Below, one piece after another: positions 1-64,000 of a stretch of DNA of 64,000 nucleotides. Source of the DNA: Pseudanabaena mucicola FACHB-723 (GTDB taxonomy: Bacteria > Cyanobacteriota > Cyanobacteriia > Pseudanabaenales > Pseudanabaenaceae). Both the position numbers and the translations under genes were made by a program. The stretch spans positions 18,424 through 82,423 of the forward strand of contig NZ_JACJQB010000013.1 in the NCBI RefSeq assembly GCF_014696385.1, given 5' to 3'. Each line of letters begins with the position of its first letter. Within the stretch, counting starts at the first letter, position 1. Under the pieces are notes generated by a model, which did not search any database, had not been told where the DNA came from, and worked only from the letters and a program-made list of their open reading frames with translations.

Positions 1-1233
1 ATTGTATCTTACTTGACATTTCCATTGATTAACATTCTAGCAATTGTGGCAAGTTTTAATCTTTTGAAAAATCTAGATTTTAATATAAAACAGGCTGCTT
101 TTGGCACACTAAGCTTATTATTCTGCACAAGTTTTCTACACTATTCACAAATACATCAAGAGAATAGTTTAGATTTTTTAATGACTACTAGCGGATATTT
201 ACTTCATTTATTATGGTTAGCCTCTAACTCGATTCTATTTCTATGGCTAGGTTTATCTGCTTTGGGGTTTAACTTGTTGATTCGCTTACCCCTAGCAATA
301 AATAGTATTTCTGTAGCTATATTTACTGGAGTACAGATTTATCTTCAAAGTAAATTGGCAACTTATGATTTAAATCATACCAAGAAATCTATAATTAAAT
401 ACTTGACTGTTGCTGCGATAGTTTATGGCTTTTTCTTGGGAATAGATCGATTTTATCATTGGATGAGATTTGATACTTTTAGCGGCTCATACACATCTAT
501 TTGGGCAGAGCAAATGAAATCTAACAATCCAAACCTACCTAACTCTTTCCCTTTCTCAGTTCCTTTTATAGAAGGATTTTTAGGATTTTTGTTTTCACCA
601 GAAAGATCCATATTCTTGTTTAATCCATTAATTTTAGTAACTTTATATATTTCAATCAAAAATTGGAAAGATATTTCCTATAAAGTACGTGCTTTTTTGC
701 TTTCACTAATCTTCTTGTTACTTGTAACTATAACTACTTATTCTACTTGGTTTTTATGGGGTGGAGCTGGTTCTTGGGGATCAAGGTATACAACTACAGC
801 CTCACAATTGATTAGTTTGATTGCAATACCATTAGCAATGAAATTTAGCTTAAAAAACGTTATTGAAAAATTTGTTTTTAAAGTAATTATCTTAGTTAGC
901 TTATTGATCCAATTATCTTCGGTACTCTTTGATTTTAACTTGGAATTAACACAAAAAGATGTGTCTAGCCAATTTACAGTTGTTCAAAGATTTCTTAATG
1001 CGGTTGCTATTTTTACAGGAAATTTTGATAACTGGGGATTGCGTCCCAGTAGTGTTCCTGCTAACGAGTCACAACGTTTTATCACCATTATGTTTTTTCC
1101 TTGGAAAAATGCTTCGGGTTTGCTCCCAGCACATTTAACTATAGTAATTCAGTTTGCTTGGATAGTTTGTCTAATTATTTTGATTTATTTAATCTGGGTA
1201 CTATTAAAAAAAGTCTCAGTAATTCAAGATTAG
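1..1233 (+). CDS. Multi-pass membrane glycosyltransferase-like protein (GT-C/GT39 type), 5' truncated
   Basis: The reading frame is open from the first base, so the gene probably begins left of the window; a TTG at 13 is the first possible start seen but has no ribosome binding site. The visible ~410 residues are almost entirely hydrophobic helices. The stretch FSPERSIFLFNPLI followed by a Trp-rich loop with WGGAGSWGSRYT is the pattern found in the C-terminal half of GT-C membrane glycosyltransferases that use polyprenyl-phosphate sugars (established family knowledge; the acidic catalytic loop would lie in the missing N-terminus). The next gene is a polyprenyl-phosphate sugar synthase-like GT2, which would supply such a donor, so the pair plausibly glycosylates an envelope lipid or polymer. 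Substrate unknown. Confidence 0.6.
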   Translation: MVSYLTFPLINILAIVASFNLLKNLDFNIKQAAFGTLSLLFCTSFLHYSQIHQENSLDFLMTTSGYLLHLLWLASNSILFLWLGLSALGFNLLIRLPLAINSISVAIFTGVQIYLQSKLATYDLNHTKKSIIKYLTVAAIVYGFFLGIDRFYHWMRFDTFSGSYTSIWAEQMKSNNPNLPNSFPFSVPFIEGFLGFLFSPERSIFLFNPLILVTLYISIKNWKDISYKVRAFLLSLIFLLLVTITTYSTWFLWGGAGSWGSRYTTTASQLISLIAIPLAMKFSLKNVIEKFVFKVIILVSLLIQLSSVLFDFNLELTQKDVSSQFTVVQRFLNAVAIFTGNFDNWGLRPSSVPANESQRFITIMFFPWKNASGLLPAHLTIVIQFAWIVCLIILIYLIWVLLKKVSVIQD

Positions 1234-1362
1234 GTACTAGTCCTTGAATCAGTGGCAAGATAAAGTAGAGGCAGAGAAAAGGCGAAAGCTAGGGAATGCT
1301 CTCACTGCCAACAAGTGCATACATAATCTTACATCTCAAAATATTTTTTCGTCTTTAATCAT

Positions 1363-2616
1363 ATGTCTCACTCTCTTATCCCAGTTCCTGTAGGTTCGTT
1401 TCAAGTTAATGAACTATTAATTAATGTAGAGTCATTAAGTTCTCAACAAAATAATCAACAGGCACAAGAATCAGTGTTTTTTTCTCTAATTGTCCCGACT
1501 TATAATGAAAGTAAAAATTTATATAAACTAGTAGAAATATTGACGCAATTATTAGGGGATTATTGTCATGATAACTATGAATTAATCATTGTCGATGATG
1601 ATAGTCCTGACTTGACATGGCAAGTAGGTCTAGATCTAATGCCAATATATCCCCAATTAAGGGTGATGCGTAGGCAAGGGGAAAAGGGATTGTCAACAGC
1701 AGTAATTAGGGGATGGCAAGCTTCGCAGGGAGAGATCTTAGGAGTGATTGATGGCGATCTACAGCATCCCCCTGAAACCCTGATTAAGATGCTCGACTGC
1801 ATGAAACAAGGTGCAGATCTAACCGTTGCTAGTCGTCATGTGGAAGGCGGCGGTGTTAGCGACTGGGGCTTTATCCGCAGAGTGCTATCAAGGGGCGCAC
1901 AGATGCTCGGCTTGATCATTTTGCCCAGCGTTATCGGTCGGGTGTCAGACCCAATGAGCGGTTACTTTATGGTGAGACGAAGTGCGATCGCAAACTGCTC
2001 CATGAATCCCTTGGGATACAAAATTCTCATCGAAGTGCTTGGGCGGGGCAATATTGGCACTGTGTCGGAAGTAGGCTATGTGTTTCAGGAACGTCAAGAA
2101 GGCGAAAGCAAGGTGACTTGGCGGCAATATGTGGACTATATTTTGCATCTCCTGCGGTTGCGATCACGGGGGAGAATCACCAAATTGCGAGAAAAACTGC
2201 GCGTCCCTGTCAAACGTTTTCTCAAATTTGGCATCGTTGGCTTTAGTGGTGTGTTTGTCGATATGGTAATTTTCTATTTACTCAGCGATGCCTCTACCCT
2301 TGGTTGGGGGATCACCCGCAGCAAAGTAATTGCGGCTGAAGTAGCCGTTGTCAATAATTTTCTTTGGAACGATGTTTGGACTTTCAGGGATTTATCTAAG
2401 CAACAATCTGGAATCCGCAAACTAATCAAGCGCTTCATCAAGTTCAACCTCATTTGTCTAATCGGCATTGGTTTAAACCTAATTATCCTTAATCTCCTCT
2501 ACAACTATTTCGGCATCAATAAGTATTTGGCAAACCTGATTGCGATCGCAATCGTCACAGTTTGGAACTTCTGGTTCAACCTCAAACTTAGTTGGCGAGT
2601 CACAGAGACTAAATAA
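1363..2616 (+). CDS. Polyprenyl-phosphate glycosyltransferase (DPM1-like GT2) fused to GtrA membrane domain
   Basis: Residues about 40-270 form a GT-A fold family 2 glycosyltransferase of the dolichol-phosphate-mannose synthase type: nucleotide-sugar binding VPTYNES (44-50), acidic VDDDSPD (77-83) and the metal-binding DGDLQHPPE (130-138). Residues about 285-410 are a GtrA domain with four hydrophobic helices, including the NNFLWNDVWTF stretch typical of GtrA. Such fusions transfer a sugar from a nucleotide donor to polyprenyl phosphate and help flip the product across the membrane (family knowledge). It follows the membrane glycosyltransferase on the same strand by 129 bp, consistent with one pathway. 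The sugar cannot be read from sequence. A long hairpin follows the stop at once. Confidence 0.85.
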   Translation: MSHSLIPVPVGSFQVNELLINVESLSSQQNNQQAQESVFFSLIVPTYNESKNLYKLVEILTQLLGDYCHDNYELIIVDDDSPDLTWQVGLDLMPIYPQLRVMRRQGEKGLSTAVIRGWQASQGEILGVIDGDLQHPPETLIKMLDCMKQGADLTVASRHVEGGGVSDWGFIRRVLSRGAQMLGLIILPSVIGRVSDPMSGYFMVRRSAIANCSMNPLGYKILIEVLGRGNIGTVSEVGYVFQERQEGESKVTWRQYVDYILHLLRLRSRGRITKLREKLRVPVKRFLKFGIVGFSGVFVDMVIFYLLSDASTLGWGITRSKVIAAEVAVVNNFLWNDVWTFRDLSKQQSGIRKLIKRFIKFNLICLIGIGLNLIILNLLYNYFGINKYLANLIAIAIVTVWNFWFNLKLSWRVTETK

Positions 2617-3023
2617 GTATGGTTATAAAAAGAGAGTTGCAGCGCTTCGCGCCGCAACTCTCTTTTTATAACGTAAATGGCTGTAGCTTTACCAAAATAA
2701 ATATCGGTCAAAAGTGAGATTATTGCGATTATTTGTGATTTAATGAAGTTTTGTTAAGAAAAGTTCAAAAGATATTTACTTAACAAAGTTTACTTGCATG
2801 ACTCAAATTATTGCAGGGTAAATACTTCAGCTAATCTAATTTATTCTAAACAATTGTTACAAACTCCCTAGAGCGACACAAACCTAAATCTATAATTACG
2901 ACATCGTGGCTCAGCGACTCTTGTAAAGCAGTAATTATCTCATTCATAGATTCCTCGCTATGAGAGAGCTAGCCTAATCGTTTAATCTACTTTGTCTTAA
3001 CAGTCTGAGAGAGGAAAATTTTC
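2617..3023. other. 407 bp intergenic region with psaA leader
   Basis: After the hairpin at 2622-2672 the region is AT-rich and has no open frame of note. It must hold the psaA promoter. The segment AGAGAGGAAA at 3009-3018 is a good ribosome binding site for the ATG at 3024. A TGTTAAGAAAAGTTCAAAAG stretch near 2753 loosely resembles an HLR1 (RpaB) site, but the match is too weak to call. Confidence 0.5.
2622..2690. repeat. Hairpin of the AGAGAGTTGC family with one MITE-like terminus; likely terminator
   Basis: Perfect 19 bp stem (2622-2640 with 2654-2672) around a 13-base GC-rich loop, starting 5 bp after the glycosyltransferase stop. The arm ends in AGAGAGTTGC, shared with hairpins at 22718, 23865 and 42326 and, in variant form, 25954. 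Downstream, 2671-2690 read in reverse gives AAAGCTACAGCCATTTACGT, matching the termini of the 97-99 bp elements described elsewhere in this list. Confidence 0.7.
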
Positions 3024-5276
3024 ATGACAATGACTCCTCAAAAGCCAGACACAGAGGTAAAGGTATCGGTTGATCGTGATGTAGTACCTACTTCCTTCGA
3101 GAAGTGGGGACAACCTGGTCACTTCGATCGCACCCTTAAGAAGGGACCAAAAACCACCACATGGATTTGGGATCTTCATGCCAATGTGCATGACTTTGAC
3201 AGTTTCACAACCGAAGAAGATACTGCCCGTAAGATCTTCTCTGCTCATTTTGGGCATCTAGGTATTATCTTTATCTGGCTCAGTGGTATGTATTACCACG
3301 GTGCAAAATTCTCCAACTACACTGGTTGGCTTGCCGATCCAGTCAACATCAAACCCAGCGCCCAAGTGGTCTGGAATGTTGTCGGTCAAGATATCTTGAA
3401 CGGCGATGTTGGTGGCGGTTTCCAAGGTATTCAAATCACTTCTGGTTTGTTCCACCTGTGGAGAGCATCTGGTATCACCACCGAGTATCAACTCCTCTGT
3501 ACCGCAATTGGCGGTTTGGTGATGGCAGGCTTAATGTTCTTCGCTGGTTGGTTCCACTACCACAAGGCAGCTCCTAAACTTGAGTGGTTTAAGAATGCTG
3601 AATCGATGATGAACCACCACTTGGCTGGTTTACTCGGTTTGGGTTCACTCTCTTGGGCTGGACATCAGATCCACGTATCGATTCCTATCAACTACTACCT
3701 TGATAAGGGCGTACCTGCCGATCAGATCCCTCTTCCTCATGAGTTCATCACCAATCCTCAATTGATGGCGGACATCTTCCCTAGCTTTGCTCAGGGCTTA
3801 ACACCTTTCTTCACTTTGAACTGGGGTGCTTATGCAGATTTCCTAACCTTCAAGGGTGGTTTGAATCCTCAGACTGGATCTCTTTGGCTAACTGACCAAG
3901 CTCACCATCACCTTGCGATCGCAACTCTTTTCATCATTGCTGGCCATATGTACCGCACCAACTGGGGTATCGGTCACAGCATGAAGGAAATCCTTGAAGC
4001 TCACAAGGGTCCTCTAACTGGTGAAGGTCATAAGGGTCTATACGAAATCTTGACCTCTTCTTGGCATGCACAGCTCGCTGTCAACCTCGCTTTGATGGGT
4101 TCTTTGAGCATCATCGTCGCTCAGCACATGTACGCGATGCCTGCTTACCCCTACATTGCGATCGACTACGCAACTCAAGTTTCTCTATTCACACATCACA
4201 TGTGGATTGGCGGCTTCTTGATCTGTGGTGCGGCTGCTCACGCAGGTATCTTCATGGTTCGCGATTACGATCCTGCTAAGAATGTAAACAACTTGCTTGA
4301 TCGGATGTTGCGTCACCGTGATGCAATTATTTCTCATCTCAACTGGGTATGTATTTTCCTCGGCTTCCACAGCTTTGGTCTTTACATCCACAACGACACC
4401 ATGCGTGCATTGGGTCGTCCTCAAGATATGTTCTCCGACACCGCAATTCAGTTGAAGCCCGTCTTCGCTAACTGGATTCAAGGTATCCATGCTGCTGCTG
4501 CTGGTACAACCGCTCCTTACGCAACCTCTAGTGTTAGCCCCATCTTTGGCGGTGAAACTCTTGTTGTTGGCGGTAAAGTAGCTGCTGCTCACATGGTTCT
4601 CGGTACAGCTGACTTCTTGGTACACCACATTCATGCGTTTACCATTCACGTCACTGTTTTGATCTTGCTGAAAGGCGTGCTTTATGCTCGTAGCTCTCGC
4701 TTGATTCCAGACAAAGCTGAACTTGGTTTCCGCTTCCCTTGCGACGGTCCTGGTCGTGGCGGCACATGTCAAGTTTCGGCATGGGATCACGTATTCCTCG
4801 GTCTTTTCTGGATGTACAACTGTATTTCCGTTGTCATCTTCCACTTCTCTTGGAAAATGCAGTCCGATATCTTCGGTACTGTTGACGCAAGCGGCACAAT
4901 CACCAACATGGCTGGCGGCAACTTTGCACAGAGTGCATTGACCATCAATGGCTGGTTGCGTGACTTCTTGTGGGCACAAGCTTCCAATGTTATTCAATCC
5001 TACGGTTCGGCATTGTCGGCTTACGGTTTGATCTTCTTAGGCGCTCACTTCATCTGGGCCTTTAGCCTCATGTTCCTATTCAGTGGTCGTGGCTACTGGC
5101 AAGAACTCATCGAGTCAATCGTTTGGGCACACAACAAGCTCAACGTCGCTCCTGCTATCTCTCCTCGCGCTTTGAGCATTACTCAAGGTCGTGCAGTGGG
5201 TCTAGCTCACTACCTCTTAGGTGGAATTGCCACAACTTGGGCATTCTTCCTAGCCCGTTACGGTGCACTTGGCTAA
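3024..5276 (+). CDS. psaA: Photosystem I P700 chlorophyll a apoprotein A1
   Basis: Large core subunit of photosystem I in the thylakoid membrane. With PsaB it binds P700, most core chlorophylls, the A0/A1 cofactors and the shared 4Fe-4S cluster FX. At 750 residues it has the usual length. Diagnostic segments are [20 protein letters not shown] near the N-terminus, many paired His chlorophyll ligands ([34 protein letters not shown]), the FX loop [12 protein letters not shown] with both Cys, and the P700 region [20 protein letters not shown]. The loop before PFFTLNW is a few residues shorter than in many homologues as I remember them. psaB follows after 25 bp, so they are co-transcribed. Codon choice is biased toward C-ending codons, as in other highly expressed genes here. 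Confidence 0.99.
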
Positions 5277-5301
5277 TATTAACGGAGAAATTGAAGTAAT
5301 T

Positions 5302-7530
5302 ATGGCAACGAAATTTCCTAAGTTTAGCCAGGCTCTCGCACAAGATCCAACAACCCGTCGGATCTGGTATGCGATCGCTACAGCGAACGATTTTGAAAGT
5401 CACGATGGTGTTACTGAAGAAAGTCTTTACCAAAAGATCTTTGCTTCACACTTCGGACACTTGGCAATCATCTTCCTGTGGACATCTGGCAACCTGTTTC
5501 ACGTAGCGTGGCAGGGTAACTTCGAGCAATGGATTCAAAATCCTCTCACCACACGTCCCATCGCCCATGCGATCTGGGATCCTCACTTTGGTAAGGCAGC
5601 AGTTGAAGCGTTCACTCAAACTGATGCTGCTGGTCCTGTTAACGTCGCTTACTCTGGTGTTTACCACTGGTGGTACACCATCGGAATGCGTACCAATGCT
5701 GAGCTATTCACTGGTGCGATCTGGATGCTAGTATTTGCTGCCGTCCTGCTCTTTGCAGGTTGGTTGCACCTACAGCCCAGCTTCCGTCCTAGTCTCTCTT
5801 GGTTCAAGAATGCTGAGTCTCGCCTCAACCACCACTTGGCTGGTTTGTTTGGAGCAAGCTCCTTGGCATGGACTGGTCACATGGTTCACGTTGCGATTCC
5901 TGAATCTCGCGGTATCCATGTCGGTTGGGATAACTTCTTGAGCGTTCCTCCTCACCCAGCAGGTCTTGCACCTTTCTTCACTGGTAACTGGGGCGTATAT
6001 GCTCAGAATCCTGATACCGCAGGTCATGTGTTTGGTTCTTCTCAAGGCGCTGGTACTGCAATCCTCACCTTCTTAGGTGGTTTCCATCCTCAAACCGAGT
6101 CTCTTTGGTTGACTGATATTGCTCATCACCACCTTGCGATCGCAGTATTGTTCATCATTGCTGGTCACATGTACCGCACCAACTTTGGTATCGGTCACAG
6201 CATCAAAGAGATCTTGTCTGCACACAATCCTCCTAAGGGTACTCCTTTCGGTGGTTTGTTAGGCGATGGTCACAAAGGCTTGTATGACACAGTTAACAAC
6301 TCCTTGCACTTCCAACTCGGTCTTGCTCTTGCTTCTTTGGGTGTAATCACATCCTTGGTTGCTCAGCACATGTACTCGATGCCTTCCTATGCTTTCATCG
6401 CTAAGGACTTCACCACTCAAGCTGCTTTATATACTCATCACCAATATATTGCTGGTTTCTTGATGGTCGGTGCATTTGCTCACGGTGCGATCTTCTTCGT
6501 CCGTGACTACGATCCTGAAGCTAACAAGAACAACGTGCTTGCACGTATGCTCGAGCACAAAGAAGCAATCATCTCTCACTTAAGCTGGGTATCACTCTTC
6601 TTAGGTTTCCACACTCTCGGTATCTACGTTCACAACGACGTAATGCAAGCTTTCGGTACTCCTGAAAAGCAAATCTTGATCGAGCCTGTATTTGCTCAAT
6701 GGATTCAAGCTGCTCACGGTAAAGCATTGTATGGATTTGATGTCCTACTTTCTAACCCTGATAGCATCGCTGCAACAGCTTGGCCAAATAGCGGTAACGT
6801 TTGGTTGTCTGGTTGGTTGGCTGGTATCAACTCTGGTGATAACTCTTTGTTCCTCACCGTTGGTCCTGGCGACTTCCTAGTTCATCATGCGATCGCACTA
6901 GGTCTACACACCACCACCTTGATCTTGGTTAAGGGCGCGTTAGATGCTCGTGGATCTAAGCTCATGCCAGACAAGAAAGACTTCGGCTACAGCTTCCCTT
7001 GCGACGGTCCTGGTCGTGGCGGTACTTGCGATATCTCTGCATGGGATTCCTTCTACCTCGCCATGTTTTGGATGTTGAACACCATCGGTTGGACAACCTT
7101 CTACTGGCACTGGAAACACCTCGGTGTATGGCAAGGTAACGTTGCTCAGTTCAACGAATCCTCTGTCACCATTATGGGCTGGCTTCGTGACTACCTATGG
7201 CTCAACTCCGCACAGTTGATCAATGGCTATAACCCCTATGGTATGAACAATATCTCTGTTTGGGCTTGGATGTTCCTGTTTGGACACCTTGTTTGGGCAA
7301 CTGGTTTCATGTTCTTGATCTCTTGGCGTGGTTACTGGCAAGAATTGATCGAAACCCTTGTATGGGCTCACCAACGCACACCTCTTGCAAGTTTAGTTCA
7401 GTGGAAAGACAAGCCTGTGGCTCTCTCCATCGTTCAAGCTCGTTTGGTTGGCTTGGCTCACTTCACGATTGGCTACATTGTTACTTACGCAGCCTTCCTG
7501 ATTGCCTCCACATCGACTGCTTTCGGTTAA
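5302..7530 (+). CDS. psaB: Photosystem I P700 chlorophyll a apoprotein A2
   Basis: Second large PSI core subunit, partner of PsaA. I choose the ATG at 5302 ([16 protein letters not shown], the universal PsaB N-terminus) rather than an in-frame ATG at 5263 that overlaps psaA; ACGGAG at 5282-5287 is the likely ribosome binding site. Length is 742 residues, normal. Visible hallmarks: [52 protein letters not shown], the FX-binding [12 protein letters not shown], and the P700/A0 helix [21 protein letters not shown] strong terminator lies 21 bp after the stop, so psaA-psaB forms a closed two-gene operon. Confidence 0.99.
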
Positions 7531-7551
7531 TCTAGCTTGCTAAATTAGATG

Positions 7552-7593
7552 AATAACAAAATCCCCCACACTAATGTGGGGGATTTTGTTATT
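7552..7593 (+). terminator. Rho-independent terminator of psaAB
   Basis: Perfect 19 bp inverted repeat (7552-7570 with 7575-7593) around a CTAA loop, with CCCCC/GGGGG in the stem and a T-rich 3' arm, 21 bp downstream of psaB. Confidence 0.9.
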
Positions 7594-7735
7594 TGATGAT
7601 TAGTTATTCATTGCAACTGTTATTAAGATTTGCTACAGCTATATAACTGTCGAATGCCTAGCAAAAAAAGTTAAGATAGTAGACTGAGATTAAATTTGTA
7701 ATTTTGTAAACTAATAAAGGTCACGACATCAAGTT

Positions 7736-9556
7736 ATGGATGCAGTTGCAGAAAAGTCCAGTGATATTAAACCGAGTGATATCCTGCGGCAAGCCGATAC
7801 TGAAAAACTAGCGCGGATTCGCCACACTTGTTCCCATGTGATGGCGATGGCAGTCCAAAAGTTATATCCCGATGCTAAGGTGACAATCGGTCCTGCAACT
7901 GAGAATGGCTTTTATTATGATTTTGATCGTAAAGAACCATTTGCCCCCAGCGATCTCAAAGCGATCGCTAAGGAAATGAAGCGGATCATTAAGTGGAATC
8001 AGCCCCTTGTGCGGCAGGAATTGCCACGTCCTGAAATGCTTGCCGAAATCGAAAAGCTGAATGAGCCTTACAAAATAGAATTATTAGCGGCAATTCCTGA
8101 AGGACAAAATATTAGTCGCTATTTTATTGGTGATCCTGAAAAGCTTGAAAAGCAACCTTGGTGGGATTTGTGTGCGGGACCGCACCTTGGTAGTACAGGA
8201 GATATTCACCCTGATGCCTTTGCTCTAGAAAGCATTGCGGGAGCTTATTGGCGCGGCGATGAAAAAAATCCGATGCTGCAACGTATTTATGGTACGGCGT
8301 GGGAAAGCCCTGAGCAGCTTCAGGCTTATCATGCGATGTTAGAAGAGGCTAAACGCCGTGATCACCGTACTATCGGTAAAGATCTACAACTATTCAGTAT
8401 TCAAGAAGATGCTGGTGGCGGATTGGTGTTCTGGCATCCCAAGGGGGCGATCATCCGCAATACGATCGAGACTTTTTGGAAAGATACCCATGTCAAGAAT
8501 GGTTACGAGTCAGTAACTACGCCCCATATGGCGAATTTAGACCTGTGGAAGATCTCTGGACATAATGATTTCTATCGCGAAAGTATGTTTCAGCCGATGG
8601 AAGTGGAGCATCAGGTTTATCAGCTTAAGCCGATGAACTGTCCTTTTCATGTCTTAATTTATAAAGATACGCTGCATTCCTATAAGGAGTTTCCGATCCG
8701 CTATGCTGAGCTTGGTACTGTGTACCGCTATGAGCGTTCTGGTACGATGCATGGTTTGATGCGGGTGCGCGGCTTTACCCAAGATGATGCTCATATTTTT
8801 TGTACTGAAGAACAGATTGAACAGGAGATTTTGGGGGTTCTGAACTTAGCAGAATTGATTCTTTCTACCTTTGGGTTTGCGAACTACGAAATCAATCTTT
8901 CTACTCGTCCAGAGAAATATGTTGGATCTGATGCGATTTGGGAGAAGTCCACTAAGGCGCTCAAGCAGGCGCTTAATCATAAGGGTTGGAATTATGTTGT
9001 TGATGAAGGGGGTGGCGCTTTCTATGGACCAAAGATCGATATTAAGATCGAAGATGCGATCGGTCGCCGTTGGCAATGTTCGACGATTCAGTTAGATTTT
9101 AATCTGCCCGATCGCTTCCAGATGGAATATGTTGGCGAAGATGGTGCAAGACATCAACCGATCATGATTCACCGTGCTTTGTTTGGTTCGGTTGAGCGCT
9201 TTATTGGTGTATTGATTGAAAGCTATGCGGGTGATTTTCCGTTGTGGCTTGCACCTGTACAGGCTAAGCTCATTGCTGTCTCTGATAGTCAAATGGATTA
9301 TGCAGAGCAGGTTGCTGCCAAGATGAAAGCGGCTGGGTTGCGTGTGCAACTAGACCATAGCGGTGATCGCATGGCTAAGCAAATCCGCAAAGCAGAAATG
9401 GAAAAAGTCCCTGTCATGGCAGTCATTGGTGCAAAGGAAGTTGAAGCTGGTACGCTCAGCATCCGTAGCCGCAAGCATGGCGAACTTGGTGCAATTTCCG
9501 TTGATGAGGTGATTAATAAAATGCAAGAAGCAATTTGCGATCGCACTTGGTTCTAA
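7736..9556 (+). CDS. thrS: Threonyl-tRNA synthetase
   Basis: Class II aminoacyl-tRNA synthetase that charges tRNA-Thr. Order: SAD editing-type domain at about 25-210 (HTCSHVMAMAV giving HxxxH, and DLCAGPHLG giving the CxxxH pair), catalytic core about 220-500 with the zinc-binding MNCPFH, motif 2 region YRYERSGTMHGLMRVRGF and motif 3 HRALFGSVERFIGVLIE, then an anticodon-binding domain about 505-600 (PVQAKLIAVSD onward). The 606-residue protein lacks the N-terminal TGS domain of the E. coli enzyme, as is usual in cyanobacteria. It starts at ATG 7736; an internal ATG at 7740 is out of frame. It stands alone, with a terminator on both sides. Confidence 0.97.
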   Translation: MDAVAEKSSDIKPSDILRQADTEKLARIRHTCSHVMAMAVQKLYPDAKVTIGPATENGFYYDFDRKEPFAPSDLKAIAKEMKRIIKWNQPLVRQELPRPEMLAEIEKLNEPYKIELLAAIPEGQNISRYFIGDPEKLEKQPWWDLCAGPHLGSTGDIHPDAFALESIAGAYWRGDEKNPMLQRIYGTAWESPEQLQAYHAMLEEAKRRDHRTIGKDLQLFSIQEDAGGGLVFWHPKGAIIRNTIETFWKDTHVKNGYESVTTPHMANLDLWKISGHNDFYRESMFQPMEVEHQVYQLKPMNCPFHVLIYKDTLHSYKEFPIRYAELGTVYRYERSGTMHGLMRVRGFTQDDAHIFCTEEQIEQEILGVLNLAELILSTFGFANYEINLSTRPEKYVGSDAIWEKSTKALKQALNHKGWNYVVDEGGGAFYGPKIDIKIEDAIGRRWQCSTIQLDFNLPDRFQMEYVGEDGARHQPIMIHRALFGSVERFIGVLIESYAGDFPLWLAPVQAKLIAVSDSQMDYAEQVAAKMKAAGLRVQLDHSGDRMAKQIRKAEMEKVPVMAVIGAKEVEAGTLSIRSRKHGELGAISVDEVINKMQEAICDRTWF

Positions 9557-9573
9557 CTTGCTTCACCGTATAT

Positions 9574-9610
9574 CAAAAGAAGTGTCGTGCTCTGCGTGGC
9601 ACTTCTTTTG
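9574..9610. terminator. Terminator between thrS and the DUF4079 gene
   Basis: Inverted repeat CAAAAGAAGTG (9574-9584) with CACTTCTTTTG (9600-9610), lying between two convergent genes. A-rich and T-rich flanks on both arms suit use in both directions. Confidence 0.75.
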
Positions 9611-9621
9611 TTGTTGTGGGG

Positions 9622-10344
9622 TTAATTTGCTGTTGGGGTAGGGGGTAATTGAGGACAGGTTCGATTTGTAAAATCACATTTGCCAAGATATGATTTTTGC
9701 CAAGTATAAGGAATTGATAGCAAATCCCTAGTGCCAGTCATGCCCTGTCCGATAAAGAGCAGTAAGGCTAAGCAGTTGAGGATGATATGAATATTGCGCC
9801 AACGATTTTGCTTGTCTTTGTAAATATCTTGAGTAATTGCAACGGAAATAATCATCAAGATTGCTGCGACGATACCATAGTAATAATGGGAAAAGAACCA
9901 TTCGTTATCCCGTCGAAATACTTCTGGTTGCCATCCTAAGATAAGTAAGCCGATCGCTGTGAAGGTGGCAAAAATATTGCGCCAATTTTTGATCTTGGCT
10001 TTGAATAGGAAAGTGAATGAGGCGATGGTTGCTATAAAAATAGCAATTACCGCGATTGCCCGTACAGGTTCTTTGGTAAAAGTATCATTTCTGATGAATC
10101 GAGAAAAGATTGGGTAAGCCATCCCCAATAGTGTCACACCGACGACGGAGATGCTTAGCCAATTTCCTACTTCCACATGTTCAGAGCCAACTATGGGTGG
10201 GATCTTACTTTTTTCGCCAGCAATGGTTTGCAAGCGACGTTGACGGACTAGCCAAGAGCGATGGGTGACAATGCCGATCAGAGGAAACACCACAATAATT
10301 GCGATCGCAGGATGTATTAAGGCAAAAAAATCTTCTAGTTCCAC
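9622..10344 (-). CDS. DUF4079-type membrane protein
   Basis: 240 residues with about six hydrophobic helices. The start LIHPAIAIIVVFPLIGIVTHRSW and the later SHYYYGIVAAILMI and RNIHIILNCLALLLF segments fit DUF4079, a membrane family of cyanobacteria and algae without assigned function. Conserved His in the helices (residues near 11, 150 and 185) recall haem-ligating membrane cytochromes such as b561, but that is inference. The C-terminal tail is short and Pro-rich with two Cys. Upstream on the same strand is the cyclase hybrid gene, 67 bp away and separated by an imperfect hairpin, so co-transcription is uncertain. Confidence 0.65.
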   Translation of the reverse strand: MELEDFFALIHPAIAIIVVFPLIGIVTHRSWLVRQRRLQTIAGEKSKIPPIVGSEHVEVGNWLSISVVGVTLLGMAYPIFSRFIRNDTFTKEPVRAIAVIAIFIATIASFTFLFKAKIKNWRNIFATFTAIGLLILGWQPEVFRRDNEWFFSHYYYGIVAAILMIISVAITQDIYKDKQNRWRNIHIILNCLALLLFIGQGMTGTRDLLSIPYTWQKSYLGKCDFTNRTCPQLPPTPTAN

Positions 10345-10380
10345 GTCATTAATCCCTAAATGAAGCCCTAAATAAATATA

Positions 10381-10413
10381 AAAATACAGCGCTTTGTGCT
10401 GATATTTATAGCT
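10381..10413. repeat. Degenerate MITE-like remnant ending in TATAGCT
   Basis: Imperfect hairpin around CAGCGCTTTGTGCTG followed by TATAGCT at 10407-10413. The last bases overlap the stop codon (TAG, 10414-10412) of the cyclase gene read on the minus strand. It looks like a decayed copy of the TATAGCT-bounded family seen intact at 17564 and 25923. Confidence 0.45.
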
Positions 10414-13400
10414 AGTTATCTACAAAAAATGTTAATACAGTTTCATCAACTCCTCTGAGTTTGAGAGGGTCGCGCTTGTGAATTTCTTCATCTTCGAGAT
10501 AGTCAGCCACCGTTGCCGATACGAGAATGCAATCGGGTTCTGCCGCCGCTTGAATGCGTGAGGCAATATTGACTGTGGGGCCAATCGCTGTGTAATCCGA
10601 TCGTTCTGGGCTGCCAAACATACCGACTACCGCAGTTCCCTGATGGATGCCACAACGAAACCTGACCTTGGGAATGCCTTGGGATTGCCATTGTTCATTG
10701 AGCTTAGACAAAGCTCGTTGCATTTGTTTGGCACTTTGGACGGCGCGATGTACTTGCTCATTGGGGCTGCAATCTTCGGGTGCACCAAACAACGCCATGA
10801 TGCCATCACCCATAAATTTATCGACAGTGCCGCCATTGGCAAAAATCACTTTGCTCATGGTGCTGAGGTACTGATTGAGAAGTTCCGCAACTCTGCGCGA
10901 TCGCAAAGTATTGGCGAGGGGAGTAAACCCAACAATATCGGCAAACAAAACCGTAATCATTTTAGGTTCAGGGCGGAGGTCAAGGCTAAGTTGTCCTGTG
11001 GCGGCTTTGGTAACTAGGCTTGGTGGCAAAAAACGCTTGAGTACCGATTCGGTCAAATAGGAATTGAGCTGGCGAACGCGATGTTCATTAGCCTTAAGCG
11101 CTAACAAGTTGCGGACTTCGGCAACTAATTCGCGATCATTAAAGGGCTTTGATAAATATCCATCTGCGCCGATTTCTGTGCCTTCAATCCGTGACTCTTC
11201 ATTGGCTTTTGCCGTGAGTAAAATAATCGGCGTACCTGATAAATCTGTATCGGCACGGATTAAGGCAATTAAGTCTAGTCCTGACACCTGTGGCATCATT
11301 AAGTCGGTGATGATTAAGTCGGGATGATGTTGTTTGGCTTGAACGTAGCCCTTAGCGCCATTATGTGCAGAAACAACTTGATATCCCGCTTGCTCTAGGA
11401 TGCGGCGCAGATAGTTGCGGAGGTCGTGATTATCATCAATGATTAAAATTTTGTTGCCAGTAATCACCTCTAGCTGATGTTCGGGGCTGGCGATCGCAAT
11501 TTCTTCGAGAGTCTGGTCATCAATATTCAGATCGGCTAACTCGATGTTGGCGTGGGATACTTGCCAGTCCGTGGGTGTATCACTCACTTGCTCAGCAGGT
11601 AAATGTGCGCTGCCAAGAGGAATCGTAATCGTGAAGGTTGTGCCTATGCCATATTCGGAAGTCACCGAAATTGTCCCACCGTGCAGATGCACCAATTCTT
11701 TAACCAGCGCTAGCCCTAGCCCACTGCCTTCATAACTACGATTGACAGAACCCTCAGCTTGGCAGAAGCGATCAAATAGAAAGGGTAGTTGATCTTCCTT
11801 AATGCCGATGCCCGTATCACAAACGCTGAGAATGCAGGTTTTTTGTTCGTTATCGATGGAAATATTCAGGGTGATGCTGCCTTGTCTAGGCGTGAACTTC
11901 ATAGCATTGGATAGCAGGTTATAGATGATTTTGTCGAACTGTTCGATGTCTATATAAATCTCTGGACATTCTTCGCTAAATTCGCTCAATAGCTGAATAT
12001 CTTTGCGATCGCAGTAGGGACGAAAAGACTCGATGGTTTGACTAACAAATTCCACCAGATTACAGGGGCGGAAGCAGGCTTGCATTTTGCCAGCATCAAG
12101 ACGCTGAATATCAAGTAATTGATTAACTAAACGCAGCAGTCGCCGACAGTTACGCAGGGCAATTACGGACTGCTCATAGGGAAGTCCATCATTCTTTTCG
12201 ATCGCAGATTCGAGAGGTCCAATCGTCAGGGTTAGGGGGGTGCGGAATTCGTGGGAGATATTTTGAAAGAACTCTGTTTTTTGGCGATCAAGTTCGAGTA
12301 ATTTTTGGGCTTGTTGTCGGGTGGTCTGAAACAGATTTGCCTGTTGTACAGCAATAGCAGCTTGAATTGCTACCGCTTGCACCAGTGAAATTTCGGCATC
12401 AGTCCATCGCCTTGGCTGCTGATTTTGGCGCATGGAAATGCTTCCAATAATCTTGCCATCCAAGAGCATCGGCACAACGAGGAGCGATCGTGCAGGGGCT
12501 TGCAATGGCAAATCAGCAACGTTCCATTCAGGATTTTTTTGTAAATCGTTAATTGCTACGGGTTGCTTTGAGCTAATCAGCGCTTGGAAGATTGGATTTG
12601 CCGAAATATCGACAAAGGACTGCGGCAAGCTTGAGGTGACGGGATCATTGGGGTCATAGGGGAGATCCATTGGCTCTAATAGATGCAGTCCCACGCAACG
12701 TAAATGATCATCGGTTTCTTTCCATAATGAGAGGGCGCAACTTTCTGCGTTTAAAGTCTCGGCAAGCTGTTGGGTAATTGCGGCAAATGTTTTCTGCGGG
12801 TCGAGGCTAGAGCGAATCGTGCTAGTAATTGTATTGAGAAGCAACTCCCGTTCGGCAAGTTCCTGAATGCGATCATAGGCTCTCGCATGGGAACTGACAA
12901 TCGCAGATTGATTGGCGGCTAGCGTCATTAGGGTTAATTCGTCTTCATTCCATATATGTGGTTGGTCGCAGTGATAGATGGAAAGGATGCCTAGCTGTTC
13001 TTTGTTGACGATCAGGGGTGCGAGGAGAACTGATTTGATATTTGCCTCTGCATAAACTTGACGCTCTGATGGGTCAAGGTGGGGATGACTGGCAACGTCA
13101 CTGATTGCTATGGTTTGTGGCAGCAATGTGAGGGTTTCCGCTAGGTTCGCTAAATTGGCAGTTGGTTCTGCACAGTAAGCGATGTAATCCTCTGATAGTT
13201 CCTCGTTTTCAATGAGGCGCAGCAAAACGATGGAAGCATCATAATCCTTGGCAATTGCCTTGGCAATCGCGGCAATACTATCGCGATAGGGAGTTGTACT
13301 ATCGACGGAAGAGGCGATCGCATTTAAAAGTGATTGTTGCCGTAGGGCATGGCGTAACTCAGCAGTTCGCGATCGCAAAATGTGATGGGTGGCAATCGCT

Positions 13401-13744
13401 TGATTTACTAAATCTTTTAGTTCTATTTCATGCCATGGCTTCTGTACATATCTAAAGGCATTTAATCCTTCAATGGCAGACGATTCTGATTTGACAATCT
13501 GCATGGTATCGGGATATTGTCGCTCGATCTGACGTAAAACTTCAGCATCATTGCCCATGGCTTCTAGATCAACGATGATTACCGATACTTCTCCTTGCTG
13601 ATTGATGATTGTCAAGGCTTCTAGACCACTATGAGCCAACAAAAATTGCCAATTTTCATCACAAGTCTGCACCAACAAGCTCAAGTTATCGGGTTCGTCG
13701 TCGATAACTAATAGTTTCGGTGTGTGGATAGTTGGCGAACCCAT
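10412..13744 (-). CDS. cyaC: CyaC-type hybrid: receiver - GAF - GAF - histidine kinase - receiver - adenylate cyclase
   Basis: 1110-residue soluble signalling protein. Order: receiver 1 (about 10-105; D59, K102, acceptor loop atypical), GAF 1 (about 140-285), GAF 2 (about 305-470), HisKA with phospho-His H498 in NISHEFRTPL, HATPase with N box NLLSNAMKF and G boxes DTGIGI and GSGLGLAL (about 600-712), receiver 2 (about 764-885; D814 in TDLMMP, K866), and a class III nucleotidyl cyclase (about 925-1105). The cyclase has both metal-binding Asp (D936 in FADIVGF, D980 in FMGDG), K976 and T1052 as expected for adenine specificity, and N1059/R1063 for transition-state binding, so it should be an active homodimeric adenylate cyclase. 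The layout matches CyaC of Anabaena/Arthrospira, with two GAF domains as likely input. cAMP in cyanobacteria acts in motility and light or respiration responses. Confidence 0.9.
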   Translation of the reverse strand: MGSPTIHTPKLLVIDDEPDNLSLLVQTCDENWQFLLAHSGLEALTIINQQGEVSVIIVDLEAMGNDAEVLRQIERQYPDTMQIVKSESSAIEGLNAFRYVQKPWHEIELKDLVNQAIATHHILRSRTAELRHALRQQSLLNAIASSVDSTTPYRDSIAAIAKAIAKDYDASIVLLRLIENEELSEDYIAYCAEPTANLANLAETLTLLPQTIAISDVASHPHLDPSERQVYAEANIKSVLLAPLIVNKEQLGILSIYHCDQPHIWNEDELTLMTLAANQSAIVSSHARAYDRIQELAERELLLNTITSTIRSSLDPQKTFAAITQQLAETLNAESCALSLWKETDDHLRCVGLHLLEPMDLPYDPNDPVTSSLPQSFVDISANPIFQALISSKQPVAINDLQKNPEWNVADLPLQAPARSLLVVPMLLDGKIIGSISMRQNQQPRRWTDAEISLVQAVAIQAAIAVQQANLFQTTRQQAQKLLELDRQKTEFFQNISHEFRTPLTLTIGPLESAIEKNDGLPYEQSVIALRNCRRLLRLVNQLLDIQRLDAGKMQACFRPCNLVEFVSQTIESFRPYCDRKDIQLLSEFSEECPEIYIDIEQFDKIIYNLLSNAMKFTPRQGSITLNISIDNEQKTCILSVCDTGIGIKEDQLPFLFDRFCQAEGSVNRSYEGSGLGLALVKELVHLHGGTISVTSEYGIGTTFTITIPLGSAHLPAEQVSDTPTDWQVSHANIELADLNIDDQTLEEIAIASPEHQLEVITGNKILIIDDNHDLRNYLRRILEQAGYQVVSAHNGAKGYVQAKQHHPDLIITDLMMPQVSGLDLIALIRADTDLSGTPIILLTAKANEESRIEGTEIGADGYLSKPFNDRELVAEVRNLLALKANEHRVRQLNSYLTESVLKRFLPPSLVTKAATGQLSLDLRPEPKMITVLFADIVGFTPLANTLRSRRVAELLNQYLSTMSKVIFANGGTVDKFMGDGIMALFGAPEDCSPNEQVHRAVQSAKQMQRALSKLNEQWQSQGIPKVRFRCGIHQGTAVVGMFGSPERSDYTAIGPTVNIASRIQAAAEPDCILVSATVADYLEDEEIHKRDPLKLRGVDETVLTFFVDN

Positions 13745-13849
13745 GTGATTACTTTTGGGTGAAAAGCTTAACTTGGTTTGACAGATGCTTGTTTTGAATC
13801 ATAACCGAGTTTTCCTAACTCTGCCTATTTATGGTGATCAGGAAAAATC

Positions 13850-13933
13850 AAAACCCCAAAAACGAGTTGTGGCACAAAGCGCCACAACTCGTTTTTGGGG
13901 TTTTATGTCCTAACAAGAATGGCGACAGCTATA
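13850..13933. repeat. 24 bp perfect hairpin with AGCTATA terminus, at the end of murE
   Basis: Arms 13850-13873 and 13881-13904 pair perfectly over 24 bp with a 7-base loop. The 3' flank runs through GTCCTAAC to AGCTATA (13927-13933), the terminus of the TATAGCT element family, and stops 3 bp before the murE stop codon. Only one terminus is recognisable. The hairpin can terminate murE transcription on the minus strand. Confidence 0.7.
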
Positions 13934-13936
13934 CGA

Positions 13937-15427
13937 TTATTGGAATCGTTTGGCAAGAGCCACTTGCGCCTCTTCGCGATCATCGAAATGGATCTTCTCG
14001 CGTCCAATAATTTGATAGTCTTCATGCCCTTTACCTGCAATCAAGATTGTGTCGCCTGCCTGTGCATTTGCGATCGCAAGTTGAATGCAGCTACGGCGAT
14101 CTCCTTCAACAATCATCGGTTTATCCCCAATATCGGTTACGACTCCTGCGACGACATCATCCAGAATTCTCTGCGGATCTTCGGTGCGGGGATTGTCGGA
14201 AGTTACATAGACCCGATCGGCGAGTCGGGCGGCGATGCCGCCCATCAATGGGCGCTTAGTGCGATCACGATCGCCACCACAGCCAAAGACACAAATTAAT
14301 TCTCGCTGGGTAAAGGGACGCATTGCCTTGAGTAAATTTTCGAGACTGTCGGGTGTATGGGCATAGTCCACAACCACTGTGACATCTTGGGCATCACTGA
14401 TTTGCACCCGTTCAACGCGCCCAGGGACATTTTTAAATTCGGGTAAACGACTCACCACCTCTGCTAAGTTCATGCCCATATGCAGAGCCGTGGCGATCGC
14501 CGCTAAAATATTTTCGACATTAAAACGTCCGACTAAGGGTGTCGTAAATGCGATCGCACCCTGTGGCGTATGCAATGTTCCTGTCGCACCATTGGGCAAA
14601 TAGGCAAGATTTTCAGTATAAAAATCAGCCTGTGAGTTGCTAATACTGTAAGTCCAGATCGGCTTATCTGTTACCATTTGCGCTAAACGTTGACCAAAAG
14701 TATCATCTAAGTTGATAATTGCCCGACCCTGTAAATAGGTATCAGCGAATAACAAAGCCTTCGCTTGAAAATAATCCTCTAGGTCTTTGTGATAGTCCAA
14801 ATGATCCTGCGTCAAATTGGTAAATACTGCCACTTCAAAGGGACAGCCCAAAACTCGACTTTGGTGCAGGGCATGGGAGCTAACCTCCATCAATCCTGCA
14901 TCACAACCTGCGGCAACCGCTTCCGCGAGCTGCGCCTGCAAGTCCACCGCAAAAGGAGTGGTATGGGTTGCCGTTTGCGAATAGCCAGCCCAACGGGTAT
15001 AGAGAGTCCCAAACAATGCCGATGCATACTGGGTTTGTAATAAAAACTCGATCAAATGCGTGGTGGTGGTTTTGCCATTGGTTCCCGTCACCCCTACCAA
15101 CTTCAACTTCTGAGCAGGATATTCATAAAAAGCCGTCGCAATTTTGCTGCAAGCGATAACTACATCATCCACGGCAATTGCCTTGTTTTTTTCTTGCTCA
15201 GATAAATCCGCAAAAGCCTGATGGGAGATGATCGCTGCCACTGCTCCCTGTGCGATCGCCTGTGGTGCGAATTTGCCCCCATCCACCTGAGTCCCTGTCA
15301 TGCCAATAAACAAATCACCAGCTTGGCAAGATCGCGAATCGGTAATTACACGCTTTACTTCCAGCCCTTCTAGTTCTGGCTGTGAATGTTGATATCCTGC
15401 TGACTCTAGCAATTGTGTTAAACGCAT
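13937..15427 (-). CDS. murE: UDP-N-acetylmuramoyl-L-alanyl-D-glutamate--2,6-diaminopimelate ligase
   Basis: Cytoplasmic Mur ligase adding meso-diaminopimelate to UDP-MurNAc-L-Ala-D-Glu in peptidoglycan synthesis. 496 residues with the usual three domains: N-terminal UDP-binding (about 1-100, TDSRSCQAGDLFIGMTG), central ATPase with P-loop GVTGTNGKTTTTHL (about 112-125) and the carbamylated-Lys region, and C-terminal Rossmann domain. TSDNPRTEDP carries the DNPR signature that selects diaminopimelate over lysine. It lies alone between the cyclase gene and purN on the minus strand. Confidence 0.96.
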   Translation of the reverse strand: MRLTQLLESAGYQHSQPELEGLEVKRVITDSRSCQAGDLFIGMTGTQVDGGKFAPQAIAQGAVAAIISHQAFADLSEQEKNKAIAVDDVVIACSKIATAFYEYPAQKLKLVGVTGTNGKTTTTHLIEFLLQTQYASALFGTLYTRWAGYSQTATHTTPFAVDLQAQLAEAVAAGCDAGLMEVSSHALHQSRVLGCPFEVAVFTNLTQDHLDYHKDLEDYFQAKALLFADTYLQGRAIINLDDTFGQRLAQMVTDKPIWTYSISNSQADFYTENLAYLPNGATGTLHTPQGAIAFTTPLVGRFNVENILAAIATALHMGMNLAEVVSRLPEFKNVPGRVERVQISDAQDVTVVVDYAHTPDSLENLLKAMRPFTQRELICVFGCGGDRDRTKRPLMGGIAARLADRVYVTSDNPRTEDPQRILDDVVAGVVTDIGDKPMIVEGDRRSCIQLAIANAQAGDTILIAGKGHEDYQIIGREKIHFDDREEAQVALAKRFQ

Positions 15428-15541
15428 AATTTCCTCTCACAGCCGCAAAATGTGTCAGAATTCTGGCACAAAATCTTGAGTTATAGCAAAACTTTTTTGC
15501 CTTGGACAAGAACCGAGAGGGTGACTAGCAGCATTGTAAGT

Positions 15542-16195
15542 TCACGTACCTTCTGGCAAAGGTAAAGATAGCTTGAGCCGTAAAGTTTGGCTATATTCTG
15601 CGATCGCAGCAGGATAAATAATATGTTCTTGGACTTGAATCCGTTTTTGTAAATCCTCTAACCTGTCGTCTTCAAACACTGGCACAGCCGCTTGTTTGAG
15701 GATTTTACCGCTATCAACTTCAAGGCTGAGTAAATGCACTGTGCAGCCCGTAATTTTGACCCCATAGTTAAAGGCTTGTTCGATGGCATGGATACCCTTA
15801 AAGCTAGGTAGTAGGCTGGGGTGAATATTGAGAATGCGTTCTGGGAAGGCATCAATTAAAACTTGAGTGACAATCCGCATCCAGCCTGCCATGATCACCA
15901 AATCAATGCTGTAGGTGATGAGAATGTCAATAATGGCGCGATCGAGGTCTTTACGAGACTTGTAATCACGATGATTGACTAAAATTGCAGGAATACCAAA
16001 TTTTTCGGCTCGTTGCTTTACAAAAGCATCTGGCTCATTGTAAATAACCACGGCAATTTTGGCTGCTAGCTGTCCATGGGCAATTGCTTTTGCGATCGCT
16101 TCTAAATTGCTCCCACTGCCAGAGGCAAGCACTGCCAGAGTTGGAATCTGTGTGTTTACAGAGTTAGAGTTGGACAAATCTTCAGACAAAATCAA
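15542..16195 (-). CDS. purN: Phosphoribosylglycinamide formyltransferase
   Basis: Third step of de novo purine synthesis: transfer of formyl from 10-formyl-THF to GAR. 217 residues. Visible features are the nucleotide-binding start LAVLASGSGSNLEAI (about 20-34), VMAGWMRIV, and the catalytic set: Asn/His in ILNIHPSLLPSFKG and the late Asp in HLLSLEVDSGKIL. The N-terminal 18 residues before the first strand are longer than in E. coli PurN; the ATG at 16195 has no obvious competitor. The upstream region is shared with a divergent response-regulator gene. Confidence 0.93.
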   Translation of the reverse strand: MILSEDLSNSNSVNTQIPTLAVLASGSGSNLEAIAKAIAHGQLAAKIAVVIYNEPDAFVKQRAEKFGIPAILVNHRDYKSRKDLDRAIIDILITYSIDLVIMAGWMRIVTQVLIDAFPERILNIHPSLLPSFKGIHAIEQAFNYGVKITGCTVHLLSLEVDSGKILKQAAVPVFEDDRLEDLQKRIQVQEHIIYPAAIAEYSQTLRLKLSLPLPEGT

Positions 16196-16381
16196 AAACC
16201 TGCTGCGGTACTAAAACAACGACGAAATAACAAAAAATGCACTAAATAGCACCAAATCAAGGGTGCAGACATAAGTTTACTACAGCGTTAGACTTGCCTG
16301 ATCTGAATTGATACAATACTAAATTGGTATGAGAAGCTTTGGGCGTGAATTGGACAGCTATGAGCAAGTCATAGGAACAAC

Positions 16382-17572
16382 ATGAAAATATTGCTAGTCG
16401 AAGATGATGAAGCATTGATTACTGGTCTCACCAAAGCTTTGGCAGCCCATCACTATATTGTCGATGTGGTCAAGGATGGGGAAGCGGGTTGGACCTATGG
16501 CTCCACCTTTGAATATGACCTAATCGTTTTAGATATAGTTTTGCCAAATTTAGACGGAATCTCTCTCTGTCAAAGGTTTCGAGCGGAAGGATATACTGTG
16601 CCGATTCTGCTCTTAACTGCTCAAAACAATAGCACCGCTAAGGTGAGCGGATTAGATGCGGGGGCAGATGACTGTGTAGTTAAGCCCTTTGATCTACCCG
16701 AATTAATTGCCCGAATTAGAGCGCTATTACGACGAAGCCATGCCACTTCTTTCCCTTTGCTTGTTTGGGGAGACTTATTGCTCAATCCTAGTACCTGTGA
16801 GGTTTTTTACAATAATCAACTTCTATCGCTGACCAATAAAGAATATGAGCTATTGGAATTGCTATTGCGCGATAGTCAACATTTGCTTAGTGCCGATGAA
16901 ATTCTCGATCGGCTGTGGTCTTCCGATGAATTTCCGTCAGAAGCAACGGTGCGATCGCATATTCGCCGATTGCGCCATAAACTAGTCACAGCAGGTGCGC
17001 CATCAGATTTTGTGGCAACTGTCCATGGACGAGGCTATTACCTCAAAGCTCCCGATATGAATGTGCGCGCTCTTTCGGAAAGTTCTATTTCTATTCATGA
17101 TGAGCATAAATCATCACCACTAAAGCGAGTTATCACTAATATCAATACTATTGGAAGTAATCTTGTTAACTCTCTTGATGCGATTCCCCAAGATATTAAA
17201 GTGATGATCTTGGATGATGATGTGGAATATTTGCGATCGCTACCGAAGTTACTCAAGCCTTGGGGTTTTAAAGTGACCACTTTGGCGGATGCAAGGGACT
17301 TTTGGACGGTCTTGCAATCCATTTTGCCAGATGTACTAATATTGGAAGTGAATATATCTGAAATCAATGGTTTAGAGATTTGTCAAGACCTGAGAAGTAA
17401 ACCTAACTGGCAGCGTTTACCAGTTCTATTTTTGAGTGCGATAACCGATGCCAATACGCAAAATCTTGCCTTTAGTGTCGGAGCCGATGACTATCTCTGT
17501 AAGCCGATGGTCAATATTCACTTAGTAAATCGTATTCATAACCGTTTAAAACGATTCAGTGTTTATAGCTAA
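16382..17572 (+). CDS. OmpR/PhoB-type response regulator with a second, Glu-substituted receiver domain
   Basis: 396 residues: receiver 1 (1-118) with acidic pocket E7-D9, phospho-acceptor D51 in VLDIVLPNLDG and K101; winged-helix DNA-binding domain (about 125-222) with TNKEYELLELLLR and the recognition region ATVRSHIRRLRHKL and HGRGYYL; linker (about 225-270); receiver 2 (about 272-392) with acidic pocket DDD278-280 and K374. In receiver 2 the acceptor position is Glu: LILEVNISEING (E322) aligns with LIVLDIVLPNLDG. Glu can mimic phospho-Asp, so this domain may be locked or act only in dimerisation. The last codons and stop lie inside the left end of a TATAGCT element. It ends 139 bp before pcyA, but a hairpin separates them. 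No kinase gene is adjacent. Confidence 0.88.
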   Translation: MKILLVEDDEALITGLTKALAAHHYIVDVVKDGEAGWTYGSTFEYDLIVLDIVLPNLDGISLCQRFRAEGYTVPILLLTAQNNSTAKVSGLDAGADDCVVKPFDLPELIARIRALLRRSHATSFPLLVWGDLLLNPSTCEVFYNNQLLSLTNKEYELLELLLRDSQHLLSADEILDRLWSSDEFPSEATVRSHIRRLRHKLVTAGAPSDFVATVHGRGYYLKAPDMNVRALSESSISIHDEHKSSPLKRVITNINTIGSNLVNSLDAIPQDIKVMILDDDVEYLRSLPKLLKPWGFKVTTLADARDFWTVLQSILPDVLILEVNISEINGLEICQDLRSKPNWQRLPVLFLSAITDANTQNLAFSVGADDYLCKPMVNIHLVNRIHNRLKRFSVYS

Positions 17573-17662
17573 TATTATTAGGACAAACCAGAATTGAATG
17601 GCGGCGCTCCGCACCGCCATTCAATTCTGGTTTGTGTCTCAGCGTGACTGAATATAGCTATA
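17564..17662. repeat. 99 bp TATAGCT...AGCTATA inverted-repeat element (MITE-like), copy 3
   Basis: TATAGCT at 17564-17570 and AGCTATA at 17656-17662 bound a perfect 22 bp stem (17583-17604 with 17614-17635). Inside each terminus is a GGACA/GAGACA block (read from its own end). The stop codon TAA of the regulator (17570-17572) is supplied by the element end. No ORF. Most similar in plan to the 97 bp copy at 25923. Confidence 0.75.
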
Positions 17663-17711
17663 ACATGTTTAGCATCATCACTTTTTTAATCAAAATATAA
17701 CTGGAAACCGC

Positions 17712-18452
17712 ATGACCCAATTGACACAAACGTCGCTGCGAGAGCAACAATATCCTCTAATTCATAATTTAGCTAACTGTATTGAATCTGTTTGGCAGGA
17801 AAATTTAGAGCTATCTCCCTATCAAGTTCCTGAAGATCTGGGCTATGTGGAAGGAGCTTTAGAAGGTGAGCGTCTAGTCATCGAAAACCATTGCTATAGC
17901 ACGCCGCAATTTCGGAAGCTGCACCTCGAACTTGCTAAGGTTGGTAGTGGTCTGGATATTCTGCACTGTGTGATGTTTCCGAACCCTCAATATGGTATTC
18001 CCATTTTTGGAGCCGATCTTGTGGGCGGACGCGGCAGTATCAGTGCGGCGATCGTAGATCTCTCGCCTGTGCATCCTGAACGCGCTTTACCCCGCAGCTA
18101 TTACGATGCCCTGTCTAATCTCCCTGCGATCGCGTTTGAGCAGACCCGTGAGTTACCTCCATGGGGCGATATATTTTCAGATTTTTGTTTGTTTGTGCGT
18201 CCGATGGGCGAGAGCGAAGAAACTGCATTTTTGCAAAGAGTGCGGGACTTTTTGACTGTACATTGTCAATTGGCAGTGGCTACTGAGCCTTTGACTGCAT
18301 CTCCAGATATCGAGCAAATTCTGGCAGGTCAGCGCAACTATTGCCAAAAGCAACAACAAAACGATAAGACGCGCAGGATTCTGGAAAAGTCCTTTGGTGC
18401 AGAATGGACAGAGCGCTATATGACTACAATGCTCTTTGATTTTGTGGCGTAA
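17712..18452 (+). CDS. pcyA: Phycocyanobilin:ferredoxin oxidoreductase
   Basis: Soluble ferredoxin-dependent bilin reductase making phycocyanobilin from biliverdin IX-alpha by four-electron reduction. 246 residues, normal. The core [20 protein letters not shown] followed by [19 protein letters not shown] is diagnostic. Catalytic residues are present with the spacing known for Synechocystis PcyA: E73, H85 and D102 (equivalent to E76, H88, D105). The chromophore made here is attached to the phycocyanin subunits encoded 0.7 kb downstream on the same strand, though a terminator at 18473 makes separate transcripts likely. Confidence 0.97.
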
Positions 18453-18472
18453 ATTAATCTTGTTACTTATAG

Positions 18473-18507
18473 AAAAAAGAGGAAGTGCGAATCACTTCCT
18501 CTTTTTT
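18473..18507 (+). terminator. Terminator of pcyA
   Basis: Perfect 15 bp stem (18473-18487 with 18493-18507), loop CGAAT, ending in six T; 20 bp after the pcyA stop. Confidence 0.88.
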
Positions 18508-18527
18508 GTGCAAGTTATTTCTACAGC

Positions 18528-18561
18528 CATAGAAGATATTGCGATCGCTATATCTTCTATG
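18528..18561. repeat. 34 bp palindrome centred on HIP1 (GCGATCGC)
   Basis: Two 17 bp arms with a single mismatch pair, built around GCGATCGC at 18541-18548 and extended by AGAAGATAT/ATATCTTCT. It lies between the pcyA terminator and the cpc promoter region. A second, perfect 34 bp HIP1-centred palindrome is at 43276. Confidence 0.7.
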
Positions 18562-19190
18562 CTTCTCTTGATGTGAACTAAACAGTATTTATACTTATCT
18601 AGCTTATTAAAAAAATATTAAAAAGATTCCTTATGAATTGCTTAACATTTGTTTATATTGATTTTGCATTGGCTAGAAATAACCATGAGTAAAAGTTACT
18701 AATTCTATCAATATTTATGATCAGCAATTTCTGTAAAGCAAAAGGTGTAAGAAGTTTAGCTTTGTTATTAATCTTTATATAAAGAAATGGATCTAAATGC
18801 AAAGAATACTTAACAATATTTTGATAGGTACAAATCCCTAAAAAAACTTGCTGGAAGGGGATTATAGCGATTCTAAATATTCTTTACGTAACTTCATATA
18901 CAGTATTTTTAAATTTGCACAAAATCTGCACAAATTAGTTGTTTTAATCGCATTATTCGGAAACGACTAAACTAAAAATGACATCAAAACTTATTTCGGT
19001 TTAGTTCCATTGAGTAAATCAAATTGAAGTTGGGCTTAGTGCTTTATTTGATTTCTTGGCAATGCTACTTAGCTTTATTCGATTTTGATTTGGCTGGTCT
19101 GACTCAAAATCTCAATACAAGTAGTAGCTCGGTTCAGAATGATTTCGCTATTAAAATATACCTTTAAAATTATTAAGGAGATTCTTTAAA

Positions 19191-19709
19191 TGCTAGACGC
19201 TTTTACCAAAGTAGTTGCTCAGGCAGATACTCGCGGAGCTTTTGTAAGTGATTCTCAAATTGATGCTCTCAAGCAATTGGTTGCTGACGGCACAAAGCGC
19301 TTGGATGTTGTTAACCGCATCACCTCCAACTCATCCTCCATCGTTACCGATGCTGCTCGTGCTTTGTTTGAAGAGCAACCTCAATTGATCGCTCCTGGTG
19401 GAAATGCATACACCCACCGTCGTATCGCTGCTTGTATGCGCGATATGGACATCATCCTTCGCTATGTAACCTACGCTGTATTTGCTGGTGATGCTAGTGT
19501 TCTAGAAGATCGTTGCCTCAATGGCTTGCGTGAAACCTACAGCGCTTTGGGCGTACCTGGTGGATCTGTTGCAGTAGGTATCGAAAAAATGAAGGCTGCT
19601 GCGATCGCACTTGCTAACGATCCTAATGGCGTAACTCGTGGTGATTGTAGTGCTCTTATGTCTGAACTAGCTGGCTATTTCGACAAAGCAGCCGCAGCAG
19701 TAGGCTAAT
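19191..19709 (+). CDS. cpcB: Phycocyanin beta subunit
   Basis: Light-harvesting phycobiliprotein of phycobilisome rods. 172 residues, normal. Both chromophore-binding Cys are present, C82 ([11 protein letters not shown]) and C153 ([11 protein letters not shown]), and N72 (PGGNAY) is the Asn that is gamma-methylated in beta subunits. Opening [18 protein letters not shown] is close to known CpcB. It leads the operon cpcB-cpcA-cpcC-cpcC-cpcD; cpcA follows after about 115 bp. Codon use is that of a very highly expressed gene. Confidence 0.97.
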
Positions 19710-19823
19710 CACTCAATAAAATTTTTGTGCAAGCACCTTGCATTAAAACTTTTTGAAATAATTTTCTTTTCTTCCTTTTTCTCTACATTCCAACACAAAT
19801 AATTTTTTAGAGGTACATTGAGC

Positions 19824-20312
19824 ATGAAGACTCCTTTAACTGAAGCCGTCGCTACAGCAGATTCTCAAGGTCGCTTTCTAAGTGTTCCTGAAATGCAAGC
19901 TGCATTTGGTCGTCTACGCACAGCCGCAGCTAGCCTTGATGCTGCTAAGGGTTTGAGCGCTAATGCTGCTAGCTTGGCTGAAGGTGCTGCAAATGCTGTT
20001 TATCAGAAGTATCCTTACACCACCCAACAACAAGGTAACAACTTCGCTTCCACCCCTCGTGGTAAGGCAAAGTGCTCTCGTGACATCGGTTACTACATCC
20101 GCATGATCACATACTGCTTGATCGCTGGTAGCACTGGTCCTATGGATGATTACCTTGTCAGTGGTTTGACCGAAATCAACCGTGCTTTCGATCTATCTCC
20201 TAGCTGGTATGTTGAAGCTTTGAAGTACATCAGAGCTAACCACGGTTTGGGTGGCGATGCAGCTTTAGAAGCTAACTCCTACATCGACTATGCAATCAAT
20301 GCGCTCAGCTAA
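19824..20312 (+). CDS. cpcA: Phycocyanin alpha subunit
   Basis: Partner of CpcB in the alpha-beta heterodimer of rods. I place the start at ATG 19824 ([18 protein letters not shown], the conserved N-terminus); an in-frame TTG six bases upstream is closer to TAGAGG at 19808-19813 but would add two residues not found in the family. 162 residues, with the single bilin-binding C84 in [15 protein letters not shown]. Attachment at C84 normally needs the CpcE/CpcF lyase, whose genes are not in this window. A structured 280 bp spacer follows before the linker genes. Confidence 0.97.
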
Positions 20313-20329
20313 GGTTTTCTTCTAGTTAC

Positions 20330-20428
20330 AGCAATTTGTAATAAAGCGAACCACCAGATTTCTATCGAAAGTTTGGCTTCGCCGTACCTTCAACAAAAAT
20401 CTGGGTTCTCACTTCAGCACAAATTGCT
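20330..20428. repeat. 99 bp inverted-repeat element between cpcA and cpcC
   Basis: Termini AGCAATTTGT (20330-20339) and ACAAATTGCT (20419-20428) are perfect inverse complements. Inside are GAACC-CCAGATTT and AAATCTGG-GTTC arms and an imperfect inner arm around GGCTTCGCC, giving a long cruciform. There is no ORF. Same length as the TATAGCT elements but different termini, so a second small mobile family, or a folded intercistronic RNA, is likely. Confidence 0.6.
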
Positions 20429-20460
20429 AAAGTTACTAGAGAATCAAGAAAACCCCGAAG

Positions 20461-20495
20461 ACGGTAAGTACACCCTGAGGGGAAGTGCTTACCGT
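20461..20495 (+). terminator. Intercistronic terminator/attenuator between cpcBA and cpcC
   Basis: ACGGTAAGTAC (20461-20471) pairs with GTGCTTACCGT (20485-20495) with one G-U pair, loop containing CCCTGAGGGG, followed by TTTTC. Partial termination here would give abundant cpcBA mRNA and less linker mRNA, the usual pattern in cpc operons. Confidence 0.65.
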
Positions 20496-20591
20496 TTTCT
20501 GCATTGGTTTAGTGTGGATTTTTAAGAGATGCCATACTAAATATTTTTAAATATTTTATAAAAAATCCCATTATTTTTAAGGAGCTTCGAT

Positions 20592-21407
20592 ATGACAAGT
20601 TCTGCGGCAGCAACCCGTTTAGGATTTGAGCCTTTTGTTAATGCTTCTCCTGTGGAATTGAAAACGAATTGGAGCGATGCTGATATACAGTCAGTGATCA
20701 CGGCTGCCTATCGCCAAGTGTTTGGTAATGATCACCTGATGCTGTCAGAACGTTTGACCACGGCTGAGTCAATGTTGGCTAGTGGTAATCTTTCGGTAAG
20801 AGACTTTGTTCGTGCTTTAGCGCAATCAGAATTGTACCGAACCAAATTTTTCTCTTCCACTCCTCAAGTTCGCTTTATTGAATTGAACTTCAAGCATCTT
20901 TTAGGTCGCGCACCTAATGATGAGGCGGAGATTACAGAACATGTCAATCGCTACATTGAGCATGGATATGAAGCTGAAATCAATTCCTATATTGATTCCT
21001 TAGAATATCAAGAGAACTTTGGTGACTCGACTGTACCTTACTATCGTGGATTCGCTACCCAGCGTGGTCAGAAAAATGTCGCGTTCAACCGTATGTTCCA
21101 GCTCTATCGTGGCTATGCTAATAGCGATCGCGCTCAGGGCAAAAACAAATCAACTTGGTTGACCGAAGATCTAGCTCGCAATACAGCTAATGCAATTCGC
21201 ACTCCTAGTTTTGGTCTAGCTCTAGCTGGTAACACTGCTGGAGATCGTGGTCTGTATCGCGTTACGGCTGTCCAAGCTAACCGTGGTCAGTCAACCCAAA
21301 TTCGTCGCAGTGTCAGAGAGTATTTGGTGACCTATGACCAGCTTTCTGCCACCATGCAAAGGCTGAACAAGAGCGGTAGTCGCATTACCCAGATTTCGCC
21401 CGCTTAA
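20592..21407 (+). CDS. cpcC: Phycobilisome rod linker polypeptide, phycocyanin-associated (first copy)
   Basis: Colourless linker that joins phycocyanin hexamers in the rod. 271 residues: N-terminal PBS linker domain about 20-160 ([50 protein letters not shown]) and C-terminal CpcD-like domain about 220-268 (DRGLYRVTAVQ, REYLVTYDQL). The C-terminal domain lets it cap one face while binding the next disc. It is about half identical by eye to the following linker, so the two arose by duplication. AAGGAGCT at 20579-20586 is its ribosome binding site. Confidence 0.94.
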   Translation: MTSSAAATRLGFEPFVNASPVELKTNWSDADIQSVITAAYRQVFGNDHLMLSERLTTAESMLASGNLSVRDFVRALAQSELYRTKFFSSTPQVRFIELNFKHLLGRAPNDEAEITEHVNRYIEHGYEAEINSYIDSLEYQENFGDSTVPYYRGFATQRGQKNVAFNRMFQLYRGYANSDRAQGKNKSTWLTEDLARNTANAIRTPSFGLALAGNTAGDRGLYRVTAVQANRGQSTQIRRSVREYLVTYDQLSATMQRLNKSGSRITQISPA

Positions 21408-21413
21408 ATCTTA

Positions 21414-21454
21414 TTAATCTAGCAAGTATCAAAAATTCTTACTTGCTAGATTAA
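21414..21454 (+). terminator. Hairpin terminator after the first cpcC
   Basis: Perfect 15 bp stem TTAATCTAGCAAGTA with its complement (21414-21428 / 21440-21454), then six T; 6 bp after the stop. Probably a partial terminator inside the operon. Confidence 0.8.
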
Positions 21455-21514
21455 TTTTTTATTTAAGTTCCTCGCACTGCAATTTATTTAAATATCTACG
21501 GAGAATAAAATAAC

Positions 21515-22378
21515 GTGATTACCAATGCCGCTTCCCGTTTGGGAACTTCCGCTTATAGTGATAGCAGCCCAGTGGAACTACGTCCTAACTGGACATCAGA
21601 ACAGGCTCAAGCTGTGATCAATGCTGTTTATCGCCATGTGTTGGGAAATGATTACATCATGGCATCAGAGAGACTAGTGCCTCTAGAGTCTTTGCTCACC
21701 AGTGGACAAATCACTGTCCGTGATTTTGTGCGTGGTGTTGCTAAATCTGAGCTTTACAAAAACAAGTTTCTTTATCCTAACTTCCACACCCGTGTCATTG
21801 AACTCAACTTCAAGCACTTCTTGGGTCGCGCTCCTTACAACGAAGCAGAAGTAATTGAGCACCTCGATCGCTATCAAAATGAAGGTTTTGATGCTGATGT
21901 TGATTCTTTCATTGACTCGGCTGAGTACGAAGATAGCTTCGGTGATTCAACAGTGCCTTACTATCGTGGTTTTGAAAATAAAGTTGGCGATCAAACCACT
22001 GGTTTTACGAGAATGTTTCGCCTCTATCGTGGCTATGCCAACAGCGATCGCGCTCAGATCGAAGGTAATAATTCTCGTCTAGCGGTTGAGCTGGCTCAAA
22101 ACAGTGCATCTACCATCGTGGGTGCTTCTGGTGGTAATGATGGTTGGGCATACCGTTCGACCCGTGGCACAATGCCTACCCGTGCTTTTGGTCGTTCTTC
22201 TACAGGTTCGACAGATCGTCTATACCGCATTGAAGTCGCGGCAGTGTCTCAACCTCGCTACCCTAACGTGCGTCGTAGCAATAGAGAATACATTGTCTCC
22301 TATGATCAATTGAATAGCACCTTGCAACGCATCAACAAAATGGGCGGCAAAGTCGCTAGCGTGACTGTTGCTCAGTAG
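21515..22378 (+). CDS. cpcC: Phycobilisome rod linker polypeptide, phycocyanin-associated (second copy)
   Basis: 287 residues starting with GTG at 21515 ([16 protein letters not shown], close to the MAITxAASRLGT start of CpcC proteins); ACGGAG at 21498-21503 is the ribosome binding site. PBS linker domain about 20-160 ([37 protein letters not shown]) and CpcD-like domain about 235-285 ([29 protein letters not shown]). It sets a different rod position from its neighbour, probably proximal versus distal, but sequence alone does not say which. A linker insert around residues 190-225 is longer than in the first copy. Confidence 0.94.
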
Positions 22379-22397
22379 TTGAGCTTCGCAGTTTGCC

Positions 22398-22422
22398 AAA
22401 GTACACCCTTTGGGTGTACTTT
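22398..22422 (+). terminator. Hairpin between second cpcC and cpcD
   Basis: AAAGTACACCC (22398-22408), loop TTT, GGGTGTACTTT (22412-22422), then TTG. It lies 20 bp after the cpcC stop and 35 bp before cpcD, a third attenuating hairpin in the operon. Confidence 0.75.
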
Positions 22423-22456
22423 TTGTTTAATTTCTAATTTATTGCAAAATATATCT

Positions 22457-22690
22457 ATGATTCTCTCTAATTCCTCTGCTGATACCCGCTATTTTGTCTA
22501 TGAGGTATCTGGTTTACATCTAAAGAACCAACCTGCTAAGAATGACACCTATATTCTGAACGACAATGGTAATGCCCTAATTCAAGTTCCTTACAATCGG
22601 ATGAATGAGCAGATGCAAACAATTCTTCGTCGTGGTGGCAAGATTGTAAATATTCGTCCTCTTAACGAAAATCTATCTGCTGAAGGTTAA
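22457..22690 (+). CDS. cpcD: Phycobilisome rod-capping linker (small linker)
   Basis: 77 residues from ATG 22457 (MILSNSSADTRYFVYEV). It is a single CpcD domain (YFVYEVSGLHLKN, PYNRMNEQMQTILRRGGKIVNI) and caps the outer end of phycocyanin rods, limiting rod length. An in-frame upstream extension to 22379 would run through the hairpin and is unlikely to be translated. It is the last gene of the operon: cpcE, cpcF and cpcG are not downstream; dusA is. Confidence 0.93.
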   Translation: MILSNSSADTRYFVYEVSGLHLKNQPAKNDTYILNDNGNALIQVPYNRMNEQMQTILRRGGKIVNIRPLNENLSAEG

Positions 22691-22717
22691 TTTTTAACCT
22701 ATAAAGATTCAACAAGT

Positions 22718-22750
22718 AAAAAAGAGAGTTGCGTTGCAACTTTCTTTTTT
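22718..22750 (+). terminator. Terminator of the cpc operon
   Basis: AAAAAAGAGAGTTGC (22718-22732), loop GTT, GCAACTTTCTTTTTT (22736-22750), one G-U pair. Its arm shares AGAGAGTTGC with hairpins at 2631, 23871 and 42334. Confidence 0.85.
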
Positions 22751-22832
22751 TGTTTTATGGATCGCAATATTTTGTAAAAAGCATTCATCAGCCTTCACAA
22801 TGGAAATAATTGATCTCAATGCTTAGCTCTTT

Positions 22833-23855
22833 ATGACTTTCTTATCGCCGCTAACTTCTGAAGCAGTTTGCGATCGCAAAATCTATCCCATTAGTATTGC
22901 GCCCATGATGGATCGCACCGATCGCCACTATCGCTACTTCATGCGGCAGATTACGCGGCGGACTTTGCTCTATACCGAAATGGTGACTAGTGCGGCGATT
23001 AAGCATGGTGATAAGGACTATTTATTGGGATTTTCCCCCGATGAAAATCCGATTGCACTGCAAGTTGGGGGTGATAATCCTCAAGACTTGGCAGAATGTG
23101 CGCGGATTGCAGAGTCGATGGGCTATGACGAAATTAATCTCAACGTGGGCTGTCCCAGCGATCGGGTGCAGAGTGGCCACTTTGGGGCATGTTTGATGAA
23201 AACTCCTGAACGAGTTGCCGAATGTGTGGCGGCAATGATGGCGGCGACGAAAATTCCTGTATCGGTCAAGCATCGCATTGGAGTTGATGAGCTTGATCGT
23301 TATGAAGATATGCAAAATTTTGTGCAAATTTTGGCGGAGGTGGGGTGTCAGCGTTTTTCTGTACATGCGCGTAAGGCTTGGCTACAGGGGCTAAGCCCGA
23401 AGGACAATCGCGAAGTTCCACCCCTACGCTACGGTGATGTGCATCGCTTAAAGCAAGAATTTCCTGATTTATTGATCGAAATCAATGGCGGCTTTACTAA
23501 TCTAGAGCAGGTGCATCAACAGTTGCAGTATGTCGATGCGGTGATGATTGGTCGTGCTGCCTATGACAACCCCTATCTATTTGCCACTTGCGATCTCGAA
23601 TTTTTTGGTGACGAGACAGCGATTCGTAGTCGAATTGAGGTGGCGGAGGCGATGATTCCCTATATTGATACATGGACAGCGCAGGGATTGCGTTTACATA
23701 AAATCACGCGCCACATGTTGCAATTGTTCCATGGTCAGGCGGGTAGCCGTATCTGGAAGCGAATCATTACTGATAAATCCTGCATTGTGGGTGCGGGTTC
23801 AGAAGTAATTAGCGAAGCAATTGCCGCAGTTGTCTCCAGCAGCCAAGCAAGTTAA
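22833..23855 (+). CDS. dusA: tRNA-dihydrouridine synthase, DusA type
   Basis: FMN-dependent enzyme reducing uridines in the tRNA D-loop (U20/U20a for DusA). 340 residues. TIM-barrel start ISIAPMMDRTDRHYR, TEMVTSAA, catalytic Cys in NLNVGCPSDRVQSGHFG with GACLM following, VKHRIGVD, the ARKAWLQGLSPKDNR loop typical of DusA, and phosphate-binding INGGFT and MIGRAAYDNP. Its last codons and stop run directly into an AGAGAGTTGC hairpin shared with convergent holB. Confidence 0.95.
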   Translation: MTFLSPLTSEAVCDRKIYPISIAPMMDRTDRHYRYFMRQITRRTLLYTEMVTSAAIKHGDKDYLLGFSPDENPIALQVGGDNPQDLAECARIAESMGYDEINLNVGCPSDRVQSGHFGACLMKTPERVAECVAAMMAATKIPVSVKHRIGVDELDRYEDMQNFVQILAEVGCQRFSVHARKAWLQGLSPKDNREVPPLRYGDVHRLKQEFPDLLIEINGGFTNLEQVHQQLQYVDAVMIGRAAYDNPYLFATCDLEFFGDETAIRSRIEVAEAMIPYIDTWTAQGLRLHKITRHMLQLFHGQAGSRIWKRIITDKSCIVGAGSEVISEAIAAVVSSSQAS

Positions 23856-23864
23856 GACCCAAAA

Positions 23865-23899
23865 CCCAAAAGAGAGTTGCGTTGCAACTCTCTTTTGGG
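23865..23899. terminator. Bidirectional terminator between dusA and holB
   Basis: Perfect 16 bp stem (23865-23880 with 23884-23899), loop GTT. The left flank GTTAAGACCC AAAACCC resembles the left flank of the 25923 element, and the dusA stop TAA lies within it, so this may be a fragment of the same family. Confidence 0.85.
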
Positions 23900-23901
23900 T
23901 C

Positions 23902-24837
23902 TTAAAGCTTTCCTGCGATATGCAGTAAAGTTACTTCCCAAACTAGCCTTGGTTGGACATAGCGACCAATCAATTCCCTAGCTTTGTCGAGATGTTGCAA
24001 CACTGACTTAGATTTTTGCTGCTCCCAAAAATAATTTTGCAAATAATCAATTAACCACAATTGTAGATCTACCTCTAAATCCTTGGTGATTTGCTTGGCG
24101 ATGGTCATTGCACTGCGAGCATCCTGCGGAATCTGTCTCACCGAATTTAACAAATCATTGGGGATACTTTTAAAACGCTCAAAGGAATCGATCGCATTTC
24201 CTGCCGAGCCTTGGGCGAGAGCAATTACTTCAGGCGGAATATCAGCATGTCCTTCACGGGCAAGTACCTCTTGCATTTGTGCTTGATTGAGCCTTGTGAA
24301 AGGGATGCGCTGACATCGGGAAACAAGGGTGGGTAAGATCGACCCAGCATCAGGCACAATCAGAATAATCGTGGCGTAGAGAGGTTCTTCGAGGGTTTTG
24401 AGAAGGCTATTGGCGGCAGACTCCGCCATGGACTGAGCCTCTTCGATAATTACCACCGAGCGACGACATTCGAGCGGGGCGCGGCTCACAAATTCACTGA
24501 TTTCACGGACTTGCTCAATTCTGATCTGTGGCAAGGCGCGGCGCTTTAGTCCTGATGCCTCAGCCTCTTTTGCTGTGAGCATTTTGCCCCTATCTAAATA
24601 GGTTGGCTCGACCCATAGCAAATCGGGATGATTGCGATCGCGCAAGCGATTTACGGATTTGTGATCGCCTAGTAAAATCTCGGCAAAGGCTAAAGCAGTT
24701 TTGCTGCGACCGACACCACTCGTCCCTGCAAACAGGTAAGCAGGGGCAATACGATCGCGTTGCATGGCTGCCTTGAGTAAGGTGATTGCTTGAGTTTGTC
24801 CGACCACGGCATCAAAAGCCGTTAAAGTATTACCCAC
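23902..24837 (-). CDS. holB: DNA polymerase III delta' subunit
   Basis: Clamp-loader subunit. 311 residues. AAA+ fold with FDAVVGQTQAITLLKAA, P-loop-like LFAGTSGVGRSKTALAF, EEAQSMAESAANSLLKTLEEP and the sensor/SRC-like LVSRCQRIPF. The Lys-Thr of Walker A is SK here, consistent with the delta' family, which often lacks ATPase activity. The start is GTG at 24837; its G is the last base of the upstream TAG stop (TAGTG), so translation is probably coupled to the gene above. Confidence 0.9.
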   Translation of the reverse strand: MGNTLTAFDAVVGQTQAITLLKAAMQRDRIAPAYLFAGTSGVGRSKTALAFAEILLGDHKSVNRLRDRNHPDLLWVEPTYLDRGKMLTAKEAEASGLKRRALPQIRIEQVREISEFVSRAPLECRRSVVIIEEAQSMAESAANSLLKTLEEPLYATIILIVPDAGSILPTLVSRCQRIPFTRLNQAQMQEVLAREGHADIPPEVIALAQGSAGNAIDSFERFKSIPNDLLNSVRQIPQDARSAMTIAKQITKDLEVDLQLWLIDYLQNYFWEQQKSKSVLQHLDKARELIGRYVQPRLVWEVTLLHIAGKL

Positions 24838-25517
24838 TAATCATTCCAACTTTGTTGTTGCGATCGCCAAGACTCGCTAGAGCGCAAACTTCTACGGTTG
24901 GGACGATCGGAATCCTGTTCCACAATTCGCCGCCGTAGCCACCAACGAATTGCTTCATCGACTGCCGCCGCAGGATCGCTAGAAATTTCCGCTAATTCCG
25001 CAAATAGTTCAGGGGAAATTTCGACATAGGGCTTCCGATTTGCTTCGATTGGAGTCTCTTGAGAAATTTCTTCCACGATTAGGGGTGTGTCAATTATTTC
25101 TTCTAGGATAGTTATAGTTGACTGATCCTGTGGAAATTGATCTGTAAATTGCTCGGTTTCATTATTGCGGATGGTTGGCATATAAGCACTCTCTGCGTCA
25201 TGAAATAGATTAATTCTCAGGGCAGTAAAGGTGACGGCAAGATTGATGGCAGCTAAGACTAATAGGTTAACTGCCTGTCCCAATAGTAAAAGTATGGCTG
25301 CCGTCAGACTGATGAGGACACCTGTCGCCAAAAAATTATAGCCAACAGTTTTTCTCGATACTACTGGTTTGCTTGTTTTTACGGGCGGTTCAGGGCGAAC
25401 TCTAGAACCGCGTTGCCTTGTCCCAAAGATAAAAACTAGGGCAATGGTGATATAGACCAGACCCAGTGCTAAGAAAAAGCCATTGAGTAGCCAAAAGTCT
25501 TGCATGAATTTATTCAA
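24837..25517 (-). CDS. Membrane protein with C-terminal helical module shared with its neighbour
   Basis: 226 residues, function not recognised. Residues about 8-30, 58-78 and 80-100 are three hydrophobic helices; after an acidic linker, residues about 168-200 read ISPELFAELAEISSDPAAAV then DEAIRWWLRRRI, and the protein ends in WND. The small gene just upstream (25544-25798) has the same pattern, LLAELGEVTNDPEQAIDTAI then RQWLQRR, and also ends in WND. This looks like duplication of a ~45-residue module, one copy membrane-anchored and one soluble. It overlaps holB by one base, so the three genes form an operon. Confidence 0.6.
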   Translation of the reverse strand: MNKFMQDFWLLNGFFLALGLVYITIALVFIFGTRQRGSRVRPEPPVKTSKPVVSRKTVGYNFLATGVLISLTAAILLLLGQAVNLLVLAAINLAVTFTALRINLFHDAESAYMPTIRNNETEQFTDQFPQDQSTITILEEIIDTPLIVEEISQETPIEANRKPYVEISPELFAELAEISSDPAAAVDEAIRWWLRRRIVEQDSDRPNRRSLRSSESWRSQQQSWND

Positions 25518-25543
25518 GCTTGCTTAAATTTGCTGGTCATTTA

Positions 25544-25798
25544 TTAGTCATTCCATTCGCCGCGTGGTGGTACGACAGGATTCATGGTGAGGGGACGAGA
25601 GCGATCGGCTTCTTTGATTGCCCGACGTTGTAACCACTGACGGATAGCTGTATCAATTGCTTGTTCTGGATCATTCGTTACTTCGCCAAGTTCGGCTAGC
25701 AAAGCAGGGTCAATGTCTATACTCTTTAGTACCTCATTAAATACTGCTTCGTTAGCCGATTGGTTTATTTGCGGTTCGTTGGCGTTATCTTCTGGCAT
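25544..25798 (-). CDS. Small conserved-type protein carrying the shared C-terminal module
   Basis: 84 residues, not recognised. The first 28 residues are polar and probably disordered; residues about 30-58 form the module shared with the next gene, and the tail ends GEWND. No membrane segment. The stop is 26 bp upstream of the membrane-protein gene, so both are probably translated from one mRNA with holB. A repeated AxxxWLxRR helix could serve in self-association or binding to a common partner (inference). Confidence 0.6.
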   Translation of the reverse strand: MPEDNANEPQINQSANEAVFNEVLKSIDIDPALLAELGEVTNDPEQAIDTAIRQWLQRRAIKEADRSRPLTMNPVVPPRGEWND

Positions 25799-26148
25799 GG
25801 GTACTATTTTAAGAATTATTTAACTTGAATTAATCTAGGGCTATGCCGATTTTACCCAGATTTGTTACCCTCTGAATGTACATTGCGATCGCAATCTAAA
25901 TTTTATAGTGATCAGATATAGATATAGCTAAGTAAGTTAAGACATAAACTCAAAAGGGAGTTGCGGCGCTTCGCGCCGCAACTCCCTTGTAGGTTGTAAG
26001 GTAACTGGCTGCAGCTATAAAAGGGGCTTAAGTGTTGCTAGTCCACGTTGCCACTCCATGCTCAAGCCACAATTTCAACCAAAAATTGAGGATTTGATGA
26101 CCAAAAATTCTGTATTCTGGATTAACATCACAGACTTTATTTGTATCC
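25799..26148. other. 350 bp intergenic region between divergent operon and hisS
   Basis: Contains a HIP1 copy in TGCGATCGCAA near 25884 and the 97 bp inverted-repeat element at 25923-26019. The remaining ~130 bp before hisS should hold its promoter. No ORF of interest. Confidence 0.5.
25923..26019. repeat. 97 bp TATAGCT...AGCTATA inverted-repeat element (MITE-like), copy 6
   Basis: TATAGCT (25923-25929) and AGCTATA (26013-26019) flank a perfect 16 bp stem (25954-25969 with 25973-25988, loop TTC) whose arm AGGGAGTTGCGGCGC is a variant of the common AGAGAGTTGC arm. The right flank read inward, AGCTGCAGCCAGTTACCTTA, matches the left flank of the copy at 42294 and the right end of 2671-2690. Confidence 0.78.
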
Positions 26149-27414
26149 ATGTCTTCACTTCAGGTCACACGCGGCACTCGCGACATCCTTGCTCCCGAAA
26201 TTTATTATTGGCAGCAGTTAGAGGCAACTGCGCGGCAAATCCTTAGCCAAGCCGCCTATACCGAGATTCGCACGCCCATTTTTGAGGCAACGGAGCTGTT
26301 TGCGCGGGGCATCGGTGAAGCTACAGATATTGTCGGTAAAGAAATGTACACCTTTAGCGATCGCGGCGATCGCTCTTTGACTTTGCGTCCTGAAGGCACG
26401 GCAGGAGTAGCCCGATCCTATATCGAAAATAAGTTATTTGCTCAAGGTGGTGTGCAGCGTCTCTGGTACATGGGTGCAATGTTTCGCTATGAACGCCCCC
26501 AAGCAGGTCGCCAGCGTCAATTTCACCAGTTAGGTGTAGAAGTATTAGGTAGCGCTGATCCGCGTGCGGATGCGGAAGCGATCGCCATCGCTAGTGATTT
26601 TTTGCAAGCTGTGGGTTTAACGGATCTTGTGGTTGACCTAAATTCCGTGGGCAGTGCAGAAGATCGGGTTGCCTATCGTCAAGCATTGGTGGATTATTTC
26701 ACGCCTTTTGTGGAAGAAATTGATGCTGATTCTCGCGATCGCCTGACGCGCAACCCTTTACGAATTCTCGATAGCAAAGACAAACGCACTCAAGAAATTT
26801 CTCAAGATGCGCCGAGCATTCTCGATTATTTAAGCCCTGAATCGCAACAGCATTTTGAGCAAGTCCAAAGTCTATTAACAGACTTGAATATTGCCTATCG
26901 CATCAATCCGCGTCTAGTCCGTGGCTTAGACTACTACACCCGTACTGCCTTTGAGATTCAGTCTAATCAATTGGGCGCACAGTCGGCAGTCTGTGGTGGT
27001 GGACGTTACGATCGCTTAATTGCGGAACTCGGCGGCGCGGATGTGCCTGCGGTAGGTTGGGCGATTGGTTTAGAGCGACTGGTGATCCTGATGCAACAGG
27101 TGGCGGAACAAAAGCGATCGCAAGTTGATTTTTACATTGTCTCACGCGGTGAAAAAGCCGAATCTAAGTCGCTATCAATTGCTCAGGTTTTCCGCAAAGC
27201 AGGATTTATGGTAGAACTCGATCTCAGTGGTGCGAAGTTTGATAAACAATTCAAACGCGCCAGTAATGCCAATGCGAGAGCTGCAATTGTGATCGGTGAT
27301 AGCGAAATTGAAGCAGGGCAAGTCCAAATCAAGTGGCTAGAATCTGGTGATCAAGAAGCAATTGCGATCGCAAATCTCAGTGACAGTTTTGAGGTGTTGA
27401 GACAAAAGTTGTAG
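26149..27414 (+). CDS. hisS: Histidyl-tRNA synthetase
   Basis: Class II synthetase. 421 residues. Motif 1 region IRTPIFEATELF, motif 2 FRYERPQAGRQRQFHQLGVE, the His-binding LVRGLDYYTRTAFE and AVCGGGRYDRL, motif 3 GWAIGLERL, and a C-terminal anticodon-binding domain from about residue 325. Starts at ATG 26149 (MSSLQVTRGTRDI, where GTRD is the usual start of the catalytic fold). The DUF29 gene follows closely on the same strand. Confidence 0.96.
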   Translation: MSSLQVTRGTRDILAPEIYYWQQLEATARQILSQAAYTEIRTPIFEATELFARGIGEATDIVGKEMYTFSDRGDRSLTLRPEGTAGVARSYIENKLFAQGGVQRLWYMGAMFRYERPQAGRQRQFHQLGVEVLGSADPRADAEAIAIASDFLQAVGLTDLVVDLNSVGSAEDRVAYRQALVDYFTPFVEEIDADSRDRLTRNPLRILDSKDKRTQEISQDAPSILDYLSPESQQHFEQVQSLLTDLNIAYRINPRLVRGLDYYTRTAFEIQSNQLGAQSAVCGGGRYDRLIAELGGADVPAVGWAIGLERLVILMQQVAEQKRSQVDFYIVSRGEKAESKSLSIAQVFRKAGFMVELDLSGAKFDKQFKRASNANARAAIVIGDSEIEAGQVQIKWLESGDQEAIAIANLSDSFEVLRQKL

Positions 27415-27489
27415 TTAGAGATGAACGGCTATGCAAACCGTTCATCAATTAGCCTTTGCTATACTTGCGGTAAGATTTGCCTAAAGATT

Positions 27490-27969
27490 ATGACTGTTGC
27501 TTTACCTAATCCATTTCAGGCTGCTACTCATGGCACATTGTATGAGCAGGATTATGCTCTGTGGTTAGAGCAAGCAGTCGATTTATTGCGATCGCAGAAT
27601 TTTGCAGAAATAGATATTGAGAATTTAGTTGCAGAACTTGAGGGCATGGGTGGCAGTCAAAAACAAGCGATCGAGAGTAATTTAGAAGTTTTGCTGATGC
27701 ATCTTCTCAAATATAAATATCAACCTGATAAGCGTTCTAATAGTTGGCGCTATACGATCATTGAACATCGCCTCAGATTGCACAAAGCCTTTAAACATAG
27801 TCCTAGCTTGAAGCGGTATTTTTTGCAGGAGTTTGCTGATGGCTATCTAAATGCAAGGAAGTTAGCCAGTGCGGAAACAGGATTAGCGATCGCTACTTTT
27901 CCAATGGAGTCTCCTTTTACTTCTGAGCAAACTTTAGATGAGGATTTTTTTCCTGAAGTTTCGTTATAG
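27490..27969 (+). CDS. DUF29 family protein
   Basis: 159 residues from ATG 27490 (MTVALPNPFQAATHGTLYEQ); an in-frame ATG at 27421 would add 23 residues that do not fit the family. YEQDYALWLEQAVDLLRSQN and IENLVAELEGMGGSQKQAI, then LLMHLLKYKYQPDKRSNSW, are the conserved blocks of DUF29, common and often multi-copy in cyanobacteria and of unknown function. It is mostly helical, soluble, with no recognisable catalytic motif. Probably read with hisS. Confidence 0.85.
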   Translation: MTVALPNPFQAATHGTLYEQDYALWLEQAVDLLRSQNFAEIDIENLVAELEGMGGSQKQAIESNLEVLLMHLLKYKYQPDKRSNSWRYTIIEHRLRLHKAFKHSPSLKRYFLQEFADGYLNARKLASAETGLAIATFPMESPFTSEQTLDEDFFPEVSL

Positions 27970-27998
27970 AGATCTCTGTGTGGTAATGATCGCAATAT

Positions 27999-28775
27999 CT
28001 AAGAAGCTATTGACCTCACAGCTACCTTGTTAGCACTGAGATACTCTTTGATTTCTGCGATCGTCAACTCCCCATAGTGCAACAACGAAGCTAATAATGC
28101 TGCTTCTGCTCTTCCTTCCGTTACTGCTTGCAAAATATGCTCACAATTCCCTGCACCACCCGATGCAATTACAGGAACTTCCACTAAATCCGCAACCTGA
28201 CGAGTGAGTTCAAGGTCATATCCCGCCTTAGTGCCATCGGCATCCATACTCGTTAGCAAGATTTCCCCAGCACCACGCTTGACGACTTCCTGCGCCCACC
28301 ACAACGCATCAATGCCTGTGTTCTCTCTTCCACCGCGTACATAGACATCCCAACCGCGATTATGCGGATCATTTCTCCGCCTTGCATCAATAGCAACGAC
28401 AATGCACTGATTTCCAAAGCGATCGCTACTGCGATTAATTAGGTCAGGATCATTTACTGCGGCAGAATTCATGCTGACTTTATCTGCACCCGCCCGCAAC
28501 AGTTCACGAATATTGTCGAGATTGCGAACCCCACCCCCTACGGTAAGCGGAATAAATACTTGCTCAGCAGTGCGATAAACCACATCTAAAATTGTGCCGC
28601 GATCTTCATGGGTCGCTGTGATGTCGAGAAATACCAATTCATCAGCTCCCGCAAGGTTATAGACTTGTGCTAGCTCTACTGGATCGCCAGCATCCTTGAG
28701 ATCGACAAAGTTTATCCCTTTGACAACCCGACCTGCTTTTACATCCAGACAAGGCAAAATGCGTTTTGCTAGCAT
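27999..28775 (-). CDS. hisF: Imidazole glycerol phosphate synthase, cyclase subunit
   Basis: TIM-barrel subunit that uses ammonia from HisH to form IGP and AICAR in histidine synthesis. 258 residues. Catalytic Asp residues are D11 ([14 protein letters not shown]) and D131 (VVAIDARR); phosphate-binding loops GGGVRN and SGGAGN are present. hisH is not adjacent. It is convergent with the DUF29 gene with a 29 bp gap and downstream of the giant Hsp70-like gene on the same strand. Confidence 0.97.
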
Positions 28776-28840
28776 AATCTCTTCAAATTTTCCACAATCA
28801 CGGCAAGAAAGTATATTTTACAGCGCTTTGGGCGGTGCAA

Positions 28841-31800
28841 TTATTTGGCAAGTGCTATGGTTTTGATTTCAGGAAAAACTAACGGCTCGGTCAGAGTTTG
28901 ATGCATATTGCCGATAATCGCTTGCAAATATACCCTTAGCTGTTGGAACTTGACCATATTCGGTTGGTATGTGCCGTCGGTTTCTAGATCAAATAATCGA
29001 CCTGTAAACAACTCATTGCCAAGGGTTGGGTCTTCCAGAATTACCGAACTTTCTGGCTCTTGCCAAGGAAATAAACCTTCGGGCAAATCTCCTTGCAAAA
29101 TGCTCAAAATGCGATCGCGACAGGTTTTAATATTGACTCCGCGCATTTGTAATTGCTGAAGGAGTTGATTAGGATTGATGGCTTGATTGAGGTTGAGGCG
29201 ACAGATTTCTTGCAAGAGAAAGTAATCTGAATATTGCTGACGCGCCACATCTTGCAACTGTGGATAGAGCGGTGCGACCGCTAACCCATTTGCCACTGCC
29301 GAAGTAGCTAGGGGATCAATCTTGGCATTGGGTAATTTTTGGGCTAACCAACGCGACAGTAAAGGAATCTGCATGGTGCTGCCCAACAACAAAACCTGTT
29401 GAACATCTTCACCAAGGATGCCCGCATTGCTGAGAATCGAATTAAGTTCACGGTTAATCCTTTGCATAAAGGGTTGCAAAATCAAATTTTCGACTTCGCG
29501 ACGCAGCACCACGATCGGTTGCCCCATTAAGTCTTCATTCCAACTATCAACTCCTACATCTCTGCCAAAGGCAACCTTAACGCGATCGGCAAGTTCTAAC
29601 ATCTGCTGTCCAATCGTCGAACTTAACAAATATTGCTGAAGCAGTATGCGTTGCTGTGGTGCTGAAGTCCCGACTTCTGGCAAACTGAGCTGATCAAAAT
29701 TGCATAGATGACGATTGGGATTGGTAATTAACTGCCAATGGGGATAAAACAGTTGCGTCACGATATCTTGACTGAGGCTGATTCCTGCATAGTCAAGGCT
29801 GCGAACATGCAGTTTAGAGCTATCTCTGCCATTATCTAAGCCTCTGCTCAAGCAAATGCTGGTTGTCACTGCTCCTGCATCGATAAATAGCGTAATTTCC
29901 TTGGCAATTTTGCGATTATGCAGCAAGGACAATGCAGGAGCGATCGCCTGCTCAACCGCAAGAATCTGCTCAGCATGACTGACTAGCCCTGCATGTAAAA
30001 TTGCTTCACGGACATTGAGAATATAGGTGTCTGACCAGTTACTGGGGTAGTTAAACACTACACCACTGAGTTTGAGCAAAATCAAACCAAGGTCAGGCAA
30101 TTTGGGATGATTGGCACGGGTTTGGATTTGCTCTAGTAAACTCTTCAGGGCAGTAAGTAACCAGCGCATTGATATTTGATAGGAATTAGACCATTGAATA
30201 ATTGGTTGCCAAACACTCACGCCGCGATAGGGTAAGCCCAATTTGAGCAATTGTTTGAAATGGCTGAGGACAATTTCGCCATGGTCGAGGTCAGGATTTT
30301 GCGATCGCTTTGGCAGTACACGCACATCCTTTGTGATCGGATCATCGAGGCTATGTTCCTCATTCCAGACCACTTTGCAGAGTATCTCATCAGAATCATC
30401 CAGATACAGAGAATATACTCGCCCCGTATCTGCATTCAGTAAGCTTGCCCTTATTGCACTACTACCAATATCAATACCCAAAATCCAATTGTCATCAAGA
30501 CTATACACTTCGTTTTCAGGAGGGGCTGGTATGAGTGCCACACTTTCTGATTCCAAAACGAGCGAGTCAATGTCTAAAACGTTCTCGCTTGTGTCGCTAA
30601 TGGGCGCAACTGAGGATAAACCGAGTTGTTCACGCTGATCGTCTAGCAATGGCTCATTAAAGCTAAAGGTGCTTAAGTCCTTGAGCAACTTATCCCAATC
30701 ACTATCAATGGTTTCGGTTTGATTATCCCCATGGGCATCAGCAAACTCATTGAGTATTGAATCTTCTTCCTCTTCTTCGGGCTTATCGGTGGGGACGAAG
30801 TTAATCAAATCTGCGATCGCATCCAGTAATAATTCCGATGATTTACTGTCGCCACTATCGGTAACATTGGCAAAATTATTTAACTTTTCCTCCTCTAAAG
30901 AAGCGAAAAACTCTTCAGCCGATAAATCAGTTGCCGATTTGTCTTGCTTTCTACGCCCATCACCACTACTCGTCGGCTGCGATGTAGAAATTTCCACAAC
31001 ATGATTCGTAGTTGATGGCTGATTAAATCCCTGCAAAATTGTATCTAGTTCTTCTAAATCTTCCGAAATTTCAGTAACTGGCTCCGCAAAAGACAAAGGT
31101 GTAGTGATCGTATCCGCACTGGTATCTAGATCTGTATCTTCATCTCCAGACATCTGTTGCATTGATGTGTCAGCTTCTCCTAAATAATTGAAATTATCTA
31201 GACTATTATGCGTATCAAATTCCATCAAAAGAGTGTCAATTTCATTGTCGCCACTGGAACTCAGATTGGAAGCTCTCTCTGTATCAAGATCTGCTGCTGC
31301 TTGTGATTCATCTTGAAGAGACTGCAAAAATAACGAGTCTAGTTCATCATTAACTTCAAAGGGAACTGATGGCGAGTATTTCGCGGCATTTTCGGCAATC
31401 ACTTCTGCAAAAATAGCGTCCATATCATCATCCTTAGCTTCAGAAACCACAGAAGTTTCTTCTAAGGAAATTTCAGGCAATCCTTCTGATATGTCTGGCT
31501 CATTGACAGTTTCTAATTCCTGTACATCTGATAAGTTAGAACTTGTAGAACTATCAAAAACGATAGGAATTTCCTCTATTTGTGATTTAAAGGGTGACAA
31601 CTGCAAGTCTTCAATGTTGACAACAATTTCTGATTTTGCGCCACTTTTATCTAGGGAAGAGTCGGCAAAGCTATCAATCGATAGATTATCCTCAACCACG
31701 GATGGTGAGGATACATCATCCGTAATCGTTTCAGATGCTGTGGTATGTCCATTGGTTTGCTGGGCTGCGACTTCAATAATCGGTGAGAATGCTTTCGGTT

Positions 31801-33952
31801 CTGCATTGCCCCAATCAGTTAATGCGTAAGGCGTATTGCGAATGAATTGATCTAGATTATCGGTAATTATGGGATCGGCAATCATGCCTGCATCTAGTCG
31901 TTGGAGATCGGAGCTTAACTCATTTACTAGTGAATCTTCCCAAGTGGATAGTTCCACATTTTCATTATCTTGACTAGCCAATAAGATGAGTGACTCGTCA
32001 TCATCCCTTGTCGGTTCTGTAATAGTTTCTTCTAGATCCGTTGTCAGCTCTGAGAGTTTGATGGGCGTTGTCTCTTCTGGAGTAGAGATTTTGCTGATAT
32101 CAACAGATTGATTCCCTAGCCACAACAGCAGGTCTTCATCGGCTGATACTTCCGCAATATTTACGCTGTCAGTCGTTTGATTACTATTTGCTTCTAGCCA
32201 CTGGAGAAGTTGAGGATCGTTGATTTCCTCGGTATTGGTACTCAATTCTTCCGCAGGAAAATTTACAGCTAATAAGTCGATATCATTAGGATCTTTTGCT
32301 AATGAGCTTAACTCTTCAAATTTCTCAACTATTTGTGTCGCTGCTTCTAGATCAAAGTCGGGATTCATCTCATGGGCTGAGATTGCACTCTGATAGTCGG
32401 GAATTGACTCGGTTGCAGCTTTGTCTGCATCCACTAGCAAGTCAGCAAACCCTCCCAATTGATGACTTTGGATGCCCAAGACATCGGTTTGAGGAGTTAG
32501 GTACTCATCGGCGCTATCGGTTATAGAATCATCTGGCTCTGGATGTGACTCTATAGTTACAGTCTCAACAATATCTAGCCCGTCTCTGGGTTTCTCCATG
32601 ACAGGAGCGCTATGCTCATTGCCGCTTTTGTCGCTGCTTTTGTCTAGGGCATCATTAGTTTCAATAGGTTCATCGACTACTTCCTGTTCTTCAACGATGC
32701 TTTCACCAAATTGATCGCCAGCTAGGAGCGCATTGATGAGGTTTTCGTCAGCAGGCTCTGTAAAAGTCTCTAAATACTGAATAGGAATTTCATCAGGCAA
32801 TTCAGGTAATTGATCAGATAACGGGATGCTTGGAGACTGTAACTCAAGTTGTTGCTCATGTTGACTAATCCGTGCAACTAAAGTGTTGATTAATTCCTCT
32901 CCCTTTTGCTCAAGGGTTTCCATATGCCCAATTTTTGCCGTAATCGAGGACTGATAGCCTTGAATCTCCTGCTCTAACGATCGAAATGTTGAGTTAAACA
33001 TTTGATCTAGTTGCAACAAAAAGCGATCAGTTTGTTCTTGGACTTTGCTAACAAACTCGGCAGATGGGGGATTAACCTCAGATATGCTTGGATTAGTTAC
33101 ACTAGAGTTCGCGGTAGACAATTGAGCAAGATTATCTTGGAGTGTTTTCGCAACTGTCTGATTAACGCTATCAGTGACCCTGAGTGCCATTGTTTCCTGT
33201 AAGCTGTCAACGGACTGCAACGAGCGATTTAATGATTCTTGCTGCGTCGACTGAAATTCCTTGAACTGCTGCATCCAATTGGCGCGATCCAGCTCTAGTT
33301 GGGATATTTCATCACTTAGCTTTTGCTTTTTGTCGTTTAAATTAATTAATTCTTGGTTTATTTGCGATCGCTGTTGTGACTCGATAAATTTATTCAGGTT
33401 TGCCGAGATTTCCCCTACCATCAAGGCTCGCTCTACCGCCAAAGTTTGGCTGACAACCTGCTGGATTGATTGCTGTACTGACTCTTTGACAACTTGTTGC
33501 AATGTCTGTTGAATGGCTTGCTGAAGCGAAGCAATCATCCGATCATTGACCAGCGTAGAATCTGGCTCAGATATGCCATTTGTCATTGTGCTAGTCTCCT
33601 TTGTCAAGTTAGATTCGGCATCAAATAAGTTGCTAATTAATGGCGCAACTAATGGCGGAGGGGACATTTCTAGTTTATCTGCTTTAAATATGTCTGTACT
33701 TAGCTCGGTACTGCTTGGCTGGGCATTTGCATATATTTGCACTTGTAAGCGTTGAACTAAAGCCTGATATTGCTGATCTAAGCTACCGACATACGCGTCA
33801 TCAGTTAAAGTCTCAAGTTGCGATCGCAATTGCTTTAACTGTTCTCTTTGATGCACCGTATCTGGAGATACATGCCTAGATACCGAACCCACTGGGCGGC
33901 GTAGCAATGTATTAATTTCATTGATCAAATTGTTAATCAGGACTTTTGACAT
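28841..33952 (-). CDS. Giant acidic coiled-coil protein with C-terminal Hsp70-like ATPase domain
   Basis: 1703 residues, no named family recognised. Residues 1-75: helical, with a Gln/Leu-rich LKQLRSQLETL stretch. About 130-380: long coiled coil, Gln-rich (VVKESVQQSIQQVVSQTL). About 385-1150: very acidic, Ser/Thr/Asp/Glu-rich and probably disordered, with few aromatic residues. About 1153-1560: an ASKHA/Hsp70-type fold: phosphate-1 motif WILGIDIGSSAIR (about 1156), phosphate-2 motif LFIDAGAVTTS (about 1355), adenosine motif VLLLGSTMQIPLL (about 1520). A ~140-residue helical tail follows. There is no substrate-binding domain as in DnaK. No signal peptide or membrane helix. The gene stands alone, with a 12 bp inverted repeat in its leader. 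Possible roles (scaffold, cell-envelope or division partner) are guesses. Confidence 0.75.
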   Translation of the reverse strand: MSKVLINNLINEINTLLRRPVGSVSRHVSPDTVHQREQLKQLRSQLETLTDDAYVGSLDQQYQALVQRLQVQIYANAQPSSTELSTDIFKADKLEMSPPPLVAPLISNLFDAESNLTKETSTMTNGISEPDSTLVNDRMIASLQQAIQQTLQQVVKESVQQSIQQVVSQTLAVERALMVGEISANLNKFIESQQRSQINQELINLNDKKQKLSDEISQLELDRANWMQQFKEFQSTQQESLNRSLQSVDSLQETMALRVTDSVNQTVAKTLQDNLAQLSTANSSVTNPSISEVNPPSAEFVSKVQEQTDRFLLQLDQMFNSTFRSLEQEIQGYQSSITAKIGHMETLEQKGEELINTLVARISQHEQQLELQSPSIPLSDQLPELPDEIPIQYLETFTEPADENLINALLAGDQFGESIVEEQEVVDEPIETNDALDKSSDKSGNEHSAPVMEKPRDGLDIVETVTIESHPEPDDSITDSADEYLTPQTDVLGIQSHQLGGFADLLVDADKAATESIPDYQSAISAHEMNPDFDLEAATQIVEKFEELSSLAKDPNDIDLLAVNFPAEELSTNTEEINDPQLLQWLEANSNQTTDSVNIAEVSADEDLLLWLGNQSVDISKISTPEETTPIKLSELTTDLEETITEPTRDDDESLILLASQDNENVELSTWEDSLVNELSSDLQRLDAGMIADPIITDNLDQFIRNTPYALTDWGNAEPKAFSPIIEVAAQQTNGHTTASETITDDVSSPSVVEDNLSIDSFADSSLDKSGAKSEIVVNIEDLQLSPFKSQIEEIPIVFDSSTSSNLSDVQELETVNEPDISEGLPEISLEETSVVSEAKDDDMDAIFAEVIAENAAKYSPSVPFEVNDELDSLFLQSLQDESQAAADLDTERASNLSSSGDNEIDTLLMEFDTHNSLDNFNYLGEADTSMQQMSGDEDTDLDTSADTITTPLSFAEPVTEISEDLEELDTILQGFNQPSTTNHVVEISTSQPTSSGDGRRKQDKSATDLSAEEFFASLEEEKLNNFANVTDSGDSKSSELLLDAIADLINFVPTDKPEEEEEDSILNEFADAHGDNQTETIDSDWDKLLKDLSTFSFNEPLLDDQREQLGLSSVAPISDTSENVLDIDSLVLESESVALIPAPPENEVYSLDDNWILGIDIGSSAIRASLLNADTGRVYSLYLDDSDEILCKVVWNEEHSLDDPITKDVRVLPKRSQNPDLDHGEIVLSHFKQLLKLGLPYRGVSVWQPIIQWSNSYQISMRWLLTALKSLLEQIQTRANHPKLPDLGLILLKLSGVVFNYPSNWSDTYILNVREAILHAGLVSHAEQILAVEQAIAPALSLLHNRKIAKEITLFIDAGAVTTSICLSRGLDNGRDSSKLHVRSLDYAGISLSQDIVTQLFYPHWQLITNPNRHLCNFDQLSLPEVGTSAPQQRILLQQYLLSSTIGQQMLELADRVKVAFGRDVGVDSWNEDLMGQPIVVLRREVENLILQPFMQRINRELNSILSNAGILGEDVQQVLLLGSTMQIPLLSRWLAQKLPNAKIDPLATSAVANGLAVAPLYPQLQDVARQQYSDYFLLQEICRLNLNQAINPNQLLQQLQMRGVNIKTCRDRILSILQGDLPEGLFPWQEPESSVILEDPTLGNELFTGRLFDLETDGTYQPNMVKFQQLRVYLQAIIGNMHQTLTEPLVFPEIKTIALAK

Positions 33953-34258
33953 AGCAACCCTTCCAAGACCTCCATAACGACAGATAAGGTTAGTTTAATT
34001 AGATTTCAGGTGTTAAAGTCCTGAAATCTAAGTTACTATCACCCGAATTGCTGGACAAATCGGCAAGATCAGTACACAAATTAGCCCTCAAATGAGCTAC
34101 ACTCTAAAGCCAAATTTGTTAGCAGACAATAGCACACATCTTTCCCAGTTTTTTGCTAATATCCTAGCGATTTTCCTATACTTTTTGGTGAGTTTCTGGC
34201 GAAGATAACTATGAAAAATAAATCGCATGTTTCTCCAGCTTTTTTTCTTAAGGATTCA
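33953..34258. other. 306 bp divergent promoter region
   Basis: Separates the giant gene (minus) from a secreted-protein gene (plus). Holds the 33999-34031 inverted repeat; otherwise AT-rich, no ORF, no further structure seen. Confidence 0.5.
33999..34031. promoter_or_regulatory. 12 bp inverted repeat upstream of the giant Hsp70-like gene
   Basis: TTAGATTTCAGG (33999-34010) and CCTGAAATCTAA (34020-34031) are perfect inverse complements separated by 9 bases, about 47 bp before the start codon on the minus strand. It has no T tract on the minus strand, so an operator or a 5' UTR hairpin is more likely than a terminator. Confidence 0.5.
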
Positions 34259-34633
34259 ATGCTTTATCCTTTGCGTAGAGTCACTAATTTCTTACTTGTT
34301 TCTGCGATCGCATCCTTGTCATCTATGGCAATTGCTGGCACTGCGATCGCCGAGCGTCGTGAGGTCGATATTCGTTTACTAGTCAATCAAGATGAAGGCT
34401 TTACGGTAATGACTCGTAAGGCTGAAACCCTAGCGCGATCAGCTGCTCAAAGAGCCTTTGATAGTGAAGTTTTAATTTCTAACGTATCGGTAAAAGTCAC
34501 TGCTCAGCGTGAAGATCGTGCTGCTATCATCCTTCAGCTAATTGTGTCCCGCCGAGACTGGGTTAGCCGACCCGACCCTAAAATATGGGCAACCTACTTT
34601 CCTATGGCAAAACAACTCATTGGCATTAGGTAA
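34259..34633 (+). CDS. Small secreted protein, unknown function
   Basis: 124 residues if it starts at ATG 34259, which has AAGGA at 34250-34254 and opens a classic signal peptide (MLYPLRRVTNFLLVSAIASL, cleavage likely after a later AxA near residue 30). An in-frame ATG at 34211 would put 16 polar residues before it. The mature part is about 90 residues, basic, with alternating beta-type pattern (VDIRLLVNQDEGFTVMTRKA, VSVKVTAQREDRAAIILQLI) and a Trp-containing end. No family recognised; periplasmic or exported by inference. It is convergent with the porin gene. Confidence 0.6.
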   Translation: MLYPLRRVTNFLLVSAIASLSSMAIAGTAIAERREVDIRLLVNQDEGFTVMTRKAETLARSAAQRAFDSEVLISNVSVKVTAQREDRAAIILQLIVSRRDWVSRPDPKIWATYFPMAKQLIGIR

Positions 34634-34637
34634 AAAT

Positions 34638-34682
34638 ACACAAACAAAAAGAGGACGCTTTGCGTCCTCTTTTTGTTTGTGT
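34638..34682. terminator. Bidirectional terminator between secreted-protein gene and porin
   Basis: Perfect 21 bp stem (34638-34658 with 34662-34682), loop TTT, A-rich left arm and T-rich right arm; 4 bp after one stop and 20 bp before the other. Confidence 0.9.
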
Positions 34683-34701
34683 GTAAGAAGCTAAGTGAAC
34701 A

Positions 34702-36480
34702 TTAGAACGAGAATACAGTTCTCAAAGTACCAACAAAGACAGTACCGTTAGGATTAGTTCCGCCACCCAGAGCGCCAGCATTGAGGAATTGCTGTGCAAT
34801 GTTGTTGTTGGGGTTGAAGATCAACTGAATATCAGGAGTGATGCGGATATTCTTGGTAACAGGGAAGCTGTAGAAAAGCTCCAAGTTAGTTTGGCTAGAA
34901 ACACCAACATCACCTTCAATGAAGGGCTGACCGATTGCAATGCCTGCGACTGCGCCTTCCTTAAACACATCAGAGAATGAGAATCCAGCCATCCAGCTTT
35001 GAGGATTGTATACACCCTTAACGGCAGGAATACCAACAGGAACAGTCCCACCTGTAGCAGTGAAGTTGCGAGAGATGTCGATAGAGCCAAAGCCGTAGCG
35101 ACCAAATACTGCAACGTTTTTAGCAAATGCCCATTCAACGTTTACCCCACCTGCATTAATAGTGGAGTTGTCAACAGCACCATTGGTGTATAGCAATCTG
35201 AGCGCGAAGGGCTTAGCTCCATCGGCTCCTTTAGGTGCATATTCAAGCTCAACACTTGCTTGGTAAGGATCACCAAACAGACCACCATTACTACGCAATA
35301 CTGGGTTGCCAGTAATGTTGGATGCAGTAGTAGCTGTTGTACTTGGAGAAGCGCCATTGCCACCTAAGTAAAGTGCGCGTAAGGTGAAGTCACTTTTACC
35401 GAGATTCCAGTCAATCGCAGCACCTGCTCCACCAGTTTGACCATTGATCAACATGTGGAGAGGGTTGTTGATGAAGAATGTAGAAGAGAAATCTACGGCT
35501 TCGTCGTTAGCAAAGCTGTTTTTGTCAATGTGATCATAGGGATGCATCACAGGACCAACAGAAACACGAGCATCGCCTACGTTAAAGTCGTAGCGAAGTT
35601 TCGCCAAGGTGAATGTGCTAGAAGCACCAGCATAATCTTGACCAAAAGTGTCAAAGCCAATATTGGTGTTGGTTATAGGACCAAGAGCTGGACCACCAAA
35701 TGCAGCAGATGCTGTATCTAATGCGCCAGGTAAAGCTCCAACCGTACCAGGAACTGTTCCAGAACCGTTGCCAACTTCTAATCTGGTGATCAGATTGTCA
35801 GTGCCATTAAAGCTGGTGTTAAGGTCAAGTCTGACACGACTAGTCACGAAAACATTGGTGCGATCTTGGAATCCAGGAATAGCATTTGGTGTACCTAGGA
35901 TGCCAGGACCAGCACCGTTATTCAAAATGCTGCTAGCACCACTAGCACCCGTTACCGCCATGATGGCTTGACCAGAGAGTTTGGTGGTGGTGGAGAACTG
36001 TTGAGCTTCGAGCTTAGCAGTCTTAGCATCAAGGGCATCAACACGACCACGAAGGGTAGCTAGTTCAGCAGCAAACTCTTCTTGAAGTTTTTGCAAGGTA
36101 GCGAGGTCTTCTTGGGATACCTTATCAGCAAGACCAGCCGAGATGATTTCATTGATTTTATCCAAGCAAGCATTCAAGCCAGCAGCAAATTCGTAGCGGC
36201 TGGTGGCTTGGTTGCCACGGAAGGTGCTGTCGGGATAACCAGCGATACAACCGTAACGCTCTACCAAGGACTGCAAAGCGGTGAAAGCCCAATCGGTAGG
36301 ACGAACATCGCTGAGTTGAGATACGGAAGTTACATTTTGAGCAACAGGGTCGCTGCTCATGGCTTGGCTAATTTGGGAAACGCCTGTTGCGGTTTCAGCA
36401 AATGCGGGACTTGCTGCGGCTACGCCAATTAGGCTTAATACACTTAAGCTACCAGCCAAATTCAAAGATAGTTTTTTCAT
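34702..36480 (-). CDS. Outer membrane porin with SLH domain (cyanobacterial Som/iron-uptake porin type)
   Basis: 592 residues from ATG 36480 (MKKLSLNLAGSLSVLSLIGV, signal peptide ending AFA). I prefer this start to an in-frame GTG at 36495 because GAGGAG sits 6-7 bases before the ATG. Residues about 58-115 form an SLH domain (LSDVRPTDWAFTALQSLVER, TSRYEFAAGLNACL) that binds peptidoglycan-linked polymer; about 120-165 is a short coiled coil; the remainder is a beta barrel of the OprB-like carbohydrate/iron-uptake porin family, ending in Phe (TVFSF) as outer-membrane barrels do. Major outer membrane protein role is established for the family; the solute is not readable. Confidence 0.9.
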   Translation of the reverse strand: MKKLSLNLAGSLSVLSLIGVAAASPAFAETATGVSQISQAMSSDPVAQNVTSVSQLSDVRPTDWAFTALQSLVERYGCIAGYPDSTFRGNQATSRYEFAAGLNACLDKINEIISAGLADKVSQEDLATLQKLQEEFAAELATLRGRVDALDAKTAKLEAQQFSTTTKLSGQAIMAVTGASGASSILNNGAGPGILGTPNAIPGFQDRTNVFVTSRVRLDLNTSFNGTDNLITRLEVGNGSGTVPGTVGALPGALDTASAAFGGPALGPITNTNIGFDTFGQDYAGASSTFTLAKLRYDFNVGDARVSVGPVMHPYDHIDKNSFANDEAVDFSSTFFINNPLHMLINGQTGGAGAAIDWNLGKSDFTLRALYLGGNGASPSTTATTASNITGNPVLRSNGGLFGDPYQASVELEYAPKGADGAKPFALRLLYTNGAVDNSTINAGGVNVEWAFAKNVAVFGRYGFGSIDISRNFTATGGTVPVGIPAVKGVYNPQSWMAGFSFSDVFKEGAVAGIAIGQPFIEGDVGVSSQTNLELFYSFPVTKNIRITPDIQLIFNPNNNIAQQFLNAGALGGGTNPNGTVFVGTLRTVFSF

Positions 36481-36853
36481 GATTCCACTCCTCACGAGAG
36501 TAAATTTTTAGATGTGTAGAGCATAGACTTTAAATCTACTAATAGATTATACAAGTCTTCAGCTTATGCCAATCGTTGTTTGTCGTAAATATACATAAAC
36601 CTAAGTCTTGTAAGTTTTTTACAAACGAGCTATCTAGCTTTACGAAGACTGCTGACTTTTACATTACTACTGATATGAGTGTATCTTAACACACATCGAT
36701 TTGTTGTTTGGTCATCCGATCGGATTATTTGTGTGGATATGCTGATGTAGCTATAGTTTTTGTTGGGCAGCCTGATAGTTGGTGATTCCGTTCAAATTAT
36801 GTTGCGATCGCTATACTTGAGTTTTTAACCTGATTATTTCTAATCATTTATTT
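36481..36853. other. 373 bp divergent region between porin and HEAT-repeat gene
   Basis: Holds the porin leader, with a nested weak hairpin (AGACTT...AATCTA-CTAA-TAGATT...AAGTCT, 36525-36558), and one AGCTATA-like motif near 36748. AT-rich, no ORF. Confidence 0.5.
36487..36495 (-). promoter_or_regulatory. Ribosome binding region complementary to the Yfr1 sRNA core
   Basis: The porin leader reads GTGAGGAGT on the minus strand (36495-36487), the exact complement of ACUCCUCAC, the first nine bases of the conserved single-stranded core (ACUCCUCACAC) of the cyanobacterial sRNA Yfr1. Yfr1 is known to target som porin mRNAs in Prochlorococcus at this place. The site includes the Shine-Dalgarno sequence. 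That Yfr1 exists in this organism is assumed. Confidence 0.5.
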
Positions 36854-37531
36854 ATGTCCTCTAGCCAAAAATTAGATTTAGAAGATATCTCGCAACGTTT
36901 AGAGAGTGAAAATTCTCGCGATCGCCTCTTGGCTTTAGTTGCTTTACGTGATTTGTCGCCTGAAGAAGCGGTTCCTTTAATTTTGAAAGTAATCGATGAT
37001 GAAAACTTGCAAATTCGCTCAATGGCGGTATTTGCGTTGGGTTTGAAGCATACGGAGGATTGTTTTCCTGTCTTAGCTAAGATCCTTGAAACTGAGAATG
37101 ATTATGGGATTCGGGCTGATGCGGCAGGGGCAATGGGCTATTTGCAGGACAATCGCGCGGTTGAGCCTTTGTTGCGGGCTTTTTATGAGGATACGGAGTG
37201 GCTGGTGCGGTTTAGTGCTGCTGTATCGTTGGGGAATTTAGGAGATGTTCGTGCTTATGATGCCTTAATTCAAGCCTTGGATAGTCCTGAAACTATGCTG
37301 CATCAAGCGGCGATCGCCGCTTTGGGGGAAGTGGGGGATTTGCGCTGTGTGGATCAAATTCTGAGATTTGCTCAGTCCGATGATTGGTTAACCAGACAGC
37401 GTTTGGCGGAATCCTTAGGACATCTCAATTGTGAGAAGAGTTTGTCGGCGTTAAATTATTTGGTTAAAGACGCGCATCCACAGGTGGCAGCGGCAGCGAG
37501 ATATGCAATTGAGCGGCTTGTTGCTAGTTAA
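36854..37531 (+). CDS. HEAT-repeat protein, NblB-like
   Basis: 225 residues made of about six HEAT/PBS-lyase repeats, each of the form AVxALGxL-D-RAVxPLLxAL: VFALGLKHTEDCFPVLAKIL, AAGAMGYLQDNRAVEPLLRA, AAVSLGNLGDVRAYDALIQA, AIAALGEVGDLRCVDQILRF and so on. Length and repeat type match NblB, the HEAT protein needed for phycobilisome degradation, and are shorter than the CpcE bilin lyase. The assignment to NblB rather than to a lyase subunit or another HEAT scaffold is inference. It is the only lyase-like gene in a window that holds the cpc operon but not cpcE/F. Soluble, no catalytic residues. Confidence 0.65.
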   Translation: MSSSQKLDLEDISQRLESENSRDRLLALVALRDLSPEEAVPLILKVIDDENLQIRSMAVFALGLKHTEDCFPVLAKILETENDYGIRADAAGAMGYLQDNRAVEPLLRAFYEDTEWLVRFSAAVSLGNLGDVRAYDALIQALDSPETMLHQAAIAALGEVGDLRCVDQILRFAQSDDWLTRQRLAESLGHLNCEKSLSALNYLVKDAHPQVAAAARYAIERLVAS

Positions 37532-37566
37532 GATGATTGCCCCACCAAAAACGGGGCAATCATCTT
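37530..37566 (+). terminator. Terminator after the HEAT-repeat gene
   Basis: Perfect 14 bp stem AAGATGATTGCCCC with its complement (37530-37543 / 37553-37566) and a following TTTT; it begins within the stop codon. Confidence 0.88.
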
Positions 37567-37596
37567 TTGTTGCAATATTTTTAGGATAGAAAAATA

Positions 37597-38646
37597 ATGA
37601 TCATTTTAGCTGGCGACATTGGTGGAACTAAGACTTTGCTGCGCTTGGTATCCAAAGAGTCTGATGACTTTACAGTGATTTACGAGGAAAGATTTGCCAG
37701 TGCCAACTATGTCAGTTTTGATGACTTGCTTCAGAGCTTTTTGGTAAATGCTAAGACGGCTTTTTGGGAATTGGCGAGCATCTCAACTGCCTGTTTTGGT
37801 GTGGCGGGTCCCGTTCGCGATCGCAAATCACAGCTCACTAATTTGGGTTGGGCTTTAGATTGCGATCGCATAGCCATAAACTTAGGTATTGACAATGGCA
37901 AAGTGAGTTTAATCAATGACTTTGTGGCAGTTGGCTATGGGGTGTTAGGTCTGCAAACCAATGATCTGTACACGTTACAAGCAGGGCAAGTGATCGAGAG
38001 AGCGCCAATTGGTGTTATTGGTTCAGGCACAGGACTGGGGGAGGCTTTTTTGGGATGGTGTGATGATCGTTATGAGGTTTATCCCACGGAGGGAGGGCAT
38101 ACAGATTTTGCACCGCGAAACGATCTCGAAATTGATTTGCTCCAGTATTTGCGAAAGCGTCATGATCGCGTTTCGGTGGAACGGGTAGTTTCAGGAGTAG
38201 GGATTGTGGCGATTTATCAGTTCTTGCGCGATCGACAATTTGCACCTGAGTCTGCTGAGGTGGCTGAGCAAGTAAGGCGGTGGGAGTCGGGTGATCTGAA
38301 TGCGGATGCTGCAGCTGCGATCGCAAATGCTGCTCTTGTTAATTGTGGAATTAATAGCGCGACTAATACTGATCATTTAGCTACGCAAACAATGCAGATG
38401 TTTGTCGAAGCATATGCGGCGGAAGTCGGGAATTTTGCTTTGAAATTAATCCCCAATGGCGGTTTATATATTGCAGGAGGGATTATCGCCAAAATATTGC
38501 CGTTGATTCAAGATGGCAAATTTTTACAAATTTTACAAGCTAAGGGTCGAGTTAGCCCTGTACTGGCAGATTTGCCGATTTATATTGTGCTTAATCAGGA
38601 GGTGGGACTGATTGGGGCAATGATCTATGGCGCTAGTTTAATTTGA
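37597..38646 (+). CDS. glk: Glucokinase
   Basis: ATP-dependent phosphorylation of glucose. 349 residues. Phosphate-1 motif LAGDIGGTKTLLRL at the N-terminus, FGVAGPVRDRK, NDFVAVGYG with the catalytic Asp, GSGTGLGEAFL, and TEGGHTDFAPR, all typical of the E. coli-type Glk family. The reading frame overlaps the stop region of the convergent gene by 14 bp. With glgB nearby this handles glucose recycled from glycogen or taken up. Confidence 0.94.
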   Translation: MIILAGDIGGTKTLLRLVSKESDDFTVIYEERFASANYVSFDDLLQSFLVNAKTAFWELASISTACFGVAGPVRDRKSQLTNLGWALDCDRIAINLGIDNGKVSLINDFVAVGYGVLGLQTNDLYTLQAGQVIERAPIGVIGSGTGLGEAFLGWCDDRYEVYPTEGGHTDFAPRNDLEIDLLQYLRKRHDRVSVERVVSGVGIVAIYQFLRDRQFAPESAEVAEQVRRWESGDLNADAAAAIANAALVNCGINSATNTDHLATQTMQMFVEAYAAEVGNFALKLIPNGGLYIAGGIIAKILPLIQDGKFLQILQAKGRVSPVLADLPIYIVLNQEVGLIGAMIYGASLI

Positions 38647-39088
38647 TTCGCTTTCGGATTTTCTCACCCACGGGTAAGGGAAATGTTTGATTGATTGTCT
38701 CTGGATATTTTTGTAAATCTGCGATCGCAAAATAGTTCAGTACCGTAAAGTGAGTTTGCTCCACTGCGGCAACTTTGACTGCACCTTCATCGAGCAAATT
38801 TTTTTGTCCATGGTGTCCATATAGCTTCACCCAGAGATAATACTTGGGTACACCAACCCCAACTTGGGTAGGCACAGGTCGTAAAAGTTCGTACTGCACC
38901 GTTTTTACATCTGAGTTTAAATCTTGGAAATATTTGTCGAGATCGCGTTGAAGCACCTTGGCAAACTGGGAGGGGACATTCCCTTGAATATGAGAATCAT
39001 GGACTTCTGCTAATGGATTGGAGGTTTGTTGCGTGGAGAACCCCAAGAAGCCCAACAAAATCATCACAAAGCCGAGACTATATTGCAT
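38633..39088 (-). CDS. Secreted or membrane-anchored small protein, unknown function
   Basis: 151 residues, not recognised. The N-terminus MQYSLGFVMILLGFLGFSTQ is a signal peptide or single anchor. The rest has an alpha/beta pattern with LQRDLDKYFQDLNSDVKTV and VPKYYLWVKLYGHHGQKNL, and ends in a basic KIRKRIKLN tail. Its 3' end overlaps the glk 3' end by 14 bp, tail to tail, with no terminator hairpin. pdxH lies 61 bp upstream on the same strand and may share the transcript. Confidence 0.6.
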   Translation of the reverse strand: MQYSLGFVMILLGFLGFSTQQTSNPLAEVHDSHIQGNVPSQFAKVLQRDLDKYFQDLNSDVKTVQYELLRPVPTQVGVGVPKYYLWVKLYGHHGQKNLLDEGAVKVAAVEQTHFTVLNYFAIADLQKYPETINQTFPLPVGEKIRKRIKLN

Positions 39089-39149
39089 TACTAGTATTCC
39101 TCGTTAATCTAGAGTTAACCATTTCTCGCGATTTGGGCGGGACAAACTT

Positions 39150-39788
39150 TTAAGGGGCAAGTCTTTGAATTTGCCATGATTGATCAGCTTGGGTGGTATA
39201 TAAAAAACGATCATGTAAGCGATTAGTACATCCTTGCCAAAACTCAAAACTATTAGGCATAATCCGATATCCACCCCAAAAATCTGGCAAAGGAATCTCG
39301 CCGTCCAAAAACTTGTTCTTAATCTGCTCAAATTGCATCAATAGCAACTGTCGCGAGGAAATGATCGAACTTTGCTGCGAAGTCCAAGCGCCCAGTTGGC
39401 TGCCTCTCGGTCGTGACGTAAAGTATTGCCAAGATTCTGCTGTGGTTACTTTTTCGGCATTACCCGTAATGTGGACTTGACGTTGAAGTGGCAACCAAGT
39501 AAATAACATGGAAACTTGGGAATTATTGCCAATTTGTTGAGCTTTGCGGCTTTCATAGTTGGTGAAGAACACAAAGCCACGATTATCAAAATATTTCAGT
39601 AAAACTGTCCGCATAAATGGCTGACCCGTTGCCGAAACCGTCGCTAAGGTCATCGCATTTGGCTCTAGTATTTCAGCCTCACAAGCTTGCTGAAACCAAA
39701 TCTCAAACTGCTTAAAGGGATCATCTTGCAGATCTTTACGACGTAGCTCGCTGGGTTTGTAGTCTTTTCTTAATGCGTGGATATCCAT
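39150..39788 (-). CDS. pdxH: Pyridoxamine 5'-phosphate oxidase
   Basis: FMN-dependent oxidase making pyridoxal 5'-phosphate from PNP or PMP. 212 residues. Characteristic blocks: NAMTLATVSATGQPFMRTVL, LKYFDNRGFVFFTNYESRKA, TSRPRGSQLGAWTSQQSSII and the C-terminal FWQGCTNRLHDRFLY with the substrate-binding Arg residues. Full length. Confidence 0.96.
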   Translation of the reverse strand: MDIHALRKDYKPSELRRKDLQDDPFKQFEIWFQQACEAEILEPNAMTLATVSATGQPFMRTVLLKYFDNRGFVFFTNYESRKAQQIGNNSQVSMLFTWLPLQRQVHITGNAEKVTTAESWQYFTSRPRGSQLGAWTSQQSSIISSRQLLLMQFEQIKNKFLDGEIPLPDFWGGYRIMPNSFEFWQGCTNRLHDRFLYTTQADQSWQIQRLAP

Positions 39789-39814
39789 ATGCCCAATTCA
39801 AAATAAAAAACTAA

Positions 39815-39849
39815 AGCCTGTAAATCCTACATGACAGGATTTACAGGCT
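39815..39849 (-). terminator. Terminator of glgB
   Basis: AGCCTGTAAATCCT (39815-39828) with AGGATTTACAGGCT (39836-39849), perfect 14 bp, 17 bp beyond the glgB stop on the minus strand. Confidence 0.8.
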
Positions 39850-39865
39850 CTAATCCAATCAGTTG

Positions 39866-42130
39866 CTAATTTTGGGATTCATTAACATGCTTCAAAACCA
39901 CGACGCTTAGTGGTGGTGCTGTCACATCGATTGAATATGGCTTGCCATGGGTTCCATACTCATCGGCATACTTTCCGCCAAGATTACCAATACCGCTACC
40001 GCCATAAATCTGGGCATCACTATTGAGAACTTCCTTATAGAAGCCCTTTTCAGGGACACCGACGCGATAGTTGTGGTGAGGAACTGGCGTAAAGTTACAG
40101 ACTACTAAGGCAAAGTCTCCATTGTCTGCTTTACGGAGGAAGGAAATAACTGAATTTTGCGTATCATTACACTCAATCCATTCAAAACCAGATTCTGAAA
40201 AATCTTGAGTGTAGAGTTCAGGTAGCGATCGCAAAAGTTTATTCAGATCACTGACAAACCTTTGGAGTGTTTTGTGGCTAGGATATTGCAGTAAATGCCA
40301 TTCCAGATCGCCCCACACATTCCATTCCGCCCATTGCCCAAATTCCATGCCCATAAACATGGTCTTTTTACCAGGGTGCGTAAACATATAGCCGTACAAG
40401 CAGCGCAGGTTGGCGAACTTCTGCCACTCATCCCCCGGCATCTTGCCAATCATTGGACTCTTGCCATGCACCACTTCATCATGGGATAGCGCCAGCATGA
40501 AGTTTTCACTAAAGGCATACCAAATGCTAAAGGTGACATAGTTGTTGTTATGTCCACGGAAATAGGGATCAAGCTTGAAGTAATCAAGCATGTCATGCAT
40601 CCAGCCCATATTCCATTTCAGGTTAAAGCCTAAACCACCTGAATAGGCGGGCCATGTCACCATTGGCCATGAAGTGGATTCTTCTGCGATTGATAAAGCG
40701 CCGGGGTAATAGGTGAACAGAATACTGTGCAGGTGACGGAATAGCTCGATCGCTTCTAAGCTTTCGCGACCACCGTACTCATTAGCAAGCCATGTTCCGG
40801 GTTCGCGGTTATAGTCACGATAGATCATTGAAGCAACAGCATCAACGCGAATACCATCAATGTGATATTTATCAAACCAGAAAAGCACATTGGCAATCAG
40901 GAAGTTCTTAACTTCACTACGCTTGTAGTTAAAGATTTTGGTGCCCCATTCTTTATGCTCACCAATGCGTTCATCGGCTGGTTCATAGAGGAATGTGCCA
41001 TCAAAGAAGGACAAACCATGTCCATCCTTGGGGAAGTGGGCGGGAACCCAATCGACAATGATACCAATGTCATTTTGGTGGCACTTATCAATAAAGTACA
41101 TCAAGTCTTGGGGTGTGCCATAGCGTGATGTGGCGGCATAGTAACCCGTCACTTGATAGCCCCATGAGCCATCGAAGGGATGCTCGGCAACAGGCATCAT
41201 TTCGATATGCGTATAGCCCATCTCCTTGACATAGGGGATCAGGTCTTCGGCGAGTTCCCGATAGGTGAGAAATCTTGCTCCTGGTTTGAGGTCTGCTGCC
41301 GATACACTCTGATAACCACTAGCGGGAGGATTGGCTGCGGAGGCGTGCATCCATGAGCCAAGGTGCATTTCATAGACGGAGATTGGTTTTTTGAGGGGAT
41401 CTTCAGTGCGTCGTTTTTCGAGCCACGCCTGATCATTCCATTCGTAGGTATTGAGATCGGTGACAATTGACGCTGTCTTAGGGCGTACTTCTTGAAAATA
41501 GCCGTAGGGATCGGATTTTTCGTAAATATGTCCTTCAGGACTCTTAATTTCGTATTTGTAAACAGTACCAACTGTTAATTCAGGAATGAACAGATCCCAA
41601 ATGCCTGTATTGCCCTTCCGCATTTGGTGTTTGCGTCCATCCCAGCTATTAAAGTCTCCGATAATCGAGACGTTACGGGCATTGGGTGCCCAGACTGCAA
41701 AATAAACGCCACTTACACCGTCAATGGTGGTGGGGTGTGCGCCCATTTTTTCGTAAATTTGGTAATGTGTACCTTCACCAAACAAATAGCTATCGAATTC
41801 TGTTAACAATGGTGACTTGAAGTAGTAAGGATCGTGAATGAGGCGATCGCTATCACCAGATTTAACTCGGAACTGATAGTTGAATAGGTGGGGGGAGTCG
41901 GTGATGATACATTCAAAAAAGTGTGGATGATGCACGGATTGCATCGGATATTCTTTGTGAGGATCAGGCGTAACTACATATACTGCCTCTGCGTCGGGTA
42001 GATACGCTCTAACCACCCATACCGACTTACCATCTTGCTCAATTTCATGGGGACCAAGGACTGTAAAGGGGTCGTGGTGTTGATTCCACACAATGCGATC
42101 GATCTGCTCGGTGGGGAGAGTTGGGGTCAT
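39866..42130 (-). CDS. glgB: 1,4-alpha-glucan branching enzyme
   Basis: GH13 enzyme that introduces alpha-1,6 branches in glycogen. 754 residues. Order: N1 CBM48-like domain (DPFTVLGPHEIEQ), second CBM48 (GVYFAVWAPNARNVSIIGDF), catalytic barrel with HIDGIRVDAVASMIY (nucleophile Asp), ALSIAEESTSWP (acid/base Glu) and LSHDEVVHGK (transition-state Asp), and a C-terminal all-beta domain. Start ATG 42130. Other glycogen genes are not in the window; the methyltransferase upstream on the same strand is separated by two strong hairpins. Confidence 0.97.
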   Translation of the reverse strand: MTPTLPTEQIDRIVWNQHHDPFTVLGPHEIEQDGKSVWVVRAYLPDAEAVYVVTPDPHKEYPMQSVHHPHFFECIITDSPHLFNYQFRVKSGDSDRLIHDPYYFKSPLLTEFDSYLFGEGTHYQIYEKMGAHPTTIDGVSGVYFAVWAPNARNVSIIGDFNSWDGRKHQMRKGNTGIWDLFIPELTVGTVYKYEIKSPEGHIYEKSDPYGYFQEVRPKTASIVTDLNTYEWNDQAWLEKRRTEDPLKKPISVYEMHLGSWMHASAANPPASGYQSVSAADLKPGARFLTYRELAEDLIPYVKEMGYTHIEMMPVAEHPFDGSWGYQVTGYYAATSRYGTPQDLMYFIDKCHQNDIGIIVDWVPAHFPKDGHGLSFFDGTFLYEPADERIGEHKEWGTKIFNYKRSEVKNFLIANVLFWFDKYHIDGIRVDAVASMIYRDYNREPGTWLANEYGGRESLEAIELFRHLHSILFTYYPGALSIAEESTSWPMVTWPAYSGGLGFNLKWNMGWMHDMLDYFKLDPYFRGHNNNYVTFSIWYAFSENFMLALSHDEVVHGKSPMIGKMPGDEWQKFANLRCLYGYMFTHPGKKTMFMGMEFGQWAEWNVWGDLEWHLLQYPSHKTLQRFVSDLNKLLRSLPELYTQDFSESGFEWIECNDTQNSVISFLRKADNGDFALVVCNFTPVPHHNYRVGVPEKGFYKEVLNSDAQIYGGSGIGNLGGKYADEYGTHGKPYSIDVTAPPLSVVVLKHVNESQN

Positions 42131-42258
42131 ATCTCTTTTAGTAAACGCACATATTTAAATTACTGCATATTATTCACCAAATTACGGTGTGTAATCTAAA
42201 CTAAAGACTGATGGATGTTTTCTTTTATTTATTATGTATATAAATAAAACGTAAAATG

Positions 42259-42299
42259 TAGCTTCTTATAACAACATAGCTTCTTATAACAACATAGCT
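42259..42299. repeat. Tandem 18 bp repeat next to a TATAGCT-type terminus
   Basis: The 18-mer TAGCTTCTTATAACAACA occurs twice in direct tandem (42259-42276, 42277-42294) and begins a third time (TAGCT, 42295-42299), where it merges with the left end of the hairpin element. Confidence 0.7.
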
Positions 42300-42374
42300 C
42301 CAGCCAGTTAAGTTAGGACAAAAACAAAAACAAAGAGAGTTGCAGCGCGAAGCGCTGCAACTCTCTTTGTTTTT
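42294..42374. repeat. AGAGAGTTGC hairpin element with one ATAGCT terminus
   Basis: Left terminus ATAGCTCCAGCCAGTTAAGT then TAGGACA leads to a perfect 23 bp stem (42326-42348 with 42352-42374, loop GAA). The flank matches the inward-read right end of the 25923 element. The right terminus is missing and replaced by a second, unrelated hairpin. Confidence 0.75.
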
Positions 42375-42414
42375 AAGTAAAGCGGTTGACAGCGCTTTGC
42401 CAACCGCTTTACTT
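42375..42414 (-). terminator. Terminator of the methyltransferase gene
   Basis: AAGTAAAGCGGTTG (42375-42388) and CAACCGCTTTACTT (42401-42414), perfect 14 bp, directly abutting the preceding hairpin. The stop codon (42411-42409) lies inside its arm. Confidence 0.75.
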
Positions 42415-43194
42415 AATTGTGCAGAGATAATAAAGCCACATATCCTCGTTAGCACGCAATTCCTGTGGATTGGTAATTTCTAAACCACTTTTCCAAGAAT
42501 AGATTTTGATATTTTCAAAATTCGCTTGGAGCTGCCTAATCTGTTCCTGAGGTCTAACGTAATATTGCTTTAGACGAAAGTTGTGAGATTCATCTTGAAT
42601 AATCTCGTGACTAGAAGACTTAATTTGCTGTGGTGAGGTTGAACGGTTGAAGAAGCGTAGCAGAACAAACATGATTAAGTTGACATAGGTCGTGAGGGGA
42701 TTGCAGCTAACCTGATTTTTCCAGTTAAATTCCCGTTCTAGACCTTGGAGACTATGGCTTGAGAAAAAGAAATATCCTCCCGACTTACTGACGCGACTAA
42801 CTTCTTGAAAGACTTGTAGTCGATCGCTATGAGAAAGAGAGTCGATGCCATTAAAGCTAAATAAAATAAAGTTGAAGGACTTGTCGGCAAACTGCTGCAT
42901 ATTTCTGGCATCACCTACTGCAAATGAGCGTGCTTGAGTAGATGCGGGAAACCGTTTTTGACAAGCGGTGATCATTTCTTGAGCATAATCAATCCCCGTA
43001 TATTCTTGAACGATGCTGGAGAAATGTTGAGTAGTACGTCCTCCCCCTACGCCGATGTCCAACATGTTTATGCTTGACCATTGATTCTGGAGCAAATCTA
43101 GGATGGTTTGCTCCGCAGGTTGTAGTTGGCGTAACTGACTGTAATGTTGAACAATTTCACGGGCTGTATAAACTTGATAATTATTCTCAAACAT
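42409..43194 (-). CDS. Class I SAM-dependent methyltransferase
   Basis: 261 residues with a Rossmann-fold methyltransferase core: motif I INMLDIGVGGGRTTQHF (about 43-59), acidic motif II end YTGIDYAQEMI, motif III SFAVGDARNMQQFADKSFNF, and post-I helices. The C-terminal 100 residues are extra, with a hydrophobic YVNLIMFVLLRFF stretch that may contact membrane or form a lid. The substrate is not identifiable. The gene has no obvious functional neighbours. Confidence 0.8.
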   Translation of the reverse strand: MFENNYQVYTAREIVQHYSQLRQLQPAEQTILDLLQNQWSSINMLDIGVGGGRTTQHFSSIVQEYTGIDYAQEMITACQKRFPASTQARSFAVGDARNMQQFADKSFNFILFSFNGIDSLSHSDRLQVFQEVSRVSKSGGYFFFSSHSLQGLEREFNWKNQVSCNPLTTYVNLIMFVLLRFFNRSTSPQQIKSSSHEIIQDESHNFRLKQYYVRPQEQIRQLQANFENIKIYSWKSGLEITNPQELRANEDMWLYYLCTIK

Positions 43195-43275
43195 GTAGAT
43201 TCATGTTTGTAAAAGATTTTAGTAGGGCTAATTGCATTGGGATACCAGAAGCGAGAGGATTATCAACATAGCATT

Positions 43276-43309
43276 GCGAGAATGTTTTGCGATCGCAAAA
43301 CATTCTCGC
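43276..43309. repeat. Perfect 34 bp palindrome centred on HIP1
   Basis: GCGAGAATGTTTTGC, then GATC, then the exact inverse complement, so GCGATCGC lies at the centre (43289-43296). It sits 20 bp after the DUF3593 stop (43330, minus strand) and about 80 bp before the methyltransferase start. It can act as a terminator stem with a minimal loop, although palindromes without a loop form hairpins poorly. Confidence 0.75.
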
Positions 43310-43329
43310 TCTTAAAATCAAAAAAACAC

Positions 43330-43611
43330 TTAGTCTTTGGGTTTGAGGGCATGTTTAAACCCTAGTACCAGCAGAATATTGGTAATTGTTAAGAATGACT
43401 CAGCACTACCATGTAACCAATCGACATTGGCTAAAACGTCGTTATATTTGGTTTGAGCGTAAATTCCTGCGGGAATGGTGATTGCCACAAATACCAATGT
43501 TCCATAAAAACCCCATAGCCCTAGTTTGGGAAATTGCCGAGATTTGGTGGCAAACCAAAGAAAGGCGAGGTAGGGAAACAGTGATAATCCAAAAAGGGCT
43601 TCTTTGGGCAT
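43330..43611 (-). CDS. DUF3593 family small membrane protein
   Basis: 93 residues with three hydrophobic helices. LFGLSLFPYLAFLWFATKS, FVAITIPAGIYAQTKYNDVL, ANVDWLHGSAESFLTITNIL are the family blocks, found in cyanobacteria and chloroplast-targeted plant proteins, function unknown. Last gene of a cluster with cphA, the sugar kinase and DUF2499; the DUF2499 gene ends 25 bp upstream. DUF3593 and DUF2499 are often neighbours, so the two probably work together in the thylakoid or plasma membrane (inference). Confidence 0.85.
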   Translation of the reverse strand: MPKEALFGLSLFPYLAFLWFATKSRQFPKLGLWGFYGTLVFVAITIPAGIYAQTKYNDVLANVDWLHGSAESFLTITNILLVLGFKHALKPKD

Positions 43612-43636
43612 TATTTTATATAGCTAAAAGCTAAAA

Positions 43637-43945
43637 TTACGATTGAGGTTTTGTGAGGGCAATTTTCCAGATCGAGTAAGCTGCGATCGCAAGTGTACTA
43701 TTGCCGATCAGGGTCATAGCTGCTTGCACGGTGACTAACCACTCTAAGGAGTCAGCATTATCAAAGAAGTGCCAAGTTACCGCGCACATAGCACTAACTA
43801 GTGCAGGAAACATTGCCCAAGCTAAGTTACGCCAACCACAATTGGGATGCTGTTTGTCATATTGCCAAATTAACCAAATCGCTAATGTCCACTCGATGAC
43901 GCTTGAAATATGGATTACCCATGTGGGCAGAGATAGGGAGTGCAT
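43637..43945 (-). CDS. DUF2499 family small membrane protein
   Basis: 102 residues, three to four helices. MHSLSLPTWVIHISSVIEWT, WAMFPALVSAMCAVTWHFFD and VTVQAAMTLIGNSTLAIAAY are characteristic of DUF2499, a family restricted to oxygenic phototrophs. Two conserved His (in VIHIS and TWHFF) could bind a cofactor, but this is speculation. It starts only 2 bp after the sugar-kinase stop, so translation is coupled to that gene. Confidence 0.88.
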   Translation of the reverse strand: MHSLSLPTWVIHISSVIEWTLAIWLIWQYDKQHPNCGWRNLAWAMFPALVSAMCAVTWHFFDNADSLEWLVTVQAAMTLIGNSTLAIAAYSIWKIALTKPQS

Positions 43946-43947
43946 TG

Positions 43948-44925
43948 TTAATTTTTTGCCTCGCGCATGGCTAAAAACTCGCGAATTTGCCGATCGGTGG
44001 GCTGGGCGGCGATCGCACCCATATCTAAAGTGGTCAAAGCTCCTGCGGCACAGGCATAGGCAATGGCTTCATTTGCAAACTTGGGATCAAGGAGATGTGT
44101 GAGTGGACGATGATAAATCTTGTGGATAAAGGCCGCTAAAAAAGCATCCCCTGCACCAGTGGTGTCTACGGAATGGACGGGATATACGGGATGTTTGCCT
44201 TGACGCTCACCCAGATAGTAACGACAGTCCTTATCGCCATTGGTGATTAAAATTCCTTCGATATGGCTATAGGCTTGAGCAATTGCGGCGGGACTAGTGA
44301 GCCGAAATAGTAACTTTGCCTCATCCTCAGTCATTTTTAGGAAGTCTGTATATTTCAACAGCACTGGTAATAACTTAGTTACCTGCTCAGGATTCTTCCA
44401 GAACATAGCCCGCCAGTTAATATCAACGATGACTTTGACGAAATATTGCTCAGCTAGCTTTAAGGCACGACCGACTGCCCGTGATGCCTGAGGACTAGAT
44501 AACCCCAATGTCCCTAGTACCAAAAATTTGGCATCGACAAATAGATGCTCAGGTAAATGATCGGCAGACATTAAGGTATCAGCAAAGACTGTATTTGCGT
44601 CACCATTAAAGCGATCAAAACTGCGATCGCCTTTAACGTCGCGGGTAACATACACCTCACGGGTTGTGGCTTGAGGGTGAACCTGTACCCCTGATGTCTC
44701 TACTCCCGATATGCCCAATTCTTTGAGTAAAAACGTTCCCGATGCATCTTGCCCCACACAGCTAATTAAGCTGACTGGGGTTCCCAACTTCGCTAATCCA
44801 CAGGCAACATTAGCAGGTGCGCCACCAAAATACGGCTGCCAAGAGTTGACTTGCTCATAGGGTACACCGATATCTTCAGCTATTTGATCGATTAAGACTT
44901 CGCCAAGACAAATTACACGCGGCAT
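43948..44925 (-). CDS. PfkB-family sugar kinase (fructokinase-like)
   Basis: 325 residues. Ribokinase fold with the first signature GGAPANVACGLAKLG (about 34-48) and the second signature DTTGAGDAFLAAF with the catalytic Asp in GAGD (about 257-269). SFDRFNGDANTVF and VLGTLGLSSPQASRAV resemble fructokinases, so fructose is the probable substrate. It lies 9 bp downstream of cphA in the same orientation. Confidence 0.85.
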   Translation of the reverse strand: MPRVICLGEVLIDQIAEDIGVPYEQVNSWQPYFGGAPANVACGLAKLGTPVSLISCVGQDASGTFLLKELGISGVETSGVQVHPQATTREVYVTRDVKGDRSFDRFNGDANTVFADTLMSADHLPEHLFVDAKFLVLGTLGLSSPQASRAVGRALKLAEQYFVKVIVDINWRAMFWKNPEQVTKLLPVLLKYTDFLKMTEDEAKLLFRLTSPAAIAQAYSHIEGILITNGDKDCRYYLGERQGKHPVYPVHSVDTTGAGDAFLAAFIHKIYHRPLTHLLDPKFANEAIAYACAAGALTTLDMGAIAAQPTDRQIREFLAMREAKN

Positions 44926-44934
44926 AGGCGGACT

Positions 44935-47526
44935 TTACGATGACAATTTGGACTTTCGCGATTCAATGATAGCAATTGCCAGATCCACTTTGTCAGGGAA
45001 AACCACAACTAAACTGCTTTGAGGGGCGCTATCCAGTGCAGCAGTGAGCGCTTCCGCTTCGTCAAGAATTGTAATACAGGGAATATTCCCGTTGACGGAT
45101 TCGACTCCTTGACGCAGCAGGTCAGCCACCACGCGAGGTTCTCGACCTCTGAGGTCTTTATCCTCTTTGATAAAGATGCGGCTAAACATTTCGGCGGCGA
45201 GTTGTCCTAACTCAATGATGTCTTCATCGCGACGATCTCCAGGTGCGCCAATTACACCGATTGCTTCACCTTCCCATTTTTGAATGAATTCTGCGATCGC
45301 TTTAAATCCCGCAGGATTATGGGCATAGTCCACTAGTGCGTGATATTTGCCCAAGTCAAATAGGTTCATGCGACCGGGCGTTTGTTCGCTAGAGGCGATA
45401 AAAGTCGCTAAACCTTGACGAATTTGCTCAATTTGCACATCTTGTGAGAAGGCGGCGAGGCTGGCGGCAAGAGCATTTTGAATATTGAAAGCGGCGCGTC
45501 CACCAAGGGTAAGCGGTACATTGACTGCTTCTTCAATCCTGAGTTTCCAGTCGCCCTTCAGGATTGTTAAAAATCCGTCTTCATAGACTGCGGCAAGACC
45601 ACCCTCAGCGATGTGTGATGTGATTAGCGGATTATTGGCATCCATGCTGAAGTAGGCGATCTTCGACTTAACTTCTTTTGCCATGGCTACTACTAGCGGA
45701 TCATCGGCATTGAGAATGGCGTAACCACTTGGTAAAGCTGTTTTCACAACAACGCTCTTCAGTCTCGCAAGATCTTCGATGGTGTCAATGTCCCCAATAC
45801 CAAGGTGATCGGCGGCAACGTTCATCACAACACCGACATCACATCCCTCAAAGCCTAAGCCCGATCGCAAAATGCCACCGCGGGCCGTTTCAAGAATTGC
45901 TACCTCAACGGTGGGATCACGGAGGATGACTTGGGCGCTATAGGGGCCAGTGGTATCGCCTTTTTCGACTAAGCATTCACCGATATAAATACCGTCAGTT
46001 GTGGTGTAGCCCACGCGCTTACCAGTTTGTTTAAAAATATGGGCAATCAGTCGGGTGGTGGTGGTTTTGCCGTTGGTGCCTGTGATCGCGACGATCGGCA
46101 CTCTGATTGGTGCGCCAGCAGGGAAGAGCATCTCGATGACGGGTGCTGCCACATTGCGAGGTTTGCCAATGCTGGGCGCGGTGTGCATTCTGAAACCGGG
46201 AGCCGCGTTTACCTCGACGATTGCACCATCGGTTTCGCGGACTGGTTTAGAAATATCCTCGGTAACTACGTCGATTCCTGCAATATCTAAGCCGATAATA
46301 CGAGCGACTCTTTCCGCTAGCCACACATTTTCTGGGTGAATCTCATCGGTGCGATCGACGGACACGCCGCCAGTGCTGAGGTTTGCGGTTGCCTTGAGAT
46401 AACAAATTTGTCCTTTCGGTGGTACGGAGTCGAGGGTGAATCCTTGCCTTGCCAAAATGTCGATGCTAGTGCGATCGATTTCAATGCGGGTTAACACATT
46501 GTCATGACCGTCGCCACGGCGAGGATCTTGGTTGGTGATTTCAATTAGCTGCGAGATTGTGGAAACTCCGTCACCTGTGACATTGGCGGGAACCCGTTCT
46601 GCCACGGCAACAAACTTGCCATTGATTACCAAAACACGGTGATCTCGCCCTGTGTGAAAGCGCTCAATAATTACTTCTTCGGACACTTCCTGTGCCATGT
46701 CGAAGGCATCCATTGCTTCATTGAGTGTCCGCACATCAATGGTGATCCCTCTGCCATGGTTGCCACTGAGGGGTTTAATTACAATCGGAAAACCCCCAAC
46801 TTCTGCGATCGCATCTTCAAGGTATTTCGGGGATCTGATCGTCGTTCCCCTTGGCACGGGTATGCCAGAAGCCCGCAAAATGCTCTTTGTACCTTCTTTG
46901 TCACAGGCTAGCTCGACTGCCAAGATCCCTGTTTTGTTGGACAAAGTTGCTTGAATGCGACTTTGGTGGACACCATAGCCAAGTTGGATCATGGCACGAC
47001 TGCCCAATTCTAACCAAGGAATGTTTCTTGCCTTTGCCTCGGCAACAATGGACTCGGTACTTGGTCCCAATTGTCCATCAAGACGAATATCCCGAAGATC
47101 CTTGAGGTCTTCTTGCAACTCATGGGTGGCATAGGTTCCTGTCTCCAAAATGCTGGTGCAGATTCTGACCGCCGCCCTTGCGGCATAGCGACCTGCTTCT
47201 TCAGTTTGGTATTCAAAGACAATTTGATAAATATTGTTTTCGACGGTTGGTTTAACTGCGCCGAATTCAACCTTCATACTTACATATCCCTGCATCGCAA
47301 GGGCTATGTCTTTAACAATTTCTGCTAAAAAATCATTGTCGCTAACATCAGCACGATAAGCGATTTCTTTCCCCGCAAGGCTTGGTAGCACTTTGCATAG
47401 ATTTTGATAAAAGCTAGCACGTTGTAACTGAAAATCCTCTAAATCTAATCGCACAACTACAAGCTGATGTCGTTGAATACTCCAATAATTTGGACCACGT
47501 AATGTTTGGATTTTGAGAATTTTCAT
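44935..47526 (-). CDS. cphA: Cyanophycin synthetase
   Basis: Makes the Asp-Arg storage polymer cyanophycin without a template. 863 residues in three parts: N-terminal domain about 1-160, ATP-grasp domain about 165-470 (GGFPIVIKPLSGNHGRGITI, IVEVNAAPGFRMH), and Mur-ligase-like domain about 490-863 with P-loop ITGTNGKTTTTRL and VDYAHNPAGFKAI. The ATP-grasp half adds Asp and the Mur-like half adds Arg (established for the family). The cyanophycinase gene cphB, usually just upstream, is absent: the 149 bp upstream hold no gene. It leads the cluster cphA-sugar kinase-DUF2499-DUF3593. Confidence 0.97.
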   Translation of the reverse strand: MKILKIQTLRGPNYWSIQRHQLVVVRLDLEDFQLQRASFYQNLCKVLPSLAGKEIAYRADVSDNDFLAEIVKDIALAMQGYVSMKVEFGAVKPTVENNIYQIVFEYQTEEAGRYAARAAVRICTSILETGTYATHELQEDLKDLRDIRLDGQLGPSTESIVAEAKARNIPWLELGSRAMIQLGYGVHQSRIQATLSNKTGILAVELACDKEGTKSILRASGIPVPRGTTIRSPKYLEDAIAEVGGFPIVIKPLSGNHGRGITIDVRTLNEAMDAFDMAQEVSEEVIIERFHTGRDHRVLVINGKFVAVAERVPANVTGDGVSTISQLIEITNQDPRRGDGHDNVLTRIEIDRTSIDILARQGFTLDSVPPKGQICYLKATANLSTGGVSVDRTDEIHPENVWLAERVARIIGLDIAGIDVVTEDISKPVRETDGAIVEVNAAPGFRMHTAPSIGKPRNVAAPVIEMLFPAGAPIRVPIVAITGTNGKTTTTRLIAHIFKQTGKRVGYTTTDGIYIGECLVEKGDTTGPYSAQVILRDPTVEVAILETARGGILRSGLGFEGCDVGVVMNVAADHLGIGDIDTIEDLARLKSVVVKTALPSGYAILNADDPLVVAMAKEVKSKIAYFSMDANNPLITSHIAEGGLAAVYEDGFLTILKGDWKLRIEEAVNVPLTLGGRAAFNIQNALAASLAAFSQDVQIEQIRQGLATFIASSEQTPGRMNLFDLGKYHALVDYAHNPAGFKAIAEFIQKWEGEAIGVIGAPGDRRDEDIIELGQLAAEMFSRIFIKEDKDLRGREPRVVADLLRQGVESVNGNIPCITILDEAEALTAALDSAPQSSLVVVFPDKVDLAIAIIESRKSKLSS

Positions 47527-47675
47527 AGTCGAGCGTTTTTAAAGGTGCATCCAATGGCTATATGTCCAGTGATTAATCCTAGCGATCTTATGGATCATCA
47601 TTTTGTATCAATTGAACCAAAATTAGATTGATTAATTATAATTTCACTAATTTTAATTGTCGATTAATGAACATA

Positions 47676-48851
47676 CTAAAGAAGCTCATCAGTATGTTGA
47701 TGAGATTGAGGTAGGGTGTCAATTCTGCCTGGAATTGGCTTTTGCGTTGGCTGTAATCCTGAAAGCATTCTTGATAGTTGCAGACCATCAAGAACGGGCT
47801 TAGTTTCCCGAATTTTGTGCCATACCGACCTTGCCATTAATAAGGAATGTCCCTGCCGTTGGGCATGGATGCTTTCTAAATAATCTTCGCGCTCAGGCTG
47901 GTAATCGGCAGAGGAGATTTGCAAGCTGACCTGATCGTTAGTTTTGTCTGAGGTTTGCTTAGTGACGATGCGGGCAATTTGGGAAGTTAGTTCAGGATAA
48001 AGCCATGTATAGGCAGGATGGACGGTTAACTGACAGTGGTGTACTAGTTTTTCATCGCCATGGTTGATGTTGGGGCGCTGTAATAAAAGATAGAAATAAC
48101 CGATCGCAGCCTTGCGTTGTGGTTCATAGACATATCCTGAAACATCTTGCAAATGATTAATTAGCAAAGAGCTATGGTTCACCAACTTATCGATAGTCTT
48201 TGCTCGAAAATCATCAACATTGAGATCATAGACTTGACGAATATGTGGTGGCATCGCCGCCGTATCAAGTTGATAGAGCAAACTGGCATCGGCATTGCTG
48301 ACAGGCATCAAGTTGGGGAGATCGGGGGAATGCTGGGCTAGCTCATGCAGACTGCTAGCGTCAAGTTCCCAATCGGTAAACTGAGCTAGTGGCTGAAAGC
48401 CGTTTTGGCGATAAAGTGCGATCGTATCTTTTTGATTGATATCAACCTGCAATACCCAAGTTCTTGCCTCTAGACAAGACTCAAGGCAATAGCGAATTAG
48501 TTGCGTACCGACATTGTGCTGACCATTCTGAGCTTCGGGCAAAACTACGACCCGATCAATCTGCCAAGTGCTGCTGTTGTTATTAAATGGCGATACTCGA
48601 ATAAATCCTTGAATGATGCCGTTGTATTCACAAACATAGGCGCGGACGTAGGGCTTGAGCAGGGTTTGCACAGGAGCAGGTAGCCAACTGGCAAGCTGAT
48701 GTAGGCTAACTTTTTGGCGGCTGCGGCAACCACTGAGATCGCTCACAGCAATTTGTTCCAGATCTTGAGGGGAAGCAAATCGCTGGATAAACTCTAAGTC
48801 ACGATGTTGTAGCGGACGGATCGTGTTACCAATCGTTGGAAAAGGTTGCAT
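47676..48851 (-). CDS. Tandem GNAT-fold protein (N-terminal acetyltransferase, C-terminal degenerate copy)
   Basis: 391 residues. Residues about 10-165 form a GNAT domain, with IDRVVVLPEAQNGQHNVGTQ as the acetyl-CoA-binding strand-loop and VLQVDINQKDTIALYRQNGF as the C-terminal part. Residues about 180-350 look like a second, eroded GNAT unit (HHCQLTVHPAYTWLYPELTS, then YQPEREDYLESIHAQRQG and LLMARSVWHKIRE) without a clear pyrophosphate loop. Acceptor unknown. It is monocistronic. Confidence 0.7.
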   Translation of the reverse strand: MQPFPTIGNTIRPLQHRDLEFIQRFASPQDLEQIAVSDLSGCRSRQKVSLHQLASWLPAPVQTLLKPYVRAYVCEYNGIIQGFIRVSPFNNNSSTWQIDRVVVLPEAQNGQHNVGTQLIRYCLESCLEARTWVLQVDINQKDTIALYRQNGFQPLAQFTDWELDASSLHELAQHSPDLPNLMPVSNADASLLYQLDTAAMPPHIRQVYDLNVDDFRAKTIDKLVNHSSLLINHLQDVSGYVYEPQRKAAIGYFYLLLQRPNINHGDEKLVHHCQLTVHPAYTWLYPELTSQIARIVTKQTSDKTNDQVSLQISSADYQPEREDYLESIHAQRQGHSLLMARSVWHKIRETKPVLDGLQLSRMLSGLQPTQKPIPGRIDTLPQSHQHTDELL

Positions 48852-48990
48852 AGCTGCTCACGCCAGAAAGGGAATTGATGAAGTCTGAAGTCTTGTAGTT
48901 ATCTAGATTGACCTGAAATGTCAAAGGAGAGATGCGGAATATGCTTAAAGGATTTACAACGAAATTCTGATTATAATTTTAATACATATC

Positions 48991-49025
48991 AAAGAAAAGG
49001 CGGCGCATTGCGCCGCCTTTTCTTT
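48991..49025 (-). terminator. Terminator of the Nit-type amidase gene
   Basis: Perfect 16 bp stem AAAGAAAAGGCGGCGC with its complement (48991-49006 / 49010-49025), loop ATT. The stop codon of the minus-strand gene overlaps the arm. Confidence 0.85.
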
Positions 49026-49860
49026 AAGAACACGAAAAAGTACGGTGTTGTAGGGATGGCATCTGCCGACGAATTTGATCAATACGTGATGGTTGGATTT
49101 CTGCGATCGCAACGCCAATTCGATCGCCTGCATCAGCAAGAACGATGCCCCAAGGATCCACAATCATGGCATGTCCATGGGATTGACGACGTGGTGTGTG
49201 CATTCCCACCTGTGCAGGAGCAATCACATAGCTCGTATTTTCGATGGCTCTGGCTTGCAATAACACCTGCCAATGATCCTTGCCTGTAAAAGCCGTAAAC
49301 GCCGCAGGAACAAACATGACATTTGCGCCATTTTGAGATAAATGACGGTATAGCTCTGGAAACCTCACGTCATAGCAGACCGATAGACCCAGATTGCCAT
49401 AGGTTTCTGAAGTATAGACAGGGGGCATCTCAGTACCCGCCAGCACTGTGGCTGACTCTTGATAGGTGTTGCCATCGGGAAGATTAACATCGAATAAATG
49501 CATCTTGCGATAGCGTGCTAGCTCTTCACCTTCACGACCAATCAACAACGCGGTGTTATACATCTTGCCGAGGTTGCCATTATTGCTGTCAGTGACAGGC
49601 ACAGGAAACCCTCCGCCAAGGAGCAAAATTTGATAGCGTTGGGCGATCGTAATTAAAAACTTTTCGCTCTTTTCGGCAATTTCTGTGGAAAGTTTCGTCT
49701 TTTCACTCTCATCACCCAAAAATGAAAAATTTTCGGGTAAACACACTAGTTCTGCACCTCGATTTACTGCCAGTTGGATCAAATCTTCTGCTTGAGTAAG
49801 ATTCTTGTCTACATCCGAGACACTGGTCATTTGCACAGCGGCAGCCAAATATGACTTCAT
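49024..49860 (-). CDS. Carbon-nitrogen hydrolase, Nit1-type (deaminated glutathione amidase-like)
   Basis: 278 residues with the nitrilase-superfamily triad: Glu in LVCLPENFSF (about E44), Lys in YRKMHLFDVNLP (about K118), Cys in LSVCYDVRFPELYR (about C158). HLFDVNLPDG and CYDVRFPELYR are the Nit1/NitFhit variants, which hydrolyse deaminated glutathione, a side product of transaminases (metabolite repair). Starts at ATG 49860. Cytosolic. Confidence 0.87.
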   Translation of the reverse strand: MKSYLAAAVQMTSVSDVDKNLTQAEDLIQLAVNRGAELVCLPENFSFLGDESEKTKLSTEIAEKSEKFLITIAQRYQILLLGGGFPVPVTDSNNGNLGKMYNTALLIGREGEELARYRKMHLFDVNLPDGNTYQESATVLAGTEMPPVYTSETYGNLGLSVCYDVRFPELYRHLSQNGANVMFVPAAFTAFTGKDHWQVLLQARAIENTSYVIAPAQVGMHTPRRQSHGHAMIVDPWGIVLADAGDRIGVAIAEIQPSRIDQIRRQMPSLQHRTFSCS

Positions 49861-49957
49861 TTCAATCCTTAAAACTTTCCCACATAGTCCAATATGCTGT
49901 GAAGCACTTACTTTAGATTACCTTGCTATAGCGTCAGTATTGCTATAAAAAACAGAA

Positions 49958-49990
49958 AATAAAAGGCGATGCATTGCATCGCCTTTTATT
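49958..49990 (-). terminator. Terminator of phoU
   Basis: Perfect 15 bp stem AATAAAAGGCGATGC with its complement (49958-49972 / 49976-49990), loop ATT. Nearby TATAGC motifs at 49928 suggest it may be a relic of the TATAGCT family. Confidence 0.82.
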
Positions 49991-49998
49991 CGGTTAGT

Positions 49999-50679
49999 TT
50001 AGCCAAGTTTGCCTGTAACGATATAAGCAACTCGTAAACCCACATTAGTGGCATGGTCTGCCATGCGTTCTAGATGGTGAATTGCTAATACCATCAGCAT
50101 GACAGGCTCCATTGGTTCTCCACCAAATAATTTTTGTGACGCTAAAAGGTTGTAGATCTGTTTATAGTCGTCATCAACGGCATCATCCTTGGCTTTAATT
50201 TGTAAACCAATATTCTCATCAAGATTCGCCAAAGCCTCTAGGCTCATGGCTAGCATGGCGCGGCAGCGATTAGACATCACCTCTAATTCACCGAGGTAGG
50301 GAGATGGGGGATAGGGAAAAAGTTTGATCGCAATATCGCCGAGATTTTCTGCATAGTCTCCAATGCGTTCAATATCACGAATTAGCTGCATCAAAGCACT
50401 CAATAATCGCAAATCTCTCGCTACTGGGGACTGTAAAGCAATTAAATTAATACAATCTATTTCAATTTGCCGATAGATGGCATCAACTTGTTTGTCTTGA
50501 GGATCAATACGAGTTGCGGCTTCAAGATCCCGCTCAAATAGAGCCGCATGGGCTAACAGAAATGAGTTTTCGACAAGCGCACCCATTCGCAGAGAATCTT
50601 GTTCTAGGCGATGTAGTTGGCGTTCAAAGTCGCTCCTTGTGCGTTTCTGATTTTGAGATTGAGATGAGGTTTCGACCAT
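49999..50679 (-). CDS. phoU: Phosphate signalling protein PhoU
   Basis: 226 residues, all-helical, two PhoU repeats. FERQLHRLEQDSLRMGALVE, metal-binding ERIGDYAENLGDIA (about 113-126) and HHLERMADHATNVG (about 202-215) are the E-x3-D-x2-N signatures. PhoU links Pst phosphate transport to the histidine kinase (SphS in cyanobacteria) and represses the Pho regulon at high phosphate. No pst or sph gene is adjacent, a common arrangement in cyanobacteria. Confidence 0.95.
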   Translation of the reverse strand: MVETSSQSQNQKRTRSDFERQLHRLEQDSLRMGALVENSFLLAHAALFERDLEAATRIDPQDKQVDAIYRQIEIDCINLIALQSPVARDLRLLSALMQLIRDIERIGDYAENLGDIAIKLFPYPPSPYLGELEVMSNRCRAMLAMSLEALANLDENIGLQIKAKDDAVDDDYKQIYNLLASQKLFGGEPMEPVMLMVLAIHHLERMADHATNVGLRVAYIVTGKLG

Positions 50680-50833
50680 TAGTTGTCAGCATGTCACACG
50701 AGATTACTTAAAAAGAATTAATAGAATTAATAGAATTAACAAATATTTCTTTCATGCAATTAATATTTATTTTAGTTCAGGATGTTTTGATTAACAGTAT
50801 TTGCAAATACTATGCCATTGATTTTAGAGTAGT

Positions 50834-51325
50834 TTATTGACTATTGGCTTGTGGTAGTTCTGAGGTTGCAAATTGATGCTCACTATTAAACCCACTTTTA
50901 CAATTTTGTAAGGTGCTGTTTTGTAGGACTAATGTCGTCGAAGAGTTTTGGACAAAACCAATTTGTTCATAGAATTTTTGTTGATGTGTGGTCATCAGAT
51001 ATACCTTCTCAACATCACAGACATGGGGATGGGCTAGGACGGTTTGGACTAGCTTGCGTCCTAAGCCTGCACCACGGTATTTGATATCAATGACTACATC
51101 CCAGATGGTGGCGCGATAGATGCCGTCACTGGTGGCGCGAGCATGTCCAATTAGGTTTTTGCCATCCCAAACGGTTACCACTGGTTTGGAGTTGGCTATT
51201 GCGATCGCAAGTCCTGCGAGAGTGCGCTCCTGCGCCCAAAATGCTGAAGCCCTCAATAAATTCTGTAACTGCACTAAATCAACTTCTTCGTGGCGATCGC
51301 AAAACCGAATGTGACGATGATCCAT
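50834..51325 (-). CDS. GNAT family N-acetyltransferase
   Basis: 163 residues. Single GNAT domain at about 20-135: WDVVIDIKYRGAGLGRKLV holds the acetyl-CoA pyrophosphate loop (RGAGLG), and YLMTTHQQKFYEQIGFVQ is the C-terminal signature. The last 28 residues are polar. Similar short GNATs are common in cyanobacteria and plastids and act on amines or small metabolites; the substrate is not readable. The 154 bp upstream hold nothing recognisable. Confidence 0.85.
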   Translation of the reverse strand: MDHRHIRFCDRHEEVDLVQLQNLLRASAFWAQERTLAGLAIAIANSKPVVTVWDGKNLIGHARATSDGIYRATIWDVVIDIKYRGAGLGRKLVQTVLAHPHVCDVEKVYLMTTHQQKFYEQIGFVQNSSTTLVLQNSTLQNCKSGFNSEHQFATSELPQANSQ

Positions 51326-51437
51326 ATATTTTGTATTCCCGCGTCTATATAACCGAATAACCTATGCCCAAAAGGTTGACACATTGCTGCTCCCATCAAT
51401 GTATCGATTTTTGCTACAGTATTTGCGAAATTTACAA

Positions 51438-51478
51438 AACCTAAAAAAGAGGGCGCAACGCGCCCTCTTTTTTAGGTT
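51438..51478 (-). terminator. Terminator of desC
   Basis: Perfect 19 bp stem (51438-51456 with 51460-51478), loop AAC, arms AACCTAAAAAAGAGGGCGC and complement; 23 bp beyond the desaturase stop. Confidence 0.87.
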
Positions 51479-51501
51479 GTAAGCGATTTAAAAGTAATTA
51501 C

Positions 51502-52365
51502 TTACTTTGCTTGCCAAGGCTCAGCTAAATAGATTTTTTTCGCTAAACCCACCGATTGCAGTAAATTGATCACTCCCCAAGTTGGATCAATTTCCCACCA
51601 CTTCAAGCCAGAACGGGCTGACTTAGGAAAAGCGTGGTGGTTGTTGTGCCAGCCTTCGCCATAGGTCAAGATTGCTGCCCACCAAAGGTTAGTCGAATGG
51701 TCAGGAGTTTCGGCAAAGTTTTTGTAGCCCCATTTATGACAAGCGGAGTTAATTAACCAAGTGCTGTGCCATAAGAAAACGGAACGTACCGCCATGCCAT
51801 AAACCAAGAAAGACATACCAAGTCCACCCAATACATATTCGCCAATTACATACAGCAACGCAGCAAGGGGCAGTTGCAAAAGCAAAAAGTACACATCTAA
51901 AAAGTTGTAGTATGGATCGCTCGCGAGGTCGGGAGCAAATTTGCTGTAGTTAGAGCGCTGAAAGTGTTCAGGCTTGGAATACATGATCCACATCATGTGG
52001 CTCCACCAAAAACCTTTATTCGCAGAATAGGGATCTTTTTGATTGTCTTCTGTAAAACCGTGATGTTGGCGATGTCCACCCACCCAAAATATCGGACCAC
52101 CTTGGAGTGCTAATGCTCCGATGGTAGCGATGATATATTCCAACCACTGCGGCACTTGAAAGCTACGATGGCTAAGTAAGCGGTGAAATCCTAAAGTAAT
52201 GCCGATGCTACCAAATAACCAATGCAAGAATACTGTAAGGGCTACAGCTTGCCATGAAAAATAAAAGGGAGCAGCTAGAGCAGCAATATGAAAAGCGCTG
52301 AAGAACGCAACATTTGTCCAGTTCAGTTTCAGCTCAGTTGAAGGGGCTTCAGTAGTGACGGTCAT
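51502..52365 (-). CDS. desC: Acyl-lipid delta-9 fatty acid desaturase
   Basis: Membrane di-iron desaturase that introduces the first double bond into stearoyl chains of glycerolipids. 287 residues from ATG 52365 (MTVTTEAPSTELKLNW); an in-frame GTG at 52407 would place coding sequence over operator 1 and is rejected. Three His boxes are present: HRLLSH, HRQHH and HNNHH. Four membrane helices surround them. It is transcribed divergently from a TetR-family fusion gene, and two copies of TGCAAGTATCACTT(G/A)CA lie between, implying direct control by that regulator. Confidence 0.92.
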   Translation of the reverse strand: MTVTTEAPSTELKLNWTNVAFFSAFHIAALAAPFYFSWQAVALTVFLHWLFGSIGITLGFHRLLSHRSFQVPQWLEYIIATIGALALQGGPIFWVGGHRQHHGFTEDNQKDPYSANKGFWWSHMMWIMYSKPEHFQRSNYSKFAPDLASDPYYNFLDVYFLLLQLPLAALLYVIGEYVLGGLGMSFLVYGMAVRSVFLWHSTWLINSACHKWGYKNFAETPDHSTNLWWAAILTYGEGWHNNHHAFPKSARSGLKWWEIDPTWGVINLLQSVGLAKKIYLAEPWQAK

Positions 52366-52395
52366 GAAATAGTAACTTAAGGGGTGGTGAGGAGA

Positions 52396-52412
52396 TGCAA
52401 GTATCACTTACA
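52396..52412. promoter_or_regulatory. Palindromic operator 1 in the desC promoter
   Basis: TGCAAGTATCACTTACA, an inverted repeat of TGCAAGT/ACTTGCA with one mismatch and a 3 bp spacer, 31 bp upstream of the desC start codon. Form and position fit a TetR-family dimer site. Confidence 0.65.
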
Positions 52413-52447
52413 GTTATATTTAAGTCTAACTGTTTTTTACATAATAA

Positions 52448-52464
52448 TGCAAGTATCACTTGCA
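52448..52464. promoter_or_regulatory. Palindromic operator 2 at the tetR-like gene start
   Basis: TGCAAGTATCACTTGCA, perfect 7+3+7 palindrome, centred 52 bp (about five helical turns) from operator 1 and ending 10 bp before the regulator's likely ATG, so autoregulation is probable. Confidence 0.7.
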
Positions 52465-52474
52465 AATCATCTTA

Positions 52475-53752
52475 ATGGTACATGCTCCCATGTCTGTATC
52501 TCGGATTTCCACCCGTCAACGTATTGTCAATACGGCGCTAGAGTTATTTGCTAGCAAGGGAATCACCGAGACCACTACCCGCCAAATTGCGGATTTTGCT
52601 CAAGTTAATGAAGTAACTTTATTTCGCCATTTTGGGAATAAACATGGGTTATTGCTAGCTGTATTGCAAGAATGTCTGCAAAAATATCTCGTATTGGCGC
52701 AAGTGGGAGAGTCGCTCATGGTGTCAGATATCTCTAGTCGGAGTGACTTAAGGAGATTTCTCAAATATTACATCCAGAGTTCATTGCGGGCGCTCGAAAG
52801 TGTGCCTGAATTGGTGCGATCGCTAGTTGGCGAAGCGGGGCAGTATCCCCTCGAAAGTCGTCAAGCGCTTGCCCAAGGCATTAATCAGGTTAATCAGACA
52901 ATTGCCACGGCGATCCATGATGTTTTGATCAACTCACGTTTGCAGTATGCGTTGCCGCCACTAAAGCTAGCTAACCTCCTCAACACTTGTATTTTGGGTT
53001 ATGCCGTGATCACCTTGACCAGTGATGTACAGACTATCTGGCGCGATCGTGATGAGTTTGTAAGTACCTTAGTGGATATGTTTATCCAAGAGGTAATTCC
53101 GATTGCTCAGGCAAGACCGATCGTTGATATTCCTGCGGAGACGGTACGCGAGATTCTTTTACAGGCAAAGAAATGTAGCGCCCAAGACTTTGCGATCGCA
53201 TATTTGCTATTTGGTGCAGGTATGACTGCAATTGATATAACTCGCTTGCGGATTCAAGATTATCAAATTCAAGCTAATCACGGTGTTTTACGAATTAGTG
53301 ATCTGCATGGTCAAACTCGACCAGTACCCCTCAATCAAAAAATTCTTGGTCATCGTTATGGCTCGGCTACCAATAATCCCCTAAGCGCCCATTTGAAAAG
53401 TCGTAAGAGTTCTCTCAAGCAAGAGTTGAAGGGGGGAAATAATCATCAAAGTAATCATCAAAATATGGAAGAAAGTGATCTCATCTTTTTGGGTTGCGAT
53501 CGCAAATCTCTATCTTTAGAAGCAATTGAACAGCTCTGGGAACGTTGGACACAGCCCTATCGCAATTTGGACGGTTCGCCTCTGACTATCGATCAAGCTC
53601 GCCATACTTGGTGTATTGAAATGCTTGCCCGTGGTATTGATGCTGATAGTTTTTGCATAATTAGCGGCATCAAACCCAAGGAATTACAAGTTTATCAACA
53701 GCGTCTAAATGAAAAATTAGCAATTGATAAAGCGATCGCTCTTGACTCTTAA
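52475..53752 (+). CDS. TetR-family regulator fused to a catalytically degenerate tyrosine-recombinase-like domain
   Basis: 425 residues from ATG 52475 (MVHAPMSVSR); ATG 52490 is an alternative. Residues about 10-70 are a TetR HTH (RQRIVNTALELFASKGITET, FGNKHGLLLAVLQE), about 75-205 the TetR ligand/dimer domain. Residues about 215-420 resemble the catalytic domain of XerD-type recombinases: FAIAYLLFGAGMTAIDITRL aligns with LYATGLRVSEL, RPVPLNQK with LVPL, TIDQARHTWCIEMLARGID with PHVLRHAFATHLL, and LQVYQQ with the Tyr region. The first Arg, the Lys and both His are replaced; the second Arg and a Tyr remain, so recombination is unlikely. The extra domain may bind DNA or mediate oligomerisation. 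It faces desC across two palindromes, the first of which lies in the desC promoter. Confidence 0.78.
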   Translation: MVHAPMSVSRISTRQRIVNTALELFASKGITETTTRQIADFAQVNEVTLFRHFGNKHGLLLAVLQECLQKYLVLAQVGESLMVSDISSRSDLRRFLKYYIQSSLRALESVPELVRSLVGEAGQYPLESRQALAQGINQVNQTIATAIHDVLINSRLQYALPPLKLANLLNTCILGYAVITLTSDVQTIWRDRDEFVSTLVDMFIQEVIPIAQARPIVDIPAETVREILLQAKKCSAQDFAIAYLLFGAGMTAIDITRLRIQDYQIQANHGVLRISDLHGQTRPVPLNQKILGHRYGSATNNPLSAHLKSRKSSLKQELKGGNNHQSNHQNMEESDLIFLGCDRKSLSLEAIEQLWERWTQPYRNLDGSPLTIDQARHTWCIEMLARGIDADSFCIISGIKPKELQVYQQRLNEKLAIDKAIALDS

Positions 53753-53891
53753 TTCAGATGCTGCAACTATTACGTTGATTAAAACCTAGCTATTTTTAAC
53801 ATACTCATGAAGTTGGTGTATAATTCGGGCGTTTGATGTACTCAAAATTCAAATCCGCACTTCCAATTAAAGTTTTGGGTAGAAAAGCACA

Positions 53892-56024
53892 GTGAGAGTT
53901 CCCCTAGACTGCTACCGCATCCTTGGTCTGACGCATCTATCAGGGATAGAAAAGATCCATCAAGCACATCGCGATCGCCTACTCTCTATGCCAAGGCGAG
54001 AATATTCTGATGCAGCGATCTCTTCCCGTAAGCGCATTATTGACAAAGCCTATGAAGCCTTGATCGAACATGATCGCCTTGGTAGTAATGCAAATGCCGA
54101 TGATGTCACTGATGCAGTCGAGAACGCTCGCCCATCCTTAACTCTGCCACCGCAAATTGAAGCTGATGAAAAGGATTTTGCCGGTTTATTACTGATTTTG
54201 TATGAGCTTGGCGAGTCTGAGCGAGTTTTAGCCCTTGCCAAACCCTACTATGACCCTGATGAGGCGGAATATCAGTCAGCCAGAATCTCTCCCCACGATC
54301 CTGACTTATTGCTTTCTGTATCCCTAGCATATTTAGATCTGGGTCGTGAATGTTGGAAGCAGGGCAAATATGAGGCGGCGGCGGCATCCCTAGAAGCGGC
54401 CCAAGAGATTTTATTGCGGGAAGGCTTATTTCTGAGTATTCGCAGTGAAATCCAAGCTGATCTGTTTCGCCTACGCCCCTATCGTATCCTTGAATTGTTG
54501 GCGACTCCTGACAATCAGGCTAACGAGCATCGCAAAGGGATGTCACTCTTGCAAGAGATGCTGGATGCAAGGCGTGGTATTGATGGTTCAGGCAATGACT
54601 ATTCCAGTCTGGGAATTGATGATTTTCTGCGATTTATTCAGCAACTACGCAGTTATATGACTGCGATGGAGCAGCAAACTTTATTTGAAGAAGAAGCGCG
54701 TCGTCCATCCTCAGTGGCGACCTATTTGGCTGTATATGCTCTAATTGCGCGGGGGTTCTCGCAACGTCAGCCAGCCTTAATTCGCCGTGCTAAGGGTTTA
54801 TTGGTAAAACTTAGTGCGAAACAGGATATTTATCTCGAAAAAGCAGTTTGCGCTTTGTTGCTAGGGCAGACGGAAGAAGCTAGCACTGCGATCGAAAATA
54901 GTGCTGAAGAAGATCAGATTGCTTTTATTCGCCAAAATTCTGAGGGTGCGCCCGATCTGCTCCCTGGATTATGTCTCTATAGCGAACGCTGGATGCAGGA
55001 GGAGGTATATCCCCATTTCCGTGATCTGATGCACCAAATTGTATCGCTTAAGGATTATTTTGCTGATGAGCAGGTGCAGGCTTATCTCGAAGAACTGCCT
55101 AATACTGGGGCAATGTCATCGGAATGGACTTCGCCTGTTGGTGGTAGTCGTTTTGCTGGGATATCCTCCTTTAATGAGGCGGATGATCGCGATGCTGATT
55201 CTGTGTCTAGTCGTGAACCGAGACTGTCTACTTACGAGCCTGAGACTCCCAATCGATTTGAGCGATCATCAGCACCTCTACTAAATCGCTCAAGTCCTGC
55301 TAATCGAGATCATCCCTCCCGCTCTCGTCGTACTTCGACTACTGTTAAGAATGCAACGAAAAATATTGTTGACAATGTTAAGGAAAAAAAGCAGTCATCG
55401 CGTAAGTCTGCGCCTAGTAGCACCCATGGAAAACCGAAGTTTAAGGTTGAGCGACTAGCAACGGTGATTGTTCTTGCGATCGCAATTTTAGTTGGCTCAA
55501 TTTGGTTAGTGGTTTTGGCAGTACGCGCCTTAATGGGCGGCTCAAACTCAGAGAGTTATGTGGCAATGGAAAAGCCTATTGCTTCACTAGTTCAGGAAAT
55601 TAGTAAAAATACCGCAACGTCTCCTGTCGCGCAACCTGGCCCCCTTGATAAGGAAACGGCTATTAAAATAATTGAAACTTGGCAAGTAACTAAAGCTAAA
55701 GCTTTGGGCAAGGACTATGAGGATAAGTTGCTATTAGAAATTCTCGATGAGCCAGCGCTGAGTGATTGGCAAGGACGAGCCAATGATCTCAAATCTAGCA
55801 ATTCCTATTTGCAATACGAAACTAAATCTAGTGAAGTGCAAGAGGTGATTCCCGATGGTGATAACAAGGCGAAGGTCGTCGTTAATATCTCCGAGTCTCG
55901 TAATTATTTTAACAATGGTGAACTGGATCGAGATGCATCTGCGGAGAATGCTAATTACAAAGTTGAATATGACTTAATCCGCAAAAATGACAAATGGTTA
56001 ATCCGTGAGATGTTGGTCTTTTAG
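53892..56024 (+). CDS. zipN: Cell division protein ZipN/Ftn2 (ARC6 homologue)
   Basis: Inner-membrane organiser of the FtsZ ring, specific to cyanobacteria and plastids. 710 residues from GTG 53892 (MRVPLDCYRILGLTHLS). Order: J-like domain 1-60 (LDCYRILGL...DKAYEALI, without the catalytic HPD), helical middle region about 90-400 (LLLILYELGESERVLALAKP), Ser/Arg-rich linker about 425-515, one membrane helix about 520-545 (LATVIVLAIAILVGSIWLVV), and a C-terminal IMS/DUF4101 domain about 590-710 (IIETWQVTKAKALGKDYEDK). Full length. Confidence 0.93.
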   Translation: MRVPLDCYRILGLTHLSGIEKIHQAHRDRLLSMPRREYSDAAISSRKRIIDKAYEALIEHDRLGSNANADDVTDAVENARPSLTLPPQIEADEKDFAGLLLILYELGESERVLALAKPYYDPDEAEYQSARISPHDPDLLLSVSLAYLDLGRECWKQGKYEAAAASLEAAQEILLREGLFLSIRSEIQADLFRLRPYRILELLATPDNQANEHRKGMSLLQEMLDARRGIDGSGNDYSSLGIDDFLRFIQQLRSYMTAMEQQTLFEEEARRPSSVATYLAVYALIARGFSQRQPALIRRAKGLLVKLSAKQDIYLEKAVCALLLGQTEEASTAIENSAEEDQIAFIRQNSEGAPDLLPGLCLYSERWMQEEVYPHFRDLMHQIVSLKDYFADEQVQAYLEELPNTGAMSSEWTSPVGGSRFAGISSFNEADDRDADSVSSREPRLSTYEPETPNRFERSSAPLLNRSSPANRDHPSRSRRTSTTVKNATKNIVDNVKEKKQSSRKSAPSSTHGKPKFKVERLATVIVLAIAILVGSIWLVVLAVRALMGGSNSESYVAMEKPIASLVQEISKNTATSPVAQPGPLDKETAIKIIETWQVTKAKALGKDYEDKLLLEILDEPALSDWQGRANDLKSSNSYLQYETKSSEVQEVIPDGDNKAKVVVNISESRNYFNNGELDRDASAENANYKVEYDLIRKNDKWLIREMLVF

Positions 56025-56077
56025 TGAGCTTGTTGAGCAGGATTTTTAATGAATATTTGGGTGTAATTAAATATAAA

Positions 56078-56117
56078 AATCAAGAACCTGTGGTGCAAGC
56101 GCCACAGGTTCTTGATT
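56078..56117. terminator. Bidirectional terminator between zipN and the HTH-AckA-like gene
   Basis: Perfect 16 bp stem AATCAAGAACCTGTGG with its complement (56078-56093 / 56102-56117), 8-base loop; 53 bp after zipN and 18 bp from the convergent stop. Confidence 0.88.
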
Positions 56118-56134
56118 AAGGGCAAGACAAAAAT

Positions 56135-57094
56135 TCATGGATTTGCGATGATCGCAGGATCTTCTTGCAGGTTAACTACTAATACGCGCACTTTAGAATT
56201 CTTCGTGGCAATGTCTGAATCCACAGGATCGTCTTCATTTTGTTTTAAGTCAAGTTTTAAGCCTAGAAATCCTAATGATTGACAAATAAGTTCGCGGATG
56301 ATTTCTGAGTTCTCACTTAATTCTGACGTAAATACAATCGCATCCATTCCCCCCAAGCTCATGAGCATAGAACCAAGGCATGACCGCAAACGATGAATGT
56401 AAATATCCAAAGCTTGCTTTGCCCGAGAGTTATCTGTATCAATCGCCGAGCCTACTGATTTTGGATCATTGGATTTGTGATCACTTCCTTGCTTTGATGG
56501 CTCATCAGGGTTATTGTCCTGTCGCATCATCTCATTTAAAACATCAGTATCAACTGAGCCAGAACTATAATCAATCATCAAACCTTCTAAAGGCGTAAAT
56601 CCAGTAGCTGTATCGATAATTTGACCATTGTGAATGGCAGCAAGAGAACAACCGTTATCCAAATTGCAAGTAATTAACCGCAAATTTTTAATATCTCTCT
56701 GTAAGACTTCGGCAGATCGCTGAGCGCAATAATAGTGGCTGCTTTCATTTAGTCCATAATGGCGATTATCAACTGCTGTAGGAGGACTGGAAATTGTCGC
56801 AATAGTCACTAAATTCTTGGGACTAGTAGTGATAAGTTTATCGTTAATATCAGGCTCTTCACCTTCTAGAGGTGTGATAATCGCGATTTCTTGCCAATCT
56901 AAGTCTAACCTTTCGCAAATTTCAAAAAATGTATAGCGCTCAACTGGTTTTCCCGCAAAAAAACGCCAAATTGATTGCCGTGTTTTTAGACCCACCTCTT
57001 CTGCAAGGTAATCTTGAGTCCAACCCTTATTGGCAAAACGCTTTTTAGCTTTTTTGATGCCTGCTGCTGAGGCTGTTAATGATCGCTTAGCGAT
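56135..57094 (-). CDS. HTH domain fused to a degenerate acetate kinase C-terminal half; apparent ATC start
   Basis: Read from 57094 the frame gives 319 residues. Residues 1-70 match the cyanobacterial HTH module usually beginning MAKRSLTAS (here IAKRSLTAS, with GWTQDYLAEEVGLKTRQSIW and FAGKPVERYTFFEICERL). Residues about 110-319 align closely with AckA encoded at 59229: HYGLNESSHYYCAQRSAEVL versus RYGFHGISHQYCSDRAAQLL; LITCNLDNGCSLAAI versus LITCHLGNGCSLAAI; GFTPLEGL identical; MDAIVFTSELSENSE versus LDAIVFTAGVGENAP. Catalytic His (FH to LN, CHL to CNL) and Arg (GSRSG to DYSSG) are lost, so kinase activity is improbable. AGGAG (57108-57104) lies 9 bases before ATC, and TAG is in frame just upstream. 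A GTG at 56995 would give 286 residues but cut the HTH. Confidence 0.72.
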   Translation of the reverse strand: MAKRSLTASAAGIKKAKKRFANKGWTQDYLAEEVGLKTRQSIWRFFAGKPVERYTFFEICERLDLDWQEIAIITPLEGEEPDINDKLITTSPKNLVTIATISSPPTAVDNRHYGLNESSHYYCAQRSAEVLQRDIKNLRLITCNLDNGCSLAAIHNGQIIDTATGFTPLEGLMIDYSSGSVDTDVLNEMMRQDNNPDEPSKQGSDHKSNDPKSVGSAIDTDNSRAKQALDIYIHRLRSCLGSMLMSLGGMDAIVFTSELSENSEIIRELICQSLGFLGLKLDLKQNEDDPVDSDIATKNSKVRVLVVNLQEDPAIIANP

Positions 57095-57156
57095 AACGGC
57101 AAACTCCTATTTATACTTTGAAATAATTAGCTAAACATAATTAAAACCAAAAATCA

Positions 57157-57193
57157 GAGCGTGAGTCGTTAGCAAAGTAGACGACTCACGCTC
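57157..57193. terminator. Hairpin between recA and the HTH-AckA-like gene
   Basis: GAGCGTGAGTCGT (57157-57169) with ACGACTCACGCTC (57181-57193), perfect 13 bp, extended by AAAATC/GATTTT with small bulges. It lies in the upstream region of the HTH-AckA-like gene and could isolate it from recA read-through. Confidence 0.65.
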
Positions 57194-57240
57194 CTAGATT
57201 TTAAGGTTATTTATGCTTCACTACTTAATAAACTATACCA

Positions 57241-57271
57241 AAACACAAAATAGCAAGGTCATTTTGTGTTT
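57241..57271 (-). terminator. Terminator of recA
   Basis: AAACACAAAAT (57241-57251) with ATTTTGTGTTT (57261-57271), 27 bp after the recA stop on the minus strand. Confidence 0.75.
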
Positions 57272-57297
57272 TAGTAATGGACAGTTAAAGAATGATT

Positions 57298-58437
57298 TTA
57301 AAAATCATCGGGTAGAGTGTCTTCATCTTCGGGTTCAATTTCTTCAGGTAGAACCTTAGTTGCTGAAACCGCTACACCTGCGGATAGTTTTTCGCGGACT
57401 TGACGCTCGACATCTTGAGCAAACTCTGGTTTGTCTTCCATGTATTTGATCGTGTTGTCACGACCTTGACCAATATTATCGCCTTGATAGCTATACCATG
57501 CACCCTTACGCACGATGATACTCATTTCTTCGGCTAGGTCTACCAAACAACCAAGGGTGGAAATACCTTTGCCAAAAATAATGTCAAATTCGGCAATACG
57601 GAAAGGTGGGGCAACTTTATTCTTGGCAACTTTTACCTTAGCGCGAATCCCATATTCTTCTGTGCCTTTTTTGAGGGTTTGGATACGGCGAATATCGAGA
57701 CGAACTGAGGCGTAAAACTTCAGGGCTGTACCGCCTGTGGTTGTTTCGGGGCTGCCGTAGGATACGCCAATTTTTTGACGCAGTTGGTTGAGGAAAATGA
57801 CGATGCAGTTTGAACGTCCTACATTGGCGGTAATTTTACGCAGGGCTTGGCTCATTAACCTTGCCTGTAAGCCAACATGGGATGCCCCCATTTCGCCTTC
57901 GATTTCGGCACGGGGTACAAGTGCTGCAACGGAGTCGATCGCAATGATGTCTACTGCCATCGATCGTACAAGGTTGTCAACAATTTCTAACGCCATTTCG
58001 CCTGAGTCGGGCTGGGAAATGAGCAGGTTGTTAATATCTACACCAACCGCCGCCGCATAGGTAGGATCGAGGGCATGTTCCGCATCGACAAAGGCAGCGA
58101 CACCACCACGTTTTTGGACTTCGGCGATTGCATGGAGGACGAGGGTGGTTTTACCTGAGCTTTCTGGCCCGTAAACTTCGATGACTCGTCCTTTGGGGAG
58201 TCCACCACCCAGGGCAAGATCGAGGGGTAATGCGCCACTAGGGATGGTTTCAACGCGCATATTGGTAGCATCGCCGAGCCGCATGATCGAGCCTTTGCCA
58301 TGATCCTTCTCGATCTTTTGCATGATCGCATCAAGGGCTTTCTTTTTCTCAGGGCTGATGCTAGATTTTGCTGCTTGGGCGCTCGCAGACTTATCAACTT
58401 GACTGTTTGCCGTCGCAGAGGAGTTTTTCGGTGCCAT
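57298..58437 (-). CDS. recA: Recombinase A
   Basis: ATP-dependent strand-exchange protein of homologous recombination. 379 residues. N-terminal 28 residues are Ala/Ser/Lys-rich and longer than in E. coli. Walker [11 protein letters not shown] (about 90-99), [22 protein letters not shown], loop L2 region [20 protein letters not shown], and an acidic C-terminal tail ([15 protein letters not shown]) that tunes activity. No LexA box could be identified in the 214 bp upstream. Confidence 0.98.
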
Positions 58438-58524
58438 TGCCGTTCGAGGTTGAGTTGGTCTAATACATCTGCCTCATTATGACAGTGAACTAGCCCAACC
58501 TGCCAGAGGTAAAAACAAAACTAG

Positions 58525-58559
58525 AGCTTGTGCATCTTGCTAAATGGGCGACACAAGCT
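58525..58559. other. Short inverted repeat in the recA upstream region
   Basis: AGCTTGTG (58525-58532) and CACAAGCT (58552-58559) with a 19-base loop. Weak; could be an operator or a leader hairpin of recA. Confidence 0.3.
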
Positions 58560-58651
58560 TTGAACTATTTATTTGTGACAAAAGAAACTCAACATTTGCA
58601 AATTCTAGTGTCAGAATTAAGATAGGTAATTTTATCTAGCGGTCTACCATT

Positions 58652-59197
58652 ATGGCTTCGGAACATCCACCAGTTATGTTGGTGGACGCTTATAACGTGA
58701 TTGGAGTATGGAGATACTTGCAGGAAATTAGAGATCTGCAAGGGTTTGAGATTGCGCGATCGCAGTTAACGGAAACGATGGTTAACTTTAGTGCCTATCA
58801 TGGCTATAAAACTACTTTGGTTTTTGATGCCTATGTGCAAGCCACTCCTGCTAAAGCTGAAAAAATTACTAAAAATCTCAGGTTGTATTTTACTGATCAC
58901 AACGAAACTGCGGACACTTATATCGAGCGACAATGTGGTAAATATCGCCGTGACCCACTGAGACATCTAAAAAGAATTATTGTGGTTACTTCCGATCGCG
59001 CCCAGCAACTTACGGCGGTGGGTTTTGGGGCAGAGTGGCTATCGGCAACGGCACTAGCACAGGAGGTGGAGGCAACTTTGCGATCTGTCCAAAGTCGTCA
59101 GAAGTCTAAAAAAGCCAATACTAGTAACCTATTAGCCAATCGTATTGATAGCAATACTAGATCCCAATTAGCTAAATGGCGTAACAGTCTCCAGTAA
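58652..59197 (+). CDS. NYN-domain endoribonuclease (YacP/Rae1 type)
   Basis: 181 residues. PIN-like NYN fold with acidic residues in MLVDAYNVIG (D11 region), LVFDAYVQ, ETADTYIERQ and VVTSDRAQQ, which together form the metal site. Bacillus Rae1 (YacP) is a ribosome-associated mRNA endonuclease of this family; the chloroplast and cyanobacterial members are assumed to act alike. The C-terminal 40 residues are basic and could bind RNA. ackA follows after 31 bp on the same strand, so the two are probably one operon. Confidence 0.85.
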   Translation: MASEHPPVMLVDAYNVIGVWRYLQEIRDLQGFEIARSQLTETMVNFSAYHGYKTTLVFDAYVQATPAKAEKITKNLRLYFTDHNETADTYIERQCGKYRRDPLRHLKRIIVVTSDRAQQLTAVGFGAEWLSATALAQEVEATLRSVQSRQKSKKANTSNLLANRIDSNTRSQLAKWRNSLQ

Positions 59198-59228
59198 TTC
59201 GGCATTACCCGTAAAAAACAATCACAAG

Positions 59229-60437
59229 ATGAAAATATTAGTTCTCAATGCTGGTTCGAGTAGCCAAAAGAGTTGCTTGTATGATTTAGCCGACGGGCTG
59301 CCCAGTTCTGCTCCTGAACCGCTTTGGGAAGCTGCCATAGATTGGACACACCATGATGATTTTGTGGAGATTAAGATCAAAACTCATGATGGCAAAGTTT
59401 TGCAAGAAGATCTGAAGGCGACTTCCCGACCTGAAATCATTGCCCATATGTTTGAGACTTTATGGAGTGGTGATACTGCGGTGGTGAGCAGTCCTGCGGA
59501 AATAGATATGATTGGGCATCGGGTGGTGCATGGTGGTGCAGAGTATCGCCAAAGTAAGATTATTGATGATGTGGTCAAAGCTGCGATCGTAAAGTTAGCA
59601 TTGTTTGCACCAGTACATAATCCTGCGAATTTGGAAGGAATTGAAGCTGCCGAGCAGGTATTTGGAAAGACTCCTCAAGTGGCAGTATTTGATACTGCTT
59701 TTCACTCCCATTTGTCTCCTGATGCATATACCTATGCCATTCCCCAGCGATATACAGAACAAGGAATTCGTCGCTATGGATTCCATGGCATTAGTCATCA
59801 ATATTGCAGCGATCGGGCGGCGCAGCTTCTTGATCGGAAACTGGAAGATCTAAAACTAATTACTTGTCATTTAGGGAATGGATGTTCCCTAGCCGCAATT
59901 CGCCATGGGCGCAGTATCGATACAACCATGGGATTTACTCCCCTTGAAGGTTTGGTGATGGGAAGTCGCTCAGGTTCTATTGATGCAGGGATTCTCATTC
60001 ATTTGTTGCGTCAACCTGATATGGATGTGGAGAAGCTGGATCGTATTCTCAATCGCGAATCTGGCGTGAGGGGAATATCGGGAATATCGGGGGATTTGCG
60101 TTCAATCCTGAAGGAAATTGCGGCGGGAAATGCACAGGCACAATTGGCTTTTGATGTGTATGTCCATAGCTTGCGATCGCATATTGGCGCAATGCTAGCT
60201 AGCCTTAGTGGTTTAGATGCGATCGTATTTACCGCAGGTGTCGGTGAAAATGCGCCTACGATTAGGGCGGCGGCCTGTGCGGGATTTGAGTTTTTAGGGC
60301 TGAAATTGGATAGTAATAAGAATAATCAAAGATTATTAGATGTTGATATTGCTGCACCTGATTCGTCGGTGCGTGTTCTCGTGATTCATACCCAAGAGGA
60401 TTGGGAAATTGCCCGTGAATGTTGGCATTTACGCTGA
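59229..60437 (+). CDS. ackA: Acetate kinase
   Basis: Reversible ATP + acetate to acetyl phosphate + ADP. 402 residues, both ASKHA halves intact: LVLNAGSSSQKSCLYDL with N7, HRVVHGGAEY with the substrate-binding Arg/His, FDTAFHSHLSP, RRYGFHGISHQY with catalytic His, CHLGNGCSLAAI, GSRSGSIDAGI with catalytic Arg, FTAGVGENAP and the C-terminal TQEDWEIA Glu. It is the intact counterpart of the degenerate domain encoded at 56135-57094. pta is not nearby. Confidence 0.97.
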   Translation: MKILVLNAGSSSQKSCLYDLADGLPSSAPEPLWEAAIDWTHHDDFVEIKIKTHDGKVLQEDLKATSRPEIIAHMFETLWSGDTAVVSSPAEIDMIGHRVVHGGAEYRQSKIIDDVVKAAIVKLALFAPVHNPANLEGIEAAEQVFGKTPQVAVFDTAFHSHLSPDAYTYAIPQRYTEQGIRRYGFHGISHQYCSDRAAQLLDRKLEDLKLITCHLGNGCSLAAIRHGRSIDTTMGFTPLEGLVMGSRSGSIDAGILIHLLRQPDMDVEKLDRILNRESGVRGISGISGDLRSILKEIAAGNAQAQLAFDVYVHSLRSHIGAMLASLSGLDAIVFTAGVGENAPTIRAAACAGFEFLGLKLDSNKNNQRLLDVDIAAPDSSVRVLVIHTQEDWEIARECWHLR

Positions 60438-60459
60438 ATAATTTAACGCTAAATAATTT

Positions 60460-60488
60460 ATGAGCTACCCACATAGCGGGTGGCTCAT
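60460..60488. terminator. Terminator between ackA and the SUI1-family gene
   Basis: ATGAGCTACCC (60460-60470) with GGGTGGCTCAT (60478-60488), one G-U pair, 7-base loop, between convergent genes. Confidence 0.7.
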
Positions 60489-60498
60489 AGTTGTCTGG

Positions 60499-60825
60499 CT
60501 ATTTGCCACTAATTTTAGCTTTGTAGCCTAGACCTAAAAGAATCTGCAAGATTTTTTGGGTACAGTCGCCTTGAATCTCGATCGCTTGCTCCTTGGCTGT
60601 ACCACCAGCACCACATTGATTTTTGAGTTGTTTTGTTAGTTTAGCTAAGGTTTCGGGCGTGGTTTGAAAACCTGTGATTTCCGTGACGGTTTTGCCACCC
60701 TTGCCCCGTCTTGTTGCCTGAATGCGGACATTTTGCTGCTGTGGTGGTAAATCAACAATATTTTGTTCCGAGTCGTTGTCTTCAGGTGTGCCGAACTCGC
60801 GGTAAACTACACGATTTTTGACCAT
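60499..60825 (-). CDS. SUI1/eIF1-family translation factor (YciH type)
   Basis: 108 residues. After a ~28-residue polar N-terminus comes the SUI1 fold: RIQATRRGKGGKTVTEITGF, LTKQLKNQCGAGGTAKEQAI and IEIQGDCTQKILQILLGLGY. Bacterial members (YciH) resemble eIF1 and influence initiation fidelity under stress in E. coli. It lies 19 bp downstream of a coiled-coil gene, probably co-transcribed with it. Confidence 0.9.
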   Translation of the reverse strand: MVKNRVVYREFGTPEDNDSEQNIVDLPPQQQNVRIQATRRGKGGKTVTEITGFQTTPETLAKLTKQLKNQCGAGGTAKEQAIEIQGDCTQKILQILLGLGYKAKISGK

Positions 60826-60844
60826 TGATTTTGATTAGCTTGAT

Positions 60845-61444
60845 TTATGACTCTACCCATGCTGAGCGCCATGCTAATTCGGCTTCAGCAATCGTTTTTT
60901 GTTGATATTTCTTGTCTAGTTCTTTATGTAAATGCACCAGTCTTGCCGATAAAACACGCAATTCTCCACGACAGGACATCACTTGCCGATCTGTAAACTC
61001 AATTTCTGCAAGCCTAATACTCATCCGTGTTGAATTTTCGTCGGTGGGGGCTGCGTTTAAAATTTTGCGCTCAACCAATAGTTTGTTTAATGTCTCCATG
61101 CTCTCGTTGAGGAGTTTGCTGAGCAAGAGATCGAGATTTTCTTGGTTGGTGCGACTATCGCGATCGCAATTTTCTAAAACTCTTTGCATCTGATCAGTGA
61201 GTAACTTGATCGTCTCCCTGAGATGCTCTTGCAGATCTTGGCGTTCTGATAATGACAGGGCAAGAAATGCCTCAGGACATTGTTGAGTGCAAAACTTAAA
61301 AGCCGCTAATAAAATTTGTTGCTGGGTTGCCGCAGCGATCGCCTGTGCATATTTAAGATGAATCGCATCAATCCGACTGATCACATCATCGATCGCCTGT
61401 TGAGTGTTCTGAATATCTTGATCAATACGCAACAACATGGTCAT
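60845..61444 (-). CDS. Coiled-coil protein of unknown function
   Basis: About 199 residues if it starts at MTMLLRIDQDIQNTQQAIDD (ATG 61444); ATG 61438 is two codons in, and an in-frame ATG at 61516 would overlap the tsf terminator hairpin. Helical throughout, heptads at about 5-45 and 60-195, with Arg/Glu-rich C-terminal half (RQVMSCRGELRVLSARLVHL). No membrane segment, no recognised family. Its position between tsf and a SUI1-family gene hints at a role near translation, but this is only context. Confidence 0.55.
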   Translation of the reverse strand: MTMLLRIDQDIQNTQQAIDDVISRIDAIHLKYAQAIAAATQQQILLAAFKFCTQQCPEAFLALSLSERQDLQEHLRETIKLLTDQMQRVLENCDRDSRTNQENLDLLLSKLLNESMETLNKLLVERKILNAAPTDENSTRMSIRLAEIEFTDRQVMSCRGELRVLSARLVHLHKELDKKYQQKTIAEAELAWRSAWVES

Positions 61445-61508
61445 AGTTAAAAATACTTTTGTTTTGCCTAGGCAATGACAACTCTTGCTAGTTGCCTCAA
61501 TGATTTGG

Positions 61509-61553
61509 AAAAACATTTGAAAGTGCCGCTTTGCAGCACTTTCAAATGTTTTT
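61509..61553 (-). terminator. Terminator of tsf
   Basis: Perfect 18 bp stem AAAAACATTTGAAAGTGC with its complement (61509-61526 / 61536-61553), 9-base loop; 3 bp beyond the tsf stop. Confidence 0.9.
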
Positions 61554-61555
61554 CT

Positions 61556-62191
61556 TTATGAGGCTGTGGTCTCAGCGCTATCGGATGCCAATTCTTCTCC
61601 AACGACAAAGCGGACAAAGCGACGAACTTTAACGTTTTCGCTAAGTTTCGTACCAGTTAACTTTACCAACTCATCAACGGTAATGCTTTGATCTTTGATG
61701 TATGGTTGATCTAGTAAGCACAATTCTTTCAAGCGCTTTTCGATACGTCCAAGCACAATTTTGTCACGGATGGCGGCAGGCTTGCTGGCGAGGTCGTCTT
61801 TACCTGCTTCAATTTGCTTTTCTGCTTCAACAAAGGCAGCAGGAATATCGGCAACACTGACATACTCAACGTTAGGGCAAGCCGCAATTTGCTTAGCTAC
61901 GTTATCAGCTAGTTCTTTGAGTTCTTCACGACGGGCTACGAAGTCAGTTTCGCAGTTAACTTCGACTAGTACACCAATACGGCTGCCAAAGTGGATATAA
62001 CTATGAACAATGCCTTCAGATGCAGCACGACTTGCTTTTTTAACAGCAGAGGCTAGTCCCTTTTGTCTTAGGTATTCGGTTGCTTTGGTAAAATCGCCGT
62101 TGGATTCAACGAGTGCTGCTTTGCAGTCTTTAATGCCTGCGCCAGTTCTTGCGCGTAGCTCTTGAATTTGTTGGGTTGTGATGTCTGCCAT
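61556..62191 (-). CDS. tsf: Elongation factor Ts
   Basis: Nucleotide exchange factor for EF-Tu. 211 residues, the short form without the long coiled-coil insert of E. coli. TQQIQELRARTGAGIKDCKA is the UBA-like start; EVNCETDFVARREEL is the exchange motif (TDFV) that contacts EF-Tu. It is usually downstream of rpsB; here the 303 bp upstream contain no rpsB and por is divergent. Confidence 0.97.
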   Translation of the reverse strand: MADITTQQIQELRARTGAGIKDCKAALVESNGDFTKATEYLRQKGLASAVKKASRAASEGIVHSYIHFGSRIGVLVEVNCETDFVARREELKELADNVAKQIAACPNVEYVSVADIPAAFVEAEKQIEAGKDDLASKPAAIRDKIVLGRIEKRLKELCLLDQPYIKDQSITVDELVKLTGTKLSENVKVRRFVRFVVGEELASDSAETTAS

Positions 62192-63457
<1,266 letters not shown>

Positions 63458-63462
63458 AAAAT

Positions 63463-63516
63463 ACAACAGAAGAAAGTAGGGGCAATTCATGAATTGCCCC
63501 TACTTTCTTTTGTTGT
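63463..63516 (+). terminator. Terminator of por
   Basis: Perfect 19 bp stem (63470-63488 with 63491-63509), two-base loop, extended outward by ACAACA/TGTTGT. Confidence 0.85.
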
Positions 63517-63554
63517 GCATAATAAAAAAGGCGTGAAGTGCATTTTTTAAGTAG

Positions 63555-64000
63555 CTAAGCAAAATTAATTACATAAGTTGAACCAAAGTCTCGAAGAACT
63601 TTTTCAACATAAGAGACTAAACTTTCCCAAGATTCATATGCATTGAGTTCAATCCACTCATACTTCATGAAACGCCACAAAATTTCAATCAAGTTCAACT
63701 GGGGACTATAAGGGGGTAACTGGAAAATCTCAACTTGCTGGTTCTTCCACTGCTCTAATTTCTCTTGAATCATTTGACTGGTATGAATAGAGGCTTTATC
63801 CATAACAATCACTGTTGGCTTGGTAGATTGACGAGCAAAGTCATCGATACAAGCGAGAATGACTGCACTGGTGATACTGCGTTCAAAAACATAAGCAGAT
63901 AAGTCATTGTTTCGATTCATCAAACCCACGACATTTAACCTCTTACTGCGTTGACTGGGTAAGCTTAAACCCGTCCCTTTCTCTTGCCAAGCATAGGGAA
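63555..64000 (-). CDS. IS630-family transposase, cut by the window edge
   Basis: The frame is open from 64000 to the stop at 63555 (about 148 residues); the N-terminus lies outside. VIVMDKASIHTS carries the second Asp and PPYSPQLNLIEILWRFMKYE the Glu of the DDE triad, both IS630 hallmarks; PYAWQEKGTGLSLPSQ upstream is also typical. An in-frame ATG at 63929 is internal, not the start. No terminal inverted repeat could be assigned between the stop and the por terminator. Confidence 0.85.
   Translation of the reverse strand, partial: PYAWQEKGTGLSLPSQRSKRLNVVGLMNRNNDLSAYVFERSITSAVILACIDDFARQSTKPTVIVMDKASIHTSQMIQEKLEQWKNQQVEIFQLPPYSPQLNLIEILWRFMKYEWIELNAYESWESLVSYVEKVLRDFGSTYVINFA

Follow-up and report, generated by a model that had tools for sequence, protein, structure and literature searches.

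What does a protein do that consists of a helix-turn-helix (HTH) module and one half of an acetate kinase, the catalytic residues of which have been replaced? The question is raised by a gene on the reverse strand at 56135..57094 of the window, the 64,000-nucleotide stretch of the Pseudanabaena mucicola FACHB-723 genome analyzed here. The gene is an open frame of 319 codons and a stop encoding, in order, an HTH, a linker and acetate-kinase domain II; it has 16 orthologues (this copy counted) and is under purifying selection. The most likely answer, to which we give a probability of roughly 45%, is a scarce dimeric DNA-binding regulator built from a NACHT-type HTH and a dead domain II, with translation starting at an AUH codon (AUC, AUU or AUA; ATH in DNA). 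We infer the DNA binding, a ligand, the dimerisation and the use of the AUH start.

Domain layout, distribution and selection

Residues 1-72 (56879..57094; all parts of the gene lie on the reverse strand) form an XRE-like HTH module that is also the N-terminus of cyanobacterial NACHT-type proteins, in agreement with the HTH of about 70 residues that the sequence-only reading had placed there. The module scored 16.4 bits against PF01381 (XRE/HTH_3), below the gathering cut-off of 23, and it has the lambda-repressor-like helical fold expected of this group. Single-chain AlphaFold prediction gave a poor HTH with a 29-row alignment (mean pLDDT 56.9), while a run with 98 rows reached 77.8 at a pTM of 0.56. 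A variable linker follows (residues 73-110, 56765..56878), of which residues 78-107 have low confidence in the structure model. Residues 111-312 (56159..56764) are acetate-kinase domain II with its active site replaced. In the profile search of the window, Pfam PF00871 matched only this C-terminal half, at 168.8 bits (cut-off 22) over profile positions 173-391 of 392, so that domain I with its PHOSPHATE1 motif is missing, and TIGR00016 gave 172.7 bits, below its curated cut-off of 293.4. Within domain II, a variable, gap-rich stretch (residues 193-222, 56429..56518) replaces LOOP4 (Mt D283/R285), and next to it lies a strongly preserved long helix (residues 223-250, 56345..56428) with the dimer-axis positions equivalent to R309, K312 and Y313. 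The fusion had only two Pfam matches at E <= 1, and the ROK domain, which we take to be PF00480, was absent from them. An ARC6-type plastid/cell-division gene (Pfam ARC6, ARC6-like_IMS) at 53892-56024 on the forward strand converges on the fusion gene.

We found the full fusion in 16 of 58 genomes, that of P. mucicola included. The carriers are 15 of the 26 Pseudanabaena genomes and Synechococcus sp. PCC 7502, and they make up 16 of the 38 genomes of the order. Across a sample of the class, in which at most five candidates were scored per genome, 16 of 388 genomes had the full fusion, all within one family, and matches elsewhere were to the kinase half alone. Ten full fusions among the best 80 of 137 relatives in named genomes are, judged by their coordinates and leaders, copies already counted within the 16; their carriers include Pseudanabaena biceps PCC 7429, P. 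frigida ULC066bin1 and Phormidium tenue FACHB-1050. Genome G022 has a 164-codon frame corresponding to the 3' part of the fusion only (L042, L025). It is flanked by three gene clusters that also lie beside the intact gene of G012, which points to loss of the 5' part.

Whole-gene dN/dS was 0.10-0.29 in nine ortholog pairs. The ratio of mean pN to mean pS over all 120 pairs was 0.27 for codons 2-31 and 0.20 for codons 32-72, 0.69 for the linker, 0.15 for codons 109-192, 0.49 for codons 193-222 and 0.14 for codons 223-308, with higher values in single short segments (2.6 for the linker in L013/L014, 1.05 for codons 193-222 in L002/L004). Judged by these substitution ratios, purifying selection acts on both domains of the fusion. 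The sequence-only reading had named a lack of homologues together with signs of decay as the finding that would tell against it, and had proposed a search of cyanobacterial genomes for the same fusion. The search returned 16 full copies in one family, with dN/dS far from that of a decaying gene.

A proposed, conserved start codon outside ATG, GTG and TTG

The proposed start codon is ATC (AUC; 57092..57094). A Shine-Dalgarno-like AGGAG (57104..57108), recognized in this sequence and in the leaders of the 16 orthologues, lies 9 nt before it and overlaps an in-frame TAG stop at 57107-57109. The codon at the beginning of the module is ATC in 10, ATT in five and ATA in one of the 16 orthologues. 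Its A and T are invariant in all of them, as are several positions directly after it, while none of the 24 preceding positions is. An exact AGGAG is present in 11 leaders and a one-base variant in the other five, 6-9 nt before ATH. In 14 of 16 orthologues, the stretch from the upstream stop to the beginning of the module has no in-frame ATG, GTG or TTG; L008 and L009 have distant upstream starts in frame, L011 and L012 have TTG at codon 6, and the first canonical start of L014 comes only about 170 codons in. The upstream stop is within six codons in 11 of 16. ATC, ATT and ATA all encode isoleucine, and ATH might in theory be an internal isoleucine codon, but a stop just upstream disfavors this in most orthologues, and we rejected an upstream start with readthrough or frameshift on the same evidence. 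Inspected by eye, the 60-nt leaders of the 16 orthologues had no common upstream ATG in another frame. The lack of a canonical start, a conserved alternative codon and a good Shine-Dalgarno element occur together, with the database protein P0003, which falls inside the main clade, as one canonical-start exception.

The same module in other proteins provides a control: of 76 loci, 75 have ATG at the homologous position. Of 78 loci, 76 fitted the search pattern (L082 and L090 were missed); 73 gave ATG directly, and L072 and L092 did so after a slipped pattern was corrected by eye. The exception, L097, has ATA at that place and an in-frame ATG upstream. Five loci (L054, L056, L057, L067 and L068) are second copies, leaving ATG in 70 of 71 distinct loci. 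The infC gene, whose start in E. coli is ATT, begins with ATG in 26 of 26 Pseudanabaena genomes (L123-L148), so that autocontrol of initiation factor IF3 by AUU seems to be absent from the genus. Together with the ATG of the module's other proteins, this rules out a genus-wide non-ATG habit. A conserved near-cognate start, for which ATG-started copies of the module serve as a built-in control, is a clean natural case and makes IF3-gated expression in cyanobacteria directly testable.

Annotation has obscured this gene. Among 48 database clusters of fusions or fusion fragments (the first 48 of 62 database proteins), the called start is the internal GTG at codon 34 (56993..56995), within the HTH, in 24, further downstream in 10 and at codon 6 in six. 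Five are called upstream, all with isoleucine at the ATH position, and three begin exactly there with methionine (P0003, P0045 and P0047). In 34 of 48 clusters the call at codon 34 or later thus cuts into the HTH or removes it, and the source names seen are acetate kinase or hypothetical protein. Proteins of this kind can thus be hidden by gene callers, and a regulator would have escaped notice here through annotation that truncates its putative DNA-binding domain.

The kinase half: active site, dimer helix and origin

The sequence-only reading had described the C-terminal part as a dead acetate kinase half, and all 16 orthologues bear this out. In Methanosarcina numbering, H180 and H208 are both replaced by N, G210 by D, R241 by S and G331 by E in 16 of 16 fusions, and G239 by D in 15. 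N211 is retained in seven, the D283 position varies, and the R285 position is K or R in 14. H184, G212 and P232 are kept, as is N335 in 15 of 16. Excerpts of PMC4390882 report that changes at N211, G239 and G331 cut the activity of a real acetate kinase 6- to 200-fold. It had been suggested that the domain senses acetyl phosphate, acetate or ATP/ADP. Because G210D, G239D and G331E put acidic side chains into phosphate loops, the former site is unlikely to sense ATP/ADP, and the former cleft is just as unlikely a place for sensing acetyl phosphate or acetate, since domain I, half of that cleft, is absent.

A different surface has been preserved. The consulted sections of PMC3475010 state that Salmonella AckA dimerises mainly via domain II and that an interface pocket binds citrate, with R178, D227, M230, R309, K312 and Y313 among its residues. 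The equivalents of D227, T228 and R309 are unchanged in the fusion, R178 has become H, and M230 is T in 15 copies. The helix at residues 223-250 has a mean identity of 85% to AckA-2, an acetate kinase lineage represented in genome G010 (Pseudanabaena sp. ULC068bin1), vs 55% to the resident AckAs, and AckA-2 is the nearer in 16 of 16 comparisons. S238 and C239 of the fusion are also the same as in AckA-2. Over residues 138-172 the fusion is no nearer to AckA-2 (0.80 vs 0.78; 8 of 16).

An ordinary full-length ackA of 402 aa lies at 59229..60437 on the forward strand of the window, with its domain-II catalytic residues kept, and a tandem duplication of this neighbor was a candidate for the source of the fused half. 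We rejected it, as the fused halves group with AckA-2. The kinase halves of the 16 fusions form one clade (100/100). In trees with midpoint-drawn roots, a split supported at 100/95 sets this clade and the G010 AckA-2 apart from the remaining 35 AckAs. With database proteins added, the fusions and AckA-2-like kinases (P0049-P0060, on the fusion side of the tree) are separated from a set of 15 further AckA rows by a 100/98 split. These trees show descent of the fused half from the AckA-2 lineage, other than that of the adjacent AckA. The HTH falls in a branch of the module (96/97) made up mostly of Pseudanabaenaceae, with two Microcoleus MAG rows inside. Each of the 16 fusion genomes has one ordinary AckA and no full-length AckA-2. 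In the 15 fusion genomes other than P. mucicola, fusion and AckA are on one contig in six (at least 91 kb apart) and on different contigs in nine. The link to the AckA next door drawn in the sequence-only reading is thus not supported, as that gene is not the source and the linkage is not conserved in the other carriers. A conserved operon was likewise rejected. No neighbor cluster was common to more than five of 14 stretches, each from a different genome (the window, G002, G022, G027, which is Synechococcus sp. PCC 7502, and ten fusion genomes in their named copies); one downstream gene recurs in five stretches, and flanks are shared by L047 and L052.

Genome G010 encodes a full-length acetate kinase (L017:796-2178; also L149 and P0051) with about 50 extra domain-I residues, in which Pfam EF-hand_5 (E 8e-10) marks a pair of EF-hand calcium motifs. 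None of the 36 genomic AckAs is closer to the fused half than this enzyme, which keeps its domain-II catalytic residues and is a candidate calcium-responsive acetate kinase. A third acetate-kinase-like gene of the same genome (G010:C1:91289-92209) is 39% identical to AckA-2. Two diverged fusions of 330 aa, P0045 and P0047 (51% identity, beginning MSKRSL), have a similar beginning of the kinase half and, by eye, still carry H180 and H208 but no longer the R241 equivalent. They fall outside the main clade in the trees; a single origin, with the test group named after the proteins were seen, was not rejected (p-AU 0.355 for the kinase half, 0.414 for the HTH). They could be a decay intermediate or a second, parallel fusion.

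Possible functions and relation to known systems

A conserved, selected HTH on a non-catalytic acetate-kinase half is best read as a regulator, as had been proposed, but other functions have to be weighed against this. The half could pair via domain II with full-length AckA, bringing the HTH to it or lowering its activity. This would use the main dimer surface of AckA (PMC3475010, sections consulted), every fusion genome supplies one ordinary AckA as a partner, and P0045 may be a neighbor of the AckA P0056, as we infer from their longest contigs, which are both 18059. Such a mixed dimer is nevertheless unlikely, and less likely than a homodimer, because the preserved interface helix belongs to another AckA lineage, of which no full-length member is left in these genomes; the position of Salmonella (St) R309 is S in 15 of 16 resident AckAs and R in 16 of 16 fusions, and the two genes are far apart in the six relatives that have both on one contig. 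We consider it quite unlikely that the fusion serves as an adaptor of NACHT (STAND) conflict systems, its HTH binding a twin on NACHT-type proteins instead of DNA. A NACHT-NCH2 protein (L032) does begin with this module, a P-loop was seen by eye in eight of eight relatives inspected, and the fusion's module belongs to the mostly Pseudanabaenaceae branch; however, in genome G015 (99% complete) the fusion is the sole match to the module at E 1e-3, and the window protein had no PADLOC match at E 0.01. A conflict system may still lie nearby, as the neighbors were compared as unnamed clusters.

The usual gene calls would fit an internal GTG, TTG or ATG start, with only an acetate-kinase-like fragment made and the upstream similarity a relic. 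This has a slim chance, given that codons 2-31 show the substitution pattern of coding sequence (pN/pS 0.27), that an AGGAG-like element precedes ATH and that the codon-34 GTG is missing in four of 16 orthologues, L014 being without any canonical start near it. A live remnant, able to bind ATP/ADP or to act together with a split domain I, would account for the kept G212, P232 and N335 equivalents, but it is very improbable with domain I absent, N, D, S and E fixed in place of H180, G210, R241 and G331, D283 variable and the TIGR00016 score so far below cut-off. A pseudogene or assembly artefact, which the missing canonical start and the G022 remnant might suggest, can practically be discounted in the face of an uninterrupted frame from ATH in 16 genomes and the low dN/dS.

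If the fusion is a regulator, domain II, which holds the dimer in real acetate kinases, would still pair two subunits and thereby bring their HTH modules next to each other on DNA. Two HTHs on flexible linkers and a dimerising body would have the layout of a one-component regulator. The affinity for DNA may be set by a small anion or metabolite bound in the dimer-axis pocket, and not by ATP in the former active site. AUH initiation behind a good Shine-Dalgarno element, held back by IF3 in the manner of infC and sigR, would limit the protein to a low level, and such weak initiation could tie the regulator to the level of IF3. More tentatively, and with doubt, this may be a new class of one-component regulators in which a NACHT-type HTH and a dead acetate-kinase dimer half, made from an IF3-restrained AUH, let initiation fidelity and perhaps a carbon-metabolite anion set a Pseudanabaena gene program. 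If this were true, AUU, AUC or AUA would be the lineage-wide start of a cyanobacterial regulator. It would also be a likely case of an enzyme turned regulator, with one half dropped, the active site rewritten to fixed residues and the dimer helix kept.

The sequence-only reading knew of no described protein of this design, and we found no description of an HTH-acetate kinase fusion in the titles and abstract openings of openly licensed literature. Pseudanabaena together with acetate kinase led there to glacier metagenomics only, and acetate kinase goes unmentioned in the consulted main-text portions of a 2020 paper on conflict systems (PMC7159879). Compared with AckA (PF00871, TIGR00016), the fusion is without domain I (PHOSPHATE1, R91, H123), has H180, H208 and R241 replaced and carries an added HTH. 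Cyanobacterial NACHT-type proteins share its N-terminal HTH, about 57-75% identical in frames of about 775 codons, but they start with ATG (75 of 76 loci), and L032 has a NACHT ATPase and an NCH2 tail and no kinase half. The other protein of P. mucicola with this HTH (L031:888-1127, reverse strand, G000:C8) is open for 337 codons vs about 770 in most relatives and looks broken.

In its start, the fusion resembles sigR and infC. Excerpts of PMC5472188 give the start of Streptomyces sigR as GTC in 32 of 34 cases and GTT in two, behind a strong ribosome-binding site and with translation repressed by IF3, and list ATT and ATC as infC starts elsewhere. Like these genes the fusion has a conserved putative start outside ATG, GTG and TTG, and it has a good Shine-Dalgarno element where sigR has its strong ribosome-binding site; its codon is AUH, its protein is unrelated, and the IF3 repression shown there is proposed here. 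In its architecture, it recalls another group. ROK-family repressors such as NagC, Mlc and XylR have a winged HTH before a sugar-kinase-like, two-domain body of the ASKHA fold that is not, or not mainly, used as a kinase. The fusion likewise joins an HTH to an ASKHA-fold body, but it has one ASKHA domain only, derived from an acetate kinase, and its HTH is XRE-like instead of winged. By this analogy, a ROK-like plan was most likely reached separately, from half an acetate kinase.
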